Assembly: GCA_024696885.1 (NCBI GenBank)
Contig: JAILGI010000056.1
Coordinates: forward strand, 1 to 36,728
Origin: Bacilli bacterium
GTDB lineage: Bacteria; Bacillota_I; Bacilli_A; RFN20; CAG-826
Direction: 5' to 3'
Length of the DNA: 36,728 nucleotides
The notes under the pieces are model-generated. The model was not told the origin of the DNA. It searched no databases and was given only the letters and a program-made list of their open reading frames with translations. Position 1 is the first letter of the stretch, and every line of letters starts with the position of its first letter. The position numbers and the translations under genes were made by a program. Positions 1 through 36,728 of this stretch are shown piece by piece.

Positions 1-153
1 ATTTAAATCAATTGTGGTGGGTAAACTTGTTGAGTATACGCATCCATTAATCGCATGAACAGAAAGATAAGATGCTTTATTATTAAAAGTGGATATTGAG
101 GTTACTAAACCCCCTAATAACAGGGCATTTAAAATAATTATGTTCTTTTTCAT
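1..153 (-). CDS. Partial CDS of a secreted or membrane-anchored protein (N-terminus only, runs off window)
   Basis: Minus-strand ATG at 153 with a strong SD (AAAGGAGG) just upstream; reads MKKNIIILNALLLGGLVTSISTFNNKASYLSVHAINGCVYSTSLPTTIDLN, a Lys-rich start plus hydrophobic stretch typical of a signal peptide; open to window edge. Confidence 0.6.
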   Translation of the reverse strand, partial: MKKNIIILNALLLGGLVTSISTFNNKASYLSVHAINGCVYSTSLPTTIDLN

Positions 154-258
154 AATATATCCTCCTTTATGATTATTATCCTTTATGAAGGATATAACTA
201 ACAAGGTTTTTATATAAATCTTTTTATTTTAGAAAATTATGTTCTAAAATAGTTTTGT

Positions 259-1689
259 ATGTTTGACATAGTTATTATCGGCGCGGGTATTACAGGCACT
301 CTTATTGCAAGAGAACTTTCAAGATACCATTTAAAAGTGGGTGTTATTGAGAAGTGTAATGATGTGGGTAACGCCACTACTAATGCGAACTCCGCGATCA
401 TCCATTCTGGTTACGATCCAGTTCCTGGAACATTAAAAGCGAAATTTAATGTTTTAGGTAATCCTATGTATGATCAGTTAACTAAAGAGTTAAACGTTCC
501 TTTCTATCGCCTTGGTTCATTAACGGTAGCGATATATGATGAACAAATTCCACTTCTCAAAGATTTAGCGGAACGTTCCAAAGTTAACGGTGTTCCTGTT
601 CAATTATTGAATAAAGAAGAAGTTTTGGCGTTAGAACCTAATATTAATCCTAATGTGAAGATGGCGTTATTCGCTCCGACATGTGGCATTATTGATCCAT
701 TTAACTTAACCGTAAGAGCGATGGAAAATGCGATTGATAATGGGGTGACACTTCTTTTAAGTGAAGAAGTTATTAATATTAGTAAAGAAAAGGATATTCA
801 TGTTATTCACACTAAAAAGAATAGATATGAAGCGAAGATAGTCATTAACTGCGCGGGTAATTACGCGGATAATATCGCTAGTATGATTGAACCTATTGAT
901 TGGTCTATTACGCCGAGAAAAGGTGAATATTATGTTTTAGACCATTATAAAGCGGGTTTAGTGAATAGAACCATATTCCCATTACCTAGTGAAAAAGGTA
1001 AAGGAATTTTAGTGAGTGTTACGACATCCGGAAACTATATCGTAGGTCCTAGCTCTGAACCAGTCCCGGATAAAGATGATGTATCCACCGATGCTTTAAC
1101 TTTAAAGAATGTCAAAGAACAAGCCTTAGACTTAGTTCCTTCTGTTCCATTTAATCAAGTGATTAGAACATTCTCTGGATTAAGACCATCCTGTTCGAGA
1201 CATGATTTCATTATTGAATACGCGAAAACAGATAAGACATTTATTAATGTCGCTGGGATTGAAAGTCCGGGAATTGCCTCTTCTCCAGCGATCGCTAAAT
1301 ATGTGGTTAATGATTTAGTGAAACCATTAATGGAATTAAAAGAAAAAGAAGACTTTAATCCAAATGTGAGAAAAGTCGAAAGATTATATTATGCCGAACA
1401 AAATAAAGATTATTCCTTTATTAATTCACATGAAAACTATAGTGAAGTGATTTGCTCTTGTGAAAAGGTCACATTAGGAGAAATCATGGATCAATTAAAT
1501 AGAAGTTGTCCACCTCACTCAGTTAAAGGTGTGAAAAGAAGAACAAGAGCGGGATTTGGTAAATGCCAAGGTGGATTCTGTCAATCTAAGATTGTCCTCT
1601 TATTAGCGAAGCATTATGGTGTTTCCCCATTAGATATACCTTTAGATGATGAAGGCAGTAATATCCTTTTAGAGAAAGTGAAAGATTAA
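259..1689 (+). CDS. NAD(P)/FAD-dependent oxidoreductase, anaerobic glycerol-3-phosphate dehydrogenase (GlpA)-like with C-terminal BFD-like [2Fe-2S] domain
   Basis: N-terminal FAD motif DIVIIGAGITGTLIARELS; C-terminal cysteines CSCEKVTLGEI...GFGKCQGGFCQ; operon context with the next two genes. Confidence 0.85.
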   Translation: MFDIVIIGAGITGTLIARELSRYHLKVGVIEKCNDVGNATTNANSAIIHSGYDPVPGTLKAKFNVLGNPMYDQLTKELNVPFYRLGSLTVAIYDEQIPLLKDLAERSKVNGVPVQLLNKEEVLALEPNINPNVKMALFAPTCGIIDPFNLTVRAMENAIDNGVTLLLSEEVINISKEKDIHVIHTKKNRYEAKIVINCAGNYADNIASMIEPIDWSITPRKGEYYVLDHYKAGLVNRTIFPLPSEKGKGILVSVTTSGNYIVGPSSEPVPDKDDVSTDALTLKNVKEQALDLVPSVPFNQVIRTFSGLRPSCSRHDFIIEYAKTDKTFINVAGIESPGIASSPAIAKYVVNDLVKPLMELKEKEDFNPNVRKVERLYYAEQNKDYSFINSHENYSEVICSCEKVTLGEIMDQLNRSCPPHSVKGVKRRTRAGFGKCQGGFCQSKIVLLLAKHYGVSPLDIPLDDEGSNILLEKVKD

Positions 1690-1693
1690 ATAT

Positions 1694-2941
1694 ATGCGTC
1701 ATGTTGATTTAGTCATTATTGGAGGTGGTTCCGCGGGTATGGCCGCGGCAATCGAAGCCAAACATCAAGGCATTGATGATATTTTAATCTTGGAAAAGAA
1801 CAATCAATTAGGAGGCATTTTAGATCAATGCATCCATAATGGTTTTGGTTTAACCGAATTTAAAGAAGAATTAACCGGTCCGGAATATGCCTCTAGATTC
1901 GCTAAACAAGTCAAAGAATTAAATATTCCTTATTTACTTAACACCTATGTTATGGAAATAACTAAGGATAGACATGTTTTATTCGCCTCTAAAGATGAGG
2001 GTGTTGAGGAAATTGAAGCTACGGCGATTGTCATGGCGACAGGCTGTTATGAAAGAAACGCGGGAGCAATTCAACTCGCGGGTTCTCGATGTGCGGGTGT
2101 TATTACCGCGGGAGCGGCGCAGAGGTATTTAAATATCCACGGTTATATGTGCGGTAAAAATATCGTTATCTTAGGCAGTGGCGATATTGGTCTTATTATG
2201 GCTAGACGCTTAACATTAGAAGGGGCGAATGTCATCTGTGTTTGCGAATTAATGCCATATAGCAATGGTTTAAATAGAAATATCGCTCAATGTTTAAATG
2301 ACTATAATATTCCTTTATATCTCTCTACGACGATTAAAGAAGTTATTGGTAAAAAGAGATTAGAAAAAGTAGTTTTAACGAAAGTTGATGAAAAATTAAG
2401 ACCAATCGAAGGAAGCGAACAAGAGATAAAATGCGATACATTAATCCTTTCTGTTGGTTTAATTCCTTATATATCTTTATTAGAGAATATTGATTGCCCA
2501 ATTAGCTCCACGAAGGGCGCAATTGTTAATGAAGATATGGAAACAGGTATACCTGGTATATTTAGCTGTGGTAACTGTTTACATGTCCATGATGTCGTCG
2601 ATTTTGTCACCGATGAAGGAAGAAGTGCAGGAATAGGGGCTTCTAAATATATTAAAGGTCTATCATCTAAAGGTAGTTATATTAAAGTTATTCCGTCTGA
2701 TAATGTGTCTTATGTTGTTCCTCAAAATATCCATAAAGACACTAGTGATGATGTGACATTAAAGTTTAGAGTGAGAACACCGATTAAAAATGCAGTTATT
2801 GAAATAGTAAGTGGGGATAAAGTGATCTATCGCATGAACAAAATAGCGTGTATCCCCAGTGAAATGAATTTAATCAAGATTAGTAATAGTAAATTAGCTA
2901 ATTTAGAAAACGATATTTGTGTGAAGGTGAATGGACGATGA
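1694..2941 (+). CDS. NAD(P)/FAD-dependent oxidoreductase (second subunit of GlpA-like operon)
   Basis: VDLVIIGGGSAGMAAAIEA dinucleotide-binding motif, second GSGDIGLIMARRL nucleotide-binding motif; 4 nt after the preceding gene. Confidence 0.85.
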   Translation: MRHVDLVIIGGGSAGMAAAIEAKHQGIDDILILEKNNQLGGILDQCIHNGFGLTEFKEELTGPEYASRFAKQVKELNIPYLLNTYVMEITKDRHVLFASKDEGVEEIEATAIVMATGCYERNAGAIQLAGSRCAGVITAGAAQRYLNIHGYMCGKNIVILGSGDIGLIMARRLTLEGANVICVCELMPYSNGLNRNIAQCLNDYNIPLYLSTTIKEVIGKKRLEKVVLTKVDEKLRPIEGSEQEIKCDTLILSVGLIPYISLLENIDCPISSTKGAIVNEDMETGIPGIFSCGNCLHVHDVVDFVTDEGRSAGIGASKYIKGLSSKGSYIKVIPSDNVSYVVPQNIHKDTSDDVTLKFRVRTPIKNAVIEIVSGDKVIYRMNKIACIPSEMNLIKISNSKLANLENDICVKVNGR

Positions 2942-3282
2942 AAAGAGAATTTGTGTGTATTGTTTGTCCTAGGGGTTGTCAATTAACGATTGATGATGAT
3001 TTAAATGTCACCGGGAACACTTGTATGCGCGGTAAGGATTACGCGATTAGTGAAGTTACTCACCCCACAAGAATCATTACTTCCTCAATTAGAGTGAGTA
3101 ATCGAGAGGACACCTTAGTGTCCGTGAAAACGGATAAACCGATTCCTAAAGAAAAAATCTTTGAGGTTATGGAAATTATTAATAGGGCAAGCGTAAAAGC
3201 CCCAACAGTGATTGGGGATATCGCTATCAAAGATGTATTAGGATTAGGTGTTAATGTTGTAATAACGAAAGAAATTAAATAG
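2938..3282 (+). CDS. DUF1667-type protein (MKREFVCIVCPRGCQL...)
   Basis: Cys-rich N-terminus CIVCPRGC...CMRG; ATGA overlap with the preceding stop (2938-2941) supports this start rather than 2917. Confidence 0.8.
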   Translation: MKREFVCIVCPRGCQLTIDDDLNVTGNTCMRGKDYAISEVTHPTRIITSSIRVSNREDTLVSVKTDKPIPKEKIFEVMEIINRASVKAPTVIGDIAIKDVLGLGVNVVITKEIK

Positions 3283-3304
3283 GCTTGAAGAAAGTCTATT
3301 TTTT
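3281..3304 (+). terminator. Rho-independent terminator of the glp-like operon
   Basis: AGGCTT-gaaga-AAGTCT stem (one G-U) followed by a T6 tract, abutting the stop codon. Confidence 0.6.
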
Positions 3305-3307
3305 CTT

Positions 3308-3352
3308 AAGTGCAATTCTTTTGTGCAATTGCACTTTAAGATTGCACTTTAA
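3308..3352 (+). promoter_or_regulatory. Cluster of TGCAATT/ATTGCAC operator-like half-sites upstream of the dinJ-like gene
   Basis: Palindrome GTGCAATTGCAC (3323-3334); perfect direct repeat ATTGCACTTTAA at 3328-3339 and 3341-3352; additional AAGTGCAATT at 3308-3317. Confidence 0.45.
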
Positions 3353-3460
3353 AAAATATGGATGCTATTTGCTCTCAAATAACGGTTCCAACTTATCAAT
3401 ATTTTGATTATAAGGTGCAGTATGTATAACTTTTGTGATACAGTGTTATTAGGATATTTT

Positions 3461-3781
3461 ATGAAAAAGACCGAAATAATACATACAAGGGTAACACCTG
3501 AAACAAAAAGAAAATGTGATGAGATATTTAATAAACTTGGCATCACCACAAGTTACGCAATTACACTATTTTTAAATCAAGTAATGCTTAGGAAAGGATT
3601 ACCTTTTGATTTGACATTACCAGAAAAAGAAGATTTGGTTGCTTTTGCGATAAATGTTAATTCTATAGATGGCAAAGTTCCTAGTGAAAAAGCCCAACAA
3701 ATCATGCACTTATATGATGATGGGCTTATTGATTTAGAAACTGCAGAATCCGCAATTAGAAAATTGCATATTAGTAAATAG
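3461..3781 (+). CDS. RelB/DinJ-family type II antitoxin
   Basis: MKKTEIIHTRVTPETKRKCDEIFNKLGITTSYAITLFLNQVMLRKGLPFDL is the RelB/DinJ ribbon-helix-helix signature. Confidence 0.85.
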   Translation: MKKTEIIHTRVTPETKRKCDEIFNKLGITTSYAITLFLNQVMLRKGLPFDLTLPEKEDLVAFAINVNSIDGKVPSEKAQQIMHLYDDGLIDLETAESAIRKLHISK

Positions 3782-3783
3782 AT

Positions 3784-5169
3784 TTAAAGGTAATTTTTAA
3801 TTAAGAAATCCACTCTCGCAATAAGGGAATCACTAATCGCAGTGATTCTTTCTTTATCTAAGTATTTTGATTCAAATTGTAAAAATAATGGTTTTATTCT
3901 TTCTTTAAGTATATTTAGTTTATCTATACTTAACCATTTAAAGGATTTAACTAACTTTAATTGTTCTAATGGTTTTTCTTTAAATGGTTTAGAAACAATA
4001 TCCTTAAATGGTTTGATATCAAATGTGAGTTTATCAAAACCAAAAGAAGCACCACTATCAAAGATAGGGGACGGACCAATAAACTTTAATGTAATTGCGT
4101 CTCTAATAAAACCAAAATTGTTAAAGTGTCTATCTTCATTAGCGATGATGAAATCAAAGACGATTAATTTATCTAAATAATCTTCCACATTTTCAATGCC
4201 TAAATGATGAGCACATTTCACAAAATGGGAATAAGCACTGTCGTTATTATTCTTCTTTAACACTTTATTAATTTGATAGGCAGTAACTAAGTCTTGGCTA
4301 TTATTAATAAAATCTTCACATTTGGAATATGGATAATCTCCATCATCAAAGAATGAATACTGAACAGAATCTAAACCTAATATAGAGGCTATTTCAGAGG
4401 CTACTACTTCGTTGAATGGTTCTTGTCGATAAGGATTAGAGCCACCTTTCATCATTACTCTTTTATTGTTAATAATCTTCCAACGCTTTTTTAAATTACC
4501 TACAGATGTGCTATCAGGGGAAGAAAGATTCAATTCCTTCTTTCGTTTATTACCATTTAATAAAATGGTTCCTAAATCTTCTGAGAAGTCATTTTCAAAG
4601 AAGTTGATATCTTCCCAGGATATATTTTCATCTTTTGGTTTAATCCAATATTGATCAGATAAACTTAAGCCAAAACATTTTAATAACAATACTTTTGGAT
4701 CAGAGATATTAAGTTTATCTAAAGCATCTCTAATACCACTTCTAGTTAATGGGATACTTCTATCATTCCACCAGTCAAGAAGGGATTTTATATCTTTAAC
4801 ACCTATAGGAAGTAGTTCTTTTAAATAGACATCACCAATAGTGTGAATTCTTCCCGTTTCAAAAGAAATGGTTAAGTCTACGACCTGATTATTTAAGTGC
4901 ATCAATGAACAATATAAAAGTTCAGAAGATTGGAATCCTTTCTTTAGAAGTTTTAGTTGTTGCTCTAATAGTTGTCTTTTTTTAATTAAGATATCAAGGT
5001 CATATAATTCTTGTCCATTGACATATTTGCTATTCTTTTTACCGTTCTCTGACCATTGATGGTAATAGTAAATATTACCACCTATATTCTTAATGGATAT
5101 ATATCCCTTAGGTAGTTGTTTTATTCTTTCATTTAGCTCTTTAATCTTGTTAATTGTTTCTTGTTTCAT
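3784..5169 (-). CDS. HipA-like kinase with an N-terminal coiled-coil/DUF6788-like extension
   Basis: Kinase motifs IVFDFIIANEDRHFNNFGFI and IFDSGASFGFD; N-term KELNERIKQLPKGYISIKNIGGNIYYYHQWSENGKKNSKYVNGQEL. ATG at 5169 preferred over 5187 because the -10 box overlaps the upstream ATG region. Confidence 0.75.
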   Translation of the reverse strand: MKQETINKIKELNERIKQLPKGYISIKNIGGNIYYYHQWSENGKKNSKYVNGQELYDLDILIKKRQLLEQQLKLLKKGFQSSELLYCSLMHLNNQVVDLTISFETGRIHTIGDVYLKELLPIGVKDIKSLLDWWNDRSIPLTRSGIRDALDKLNISDPKVLLLKCFGLSLSDQYWIKPKDENISWEDINFFENDFSEDLGTILLNGNKRKKELNLSSPDSTSVGNLKKRWKIINNKRVMMKGGSNPYRQEPFNEVVASEIASILGLDSVQYSFFDDGDYPYSKCEDFINNSQDLVTAYQINKVLKKNNNDSAYSHFVKCAHHLGIENVEDYLDKLIVFDFIIANEDRHFNNFGFIRDAITLKFIGPSPIFDSGASFGFDKLTFDIKPFKDIVSKPFKEKPLEQLKLVKSFKWLSIDKLNILKERIKPLFLQFESKYLDKERITAISDSLIARVDFLIKNYL

Positions 5170-5175
5170 GAGATC

Positions 5176-5220
5176 ATTATACCCCATCTTAACCCCTTTG
5201 TTAACCCCTTTTTTAACCCC
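5176..5220 (-). promoter_or_regulatory. hipA-like promoter (TTAACA-17-TATAAT) embedded in three 12-bp-phased GGGGTTAA repeats
   Basis: Plus-strand TTAACCCC at 5189-5196, 5201-5208, 5213-5220; minus-strand -35 TTAACA at 5199-5204, -10 TATAAT at 5176-5181. Confidence 0.6.
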
Positions 5221-5237
5221 CGTTTGATGGTAATAAA

Positions 5238-5264
5238 AAGTAGATAATTTTTATTTATCTACTT
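5238..5264 (-). terminator. Terminator at the end of the capE-capG-capF segment, overlapping the capF 3' end
   Basis: Perfect 10-bp arms AAGTAGATAA (5238-5247)/TTATCTACTT (5255-5264), T-rich on the minus strand 3' side. Confidence 0.6.
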
Positions 5265-6348
5265 CTTCTCTATATGTATCGTGGGTATCAGGATTATATA
5301 TCTCACTGATCCACATTATCGTATGACTATTGATATCACCAATATTGGTTATTTGATGTGTGTAATAAGGGATGATATTGACTGGATGAGGATTGTTTCC
5401 ATCGACGATATCCTCTAAAACACTATTATCTTTAATGTTTCTTTGTTTGATATCGCACTTACCTATTACTGTATAAAAGATTTCTTTTTTATAAGTGTGA
5501 TAATGTCCACCTTTGGTGATTCCTGGATAAGCGACATTATCACTTATTTGTCCCCACTTCTTGGATTTATATAATTCTTCAAAGGAACCTCTAGCGTCCG
5601 TCGCATAATTATATGTATATCCTTCATCGGATAGATAATCTAAGAAGGTTTTGAATAACTTTAATTCGAATTCGTCATGGATAATGGGAAGGTGTCTATC
5701 ACTTTCCACTTCTTGTTTAAAGTAATAGAGTAAGTCAGCGAGTTTTCCTAAAGAACAATCATAGGTGGGATTAACATATAAGATATTTTTACTTCCTTTT
5801 TGATCACCTTTAATTACCTTAATGAATTCTTCGACGATATCTTCGACATAGTTATAGTGAACGACATAATCTCTATCTCTAATTTGAATAGGAAGATTAT
5901 GAGCGATGTTATAACAGAATGTCGCGGAAGCGGAATTATAATTAGGTCTACACCACTTACCAAAGGCGTTCGCTAAACGGTAGATATAAACTGGTAAACC
6001 AGAATTTAATAAATAATTTTCCCCCATCTTTTTGCTTTTACCATAGTCATTATCTAATATGGCTTGGATGGAACTAGACATGATGATGGGAACGTTTTTA
6101 TTTAATTGTTTAACATAATCGCATAACTTCTTAGTAAAATTTGTGTTTCCATCATAAAACTCTTCTGTAGTTAAGGGGCGATTAATACCGGCGAGATGGA
6201 CGATGAAATCACATTCCTTAATATAATTAAGCAAGTCTTCTTCTTTCTTGTCTATATCGTACTTTAAAGGGGTAAAACCATGCCTTTCTAGATGAAGGCA
6301 CATGTGTTTACCTATAAAGCCATTACTACCAGTGACTAATACTTTCAT
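5251..6348 (-). CDS. capF: CapF-like bifunctional NAD-dependent reductase/epimerase with C-terminal cupin (UDP-L-FucNAc pathway)
   Basis: MKVLVTGSNGFIGKHM Rossmann motif; C-term cupin GGHYHTYKKEIFYTVIGKCDI; adjacent capG and capE. Confidence 0.85.
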   Translation of the reverse strand: MKVLVTGSNGFIGKHMCLHLERHGFTPLKYDIDKKEEDLLNYIKECDFIVHLAGINRPLTTEEFYDGNTNFTKKLCDYVKQLNKNVPIIMSSSIQAILDNDYGKSKKMGENYLLNSGLPVYIYRLANAFGKWCRPNYNSASATFCYNIAHNLPIQIRDRDYVVHYNYVEDIVEEFIKVIKGDQKGSKNILYVNPTYDCSLGKLADLLYYFKQEVESDRHLPIIHDEFELKLFKTFLDYLSDEGYTYNYATDARGSFEELYKSKKWGQISDNVAYPGITKGGHYHTYKKEIFYTVIGKCDIKQRNIKDNSVLEDIVDGNNPHPVNIIPYYTHQITNIGDINSHTIMWISEIYNPDTHDTYREEVDK

Positions 6349-6352
6349 ATAT

Positions 6353-7501
6353 TTAGTCTTTTCTCCACACCATCTTGTTGACTACACCTACGTAGGATTG
6401 GATTAATTTCACAACTTTATCGGATACATTTGTATCGGTGTAGTCTCTAACTGGTTTACAGCCATTCTTGTTATTTACTGCGACCTCTACGGCTTGTAAG
6501 AGATTGATTTCATCAATACCAGCGAGGACAAAGCAAGCTTCATCTAAGGCTTCTGGTCTTTCGGTGCTTGTTCTAATGCACACCGCGGCGATAGGTTTAT
6601 TAATTGAAGTATAGAAACTTGATTCTTCGGGTAATGTTCCGGAATCGGATACGACACAGAAGGCATTCATTTGTAAGTTGTTATAATCATGGAATCCTAA
6701 TGGTTCATGCATCACAACTCGTTTATCTAATTTAAAACCTGTTTGTTCTAATTTCTTTTTGCTTCTTGGGTGGCAGCTATAGAGAATAGGCATATCATAT
6801 TTCTCAGCGAGTTTATTAATCGCATTGAATAAGCTATAGAAGTTCTTATCGGTATCGATATTCTCTTCTCTGTGTGCGCTTAAAAGGATGTATTTTCCTT
6901 TTTGTAAATGTAATTTAGTGAGGATATCACTATTATTGATATCTTCTAAGTTATTGAATAAGACTTCACTCATTGGTGAACCGGTGACATAGGTTCTTTC
7001 TTTAGGAAGACCACAGTCCGCTAGATAACGTCTAGCGTGTTCACTATAGGCTAAATTAACATCAGAGATGATATCAACGATTCTTCTATTGGTTTCTTCT
7101 GGTAAGCATTCATCTTTACATCTATTGCCCGCTTCCATGTGGAAGATTGGGATATGTAATCTTTTGGCGCCTATGACTGATAAGCAGCTATTGGTGTCCC
7201 CTAATACGAGGACAGCATCTGGACGTAGGTCCACCATCGCTTGATAGCTTTTAGCGATGATGTTGCCCATGGTTTCACCTAAGTCTTTACCAACAGCGTT
7301 TAAATAGATATCAGGATCTTTGATTTTTAAATCTTTGAAGAAGATACCATTAAGGGTGTAATCATAGTTTTGTCCAGTATGGACGAGTAAGGTATCAAAG
7401 TATTCGCGACATTTATTGATTACTGCGCTTAATCTAATGATTTCGGGTCTAGTACCGACGATAATCATTAATTTGATTTTTCCATTATTTTGAAAAGGCA
7501 T
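6353..7501 (-). CDS. capG: UDP-N-acetylglucosamine 2-epimerase family, CapG/FnlC-like
   Basis: MIIVGTRPEIIRLSAVI, LVHTGQNYD, HMEAGNRC; SD upstream; synteny with capE/capF. Confidence 0.85.
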   Translation of the reverse strand: MPFQNNGKIKLMIIVGTRPEIIRLSAVINKCREYFDTLLVHTGQNYDYTLNGIFFKDLKIKDPDIYLNAVGKDLGETMGNIIAKSYQAMVDLRPDAVLVLGDTNSCLSVIGAKRLHIPIFHMEAGNRCKDECLPEETNRRIVDIISDVNLAYSEHARRYLADCGLPKERTYVTGSPMSEVLFNNLEDINNSDILTKLHLQKGKYILLSAHREENIDTDKNFYSLFNAINKLAEKYDMPILYSCHPRSKKKLEQTGFKLDKRVVMHEPLGFHDYNNLQMNAFCVVSDSGTLPEESSFYTSINKPIAAVCIRTSTERPEALDEACFVLAGIDEINLLQAVEVAVNNKNGCKPVRDYTDTNVSDKVVKLIQSYVGVVNKMVWRKD

Positions 7502-7516
7502 ATATTATAGTCCTCC

Positions 7517-8710
7517 TTATTCATGTTGTTTGACTGGACCACCGAATAATTCTAATTTCTTTAAGAGTTTCTTCATTCCTTCGACATCTAATCTGGCGGT
7601 GTTATGGGATGTATAGCTCTCACCTAAGTTTAACTTTTTATTTCCTTTAGAGAAATATTTATCATAGTTTAAGTCACGGTTATCCGCTTTCACGCAGAAG
7701 AAGTTACCCATATCGATGGATTTTAACATTTCTTCTTGTGTCACTAATGTTTCGTATAGCTTTTCACCGTGTCTTGTACCAATATAGCTAATACCGGTTT
7801 TAGAACCTGTTAATTCGATAACCGCTTTAGCGAGTGTATCAATTGTGGCTGCAGGTGCTTTTTGGACGAATAAGTCACCTTGTTCACCATGTTCAAAGGC
7901 ATATAAGACAAGATCCACAGCGTCATCTAATGTCATCATGAATCTAGTCATATCTGGATTAGTGATGGTAATGGGTTTACCTTCATGGATTTGATTTAAG
8001 AACAATGGGATAACAGAGCCTCTAGAGGCCATAACATTACCATATCTAGTTAAACATAAGACTGTATCATCTTTTAAGAGTTGTCTACTTCTAGCAATAA
8101 CGTTCTTTTCCATTAAGGCTTTAGAGATACCCATAGCGTTAATGGGGTAGGCGGCTTTATCTGTTGATAAGAAGATGGCTTTCTTAACGTGATTACGGAC
8201 ACAGGCGGTAATGACGTTATCACTGCCCATGACGTTAGTGCGGACCGCCTCCATGGGGTAAAATTCACAAGATGGGACTTGTTTTAACGCTGCAGCGGAA
8301 AAGACATAGTCAACACCTTTAAAGGCATCGATGATGCTATCGAGATTACGGACATCACCGATATAGAATTTTAATTTATCGTTGTTGTATGCTTTACGCA
8401 TATCATCTTGTTTCTTTTCATCTCTAGATAAGATTCTGATTTCTTTAATGTCTGTATTTAAGAATCTATCTACGACTGCATGACCAAATGATCCTGTACC
8501 ACCAGTAATTAATAAGACTTTATCTTTTAATATTGTGGTATCTTTACTAGCGTATTCATTTAATCTATCTTTAATACCTTGTAATTTGATTTGATCTGCT
8601 TTCTTTTCATCTACTTCATAAGAAACATATGTTCTTAAAGGCATACCCACGACTTGGGATGCTTCTTTTTGTGTTAATTTGCAATTTTTGCGTATTTCTT
8701 TAAGTGTCAT
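7517..8710 (-). CDS. capE: CapE-like UDP-GlcNAc 4,6-dehydratase/5-epimerase with N-terminal XRE-type HTH domain
   Basis: N-term MTLKEIRKNCKLTQKEASQVVGMPLRTYVSYE (HTH_3-like), then KDKVLLITGGTGSFGHAVVDRFL, SAAALKQVPSCEFYPMEAVRTNV. Confidence 0.88.
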   Translation of the reverse strand: MTLKEIRKNCKLTQKEASQVVGMPLRTYVSYEVDEKKADQIKLQGIKDRLNEYASKDTTILKDKVLLITGGTGSFGHAVVDRFLNTDIKEIRILSRDEKKQDDMRKAYNNDKLKFYIGDVRNLDSIIDAFKGVDYVFSAAALKQVPSCEFYPMEAVRTNVMGSDNVITACVRNHVKKAIFLSTDKAAYPINAMGISKALMEKNVIARSRQLLKDDTVLCLTRYGNVMASRGSVIPLFLNQIHEGKPITITNPDMTRFMMTLDDAVDLVLYAFEHGEQGDLFVQKAPAATIDTLAKAVIELTGSKTGISYIGTRHGEKLYETLVTQEEMLKSIDMGNFFCVKADNRDLNYDKYFSKGNKKLNLGESYTSHNTARLDVEGMKKLLKKLELFGGPVKQHE

Positions 8711-8712
8711 AA

Positions 8713-8784
8713 TTGCACCTCTTTTCCTTTATATTATATATATTAAGGATTTATATGCAAAGAAAAAGTGCAGAAGTTGCACTT
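8713..8784 (-). promoter_or_regulatory. capE promoter (TTTGCA-17-TATAAT) with palindromic operator AAGTGCA-N5-TGCACTT immediately upstream of -35
   Basis: Minus-strand ...AAGTGCAACTTCTGCACTTTTTCTTTGCATATAAATCCTTAATATATATAATATAAAGG...; palindrome at 8766-8784; a further TTGCAC at 8713-8718 near the start codon. Confidence 0.5.
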
Positions 8785-8816
8785 ATTCAATATTTTATTA
8801 CTTCTAAATATACTTA

Positions 8817-9842
8817 TTATCTTTTTAAATAGAAGCTTGCGTACCACTTCGCAAATCTTCTAAGACCCTCTCTTAAACTTGTGGATGGTTTATATCCAAA
8901 ATCTCTTTCTAAATCAGATGTATCTGCATATGTAATTGGTACATCGCCTTTTTGCATTGGTACTAATTTCATATGAGATTTGATATCAAAATTGGATGGC
9001 AATACTTCCGCTTTAACGAGTTCTTCTGATAACACTTTTACAAATTCCATCAAGTCTTCTGGACTATTGTTTCCAATGTTATAAATCTTATATGGAGGGA
9101 TAGGTAATCCGTCTTCACCATTCTTTTTCTCAGGTGCTTTATTCATTACTCTAATAACACCTTCAACAATATCATCTACATAAGTGAAGTCTCTCTTGCA
9201 ATTGCCATAATTAAAGATTTCAATGGTTTCACCTTTAATGAGTTTATTGGTAAATGAGAAATACGCCATATCAGGTCTACCCATTGGTCCATATACTGTA
9301 AAGAATCTTAATCCAGTTGTAGGAATGTTATAGAGTTTAGAATAAGCATGAGCGATTAATTCATTAGATTTTTTGGTTGCAGCATATAAGCTTACTGGAT
9401 TATCCACTTTATCATCGGTGCTAAATGGTACTTTTTGATTTCCACCATAGACAGAAGATGAAGAAGCGTATACAAGATGTTTAACTGGATGATATCTACA
9501 TGCTTCTAGGATGTTATAGAATCCAATAACATTAGATTGAATATATACATCTGGATGATCAATGGAATATCTAACACCAGCTTGAGCGGCTAAATTAACA
9601 ACGATATTAAACTTATATTCATTGAATAAATTATCAATAAATGATTTATCAGAGATATCGCCTTTAATGAACTTAAAGTTATTATATAGTTTAAGCATAT
9701 CTAATCGCGCTTCTTTCAAAGAAACATCATAATAATCATTGATGTTGTCTAAACCAAAAATATGATGGTCAGTGGTTTCTAAAAGACGCTTGCATAGAAA
9801 CGCTCCTATAAATCCAGCGGCACCTGTAACTAATATTTTCAT
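8817..9842 (-). CDS. NAD-dependent epimerase, UDP-glucuronate 4-epimerase-like
   Basis: MKILVTGAAGFIGAFLCKRLLE, AAQAGVRYSIDHPDVYIQSNVIGFYNILEACR, YAATKK; ATG at 9842 with GGAG upstream. Confidence 0.85.
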   Translation of the reverse strand: MKILVTGAAGFIGAFLCKRLLETTDHHIFGLDNINDYYDVSLKEARLDMLKLYNNFKFIKGDISDKSFIDNLFNEYKFNIVVNLAAQAGVRYSIDHPDVYIQSNVIGFYNILEACRYHPVKHLVYASSSSVYGGNQKVPFSTDDKVDNPVSLYAATKKSNELIAHAYSKLYNIPTTGLRFFTVYGPMGRPDMAYFSFTNKLIKGETIEIFNYGNCKRDFTYVDDIVEGVIRVMNKAPEKKNGEDGLPIPPYKIYNIGNNSPEDLMEFVKVLSEELVKAEVLPSNFDIKSHMKLVPMQKGDVPITYADTSDLERDFGYKPSTSLREGLRRFAKWYASFYLKR

Positions 9843-9846
9843 AATC

Positions 9847-10464
9847 TTAACTCGCTCCTTTTGATGAAAAGACAACACCAATAGCTTTAAATATGAGTTT
9901 TAGATCATACCATAAGCTTCTTTTCTTAAAATATTCCAATTCCAATTGCTGTCTTTTACCATCAGAAAACAACACTTCGCTTCTTCCGTTTACGCCCCAG
10001 TTAGAGATTAAACCAGGTCTAGCGGAAAGAAGAAGTTTCTGCTCATCAGCGGTGTAATTATCATCTAATTCCTTTTTTGTGATAGGTCTAGGACCAACCA
10101 CAGACATGGAACCAAATAAAATATTAAATAATTGTGGTAGTTCATCTAAAGATGTTTTTCTTAGGAATTTACCAACTTTAGTAATTCTTGGATCGTTAGT
10201 GATTTTTCTTTCTTTTTCCCAAGCTTCTATTTCTTCTGGAGTTAAGTACTTTTCTAATCTCTCTTCGGCGTCGATATACATGCTTCTAAACTTTAAAACC
10301 TTAATCGTCTTGCCTTTCTTGCCTACTCTTACATCCTTAAATAAAACAGGACCTTTCGAACTTAATTTAACAAGCAAGGCTAAAACAATTAGCAATAAAG
10401 ATAGAAGAATAATTGCTAAGAATGATGAGACTATATCAAATGTTCTTTTAATAAAAGCGTACAT
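9847..10464 (-). CDS. Initiating undecaprenyl-phosphate sugar phosphotransferase (bacterial sugar transferase)
   Basis: KRTFDIVSSFLAIILLS, LKFRSMYIDAEERL, LRKTSLDELPQLFNILFGSMSVVGPRP. Confidence 0.92.
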   Translation of the reverse strand: MYAFIKRTFDIVSSFLAIILLSLLLIVLALLVKLSSKGPVLFKDVRVGKKGKTIKVLKFRSMYIDAEERLEKYLTPEEIEAWEKERKITNDPRITKVGKFLRKTSLDELPQLFNILFGSMSVVGPRPITKKELDDNYTADEQKLLLSARPGLISNWGVNGRSEVLFSDGKRQQLELEYFKKRSLWYDLKLIFKAIGVVFSSKGAS

Positions 10465-10527
10465 AAAACTTTATACCGTCGTAATCAGTATATTAGCACA
10501 AATCATTATATAATGATATAAAAGGTT

Positions 10528-11724
10528 TTAACGTTTTGATAAATCTTGAAGCAGTTGCTTTTTATAATCATTAATGGCTTTTAAAGAAACACTATTTGTT
10601 CCTTTATTAATTAATAAATGTATTTCGTTATAAATGCCTTCATATGTTAAATGGTTATTAAATCCAAACTGTTTTAAAATTCCTGCATTTTTAAAACCCC
10701 ATTCTTCGAATGCGAAACCGACAACGGGTGTTCCTGAAGAAATAGATAATATACTTGCGTGTAATCTCATCGAAACGAGAACGTTATGTTTTGAATAAAC
10801 GTTTTTAAGATAATAAGCGTCATTACTCTTGACAAAAGCGATGTTGTTTACACCATCAGCTTGAAGTTTTTTATAAAATGTTTCCATGGGTTCATTATCT
10901 TTTTCTGTTTGACAAACAAATGTAAATAATGAATCTGTATTCTCTTTGATTAATTTGAGATAGATGCTGTTAATTAATGCAATCTTGTCATCACTTATAG
11001 AACCAATATCTCCGATTCCAGTTAATCGCACATTAATAGCGATTTTATTCTTATATGAATCATTCTTCCCTAAATCATAAGTTTCTTTGCATAGATTCTT
11101 AGTAAAGAAAGCTAAATCGCACGATTGAGAAACCTTTGTTTTATCGCATATATTGTTTTCTAAGAAATAAGAATAGGAAATAGGATCTCTAATAAATATA
11201 TGATCAAAATTACCACAAAGTTTTTTGATTGTCTTTAAAGAAGTTTTATTCTTCGCTTTAGCGGTTGATTGAGGCATACAAATAACTGTTTTGCCATGCT
11301 TTTTTGCGTATTTGATTGGGAAAAACAACGCTTTTAAGCGAAGTTTATCAGTCATTGAATTGCATCTTAAATAATTACCCCCGTTAAATAAAATGAGGTC
11401 TTTATCTTTAATATCTTCTTTTAATCTCTTTGAAAAGCGAGCAAATGTTGAAATAAACCAACCAGAAATATATGACTTTAATTTCGAAAAAATGCCTTTA
11501 GATCTATCGAAATTAATATATCCAGGTTTAACAAGAACTGATGGGTGGTATTTATTAATGATTTCTTTAGATTCTTTAAACAGAGGGTCTTTTTTTGCAT
11601 AACGAGACACCATTGTAATCTCGTAATCAGGCATCTCTTCTAACAAATCAAGTAAACCAAAGCAAATGGCCATGTCACCAGCATTTTTTTGAGAATAACT
11701 ATAATAAACTAATACTTTTTTCAT
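10528..11724 (-). CDS. Polysaccharide pyruvyl transferase family protein
   Basis: NAGDMAICFGLLDLL, LILFNGGNYLR, VSMRLHASILSISSGTPVVGFAFEEWGFKN. Confidence 0.8.
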   Translation of the reverse strand: MKKVLVYYSYSQKNAGDMAICFGLLDLLEEMPDYEITMVSRYAKKDPLFKESKEIINKYHPSVLVKPGYINFDRSKGIFSKLKSYISGWFISTFARFSKRLKEDIKDKDLILFNGGNYLRCNSMTDKLRLKALFFPIKYAKKHGKTVICMPQSTAKAKNKTSLKTIKKLCGNFDHIFIRDPISYSYFLENNICDKTKVSQSCDLAFFTKNLCKETYDLGKNDSYKNKIAINVRLTGIGDIGSISDDKIALINSIYLKLIKENTDSLFTFVCQTEKDNEPMETFYKKLQADGVNNIAFVKSNDAYYLKNVYSKHNVLVSMRLHASILSISSGTPVVGFAFEEWGFKNAGILKQFGFNNHLTYEGIYNEIHLLINKGTNSVSLKAINDYKKQLLQDLSKR

Positions 11725-12899
11725 AACGTTTTAATAAAACCTTTTATTTTTTGTGCGATTGCTTTTTCTGAGATTCTGTTTATTATAAATTCTTTCGCAC
11801 GGTTACCAAAATCAATATTTTCCTTTTTGTTCATAGATGTATATTGTTTTAACGCGTTTGTCAGCTCTTTTTTAATGTCTTTTCCACCACCATTAATTTG
11901 TAATATGAAATCGCAATATTGATTTGGAATACCAGGATACATATATCCAATCACAGGTGTGCCAGATGCAAGATACTCGATTATTTTAGAATGGAAACTA
12001 TATTTTGCATATTCGTTGTTCGGGTTTTCAGGAAGAACTAAATAAGCCGAGTTTGAAAGTAAAGATAACACTTTGTTTCTAGGAATAAAACCTAGATATT
12101 CAATGGATTCATCATTATTGCTATAATCAATCACTTCTTTTTCGCATTCGCCCTTACCACAAATGATAAGTTTATATTCATTTGATAAACCTGCGTCTTT
12201 AAACGATTCAATTAAATCAATGATTCCGTATTTTCTTGATAAACCGCCAGAGTAAATGATGCTATTTTTATAACCATCACGACTTTGCTTGTTAATATCT
12301 ATATCTTTAACAACGCCCTCAATGGTGAGAGAGTTTTTAATATATTTATTCATGTATTCGCCAAGGTGATCTGTTATTGGAATTAAACCATCTACGTATT
12401 TACACTTTTTAAAGAAATTAATCGATAACAATTTCCTTGCTATTTTGTGTTTAAATGAACTTTTGTTTATAACAAGGTTTGGTAAATCGGGAAGAATTAA
12501 TATAGATTTCGCGTTCTTATTTAATTTCTTTACATATTTAAATAAACGCCAATCATGATAGGTTGAAAAAACAAACAAATCTGCTGATTTAATGATTTTG
12601 TTTTTTTCATTATCTTTTGTGATTGTTTTATAAAAGAACCTATTTTGATATTTATGAGAACAAAGAATAATGTCGTTTTTATTTATCGATGAAAGTGAAT
12701 CACTATCAAGGTTTTGGCAATAAGGGAAAAATTCTCGGTTTATTTGAATTAGTTCTACACCATTCATTAATTTTATAGAATTAATAAAACCTTCTTCATA
12801 ATTAGAAATGGCTACACCGGGTAATTTTTTGCCTTTACTTTGTAAGTATTTAGCTAAGCCATTTTCTGAGTAGATATGTGAGAAAAACACTACTTTCAT
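11721..12899 (-). CDS. Glycosyltransferase family 4-like protein
   Basis: SIIYSGGLSRKYGIIDLIESF, IICGKGECEKEVIDYS, FHSKIIEYLASGTPVIGY; 4-bp overlap with next gene. Confidence 0.75.
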   Translation of the reverse strand: MKVVFFSHIYSENGLAKYLQSKGKKLPGVAISNYEEGFINSIKLMNGVELIQINREFFPYCQNLDSDSLSSINKNDIILCSHKYQNRFFYKTITKDNEKNKIIKSADLFVFSTYHDWRLFKYVKKLNKNAKSILILPDLPNLVINKSSFKHKIARKLLSINFFKKCKYVDGLIPITDHLGEYMNKYIKNSLTIEGVVKDIDINKQSRDGYKNSIIYSGGLSRKYGIIDLIESFKDAGLSNEYKLIICGKGECEKEVIDYSNNDESIEYLGFIPRNKVLSLLSNSAYLVLPENPNNEYAKYSFHSKIIEYLASGTPVIGYMYPGIPNQYCDFILQINGGGKDIKKELTNALKQYTSMNKKENIDFGNRAKEFIINRISEKAIAQKIKGFIKTL

Positions 12900-12907
12900 A
12901 ATCAGAA

Positions 12908-14005
12908 TTACAAAGCCTTCTTGCCTTCAATAATCTCTTTAATAATATTTTTATTATTTTCAAAAAGATATTTTTGGCCACTTTCAAATGCATTTTTATG
13001 ATATTGGTCAATAACTAGTTTATCGGCTAAAGCATTGCATAATTTTGCCTTTAAATCATTATAATCGCCTAATTTAAATATTATTCCATCGTAGCCATCG
13101 GTTAATATCGATGACACTTGACTATATGATGAGGCAATAACCGGAACACCCGCGATTAATGATTCAACAATGAAACCAGGGGTACCTTCACCATTGTGCT
13201 TAGTGGGCAAACAAGAAAAAGCATAGTTAGAGATAGTTTGAGGAACTAATTCGTTTGGAATTGGACCATAGTATTTAATTGTGTCAGATAATAAAGAGTT
13301 GAATAGCGCATCTTCTTCACTGTTCAAATGCTTTTCGCCATAAATACATAAATGTATCTTTTCTTCATCTTTTTTATCACTATTAATTTCTGAAACAACT
13401 TTGATTAAATCAAGTATTCCCTTTTCTTTTACTACTCGAGAAATAAAAACAATACTTCTTTCTTTATAATTTTTTGAGATTTCTTTCATTTCTGAATGCA
13501 TTCTAAAATTAGGCAATACTTTCACATTGTTTAATTCATAGAATTCAACAAAGCATCGTTTTAATATGTCGTTTTGTGCGACAACACAATCTATCTTTGA
13601 AAGTGTTTTTTTCATTCTTTCATCTTTGATGCCGTGGAAATTCCTCTCCATGATAAAATCATTCACTAATTCAGGACTCTTTCCGCTGAGTATTGGATTA
13701 AGTGGACCTGTTCCAAACGGGCAAAGAATCAAACGCTTTTTACGCTTCTTATTGAAGAAAAGAATTAATTTAAGAAGTTTACGACAAGCATTTCCTCCAA
13801 GCATCAAAACAATTGAATCACCATAACGTAATGCTTGTTTTATATTGGAAAGCAATTTAAAAACTTTAATCTTTGATAAAGATGTAGAAAACAGTTTTGT
13901 TTCATATCCGAGCTTTTCAAAAGCGGATTGATATATAAAAATCTTAGGGTTTGTTTTCCCTTCTTTAGCGTTTTGTTTAATTGGACCAATAATAGATATT
14001 CTCAT
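12908..14005 (-). CDS. Glycosyltransferase family 4 protein
   Basis: IVFISRVVKEKGILDLIKVVSEI, GEGTPGFIVESLIAGVPVIASSYSQVSSIL. Confidence 0.8.
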   Translation of the reverse strand: MRISIIGPIKQNAKEGKTNPKIFIYQSAFEKLGYETKLFSTSLSKIKVFKLLSNIKQALRYGDSIVLMLGGNACRKLLKLILFFNKKRKKRLILCPFGTGPLNPILSGKSPELVNDFIMERNFHGIKDERMKKTLSKIDCVVAQNDILKRCFVEFYELNNVKVLPNFRMHSEMKEISKNYKERSIVFISRVVKEKGILDLIKVVSEINSDKKDEEKIHLCIYGEKHLNSEEDALFNSLLSDTIKYYGPIPNELVPQTISNYAFSCLPTKHNGEGTPGFIVESLIAGVPVIASSYSQVSSILTDGYDGIIFKLGDYNDLKAKLCNALADKLVIDQYHKNAFESGQKYLFENNKNIIKEIIEGKKAL

Positions 14006-14008
14006 AAA

Positions 14009-15166
14009 TTAATTATTTACTATTTCATCCATTTCTTTATAGAAATTCTTAATATCTAATTTTTCAACCGCTGTCTTTTTGGCATTTATTTTCATATCTC
14101 TAATTTCTTCAATTGTTTTAGATATGGCCAAGACTAATGCATCCTTAAAAGCATCTGAAGTATCACCATGAACTTCAATACAGTTGATTTCGTTTTTAAG
14201 ATATAAACCAAGATCACTAGTAAAATTAGTGACAGGAGGCACTCCATATTCTAAACTTTCAGAAATCTTGGTTGGGAATCCTGCTTTTGCGTATCTAGCT
14301 TCAAACGGTCTAAGTAAAAGGGAATAATCATATGATTTATACGTTTCGATGATTCTTGAAAATGGTAAACTTCCTTTAAATGATGAAAAGGTCAAGATTT
14401 TATTTTTAAGGTCTTTTGAGATTTTTTGTTTCAAAAGCCACTTATTATCAATGCCGATAACATCAACTTCGCATTTCGATAATAAAGCATCGGGTAATTT
14501 TGTAAAAGCAATAAGGATATCGCATAATAAATCCTTTTTTCTTGGGTTTCCACAATAAATAAATCTTCTCTTTTCACTATTTGCTATTGAAACATCTAAT
14601 TTGTTATCTTTGTTATTAATAACAAAGGGGATTGCAACCACTTTCATATTCATGTTAGCAAAATGGTTCTTTAGATAATTGCTTATTGCAATAACCTTGC
14701 CATCACTAGGTTTAATCTTTGTGTTAAAGAATATGTTTTTATGATATCCACTAGAAAATAATCCATTTAGCGGATATTCCGATGGGGAATAAAATTCAAC
14801 AGATGAATATATGATGTTTTGTGTCTTAAACGATTTGATTCTTTTTCTTAATGTTTTAAATAAATTGGGTTCAGAAAAAATAATATCTGAATCACCATAA
14901 TGTTGAATGCCATAGTTAACTATCTTTTTTTCCACAAATAAATGGTTCAAAATCTTTTGGATAAAATTTGGGTTTTTATATCGTTTAAGTGAAACCATTG
15001 ATACGCCATCGATGGATTCAACTTTTTTATAAGGTGTTCTACCCATTCCAATAAAAACCACTTCATAGCCTCTATCAATAAAGTATTTAGCAAAAATACA
15101 GTCTCTTTTTGAAGAGGCGTCGCCATCTGGATATCTTCTTTTGGTTAAAAATAACACTCTTTTCAT
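14009..15166 (-). CDS. Glycosyltransferase family 4-like protein
   Basis: RRFIYCGNPRKKDLL, LLLRPFEARYAKAGFPTKISESLEYGVPPVT. Confidence 0.72.
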   Translation of the reverse strand: MKRVLFLTKRRYPDGDASSKRDCIFAKYFIDRGYEVVFIGMGRTPYKKVESIDGVSMVSLKRYKNPNFIQKILNHLFVEKKIVNYGIQHYGDSDIIFSEPNLFKTLRKRIKSFKTQNIIYSSVEFYSPSEYPLNGLFSSGYHKNIFFNTKIKPSDGKVIAISNYLKNHFANMNMKVVAIPFVINNKDNKLDVSIANSEKRRFIYCGNPRKKDLLCDILIAFTKLPDALLSKCEVDVIGIDNKWLLKQKISKDLKNKILTFSSFKGSLPFSRIIETYKSYDYSLLLRPFEARYAKAGFPTKISESLEYGVPPVTNFTSDLGLYLKNEINCIEVHGDTSDAFKDALVLAISKTIEEIRDMKINAKKTAVEKLDIKNFYKEMDEIVNN

Positions 15167-16764
15167 TTTTTCAAAAACACCTTAGAACTATTATTATTTA
15201 TTTTCAAATCATAATAATAAGTCTTTGTAATTGTACCATAGGAAGGTGAAAAAACATCAGCATTCGGTAAAACATCTTTGTCCATTAACATAATTATTAA
15301 AGGATTGTTGTTTTGTTCAGCGCATATTTTATAACCAATAATTTTGTTATTTGATTCATCGGAGATTAAAACACCATCATCTTGGATAGATATGGTTCTA
15401 GTAACAATAGTTCTGCCAATTCTAATTATCCCTGAAACATAATCATAACCAGAAGTAAGGGAAACGGATCTGATTGTTTTTTTATGTCTAAATTTGGTAA
15501 CTAGATTGTCGCGATTGACATTTTCAATATGTGGTGAGTTACTATACTTTTGAGAAGCAAGTTCAAGTCTAATCTTTTCATCGGGGCCATTATAATGGTA
15601 ACTTCCAGGTGAAAAGATAACTTGTTTGCCTTTGTACCACAATAAAAATGACAGGGATTGAACGTGAGCGTGATTAATATCATAACCACCGATCAATGCA
15701 ACTTTATAATCACCTTTTTCTTTTGTGGATAGGTATTTAGATGATTCTTGAACAATTGGAGAAACGTTTTCTAGTTTTCTACCAACAATTAAAAAATGAG
15801 AATTAAGGGCCTTGATATTGTTTCTATTAAATGAATCAATGACAAAGAATAAACCATCATCGCAATCGCCAAATTTACCAATATTTCCATTTTTATCACT
15901 AATCGATTTTAAAATGTTAATTGAGTTAGCAATTCTAACGAGAATAGCATCATCGAAATCATCGCATATCGAGGATATAATCATGAGCATTTGAGTAACA
16001 AAAAGATGATACCCAGATGACTCTTCTACCGATTCTCCATCTTTTGTTATTAAAGATAGTCTCTTTTTAATGGTCTTCTTCGCATATTTTTCCCATTCTG
16101 CATTCTCAAAAAGCTTAGAAGCGAGAAGAAGCGAAACGGCTTCTCCTAAAGAGTGATTGTTTGGGACGCATAGATTGGTTCTATGCAAATCATAATAAAG
16201 ATGGGAGCCGTAATTATATAAAACGTTTTCTAAATCGATTTCAATTTTATCGCCAAGATAAAAATATAAACGATATAACGAGAGGAATCTTATCGCTATT
16301 TCTAAATTAGAAATATGATTCCAACCATAATCAGCAGGATTATTCTCAAACCATTTGTTTAAAAAATCGTTAATTGAAGAAATGATAAATAAATCTTTTG
16401 TTATTAAATAGTTATTAATAAGTAAACTGAGATTTTGAAGTCTAGCGGATTCCCAATATTGACGGATATCACCATCGAATCCGCTTTCTTTTAACTTATA
16501 CCATACCGCATTATTTTTATTGAAAGGTATATCTCTAATGTCTAAATCCACGCCACAATAATTTAATGTGTATGGGTTATCTGTTAGAGGTAAGTCTTTT
16601 TCGTTTTGGAAAATATTAATCAAATTTTTAATGTTGTGTTTTGATTTTTTGTTTTTCTTAATGATTCGCTGATATTTATTGAATTTTTTATCAATAAAAA
16701 AGATAAACCTCCCAAGAAGTTCTCCTTTATTCAAAACAGAAAGTTTATTTAGAAAATGCTTCAT
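15163..16764 (-). CDS. Heparinase II/III family protein within the polysaccharide operon
   Basis: WESARLQNLSLL, NNHSLGEAVSLLLASKLF, ESSGYHLFVTQMLMII, C-terminal beta-rich region with NINHAHVQSLSFLLWYKG-type block. Confidence 0.75.
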   Translation of the reverse strand: MKHFLNKLSVLNKGELLGRFIFFIDKKFNKYQRIIKKNKKSKHNIKNLINIFQNEKDLPLTDNPYTLNYCGVDLDIRDIPFNKNNAVWYKLKESGFDGDIRQYWESARLQNLSLLINNYLITKDLFIISSINDFLNKWFENNPADYGWNHISNLEIAIRFLSLYRLYFYLGDKIEIDLENVLYNYGSHLYYDLHRTNLCVPNNHSLGEAVSLLLASKLFENAEWEKYAKKTIKKRLSLITKDGESVEESSGYHLFVTQMLMIISSICDDFDDAILVRIANSINILKSISDKNGNIGKFGDCDDGLFFVIDSFNRNNIKALNSHFLIVGRKLENVSPIVQESSKYLSTKEKGDYKVALIGGYDINHAHVQSLSFLLWYKGKQVIFSPGSYHYNGPDEKIRLELASQKYSNSPHIENVNRDNLVTKFRHKKTIRSVSLTSGYDYVSGIIRIGRTIVTRTISIQDDGVLISDESNNKIIGYKICAEQNNNPLIIMLMDKDVLPNADVFSPSYGTITKTYYYDLKINNNSSKVFLKK

Positions 16765-17851
16765 CTATAATATCCGCAATTCTATCTGAGGCAAATCCAT
16801 CACCGTATGGATTTATGGCGTTTGCCATCTTATCGTAAATGCTGTTTTTGTTTTCCATCAATTCAATTGCAGCATTTAAAATAACTGTTTTATTAGTGCC
16901 AACTAATCTTAAAGTGCCAGCATCAATACCTTCTGGTCTTTCTGTAACATCTCTTAAAACCAATACCGGTTTATGTAATGATGGGGCTTCTTCTTGAATA
17001 CCACCACTATCTGTTAAAACAAAATGCGATCTGGCAATCAATGCATGGAAATAAAGAGGATCAAGAGGATCAACTAAAAGTACTTGTTCATTATTGCCTA
17101 AAATTCTATTTGCGCTATCTCTAACGCGAGGATTCATGTGAACAGGGTAAACAACTTTAATCTCCGGATACATTTTGGTTAATTCATCAACTGCATGGAA
17201 AATATTTTCCAATGGCTCACCCCAGTTTTCACGGCGATGAGCGGTTAATAAAATCATCTTGCTATTGCCAATCCAATCAAAAATTGGTGATTCCACTTTG
17301 ATATTACAAGTAGTTTTAAGAGCGTCTATTGCTGTATTACCAGTAATATATATGGTTTTTTCATCCACATTTTCTTTAAGAAGATTCTCTTTAGCGAGTT
17401 GAGTGGGTGCAAAATTGTATCGAGCAACGATTGACACACCTCTTCTATTGAATTCTTCTGGGAATGGAGAATAAATATCGTTTGTTCTTAATCCAGCTTC
17501 AACATGGCCGACAGGAACATTTAAATAAAACGCCGCTAGAGCAGAAGCAAATGTTGTAGATGTGTCACCGTGAACGAGAATTAAATCAGGCTTTTCTTTC
17601 TCAATAACATCTTTCATTTTCAAAAGAATTGAGGAGGTGATATGAAAAAGATCTTGTTTATCTTTCATGATGTCGAGATTATATTTTGGAGTCACTTTAA
17701 AAACATCGAGAACTTGTTGAAGCATCTCTCTATGTTGACCAGAAACGCATGTAATAACTTCAATATTTAACTTTTTTTCTAATGCCTTAACAACAGGGCA
17801 CATTTTAATAGCTTCTGGCCTAGTGCCAAAAATAACCATGACTTTTTTCAT
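16745..17851 (-). CDS. wecB: UDP-N-acetylglucosamine 2-epimerase (non-hydrolysing)
   Basis: KKVMVIFGTRPEAIKMCPVV, VSGQHREML, VHGDTSTTFASALAAFY, GHVEAGLRT, TDSGGIQEEAP. Confidence 0.93.
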   Translation of the reverse strand: MKKVMVIFGTRPEAIKMCPVVKALEKKLNIEVITCVSGQHREMLQQVLDVFKVTPKYNLDIMKDKQDLFHITSSILLKMKDVIEKEKPDLILVHGDTSTTFASALAAFYLNVPVGHVEAGLRTNDIYSPFPEEFNRRGVSIVARYNFAPTQLAKENLLKENVDEKTIYITGNTAIDALKTTCNIKVESPIFDWIGNSKMILLTAHRRENWGEPLENIFHAVDELTKMYPEIKVVYPVHMNPRVRDSANRILGNNEQVLLVDPLDPLYFHALIARSHFVLTDSGGIQEEAPSLHKPVLVLRDVTERPEGIDAGTLRLVGTNKTVILNAAIELMENKNSIYDKMANAINPYGDGFASDRIADIIDEAFSK

Positions 17852-17852
17852 A

Positions 17853-19076
17853 TTAATATCTATATAGTTTATCTAAACCTTCTAAACAATGTTTTGTATC
17901 AAAGATAACTTTTCCTGAAATCTTTTCTTTTGCGTTGATTATGTGACTATGATTTTGCATAACAATAATCAAATCTACTTTATTTAAGAAATCATCAAAA
18001 CTGAGAGTTTGGTTGGGAACAATCGCGGTTTCAACCCAAGGATCATAACTAACAAATGGTTTTTTGTTCATTGATTCGAGATATTCAATCATTTGAAGAG
18101 ATGGACTTTCTCTAACATCATCAACATTTTCTTTATATGTTAAACCATATATGCCAATTCTCTCTTCTTTGATGCCGAGTTTATTTGCGATTTCCTTCAC
18201 TCTTTTCAAAACATAAGATGGCATTGAATCATTGATTAATCTAGCTTGTTTAACAAGTTTAGCTTCTTCAGGGTAATCACCCACTAAGAACCATGGGTCA
18301 ACGGAAATACAATGACCACCAACACCTGGGCCTGGTTGAAGAATATTTACTCTTGGATGCATATTTGAAATACGAATTACTTCATATACGTCGATTCCAG
18401 CTTTTTCACAAATCTTAACTAATTCATTAGCAAAAGCAATATTAATATCTCTAAATGTGTTTTCAACAACTTTAGTCATTTCTGCAACTTTGATAGAGGT
18501 AATTACAATATTTCCATCGCAAAATGATTGATAAATTGACTTAACAATTTCACCAATTTCTTCATTATCACAACCAATTGTTCTTGAGTTGTGCTTTAAT
18601 TCATAAATCATGTTGCCAGGAATAATTCTTTCTGGGCAGTGTACTAAATGAATGGCTTTTTCTTTAACTAAAGGTCTAACAAATCTATCAATTGTTCCAG
18701 GAGAAATTGTTGATTCAATAATAATGATGGCTTTTTCTTTGCAGACGCTATAAACGCTATTAAAAGCAGAAACAACATAGGATGGATCAATTTTCTTATC
18801 ATCGCGATCATATGGTGTTGGCACAGAAATGATAAAAACATCTCTATTGGCAATATCATTTAAAACCGATGTGAATTTAACTCCATTTTGTAATGCTCCT
18901 GCAAAGAGCTCATCAAGGCCTTTTTCTTTGAATGTGGTTTTACCACTTTGTAATGTGTTAATTTTTTTGGAATCTAAATCATATCCAAGAACATCAACCC
19001 CGCCATAAGCGAGGGCTAATGATGTTGGAAGACCAATATATCCCATTCCAATGACTGTAACTTTATATTTGTTCAT
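17853..19076 (-). CDS. wecC: UDP-N-acetyl-D-mannosamine dehydrogenase
   Basis: YKVTVIGMGYIGLPTSLALA, ESTISPGTIDRFVRP, GPGVGGHCISVDPWFLV, GLTYKENVDDVRESPSL. Confidence 0.92.
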   Translation of the reverse strand: MNKYKVTVIGMGYIGLPTSLALAYGGVDVLGYDLDSKKINTLQSGKTTFKEKGLDELFAGALQNGVKFTSVLNDIANRDVFIISVPTPYDRDDKKIDPSYVVSAFNSVYSVCKEKAIIIIESTISPGTIDRFVRPLVKEKAIHLVHCPERIIPGNMIYELKHNSRTIGCDNEEIGEIVKSIYQSFCDGNIVITSIKVAEMTKVVENTFRDINIAFANELVKICEKAGIDVYEVIRISNMHPRVNILQPGPGVGGHCISVDPWFLVGDYPEEAKLVKQARLINDSMPSYVLKRVKEIANKLGIKEERIGIYGLTYKENVDDVRESPSLQMIEYLESMNKKPFVSYDPWVETAIVPNQTLSFDDFLNKVDLIIVMQNHSHIINAKEKISGKVIFDTKHCLEGLDKLYRY

Positions 19077-19100
19077 AACAATAATTCCTTTTCACAATTG

Positions 19101-21479
19101 TCATTTAATTACTTTATCAATAATTGATAAATATGTCGAAGATAATTTATCAAAATCAAAGTCTTTTGATGCTTTTTTTGCATTATTGCAATATTCAGAA
19201 TATTCCTGTTTATTCATCTTTTTGAACATTTCAACAGCTTCAGCTAAATTCTTAGGAGTGTATTCATCCAGTTCAATGCCACATTTGTATCTATTAATTA
19301 AGGAATACCCCATCTTAACTGTTGATATGATAGGTTTACCACTCGCCATATATTCAAATAATTTATTTGAACTATTACCTCGTGACCAGTTGTACATCGA
19401 ATTAGAATAAACCAAAATGTTCAAATCCATTTGACTTAAGAACGATGGAACAAACTTCTTATCAAGATAACCTGTAAATTTAACATTAGTGAGTTTCTTT
19501 TCTTCAACGAGTTTTTTCATATCTTCTAATAAAGATCCAGAACCCGCGATACAGAACACTATTGATTCATTGTTTTTTAACAATTCAGCGGCTTCAATGA
19601 TGAAATCAACCGAATTCATCGGTCTAATTGAACCAGCATAACCAACATAGAACTTTTTAGAACCTTTTTCTCTAATATCGTATTTGTTTTCTTTAATATT
19701 TTGATTCCATTCATCAAAATCAACACCATTATTTACGTAATAGCACTTTTCAAGATTAATCTTGCCACCTTGTCCTTTGTCCCACTTCATTTCCTTAATG
19801 TGGTCTACATCGCCTTCTTTTGTAAAAACGATTGCGTCTGAATGAATGTAAATATTTCTTTCCATTCTTGAAAGCATTTTACCAAATAAACTCTTTTCTT
19901 TGACTTTTCCAACTGTAAATAACTCTTCTGGCCAAAGGTCTCTAACTTCTGTGATATATGGAATATCATGTTTTTTCGCTATCTTATGAGCCGCCACACA
20001 CGTTAATAAGTGGGCGCTAGATCCAATTATTACTTTTGGTAATCCATATTTTAAGGCAACACCATCCCAAGAGCGGAGAATGGCAAAATAGAAGGAAATC
20101 ATATTAATGATTCTCTTAATTCCATTGCCTTTATATCTATATGTTTTAAGGAAGGCAAAAATAATATCATCATCAACGTTAACTTCAGTGAAGTGTCCTT
20201 TTTTAACTGCGACTTCTGTTCCTGTTGCGTGAAGTTGATTAGAAGCGAAAATAATGACTCTATATCCTTCTTTAGCAAATCGCTTCGCTAAATAATAGTG
20301 CCTTGGTAATGGGCCATTATCCGGAGTTGTTGCGTAGTGATTCATAATCCAAATAGTCTTTTTACCCTCAGGATAAGATGGTCTTTCATCCAAATGGTTT
20401 TCAATAGCCTTTTCCTTTCTTAACGCGCCAAGAATAGTTGTCATACAAGTGAAAAGACCAAAAGCAACTGGGAATACAAATGCACCACTATATGCGAACA
20501 AGAATTTAACGCCAAACAAAGTTGGTGTGATTTTTGAGAATAAGAATAATAATCCAAAGAATAACAACAACGATATGATTGGCAGTGAATAAAGTAAGAA
20601 TTTGTTTTCAAAGAAATATTTCACATAATCAGAAATAAATTGAATTAATAAAACAATAGCAATGATAAGCAAAACGATGCCAAATGACATGCAAAGAGGC
20701 AGTCTTTGATTAATGGTTGTGTACAATTTATACCTTTCTTGAATGGCCTTGCATGAGAATTTAGCCGTACCGCTATCAAATCCTTCAGTGTTGATCCATT
20801 TTTTAATTTCTCGTTCAATAACTGCACTTTTCTCGAAATATTTAGATATAGTTTTAAAGAAAGAACTGATTGTAATATCATTTAAGTCTTCTTGTGAAAC
20901 AACAGCAAAATAACCAAAAGTTCCCGCAAAAATACTACCGGTATTATTTCTTTCTCCGTTTATCGCACCGAAGCACATTCCGATAACTTCAAAAGATTTG
21001 GTTTTGTTACCAAGCGTAATTGTCATATTGTCGCCAGGGTTAAAACCGAGTTTTCGATATAAATCACTAGATAAAACGATATAACCACTCTTTAGTTTGT
21101 TCCATACATTCTCGCCGTAAATATGATTATATGAATAAGAGCTGTTGTTATAATAAGGAACATCAAAAACAGTAAGGTCCAATTCATTATATTTAGTTGT
21201 GACATATCTGGATGCTGAATACTTATATGGTTCATCTTTCGTGTTTTCGTAGCTTATGTTTGACCAAAAATCAGGATCAACATTGTCTTTATTTCTATTT
21301 ACGCAAACAATCAAATCAGAATCGCCACTATTGATAAGGTTGTCACCGCTTTTAGATATGAAAAATTGTTGATTGCCACCAAAAATAAACAGTGAGGAAA
21401 ACAAAGCAACAAAGAAGATGGTTGCTTGATATAAAACGTGTAAGAAGAAAGTTAGTATTTCTTTTTCTTTATTTTTCAT
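19101..21479 (-). CDS. Fusion protein: N-terminal membrane module with MacB/FtsX-like extracytoplasmic domain plus C-terminal WbuB-like GT4
   Basis: N-term TM then ~240-aa extracytoplasmic-looking region (YIVLSSDLYRKLGFNPGDNMTITLGNKTKSFEVIGMC), further TMs, then GT4 (WIMNHYATTPDNGPLPRHYYLAKRF, ITEVRDLWPEEL, FYVGYAGSIRPMNSVDFIIEA, NKLFEYMASGKPIISTV). Confidence 0.8.
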   Translation of the reverse strand: MKNKEKEILTFFLHVLYQATIFFVALFSSLFIFGGNQQFFISKSGDNLINSGDSDLIVCVNRNKDNVDPDFWSNISYENTKDEPYKYSASRYVTTKYNELDLTVFDVPYYNNSSYSYNHIYGENVWNKLKSGYIVLSSDLYRKLGFNPGDNMTITLGNKTKSFEVIGMCFGAINGERNNTGSIFAGTFGYFAVVSQEDLNDITISSFFKTISKYFEKSAVIEREIKKWINTEGFDSGTAKFSCKAIQERYKLYTTINQRLPLCMSFGIVLLIIAIVLLIQFISDYVKYFFENKFLLYSLPIISLLLFFGLLFLFSKITPTLFGVKFLFAYSGAFVFPVAFGLFTCMTTILGALRKEKAIENHLDERPSYPEGKKTIWIMNHYATTPDNGPLPRHYYLAKRFAKEGYRVIIFASNQLHATGTEVAVKKGHFTEVNVDDDIIFAFLKTYRYKGNGIKRIINMISFYFAILRSWDGVALKYGLPKVIIGSSAHLLTCVAAHKIAKKHDIPYITEVRDLWPEELFTVGKVKEKSLFGKMLSRMERNIYIHSDAIVFTKEGDVDHIKEMKWDKGQGGKINLEKCYYVNNGVDFDEWNQNIKENKYDIREKGSKKFYVGYAGSIRPMNSVDFIIEAAELLKNNESIVFCIAGSGSLLEDMKKLVEEKKLTNVKFTGYLDKKFVPSFLSQMDLNILVYSNSMYNWSRGNSSNKLFEYMASGKPIISTVKMGYSLINRYKCGIELDEYTPKNLAEAVEMFKKMNKQEYSEYCNNAKKASKDFDFDKLSSTYLSIIDKVIK

Positions 21480-24171
21480 CGTTTTCCTTCGCCTTTCTAA
21501 TTTGTTGTCTATATTTTTTGATTAAAAATGAGAAATTAACCACCAGAAGTGGAATCCACACAACCACATTTATTGTATAAATAATGTTCCAAGTTACAGT
21601 CTCATCTATCGCATGTATCAAGAACACTAAACCGATTTTTAAAGCCGCTGCAGCAGCAATAGATATAGCTTGTGGGAGCAAACATTGAAAACTATTTAAT
21701 AAAGATCCAGTGCTTGAAACAAATAAGTTTTCAATCGTAAAGATTAATAGCATTAACACGATAAAGAAATTAATGGTAAAGCTATCTTCTCCTAACCAAA
21801 CGTCGAGGAGCGGTTGCATGAAAAACGCCACCAGCAAGCATAGGAAGCAAATAACGATATCAAATATAAATAGGGACTTGATTCCTTTTGTTAATTGGTG
21901 ATTGTTTCCGCTTGCAATAGATTTACATGCGCTAGTCCACATAATGCCGTTATAAATATTTGCAATAGATAAGATGACATTAAAGAATTTGGAGTATTTT
22001 GTATATTCAACAACATTCTCAGAAGAGAAAATACTAGAAATAATAATTTGATCAGCGGAATTCAAGAATAATAAAGCCATTTGAATAAGGAAAAACATCA
22101 AACCAAGAGACATGATTGTCTTTCCTTTTTTAAATGATGAGTATTTGAAACTTGGTCTAATCTCTTTCATTGGACCAATAAAAGCAATTAATGACGCTAA
22201 TATATATGGAAGAACCGTGATGGTTGCATAAGCAATTGATAAGAACAATAACTTTTGAGACACATCATTAAATCTTGCAATTAAAGCAAAAAGAAGCAAA
22301 CCTGTGTTTGCTAAAAGCGGCAAGAGGTTAGACAGGAAGTGTTTTTGATGGGATTGGAATACATGACATATGTTTTTAAGAACAAACTCAACTGCGATAG
22401 TTGCAAACGTTATACAAAACGCCAATCTAACTGTTGAGGCAGAAATTGAATCTGGATCAAAATTAAATATTTTAACAGGATCAAGCAAGTTGATAACAAT
22501 TAAGCCAACACTTAGGATAATTGCACCAATTACAAACGAAAAGGAATATGTCGATGAAACTATCCGCTTTCCTTCTTCCTTTTCACCTTTGTTTAAAGCT
22601 TCAATTAGTTTGTTCTTCATTCCGTTTCCGAACCCCAAATCAAAAGTCATAACCCAAGTGATGATTGATAGGAAGGTTAACCAAATACCGTAAGTTGAGT
22701 CATTATTAAAATATTGTGAATATACTGGGATGGTAAATAAGCCAATAAGAAGAGCAACACCCTTAAGACCAAAACTCAACAAAGTATTTCTAGCAACAAC
22801 ACCTGTATGATTATCTTGTTTTAAAATGGTCATCAATGTTCTATCATCAGATTCCACTTCTTTTTTCTTTCGTCGAGCCAAAATCTTAGCATCAAATGTT
22901 TCATAAACGAAATAGAATGGTATGGCCCAAGAAAGCAACATATTACTATGTGGTTCTTTATTGACAATAATAAGCATCAATAGCATGAATGAAACAACAG
23001 AAAGATGACCTGCTTTATCATACAAAACTATTCCTGCGATAAGCATCAATGTAAAAATTGCACCAAAAATACCAAATCTAGCCAACAAGCTAACAGATGT
23101 CGTTGTTTGGGCATCAATCAAATTGGTGTATTCACCGGAAGTTGCTATTTCAACATACTTAGCATTGGCTCCATGAATGCCCCATCCAAAAAATGGTTTT
23201 TGTAAAAAAATATCAATATTTATTTTTGGTGAATAAAGTCTTGAGGTAAATGAGTTTTCTTTTTGTGCTATTTTGGAAAAAACATCCGGCAAATATTTTG
23301 CTAAATCTCCCGAAAAAAGAAATACTATTAGAATCGCCCCAAAGAAAACTGGAATAAATGACAATTGAAGAGCGGATTTTAACTTTTCGTGTTTAACCCT
23401 ATCAATTATGGCGGGAACAAGAACAAGAATTGTTAAAAGATAACCAGCGGTTGAAAAAGTGAATACCAAAGCAACCAAATATACAATCACATGACTAATT
23501 TTTGTTTTACTAGAAAAAAGTAGTTCAAACGCTAAAGCAATTAAAAGGAACGAAGCGAAAACTCCTGGTTCCCAGAAAATGGATTGGGTTCTGTTATTGT
23601 GTATTGCATGGAAAGCAACAAACATTACATTTTCAAATGTATTGCTGTTATCGCCAATGAAAGAAAAACCAATTATTGATGGAATTAATGTATAAATCAA
23701 ATAAACCAAAACAGAAATGATTGATAGAACAAAAATAATGTTGCAAAAGATTATTTTGAAGCGATCAAAGGGAATTACCCTTACTAATAAAACAGCAGAA
23801 ATGACAAGTATGCCAAAATAAAAATAAGACATAAAATAATGGCCTTCACCATTAATTAATAAAGTGATAGATGCAGAAACCCCAATAAGGAGAAAACACG
23901 CAATAGTTGGAAGCGGTATCAATTTTCTTTTATCTTTTTTTATTTCTTTGAAATAACTTAATTTGAATGAAAGAGCGTATCTAACTAAAATGGAACCACA
24001 AGTAATGATTGCGCACATGGTTCTAGGTGTGGTGTTTTCGGTGGTAAACAAAGAATACCCACTGCAAAGAAGGCAAAGTGCGACCAAAATATAATCTAGC
24101 GTCAACCCAAATGAATCAGATTTTACAAAGCTAGTAATTTTAGTTTTGATGTTTTCGAAAAAAGTTCTCAT
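21469..24171 (-). CDS. Fusion protein: N-terminal O-antigen ligase/polymerase (Wzy/WaaL-like) plus C-terminal oligosaccharide flippase (Wzx/MATE-MVF-like)
   Basis: First ~430 aa polytopic with SIFWEPGVFASFLLIALAFELLF and FGWGIHGAN; after RRKKKEVESDDRT linker, LLSFGLKGVALLIGLFTIPVYSQYFNNDSTYGIWLTFLSIITWVMTFDLGFGNGMKNKLIEAL is flippase-like. Confidence 0.8.
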   Translation of the reverse strand: MRTFFENIKTKITSFVKSDSFGLTLDYILVALCLLCSGYSLFTTENTTPRTMCAIITCGSILVRYALSFKLSYFKEIKKDKRKLIPLPTIACFLLIGVSASITLLINGEGHYFMSYFYFGILVISAVLLVRVIPFDRFKIIFCNIIFVLSIISVLVYLIYTLIPSIIGFSFIGDNSNTFENVMFVAFHAIHNNRTQSIFWEPGVFASFLLIALAFELLFSSKTKISHVIVYLVALVFTFSTAGYLLTILVLVPAIIDRVKHEKLKSALQLSFIPVFFGAILIVFLFSGDLAKYLPDVFSKIAQKENSFTSRLYSPKINIDIFLQKPFFGWGIHGANAKYVEIATSGEYTNLIDAQTTTSVSLLARFGIFGAIFTLMLIAGIVLYDKAGHLSVVSFMLLMLIIVNKEPHSNMLLSWAIPFYFVYETFDAKILARRKKKEVESDDRTLMTILKQDNHTGVVARNTLLSFGLKGVALLIGLFTIPVYSQYFNNDSTYGIWLTFLSIITWVMTFDLGFGNGMKNKLIEALNKGEKEEGKRIVSSTYSFSFVIGAIILSVGLIVINLLDPVKIFNFDPDSISASTVRLAFCITFATIAVEFVLKNICHVFQSHQKHFLSNLLPLLANTGLLLFALIARFNDVSQKLLFLSIAYATITVLPYILASLIAFIGPMKEIRPSFKYSSFKKGKTIMSLGLMFFLIQMALLFLNSADQIIISSIFSSENVVEYTKYSKFFNVILSIANIYNGIMWTSACKSIASGNNHQLTKGIKSLFIFDIVICFLCLLVAFFMQPLLDVWLGEDSFTINFFIVLMLLIFTIENLFVSSTGSLLNSFQCLLPQAISIAAAAALKIGLVFLIHAIDETVTWNIIYTINVVVWIPLLVVNFSFLIKKYRQQIRKAKENDEK

Positions 24172-24184
24172 AATTAGTAAAGTG

Positions 24185-24207
24185 AACTATTACGTATTAT
24201 AATAGTT
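24185..24207. promoter_or_regulatory. Candidate bidirectional promoter with overlapping -10 elements between 24171(-) and 24218(+)
   Basis: ATTATAAT at 24196-24203 reads TATAAT on both strands; enclosed in perfect inverted repeat AACTATT(24185-24191)/AATAGTT(24201-24207). Confidence 0.45.
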
Positions 24208-24217
24208 ACTGGTTACT

Positions 24218-26065
24218 ATGCAAACAAAAAAGATTACAAGAGCAGAAAATTTCTTCTATAGAAGAGCGGGTAGAATTTACAAAAGAAAGAACCACTACTT
24301 TAATTATAACTTTTTAAGTTCGTCTGAAAAATACGATATCTATATGGATATCGGTGGCAAGAAAAAAATCGTTGCCGCTTTAAATGACGTCATATGTGTT
24401 CAAAAGAATCCTACAACAATTGAATTATATCCAAATTACAGAAATACACTTCTCAAATACACAATAAAATTGACGCCCAATAAATTCGAAGGTTTAATTA
24501 AAGGAAGTAAAATAGACTTATGTCTACTTCTCCCATATTGTAGGCAATGCAAAGAAGGAGAAATAATCGATTCTTGGAGACTAGTAATAATCACAAATAA
24601 ATGCCAAGTGTTCCATAACTTTCCAAATAGATCAAAAGACTTCAATTATGAAGGTGAAAGTCAGCCATTGGATTTAGTTCATTTCGAAGAAAGTGCAATA
24701 TGGGATATTCCAGGAAGAAAATACCCTTCTATGAACGAAAAATGCGATGCCAATGAATTCTTCTTCCCGGTTTTCGATAAAGAGGTTTACGAATATCATC
24801 CACGTATAAATGGAAAACATGAAACAAAATATGGCAACAAGGGTTTTCCAAAATATTTAAAAAACGCAGACGGTGATATTATTTCTAGATTTTATTTCCC
24901 AAAACGACAATCCGAAAGTAATCCATTTTTCTATTTAGATGGACTAGAAATCGATACCAAAATCACATTAGTTGGAACTTATAGATCAAATACCAACCAA
25001 CCAGCAAGAATAGTTGTTTTTGCCACTACTGATGGAGGTAGAAATTGGTTCGCTAAATATGAGTTTGGGGACTATGGTCAATATGATTTTAGACAAGGCA
25101 AAGAAAGCGATTGGGGATTAAATTTTGGAAATTCAATCAATATTACTAATATTGAATTTGATGAAAAAGATGTTAATTCTTTAGAAATTTTAAAGCGAGA
25201 ATTAACACTAGATTTCAAAACAAACAATTATCAATCTTTCTCAAATCCTATTAGTATCAAATCCATAGTTAAGGGGTCAACAGCGATAATCGAAACACAT
25301 GACCCACATGGTTTAACTAATGGAAACATTGTTTTGTTAAAAGAAGTGCATGGCGCTAGCAAATTATCATTTTTAACAAATAACAATGCAAGCGAATTTA
25401 GTCCAGGAAACGGTATTTTCTTTAAAGTTAAAGTCATTGATAATTATCGTTTTGAATTATATGAAAATGTTTCTAATACGAATAATGTTTTACCATGTCG
25501 TCATATTCATTTTATAGACAGAATAAGAGATGGTTGGACTATTGGAACAGGTGAAATATATCCAAATGGATGGTTGTTAATCATGCAAAGCTTGGAAGGA
25601 GACACATATTCCAATATCAAAATACGTGAACCTTTTAATGTTACACAATTAACTTTTGGCAAAGAAGCGACACAAAGAGGTATGGGTTTATATTTATTTG
25701 AAAGAGAAAAAGAAAACTATTTCATCTTTGCATCTGATCACGATTTGCTAAAAAGGGATTTTGAACTACCAAATGGAGATTCTATAACCAGAAATTCAAC
25801 AGGGGTTTTTGTTGGTAAAATTTCAAATATTGATGATTATAAAAAAATGTCACCAATTTACGAAACAAATGAACCTTGCCTATATTTCAAGTTAATCGAT
25901 GACACTTATATATTTGGCGGGCAAAGAGGAGAAATTGCATTCGGACACAATTATGGTGACAGATGGGAAAGTTCAAAAATCAGTAAACCCATTAAAAGGT
26001 TTAGAGGAAGAACTTATGACTTTTTAGTCTATGATTCGTGCCTTTTCATAAGAAAAAACAAGTAA
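24218..26065 (+). CDS. Uncharacterised 615-aa beta-propeller/BNR-like protein, no signal peptide, with an FCCH-like internal segment
   Basis: BNR-like block VVFATTDGGRNWFAKYEF; internal AIIETHDPHGLTNGNIVLLKEVHG...FFKVKVIDNYRFELYE; long intact ORF on the opposite strand of the locus. Confidence 0.65.
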   Translation: MQTKKITRAENFFYRRAGRIYKRKNHYFNYNFLSSSEKYDIYMDIGGKKKIVAALNDVICVQKNPTTIELYPNYRNTLLKYTIKLTPNKFEGLIKGSKIDLCLLLPYCRQCKEGEIIDSWRLVIITNKCQVFHNFPNRSKDFNYEGESQPLDLVHFEESAIWDIPGRKYPSMNEKCDANEFFFPVFDKEVYEYHPRINGKHETKYGNKGFPKYLKNADGDIISRFYFPKRQSESNPFFYLDGLEIDTKITLVGTYRSNTNQPARIVVFATTDGGRNWFAKYEFGDYGQYDFRQGKESDWGLNFGNSINITNIEFDEKDVNSLEILKRELTLDFKTNNYQSFSNPISIKSIVKGSTAIIETHDPHGLTNGNIVLLKEVHGASKLSFLTNNNASEFSPGNGIFFKVKVIDNYRFELYENVSNTNNVLPCRHIHFIDRIRDGWTIGTGEIYPNGWLLIMQSLEGDTYSNIKIREPFNVTQLTFGKEATQRGMGLYLFEREKENYFIFASDHDLLKRDFELPNGDSITRNSTGVFVGKISNIDDYKKMSPIYETNEPCLYFKLIDDTYIFGGQRGEIAFGHNYGDRWESSKISKPIKRFRGRTYDFLVYDSCLFIRKNK

Positions 26066-26107
26066 AAAATAGCGAAATATTAAACAAAAACTTTATAAAA
26101 ATTATTA

Positions 26108-27316
26108 TTAATCTCTCTTTAATAAATCCCTTGTGTAAACTTTTGAGGCAACATCATCTAAAGATGAATCGTATCTATTAGCAATGATGACTTTAGATAA
26201 TTTCTTAAATTCATCAAAATCTTTAGTAACTCTGCAATTAAAGAATTCTTCATCCTTTAATGTTGGCTCAAAAATAACTATCTTAACACCTTTAGCGTGT
26301 AATCTCTTCATTACACCTTGGATTGATGATTGCCTATAGTTATCACTACCAGATTTCATGGTCAAACGGTAAATACCAACTGTAATATTATCCTTACCGT
26401 CGTTCTTGAATCCTGCAAGTTGTAATACTTTATCAGCTATAAAATCTTTTCTAGTTCTATTTGATTCCACGATTGCAGAAATAAGATTTTCTGGCACATC
26501 TTCAAAGTTTGCTTTGAGTTCTTTCGTGTCTTTAGGCAAGCAATATCCCCCATAACCAAATGAAGGATTGTTGTAAAAATCACCAATACGTGGATCACCA
26601 CATACACCTTTAATGATATCTAATGTATCCAAACCTTTTGTTTGAGCAAATGTATCTAATTCATTAAAATAAGCGACACGTAATGCTAAATATGTATTAG
26701 CGAATAACTTAACAGCTTCTGCTTCTGTACAACCTAATATGTGCACATCAATATTTTCTTTAATTGCACCTTGTTTTAATAATTCAGCAAATTCTTTTGC
26801 TTTAGATAAATATGGTTCTATCTTTTCAGGAACACCTACGACTATACGAGATGGATATAAATTATCGTATAATGCTTTTCCTTCTCTTAAGAATTCAGGA
26901 GAGAAAAGAATCTTATCATAATTGTGCTTTTCTCTAGCGTATTTAGTAAAACCAACTCCCACGGTGGATTTAACAATTATCCAAGCATTAGGATTAACTC
27001 TTTTAACTTGTTCAATAACGCTTTCAACAGATGAGGTGTCAAATTTATTAGTGATACTGTCATAATTAGTAGGAGTAGCAATAATTACCAAATCAGATTG
27101 TTTATATGCTTCATCACCATCTATTGTTGCGGTTAAATCTAATTGTTTGGTGGTTAAATACTCTTCTATTTCTTTATCAACGATTGGAGACTTTTTAGAG
27201 TTAATTAAATCGACTTTTGATTGGATGACGTCCACAGCAAAAACTATATTGTGTTGAGACAATATAATTGCGTTACTTAATCCTACATATCCCGTTCCTG
27301 CTACCGCTATTTTCAT
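26108..27316 (-). CDS. ugd: UDP-glucose 6-dehydrogenase
   Basis: [72 protein letters not shown]. Confidence 0.92.
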
Positions 27317-28623
27317 AAATGTTTTCCTGATTTTATCATCTTATCCACTAAGCCTACAAAGGCATAATTATTTGCCCCTTTAACAAGATTATACTCATCA
27401 CCCAATTGGTTTGCCATATTATATATGTTCTTAAATATTGTAGACATAATTTCCTTTAGTCTATTATCTACTTCTTCAAATGACCAATGTTCATTCTTTT
27501 TATTTTGTTCTATTTCTAAACCAGATACCGCTACTCCACCTGCATTAGATGCTTTACCGGGTGAATAAATGACTTTATTACTGATAAATAGGTTTGCAGC
27601 TTCAATAGTGCATGGCATATTAGCGCCTTCAAACACACCTATACATCCGTTATCTATGAGTTTTCTAGCGTCATTTTCATCTAATTCAAATTGTGTGGCG
27701 CACGGGAATGCAATATCACATTTTATGGACCATATATCCTTCGAACTTGGTAAAACAGTGACGTTTTGCGCTAGTTTTGCGCATTCTTTTATTCTTTCGC
27801 GTCTATCTTCTTTTAATGCTCTTATGGTTTCAAAATCAATTCCATCAGGACAATATATAGCGTTAGATGAATCAGACATAGCAATTACCGTTCCACCTAA
27901 TTCGGTGACTTTTTTAAGACAATATAAAGCAACATTGCCACTTCCTGACACAATTACTTTCTTACCTTTTAAGTCTGTTGCTTTATATTGTTTCAATGCT
28001 TCTAAAGCAAAATAAGTAACTCCATATCCCGTAGCTTCTGTTCTACATAATGAACCGCCTAAATCTAGTGGCTTACCAGTTAATGAACAGTCGTTCTTTC
28101 CTGAATATAGCTTATATGCTTCATATAGATATCTGATTTCTCTAGCGCCTACACCTATATCTCCTGCAGGAACATCTAAATCTACACCTATATATGGATA
28201 TAATTCTTTCATAAAGGCGTAACAGAAGTTTTTAACTTCGTTATCACTTTTGCCTTTGGGATCAAAATCACTACCCCCTTTAGCGCCTCCCATAGGGAGA
28301 GTAGTTAAATAGTTTTTAAATATTTGTTCGAAGGCTAAAAATTTAAGGATTGATAGATTGACTGATGGATGAAAACGTAATCCACCTTTATACACACCAT
28401 TAGAGTTATTAAATTGCACTCTATAGCCTTTGTTGGTGTGTTCAACTCCACTATCGTCTAGCCATTTAACATCAAAGGAAATAATTCTATCTGGTTCTAT
28501 TATTCTTTCTAACACTTGTTGATATTTGGCATTAGAAAGAATGCTTTCATCAAGAGATGATAACATCTCTTCTAAAGCGGTTTTAAACTCTGGTTCATTG
28601 TTATATTTAGATAAATCAATCAT
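27313..28623 (-). CDS. gdhA: NADP-type glutamate dehydrogenase
   Basis: [75 protein letters not shown]. Confidence 0.95.
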
Positions 28624-28845
28624 AATCTTTACCTCACGTTAACGCTTGTGTTACTGAAGAATGATATTGAGGTTCCTAATACAATATACGCCCATTTGTG
28701 CGATATGTTAATTGTCTAACAAGCAACATAACGATGATTGTAACTGTGGAACCTGATTAATTGCGCGCGATATACATTATCTATCATTGATAAAAGTTTT
28801 GGGCCAAAGAATGGCGAAATTGCTAGCATAATCAGAAATAAAGAA

Positions 28846-28873
28846 AAACAAGCATCTAGTTAAGCACTTGTTT
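28846..28873 (-). terminator. Terminator-like hairpin downstream of the HNH gene
   Basis: AAACAAG(28846-28852)/CTTGTTT(28867-28873) with T-rich tail on the minus strand. Confidence 0.45.
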
Positions 28874-28896
28874 CTTTTGCTTTTTAAGCGCGTTGT

Positions 28897-29328
28897 TTAT
28901 TTATTTCGGATAAAATATTTACCTTTCTTGGCCTTCCAGTCAATTCTGTTGCCATCCTCGTCAGTTATGCCATAACCAAGGAGACTATTTTTTGAACAAA
29001 TATCGCACTTAACAACGGTATATGTTTTGCCGTCTATTGTGAATTGAGTATAGTTATCTGCTTTTACACGATTATGATTCCACCACATTGGTTCGTAATT
29101 ATTGTAAATATTCGAATCAGACTCGTTCTTAAAATCACTTTTTGGTCTAATATGATCAATTTCCCATCCATATGAATAATTCTTCCCGTCTCCACCCGGT
29201 CTTTTACGCATCGTTTCTGTATCGCCGTAATCGTTGCGGTACATCCAGGTTCCAAAACAATCGGTTTGCCACTCATTATTTTTGCCATAAATAGCATCCC
29301 ACAACGCCAATGCTTCTTCTTTTTCCAT
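28897..29328 (-). CDS. HNH endonuclease-like protein
   Basis: GWEIDHIRPKSDF...NNYEPMWWNHNRVKADNY (DH ... N ... N..K.D HNH pattern). Confidence 0.8.
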   Translation of the reverse strand: MEKEEALALWDAIYGKNNEWQTDCFGTWMYRNDYGDTETMRKRPGGDGKNYSYGWEIDHIRPKSDFKNESDSNIYNNYEPMWWNHNRVKADNYTQFTIDGKTYTVVKCDICSKNSLLGYGITDEDGNRIDWKAKKGKYFIRNK

Positions 29329-29334
29329 AGCCTT

Positions 29335-30021
29335 TTATTCCTTTCTTTTTGTTTTGTCATCGATATAAGCTAAAATGAACTCAACAAATTGATAAATACC
29401 ACTCGATGGATTGGGTTTAATATTAGAATCAACATCCTTGTTTTTCATTAGCCGAGTGGCCTTTCTTATATCCCCACCATATTTAGTCAAGAAACGATGC
29501 ATGTCTTCCATATTCTTTTCATACTTTTTTGGACTACCGTTTTTCTTAAGAAAGGCATTAATCTTTGTTATATATTGGCTGCGTTTAATAGGGGTTTCAA
29601 GATTTTCAAAGTAATGATAAATCCACACTTCAAAGCATTCATTTGACCAGCACGCTTTCCAATCAATATTACCATCAAGTTCATCTTGTTCTCTTATTAA
29701 ATCATATGCCTTATCAAAATCTTTATAATCATCCTTATCATAGAAAATCCATACATTAGTGATGATTTCTTGTTTCTTTTTTCGCTTTTCGACATCTTTA
29801 ATCGCAAATTCAACAAGATCAATAGTATGTTGGCTCTTATTTGTTTTCACAGGTATGATTTCAATATCTTCTTTTTTGACCTTAAGTACTTCAGAAACAA
29901 ACACTTTTAAATCTTCCACGTAAAGTGGTTCTGTTTTGGTCCCTTCCGCGTAGATAAGATGTCTGCCGAATGGAATCAAGAATGTAGGAATGTTTCTTCT
30001 TCCTTGAGGTCTATTCATCAC
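29335..30021 (-). CDS. RloB family (Toprim-like) protein
   Basis: HLIYAEGTKTEPLYVEDL, NVWIFYDKDDYKDFDKAYDLI, ACWSNECFEVWIYHYFE; overlaps the ATPase gene by 11 nt. Confidence 0.85.
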   Translation of the reverse strand: MMNRPQGRRNIPTFLIPFGRHLIYAEGTKTEPLYVEDLKVFVSEVLKVKKEDIEIIPVKTNKSQHTIDLVEFAIKDVEKRKKKQEIITNVWIFYDKDDYKDFDKAYDLIREQDELDGNIDWKACWSNECFEVWIYHYFENLETPIKRSQYITKINAFLKKNGSPKKYEKNMEDMHRFLTKYGGDIRKATRLMKNKDVDSNIKPNPSSGIYQFVEFILAYIDDKTKRKE

Positions 30022-31288
30022 ACCAATTTAATCCTTTCTTGATAAATGGATCCGCGCCAAAGCGACCTTCTAAATATTGCTTGCTATATACGGCATCTTT
30101 TCTAATCATTTCACCCTTATAATTGACAATATTTGAAAGTGGAACATATTGCGTGGAATAATCATCATCTCTATAAGCAAACCAAATTTCATCTCTTCTA
30201 AAAAGTTTGTTGTTCATGTTGATAATATCATGAGAATTGAAGATTAACTGTCTGGACTCATTCTCTTTTGAAGCAAATAATTCAATAATTGCTCTTAAAA
30301 GTTTTGGATGGAGATGGGCATCGAAATCATCAGCAATACAAACACTTTCTTTTGGAGAAGTTAATATATCAAAGATTATATTAACTGCCTTAATTGTGCC
30401 ACTAGATTCATTCGTAAGAGGCATAGACACCAACTTGCCATCTTTGTTTTTGCGTTGGATATATAAGTAGTAGAAACCTGGATCTTTTTCCTCGAAAGAA
30501 AGACCTTCAATTCTAATATCTAACGCATTGAGCATTTGTTTGCTTTTATTTAAACAAGGTTTTAACATCTCGACAGCATCTTTTAGATAATTAAATGTTC
30601 TTAATTCTCTTCTTACCCAAACATAAGATCCTATCTCTGTGTAAAAAATGAAAATGGGTGTCGCGTCAGCATTTGTTTGGTCTTGAACAAACGAATCATT
30701 GAAGTATTTTAAAAATGTATAGTTCTTTGAAAGCGACCTGTTGTTTTTGATTAAATCAATATCGCTCAATAATTCGGATTCAACAATTCCACTGTTATTT
30801 CTTTTAAACAATGTTAAAAACTCTAAGTCTTCTAATTTGCGATAGACCATTTCTTCTTCTAAGATTTCAGCATCTACCACCCAAGCAAGTTGTCCAGCAA
30901 AAGGATTAGCAACGGTTTGTTGCATTTTATTTAGATTTAATGTCAAAGAGTAGCCGATTTCGTAGCCGCCTCTAACAATATAAAGGGTAAAAACGGTATT
31001 TTTATTATCTAAATAAATATTTGGAAAATAGTTCTCATTTTTAATTGAATCGTTAAAGAGTGAATTTTGTTTAATAATTACCGCAAAAGCATTGAGTGCC
31101 TTTAAAAGATTCGATTTACCACCACCATTAGGACCATAGATAGAAGTCACCTTAAGTAATCTTTCACCGCTAACTTCAATCACGTGTTCTGGATATTCAG
31201 ACACAACTGTTTTTGGGCAAGCTTCCATAGTAAAGACCTGCTCTTTTTGAATTGATTTGAAATTAGATACTCTAAATTCTTTAAGCAT
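30011..31288 (-). CDS. AAA family ATPase (AAA15/21, RloA-like)
   Basis: N-term EFRVSNFKSIQKEQVFTMEA; Walker A YGPNGGGKSNLLKAL; signature/Walker B region ESSGTIKAVNIIFDIL...VCIADDFDAHLHPKLLRAII; H-loop FNSHD. Confidence 0.9.
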   Translation of the reverse strand: MLKEFRVSNFKSIQKEQVFTMEACPKTVVSEYPEHVIEVSGERLLKVTSIYGPNGGGKSNLLKALNAFAVIIKQNSLFNDSIKNENYFPNIYLDNKNTVFTLYIVRGGYEIGYSLTLNLNKMQQTVANPFAGQLAWVVDAEILEEEMVYRKLEDLEFLTLFKRNNSGIVESELLSDIDLIKNNRSLSKNYTFLKYFNDSFVQDQTNADATPIFIFYTEIGSYVWVRRELRTFNYLKDAVEMLKPCLNKSKQMLNALDIRIEGLSFEEKDPGFYYLYIQRKNKDGKLVSMPLTNESSGTIKAVNIIFDILTSPKESVCIADDFDAHLHPKLLRAIIELFASKENESRQLIFNSHDIINMNNKLFRRDEIWFAYRDDDYSTQYVPLSNIVNYKGEMIRKDAVYSKQYLEGRFGADPFIKKGLNWCDE

Positions 31289-31298
31289 ATTTGCACTC

Positions 31299-31376
31299 CA
31301 TGAGATTTTTTCTCACGGATATTATGCCATGGTTTTCCAATGTTGTAAAGACCTCATGAGATTTTTTCTCACGAAT
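31299..31376 (-). promoter_or_regulatory. Promoter of the RloA-RloB-HNH operon bracketed by two palindromic operators
   Basis: 22-bp repeats CATGAGATTTTTTCTCACG(G/A)AT at 31299-31320 and 31355-31376, each with palindrome TGAGA-N5-TCTCA; between them minus-strand -35 TTTACA (31344-31349), 17-nt spacer, extended -10 TGGCATAAT (-10 at 31321-31326). Confidence 0.65.
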
Positions 31377-31450
31377 TCATTCTTGTCTTTAGCGTACTGT
31401 GGTAATCCCAAATATTTTTTTGCCGAGGTGCGGTCATTTTTTCGTACCAC

Positions 31451-31681
31451 TTAATAGCCTAAGCTAGCGCGGTAATCCATTGGACTTAAATATCCTAACC
31501 TTTCTTTTATTCTCTTTATTTTAAACCATTTAAGATAATCATCTAATGCTTTTATGAATTCTTCAATTGTGGCTTTGCTCCAATCATGATTATGGAAGAA
31601 TTCTCTTGAACCAAAAGTCATCAGACTGTACTCATCCAAAACTAACAAAAACATATTTGGGCTTTCTGTGTATGTTAACAA
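31451..31681 (-). pseudogene. C-terminal remnant of IS3-family (IS150-like) transposase
   Basis: WSKATIEEFIKALDDYLKWFKIKRIKERLGYLSPMDYRASLGY matches the C-terminus of IS3-type integrase-core transposases; upstream frame is closed by stops. Confidence 0.75.
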
Positions 31682-31749
31682 GATTAATATCCGACTACAT
31701 CAATCTATGTGAAACATTTTAGCTATTTTTATAAGGTTTTGTTTCACAT

Positions 31750-31772
31750 AAAAAAGCCGCCATTTCGGTGGC
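31750..31772 (-). terminator. Rho-independent terminator (minus strand)
   Basis: GCCGCC(31756-31761)-atttc-GGTGGC(31767-31772) stem with T6 on the minus strand. Confidence 0.6.
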
Positions 31773-31878
31773 CTGTATTAGAACAATAGTGAATAATCTA
31801 TTTCTTAATGTATCTTGCTTTGCTGGTTGATCCTATTTTGGTGATCATTCTATCTTTAAGCATCTAAGATAAAACTTT

Positions 31879-32349
31879 TTAAATTGTGTTGACTGTAATT
31901 ATTTTTTCGCCACCATAATAATGCGCGTTGTAAAGAGAATTATTAATAAAACCAGCGACAACGTACGCTTCTTTTTTGAGTAGTTGTGGTAAATGGTTTG
32001 TGATTCAGTTATTTATTCGTTTTTCCATTTTATTCTTCAGATTATCTATGTCACTGCCGTTTTTGAGTTCCAAATCAACAAAAACTGATTTTTCTCCATT
32101 TGATAAAACGGCAACAATATCCATCTCTGTTATTTCGGTCGAATAATTGAAGATAAATGGATGAAAACTATCAACATTTTCAAAACACCTTAAATCTAAA
32201 AGCAAGCAAAACAAAGAGAGAAGATTTTTAAACTCATCTCTTAAAAAGCCAATCCAAGAAAAACTTTTAAAGGTTTCGATTCCGTAAAGGTTTGGCAAGT
32301 CATCAAAAGATGACAATAACTTCCGAGCCAATACTTTGTTTAATCTCAA
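31879..32349 (-). pseudogene. Interrupted ORF with PD-(D/E)XK-like motif; single in-frame TGA
   Basis: 114-aa ORF ...EMDIVAVLSNGEKSVFVDLELKNGSDIDNLKNKMEKRINN, then TGA (32005-32007), then the same frame continues ITNHLPQLLKKEAYVVAGFINNSLYNAHYYGGEKIITVNTI* to 31879. Confidence 0.5.
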
Positions 32350-32428
32350 GCATTTATATTCATAGATTATTTATTTGTAATGTCTCGTTAACTGATGTAA
32401 TTTTAGATAGTGTTAGGGACAAAGTCTT

Positions 32429-33661
32429 TTAGAAGTCAACTATTTTAAGTTGACTATGTTTGTCTATTTTTTTAACGAAAGTTAAAGAAACAAGCTTGCT
32501 AGATTCTTTAATGACGTCGCCAGTTTCAGAAACGATGGTGATTTTTTCTATTTCGGCATCGTAAATAGAACCATTAACATCAAATTGTTCTAATCCAATC
32601 ATCTTAAAATCAACACTACCAGAATATTTTGTATTATTGTTTGCAAGAAAACTAAAGAAGTTCCCACTACTAGTTAGAATACCGGTTAGAATACCTCTAC
32701 AAGAAACGGGTTCTTTAATTGTTTTTGAATTGTTTTTTATATATTGAAGAGCCTTACTAATAGCAACCTTTTTTTCTTTGGTTCCTCTTTTGCTCATGTC
32801 GTATGAAATTGGCTTGCTTCTGTCTGGTGATGCCACAACGATTTTTGGTTTTGTATCATTTGTTTTTTCAAAAGTTTTTATAAGATTGTCATATTTTTTT
32901 AATACTTTTTCTGTTTTTTTGTTTTGTTCAGATAAAAGCGAAACAGTATCTGATGTTGATAACATATTTCCAAGTTCCGAAATACCTTCTGAAGAAGACG
33001 GCGTCATTTTGTTTTCGCCTTGAAGCAAGGGACCATCGTGATCGTTAAAAGTAAAAGTAATCACCGTCGATGAATGCATAACAGAAAAATCTGAATTCAT
33101 AATATCTAACGGATGAGATAAGTTTTTACAAATTGAGCTAATATAATTAATGATTTTATAAATAAGTTCAGTTACACAGCCTTTTTTGTTTTGAAGAACA
33201 ACACTAACTTTGTTTGAGTTCTCTTGTCTTGCTTCTAAAGCAAATTGATGGTAGTCAAAAAGAGAATCCATGTCACAAAAGTTTCTTTTAAATATATTTC
33301 CTTTAATTGAATACTTTTCTTTAAAGTCATCAACTTTAGATAAAACGCCAGTAGACGAATTTTTAAATAGCAACTCGTATTTTGGTTTATCTATAAATAA
33401 CGACTGAATGTTTTTGTATCCGTTGTTTACATCATTAATGTCATCCAAAGAAACCTTGGTTACGTTCCATCCAAATAAATCATCTTTATTTTCTATTTCT
33501 AAAAAAGCATAATAATCACCAGCATTAGAGGTAATGAAGCATCTTGAATAATCAATTTCAATAATGCTTGTTTCAATAAAGAAATCACCATATCCATTTA
33601 CAGGTATGCGTCTTTCTTCTACTAAATCAAAGATTCTTGACATGGGACTATTCTTCTTCAA
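32429..33661 (-). CDS. Uncharacterised 410-aa protein, second gene of a two-gene module
   Basis: Intact ORF; overlaps upstream gene by 14 nt; beta-rich N- and C-terminal regions joined by a Lys/Ser/Thr-rich middle. Confidence 0.7.
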   Translation of the reverse strand: MKKNSPMSRIFDLVEERRIPVNGYGDFFIETSIIEIDYSRCFITSNAGDYYAFLEIENKDDLFGWNVTKVSLDDINDVNNGYKNIQSLFIDKPKYELLFKNSSTGVLSKVDDFKEKYSIKGNIFKRNFCDMDSLFDYHQFALEARQENSNKVSVVLQNKKGCVTELIYKIINYISSICKNLSHPLDIMNSDFSVMHSSTVITFTFNDHDGPLLQGENKMTPSSSEGISELGNMLSTSDTVSLLSEQNKKTEKVLKKYDNLIKTFEKTNDTKPKIVVASPDRSKPISYDMSKRGTKEKKVAISKALQYIKNNSKTIKEPVSCRGILTGILTSSGNFFSFLANNNTKYSGSVDFKMIGLEQFDVNGSIYDAEIEKITIVSETGDVIKESSKLVSLTFVKKIDKHSQLKIVDF

Positions 33662-34091
33662 TTAATGGTTTAAAATCATGATAACAATTTGTACCGTCAT
33701 CTTCTGGTTTAAAAAGGTAGTAATTAATGTGGCCTTCTTCATCTTCATCAGAAGCAGTACCTCGTGAAATGTTGATTTCTCCTACAGCAATGAAATTTGC
33801 ACTATTTCTTTCTGAAGGTACAAAATCTGTATATTGAATCAAATTTTCTCTGGATGTATATATAGAAACACTGAAATTGGAAATTTTGGTTTTTAAATTC
33901 TGTCTTTCATATGAAGGCATCTCATTATTATTATAATGCATTATTGTTGGATAAAAATCCTCTTTGCAAAGGGGCGAATCAACTGAATGATAAATAGCAC
34001 GGTAAACTGGTTTAAACTTTTTTGGTTTGGATTCTTTAAGAATTCTCTCCTTAATCTCTTCGCTATAAATGTTACTAAATTTATCTTTCAT
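33648..34091 (-). CDS. Uncharacterised 147-aa protein, first gene of a two-gene module
   Basis: Intact ORF with overlapping downstream partner; acidic C-terminus (ASDEDEEGHINYYLFKPEDDG). Confidence 0.65.
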   Translation of the reverse strand: MKDKFSNIYSEEIKERILKESKPKKFKPVYRAIYHSVDSPLCKEDFYPTIMHYNNNEMPSYERQNLKTKISNFSVSIYTSRENLIQYTDFVPSERNSANFIAVGEINISRGTASDEDEEGHINYYLFKPEDDGTNCYHDFKPLIEEE

Positions 34092-34447
34092 AAGAATAAT
34101 TGTAACAACAATTAATTATTATTGCGATATCAAATTGTTAACTATTTACAACTATCTATAGTAAAAACAATAATCCAATTAATAGAATTAATAAATAGAA
34201 AGAAAATAATAAATTAACAATCTAATCACCAATATAAACTAACACCATCTTATTGGCTGGTTGTGATCCATATCTCATTTTAAAATACAAGCGGATACAC
34301 ATCCTTCTTTATAAGTGATTCTAAATTAGATATTAATTTATTAATAAAATATCTCTTTACTATATTTCTTAAAACAAACTTCTTTAGCTTTCTTACCTAT
34401 TTCTTGCAATTCTTTTATATTTAATTTTTTATTATATACTTAAGCGC

Positions 34448-34600
34448 TTATGCATCACCCGATGCACATACATATCCAACTTCATTACTTATAATAAGGT
34501 AAGCGCACCCACCATTAATATCTCTAATAGCACTTCCCCGTCGACGAGTGTTTGTTGAACCAAAAGCAACCACACCACCACTAATTGAAACACGAGCCAT
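34448..34600 (-). CDS. Small ORF, 50 aa (MARVSISGGVVAFGSTNTRRRGSAIRDINGGCAYLIISNEVGYVCASGDA)
   Basis: ATG to TAA, locally higher GC than flanks and protein-like composition; no clear SD. Confidence 0.3.
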   Translation of the reverse strand: MARVSISGGVVAFGSTNTRRRGSAIRDINGGCAYLIISNEVGYVCASGDA

Positions 34601-34668
34601 GTGCCATTTTTAAAAATATGGCTATATATTTATAATGCATCATCAGTAAAAAGAGCAGGGACATGATA

Positions 34669-35520
34669 TTATTTCTTGTTGTTTTTATTATCTTCAAATT
34701 CCTTAATTATATTTTTAGAAATGCTGTATTGTTGAACAAAAAGACATAGAGAAAACAAATTATCTAACTGTTTCTTTTTATTTACGAAAAACCATTTATA
34801 TTGTGGGTCATCTTTTTTAACTTCTGGATGTCTAATTAATTGACTATACTCTCTAATCTTTTTAATTATTGGTTGATCTGAATATGTTTTAAAAAGCGGT
34901 TCAACTAAATCAATAAAAGTATGTAAGTAATTCTCTTTTGTTTTAACATCTCTATTGCTTAAGTATCCCATAATAGCGTCAGCAATATCTGTCTTTGATT
35001 CTGCCGCAATTGCTTCCGCTACTGGATTGTCCATAGCTAATTCAACATTCAAAGAATCTTTTTTAATGTAATGTTTGTAATTAAAACATTTTAGGCTAGA
35101 TTCAATCATTTCCACCAATTGGTTAATTATCTCCATATTTAACGAAATAATAAAATGTTTACTTAATATATCGGATTGTTTGTTGATTATATAATTCACC
35201 ATCGTCAAAACAATTTGACAATATGTCAAAAACTCATTTAATAGTAATTCTTTAGTGTCTTCATCAATTAATGAATTATAAGAATCGTTTGACAAAACAT
35301 CATATTTAAAAAGAGAAGAACAATTCTGCCATATACAATCCTTATAATCTGGGTAAATTCTTCTCAAATCTTTGCAATAAACAAAAGCATCTTCTAGTAA
35401 TGAAGAAAGTTTAATCAGACGATCAATCTCCGCACTGTTGATGAAGCTGTTGATTTTTTTAAATTCATTAACAGGGTTGCTGTTGTAATTCTTTATACGT
35501 TCAAATAATGATTTATACAT
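34669..35520 (-). CDS. Uncharacterised 283-aa predominantly alpha-helical protein
   Basis: Intact ORF, helix-rich composition; no recognised motif. Confidence 0.6.
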   Translation of the reverse strand: MYKSLFERIKNYNSNPVNEFKKINSFINSAEIDRLIKLSSLLEDAFVYCKDLRRIYPDYKDCIWQNCSSLFKYDVLSNDSYNSLIDEDTKELLLNEFLTYCQIVLTMVNYIINKQSDILSKHFIISLNMEIINQLVEMIESSLKCFNYKHYIKKDSLNVELAMDNPVAEAIAAESKTDIADAIMGYLSNRDVKTKENYLHTFIDLVEPLFKTYSDQPIIKKIREYSQLIRHPEVKKDDPQYKWFFVNKKKQLDNLFSLCLFVQQYSISKNIIKEFEDNKNNKK

Positions 35521-35590
35521 ATCTTGATATTAATTATTTATTGAAAAATAAACAAGATTTTGTGATTAAAGAAAATAATGGTACTGCAAT

Positions 35591-35705
35591 CAGTTTGCAT
35601 ATTTCTGTTTTCAGTCTGCATATTATTTGGTCATTTATATGCAAACTGTTTATACTCACTAAACACTTTTGTGATATTTAATAAAACTGTTTAGTAGAAA
35701 AGTGT
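35591..35705. repeat. Cluster of nested inverted/direct repeats in a divergent intergenic region
   Basis: CAGTTTGCATAT (35591-35602) / ATATGCAAACTG (35637-35648) perfect 12-bp IR with degenerate third copy CAGTCTGCATAT (35612-35623); ACACTTTT (35663-35670)/AAAAGTGT (35698-35705); CTAAAC (35659-35664)/GTTTAG (35689-35694). Confidence 0.6.
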
Positions 35706-35831
35706 CGTTAAATCTAAGTTATGGCGTATACTTTTGCATTTTTTTCAAATTATTACGCATTAACGCCCATTTTTCGTGAATGGCATGAACAATCTAAAAA
35801 AACATAACAAAACTGCAAATTATGCATTTTT

Positions 35832-35867
35832 GTAACCCCTACACCTTCAAAATTAGTAACTCCTACA
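35832..35867. repeat. Two 12-bp direct repeats GTAAC(C/T)CCTACA spaced 24 bp
   Basis: 35832-35843 and 35856-35867. Confidence 0.5.
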
Positions 35868-35933
35868 ATTAAAACTACTTGAATAACTTTTTATCTTGAT
35901 GGATTTATAAACACATAAGGAACAGGCGCTACT

Positions 35934-36263
35934 ATGCACAATAAAGACAAGGTTATCTTTGATAAGAAACTTCCATACGAATATAACATCTGCCTTTATA
36001 TCTTAGAAGAATTATGTGATAAGGGAGTTATCGATGTTTTTGAAATGACTGAAGCCATAATTCTTCTAAGAAAGAAATGCAAAATGCCTGTTATAAGTAT
36101 CTATGGTAAAAAAGACAATAATTACAGCGGTTACAAAGGAAAGAATATCCGGGGTAACGCTCCTAGCAATTATCTAACATCCCTATATTTCTTCTTACTA
36201 TATAAAACATATCTAAATACATATATCAGGCTCTTTAACCAATTAAATCCTTGTGATTCATGA
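35934..36263 (+). CDS. Small uncharacterised protein; N-terminal ~50 aa most protein-like (SHOCT-like/recombinase-neighbour style), C-terminus doubtful
   Basis: MHNKDKVIFDKKLPYEYNICLYILEELCDKGVIDVFEMTEAIILLRKKCKMP. Confidence 0.4.
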   Translation: MHNKDKVIFDKKLPYEYNICLYILEELCDKGVIDVFEMTEAIILLRKKCKMPVISIYGKKDNNYSGYKGKNIRGNAPSNYLTSLYFFLLYKTYLNTYIRLFNQLNPCDS

Positions 36264-36408
36264 TATACACGATACATTGATTTAACTAATTTAGATTTAT
36301 TAGAGTTCTTACTATTAGAGTGAATAACATAAGTCGCTAAAACATTATTATTACCTTTAGCCAAAAGGTTATAACGTCTATTAAGAAGCATCATTAACAA
36401 ATATCAAA

Positions 36409-36441
36409 GTTGCAATTACTTATTCAAGAATAAGAAGCAAC
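36409..36441. repeat. Nested hairpin (CTTATTCaaGAATAAG inside GTTGC...GCAAC), terminator-like on plus strand
   Basis: 36419-36425/36428-36434 inner arms; 36409-36413/36437-36441 outer arms; followed by ATCTTTTTG. Confidence 0.45.
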
Positions 36442-36666
36442 ATCTTTTTGTTATGCTTTCTAACTTAAATATAACTAGAAATACGCTTAGTGTTCAAGAT
36501 AAAAAAGCCCCGCTCCTCACGTTACGTGTGTATGGGAGACTTATTTTGCCAGAGAGTTGCAATTAATTATTTAATTGACAAACTAGAAAAAAGTATAGAA
36601 TTGTGAATATTATCACTGCTTTTTATCTTTTAAAATAATGTTTTAATTCGACCGAACATTCTGGCA

Positions 36667-36728
36667 TATCATAATAACCATTAGGCACAAAGAAGTTAGC
36701 AATAATTTGCCTAATGGTTATTATGATA
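36667..36728. repeat. Perfect 21-bp inverted repeat reaching the window edge
   Basis: TATCATAATAACCATTAGGCA (36667-36687) and TGCCTAATGGTTATTATGATA (36708-36728), 20-nt spacer. Confidence 0.7.

What the first reader, a model, noticed from the sequence alone, without database searches (positions are those of the whole stretch)
31299..31376. Promoter of the RloAB-HNH operon is clamped between two near-identical palindromic operators
Seen: 22-bp repeats differing at one base, 56 bp apart (about 5 helical turns), each containing TGAGA-N5-TCTCA. One lies upstream of -35 (TTTACA); the other overlaps the expected start site after an extended -10 (TGG-CATAAT). Inference: two-site or looping repression, or induction, of a potentially toxic defence operon. 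No obvious DNA-binding regulator is encoded next to it, so either one of the three proteins autoregulates or an external repressor controls it.
Basis: partly seen in the sequence, partly recalled or inferred. Interest (0 to 1): 0.7.

Follow-up and report, generated by a model that had tools for sequence, protein, structure and literature searches.

The report
Dedicated palindromic operators of AbiL operons
The promoter of this phage-defence (AbiL) operon is flanked by two copies of a palindromic DNA switch that recurs in front of related defence ATPase genes across many bacterial families and almost nowhere else in those genomes, suggesting that the defence system regulates its own expression.

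Summary
Two 19-bp palindromes (C-R-TGAGA-AAAAA-TCTCA-Y-G, minus strand) lie 56 bp apart around TTTACA-17-CATAAT in front of the RloA/RloB operon; 0.04 such sites are expected by chance. RloA/RloB match AbiLi/AbiLii of the AbiL abortive-infection system (PADLOC E=2e-65, 6e-17). All four operons with 67-91% identical RloA in other genomes keep both sites and both promoter boxes while the rest of the leader has diverged. Single sites precede RloA homologues of only 25-42% identity in nine families of the class. Positions are fixed: 6-8 bp upstream of -35, or 5 bp after -10 (over the start site). In 280 genomes of the order, 13 of 14 exact sites precede RloA. In 14 carrier genomes, 18 of 28 relaxed sites are at RloA; the other ten are coding sequence (5), terminator-like (3) or ambiguous (2). 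So no larger regulon is visible, and the operator goes with the ATPase, whose partners vary (RloB, RES, SEC-C, none; HNH only here). Best explanation: autogenous control by AbiLi, alone or with AbiLii. Operator and specificity are well supported; the DNA-binding protein, the sign of regulation and looping are untested.

The parts
31299..31317 (-). Operator B (proximal): CGTGAGAAAAAATCTCATG; core 31301-31315 starts 5 bp after the -10 box and covers the predicted start site
   Evidence: conserved in all relatives with RloA >=67% identical
31355..31373 (-). Operator A (distal): CGTGAGAAAAAATCTCATG; core 31357-31371 ends 7 bp before -35
   Evidence: an upstream-only form recurs in distant families
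31344..31349 (-). -35 box TTTACA
   Evidence: invariant in 5 orthologous promoters
31321..31329 (-). extended -10, TGG-CATAAT; CATAAT at 31321-31326
   Evidence: CATAAT invariant in 5 orthologous promoters; the TG is not invariant
31296..31299 (-). ribosome-binding site GGAG, touching the end of operator B
   Evidence: sequence; invariant
30011..31288 (-). rloA / abiLi: AAA_21 (ABC/SMC-type) ATPase, 425 aa; proposed DNA-binding autoregulator
   Evidence: Pfam AAA_21 5e-21; PADLOC AbiLi 2.4e-65
29335..30021 (-). rloB / abiLii: RloB family (TOPRIM/OLD-related) proposed effector, 228 aa
   Evidence: Pfam RloB 2.8e-27; PADLOC AbiLii 6.2e-17
28897..29328 (-). small HNH-like ORF, 143 aa, 6 bp after rloB; accessory, not found in relatives
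   Evidence: no family hit; absent from the loci

Best explanation
The palindromes are the dedicated operators of the AbiL (RloAB) defence operon and are read by a protein the operon encodes, most likely the ATPase AbiLi (RloA) as a dimer, alone or with AbiLii (RloB). The two 5-bp arms are centred 10 bp apart (one helical turn), as expected for a two-fold symmetric protein. Bound at site B, over the transcription start, it would block initiation; bound at site A, just upstream of -35, it would contact polymerase or stabilise binding at B. The operon would thus hold its own product low, and loss or engagement of the ATPase, for example during infection, would raise expression. Shown here: the operators, their fixed promoter geometry, their conservation and their near-exclusive link to AbiLi. 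Inferred: the identity of the binding protein, repression as the sign, and derepression on infection.
For: (1) The 5-genome footprint keeps the two palindromes, -35, -10, GGAG and ATG as its invariant blocks. (2) In 280 genomes of the order, 14 exact RTGAGAAAAAATCTCAY sites: 13 directly in front of RloA (the G476 hit precedes a RloA cut by the contig end), 1 inside folC; reversed control pattern 0. (3) In 14 carrier genomes, 18 of 28 relaxed sites are at RloA; the other ten are inside coding sequence (5), terminator-like (3) or near a gene start (2, ambiguous). (4) Tree of 60 ATPases: 20 of 21 site-bearing rows form one clade (SH-aLRT 91) with one site-less and one undeterminable row; 3 changes versus 18 in shuffles. 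Perfect sites are expected in 0.015 of 79 upstream regions by chance. (5) Geometry across families: 6-8 bp before -35 in 13 cases, exactly 5 bp after -10 in 8. (6) Partners of the site-bearing ATPase vary: RloB mostly, RES protein (G410), SEC-C proteins (G096), apparently alone (G085), RloB remnant only (G590, G384, G334). (7) Published NetFlax work predicts this AAA ATPase class (D29) as a hub antitoxin with swapping partners and tested it neutralising RloB/TOPRIM-type toxins (PMC10440598); antitoxins commonly autoregulate. (8) Four ATPases outside the clade carry a same-shaped palindrome with other arms, e.g. TGTGA-A5-TCACA (0.22 expected).
Against: No DNA-binding domain was recognised in RloA or RloB. 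AlphaFold models were too poor to use (mean pLDDT 46 and 56). I know of no ABC-type defence ATPase shown to be a sequence-specific repressor. Three RloB-less loci carry operators with one mismatch (G096, G410, G384), leaving room for a role of RloB. Upstream-only sites are also compatible with activation. The enlarged tree does not hold all site-bearing rows in one clade (L092, L077/L089 and the Enterococcus plasmid fall outside, weakly placed).
Confidence: 0.6

Rival explanations
1. An unlinked host- or phage-encoded repressor (for example an XRE-family protein) binds the palindromes and controls the operon from outside.
For: No HTH protein is encoded by the operon. G085 has an XRE gene divergent from the ATPase and G096 has XRE plus an ImmA-like gene downstream. 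One viral contig carries the exact 19-mer just after an XRE gene (L173).
Against: The regulator would need essentially one target in genomes of at least nine families. XRE genes are not next to the operon in the window or in most relatives. The XRE protein of L173 has only generic matches (25-47% identity) in carriers, and equally in two genomes without an AbiL match (G001, G012).
Confidence: 0.2
2. AbiLii (RloB), or only the AbiLi-AbiLii complex, is the DNA-binding repressor, as in conditional cooperativity of type II toxin-antitoxin systems.
For: RloB follows the ATPase in most site-bearing loci. Loci without intact RloB include three with a degenerate operator.
Against: Perfect sites persist in G085 (no RloB found) and in G590 and G334 (RloB remnants only).
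Confidence: 0.13
3. The palindrome acts as an RNA hairpin in the 5' leader that controls translation or mRNA stability.
For: Site B would form a 5-bp hairpin near the mRNA 5' end, directly before GGAG.
Against: Site A, and the only site of many relatives, lies upstream of -35, outside the transcript. The pair flanking the arms is A-C in G558 and G412. No Rfam match.
Confidence: 0.04
4. The two copies are direct repeats for promoter deletion (phase variation) or chance low-complexity repeats.
For: 19-bp direct repeats flank the promoter.
Against: No locus was seen with a single site and a missing promoter; single-site relatives have complete promoters. Conservation and chance statistics exclude chance.
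Confidence: 0.02

Closest known systems
AbiL abortive-infection system (AbiLi + AbiLii; Lactococcus, cited in PMC3985639 and PMC10440598)
   Same: Same two genes in the same order; both proteins match the PADLOC models.
   Different: The passages read here describe no operator for AbiL. The window operon has an extra HNH-like ORF.
AbiE type IV toxin-antitoxin, AbiEi autorepression (PMC7319586, PMC3985639)
   Same: A component of an abortive-infection operon binds repeats over its own promoter (shown for AbiEi, proposed here).
   Different: [quoted passage not shown] here two palindromes lie 56 bp apart and the operon encodes no known DNA-binding domain.
BrxR/WYL repressors (PMC9122601) and RptR (PMC12255303)
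   Same: Repeats at promoters of defence islands; RptR and its site are conserved together.
   Different: Those repressors are dedicated genes in the island; none is next to the operon here.
Septu PtuAB and retron-associated PtuA ATPases
   Same: Related AAA/ABC ATPase; an HNH-like ORF is present in the window.
   Different: PtuA models match only weakly (E about 1e-6; PDB E about 1e-4); RloB is the conserved partner.

Membership tests
AbiL system | AbiLi ATPase | tested here: met
   PADLOC AbiLi 2.4e-65, best of 44 families
AbiL system | AbiLii / RloB as second gene | tested here: met
   Pfam RloB 2.8e-27, PADLOC AbiLii 6.2e-17; overlaps the end of rloA
AbiL system | abortive infection against phage | not testable with these tools
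   needs phage assays
Septu (PtuAB) | PtuA ATPase with PtuB HNH as the two-gene core | tested here: not met
   RloB is the second gene; HNH-like ORF only in the window, no PtuB hit
PARIS (AriAB) | AriA with AriB as partner | tested here: not met
   AriA model weaker (1e-21) than AbiLi; partner matches AbiLii only
Autoregulated toxin-antitoxin type operon | operator over own promoter, conserved with the operon | tested here: met
Autoregulated toxin-antitoxin type operon | encoded protein binds the operator and represses | not testable with these tools
   needs EMSA and reporter assays
Autoregulated toxin-antitoxin type operon | recognisable DNA-binding domain in a component | tested here: inconclusive
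   none among Pfam matches; structure models of low confidence
Regulon of a global regulator | several promoters with the site per genome | tested here: not met
   two of ten off-target relaxed sites lie near gene starts and stay ambiguous

The most novel reading that the evidence does not exclude
An ABC/SMC-type defence ATPase (AbiLi) is itself a sequence-specific, two-fold symmetric DNA-binding repressor that reads a dedicated operator over its own promoter, linking its nucleotide or infection state to transcription of its effector; operator arms have diverged in step with ATPase subfamilies (TGAGA versus TGTGA).
Probability: 0.42. Interest if true: 0.75.

Novelty: new variant of a known kind. 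Interest (0 to 1): 0.6.

Why it matters
How defence operons without a dedicated regulator gene are kept quiet and switched on is largely open. A conserved operator tied to AbiLi gives a direct test, marks AbiL-type operons in genomes, and would make a widespread defence ATPase a transcription regulator. It would also tie the published antitoxin-like, partner-swapping behaviour of these ATPases to classical toxin-antitoxin autoregulation.

Tried and rejected
Global regulator: the relaxed motif has 83 hits with up to 2 mismatches in the own genome against 66 for the reversed control, so weak sites are background; exact sites point to RloA. Phage source: the paired motif in viral contigs gave two unrelated contigs; RloA itself was not found there. 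Structure prediction of RloA and RloB: low confidence, so no fold search was made. Rfam: nothing. Specificity-determining residues: only a few weak candidates, no DNA-binding motif. XRE candidate from L173: generic matches only. RloA homologues on Gram-negative, Bacteroidota, actinobacterial and clostridial plasmids and phages: no TGAGA operator. The G085 pair was first taken as unrelated and later proved to precede a RloA homologue.

Full report
Observation. On the minus strand the leader of rloA reads CGTGAGAAAAAATCTCATG - AGGTC - TTTACA - 17 - CATAAT - ATC - CGTGAGAAAAAATCTCATG - GAGTGCAAAT - ATG. The two 22-mers differ at one base and are 56 bp apart. TGAGA-N5-TCTCA occurs nowhere else in the window and is not expected by chance (0.04). 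Promoter-like hexamers are no commoner in this region than in shuffles (16 found, 15.5 expected), so the promoter rests on conservation.

What the operon is. The ATPase is AAA_21 and best matches PADLOC AbiLi (2.4e-65); the second gene is RloB and matches AbiLii (6.2e-17). This is an AbiL-type operon. The third, HNH-like ORF matches no family and is not beside RloA in the relatives examined.

Footprint. Orthologues with 91, 72, 70 and 67% identical RloA all carry both sites, 55 or 56 bp apart. In the alignment of the five leaders, the two palindromes, TTTACA, CATAAT, GGAG and ATG are the invariant blocks. In G590 (70%) RloB is cut down to about its first 32 residues, yet both operators persist.

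Depth. Single perfect sites precede RloA of 34-42% identity (G412, G464, G273, G047) and several of 25-33% in further families. In a 60-row tree, 20 of 21 site-bearing ATPases lie in one clade with one site-less and one undeterminable member. In an enlarged 77-row tree the backbone is weaker: L092, L077/L089 and the ATPase of an Enterococcus casseliflavus plasmid fall outside that clade, so one origin or several cannot be decided. The Enterococcus plasmid (NZ_CP068133.1) is a named, complete record with an exact site and RloB sequence running to the record end.

Specificity. In the order (280 genomes) 13 of 14 exact sites are in front of RloA; the reversed control pattern had none. In 14 carrier genomes from 14 genera, 28 relaxed sites (TGAGA-W5-TCTCA) were found, 18 at RloA. 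The ten others: five inside long coding sequences (G000 C10; G047, G334, G412; G558), three terminator-like hairpins (G316 and G423 C9; G423 C21), and two near the start of a metabolic gene (G464, G592), which stay ambiguous. The reversed control gave 2, so a mild excess of off-target sites is only partly explained, by palindromic terminators.

Geometry. Sites take two fixed positions: core ending 6-8 bp upstream of -35 (13 cases; one more at 10), or core starting exactly 5 bp after -10 (8 cases; two at 12). Three upstream-type promoters have a further site 62-77 bp upstream of the first. The window combines both positions. Promoters were chosen by a simple score, so single cases can be wrong: L084 and L087 were misplaced because of an early alternative start codon and L089 was placed poorly. 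By eye these three have the upstream position. For L051 two promoter placements are possible.

Partner genes. Site-bearing ATPases are followed by RloB in most loci, a RES-domain protein in G410, SEC-C-type proteins in G096, no recognisable partner in G085, and RloB remnants in G590, G384 and G334. The ATPase is therefore the constant element. This is an argument from co-occurrence, not proof; RloB was probably ancestral.

Mechanism. Arms centred one helical turn apart suggest a symmetric dimer. Site B covers the predicted start and would block initiation. Site A, just upstream of -35, could repress through polymerase contacts or activate. Spacing between paired sites varies (55, 56, 62, 72, 77), so strict looping phase is not required. 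Published work predicts these ATPases as hub antitoxins with swappable partners, and tested them neutralising TOPRIM/RloB-type toxins (PMC10440598). On the other side, F. nucleatum AbiLii was toxic in E. coli but its AbiLi gave no antitoxicity (PMC3985639). Autoregulation by antitoxins, including AbiEi, is established (PMC7319586). I found no paper describing an operator for AbiL in the library searched, which lacks most subscription papers; the original 1999 AbiL paper was not read.

Generalisation lead. Four ATPases outside the clade have a same-shaped palindrome with other arms: TGTGA-A5-TCACA (L094, L021), TACGA-T5-TCGTA (L091) and AGTGA-TAATT-TCACT (L018) (0.22 expected). Degenerate forms recur in relatives of L021, but close relatives of L094 and L018 lack a clean site, so this stays a lead.

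Verdict. A real, dedicated operator of AbiL-type operons, most likely autogenous. The operator claim is strong (about 0.9); autogenous control by AbiLi, alone or with AbiLii, about 0.6; looping and sign of regulation open.

Noticed in passing
L173:5094-5112 (IMGVR_UViG_3300019376_000004): Exact operator 19-mer just after an XRE-type repressor gene in a 33-kb viral contig, with an integrase-like gene downstream; not followed by a T-run.
   Followed up: partly
L094, L021, L091, L018 upstream regions: RloA homologues outside the clade carry same-shaped palindromes with other arms, such as TGTGA-AAAAA-TCACA.
   Followed up: partly
L109:3092-4009, L107:3031-5634, L110:3978-5907: Site-bearing ATPases followed by a RES-domain protein, SEC-C-type proteins, or a second AAA ATPase gene pair instead of intact RloB.
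   Followed up: partly
L007 1738-1833, L108 3864-3926, L110 3766-3846: Truncated RloB remnants behind an intact ATPase with the operator kept: repeated loss of the effector.
   Followed up: partly
window 5251-28623 and L049:9019-12000: AbiL lies beside a surface-polysaccharide gene cluster in the window and also in G412, although their ATPases are only 39-42% identical; possible shared insertion hotspot.
   Followed up: no
window 7517-8710: Polysaccharide epimerase-like ORF with an apparent N-terminal helix-turn-helix of about 50 residues; a similar one in L049:9019-10212.
   Followed up: no
window 3404-5187: RelB/DinJ-like small ORF next to a convergent HipA_C-like gene (Pfam 2.8e-6, below its cutoff); possible toxin-antitoxin genes.
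   Followed up: no
L079 -146, L080 -148, L106 -143 relative to ATG: Second, distal operator-like sites 62-77 bp upstream of the first in upstream-type promoters.
   Followed up: partly
window 32005-35520: Four ORFs upstream of the operon on the same strand without Pfam or PHROG matches.
   Followed up: no
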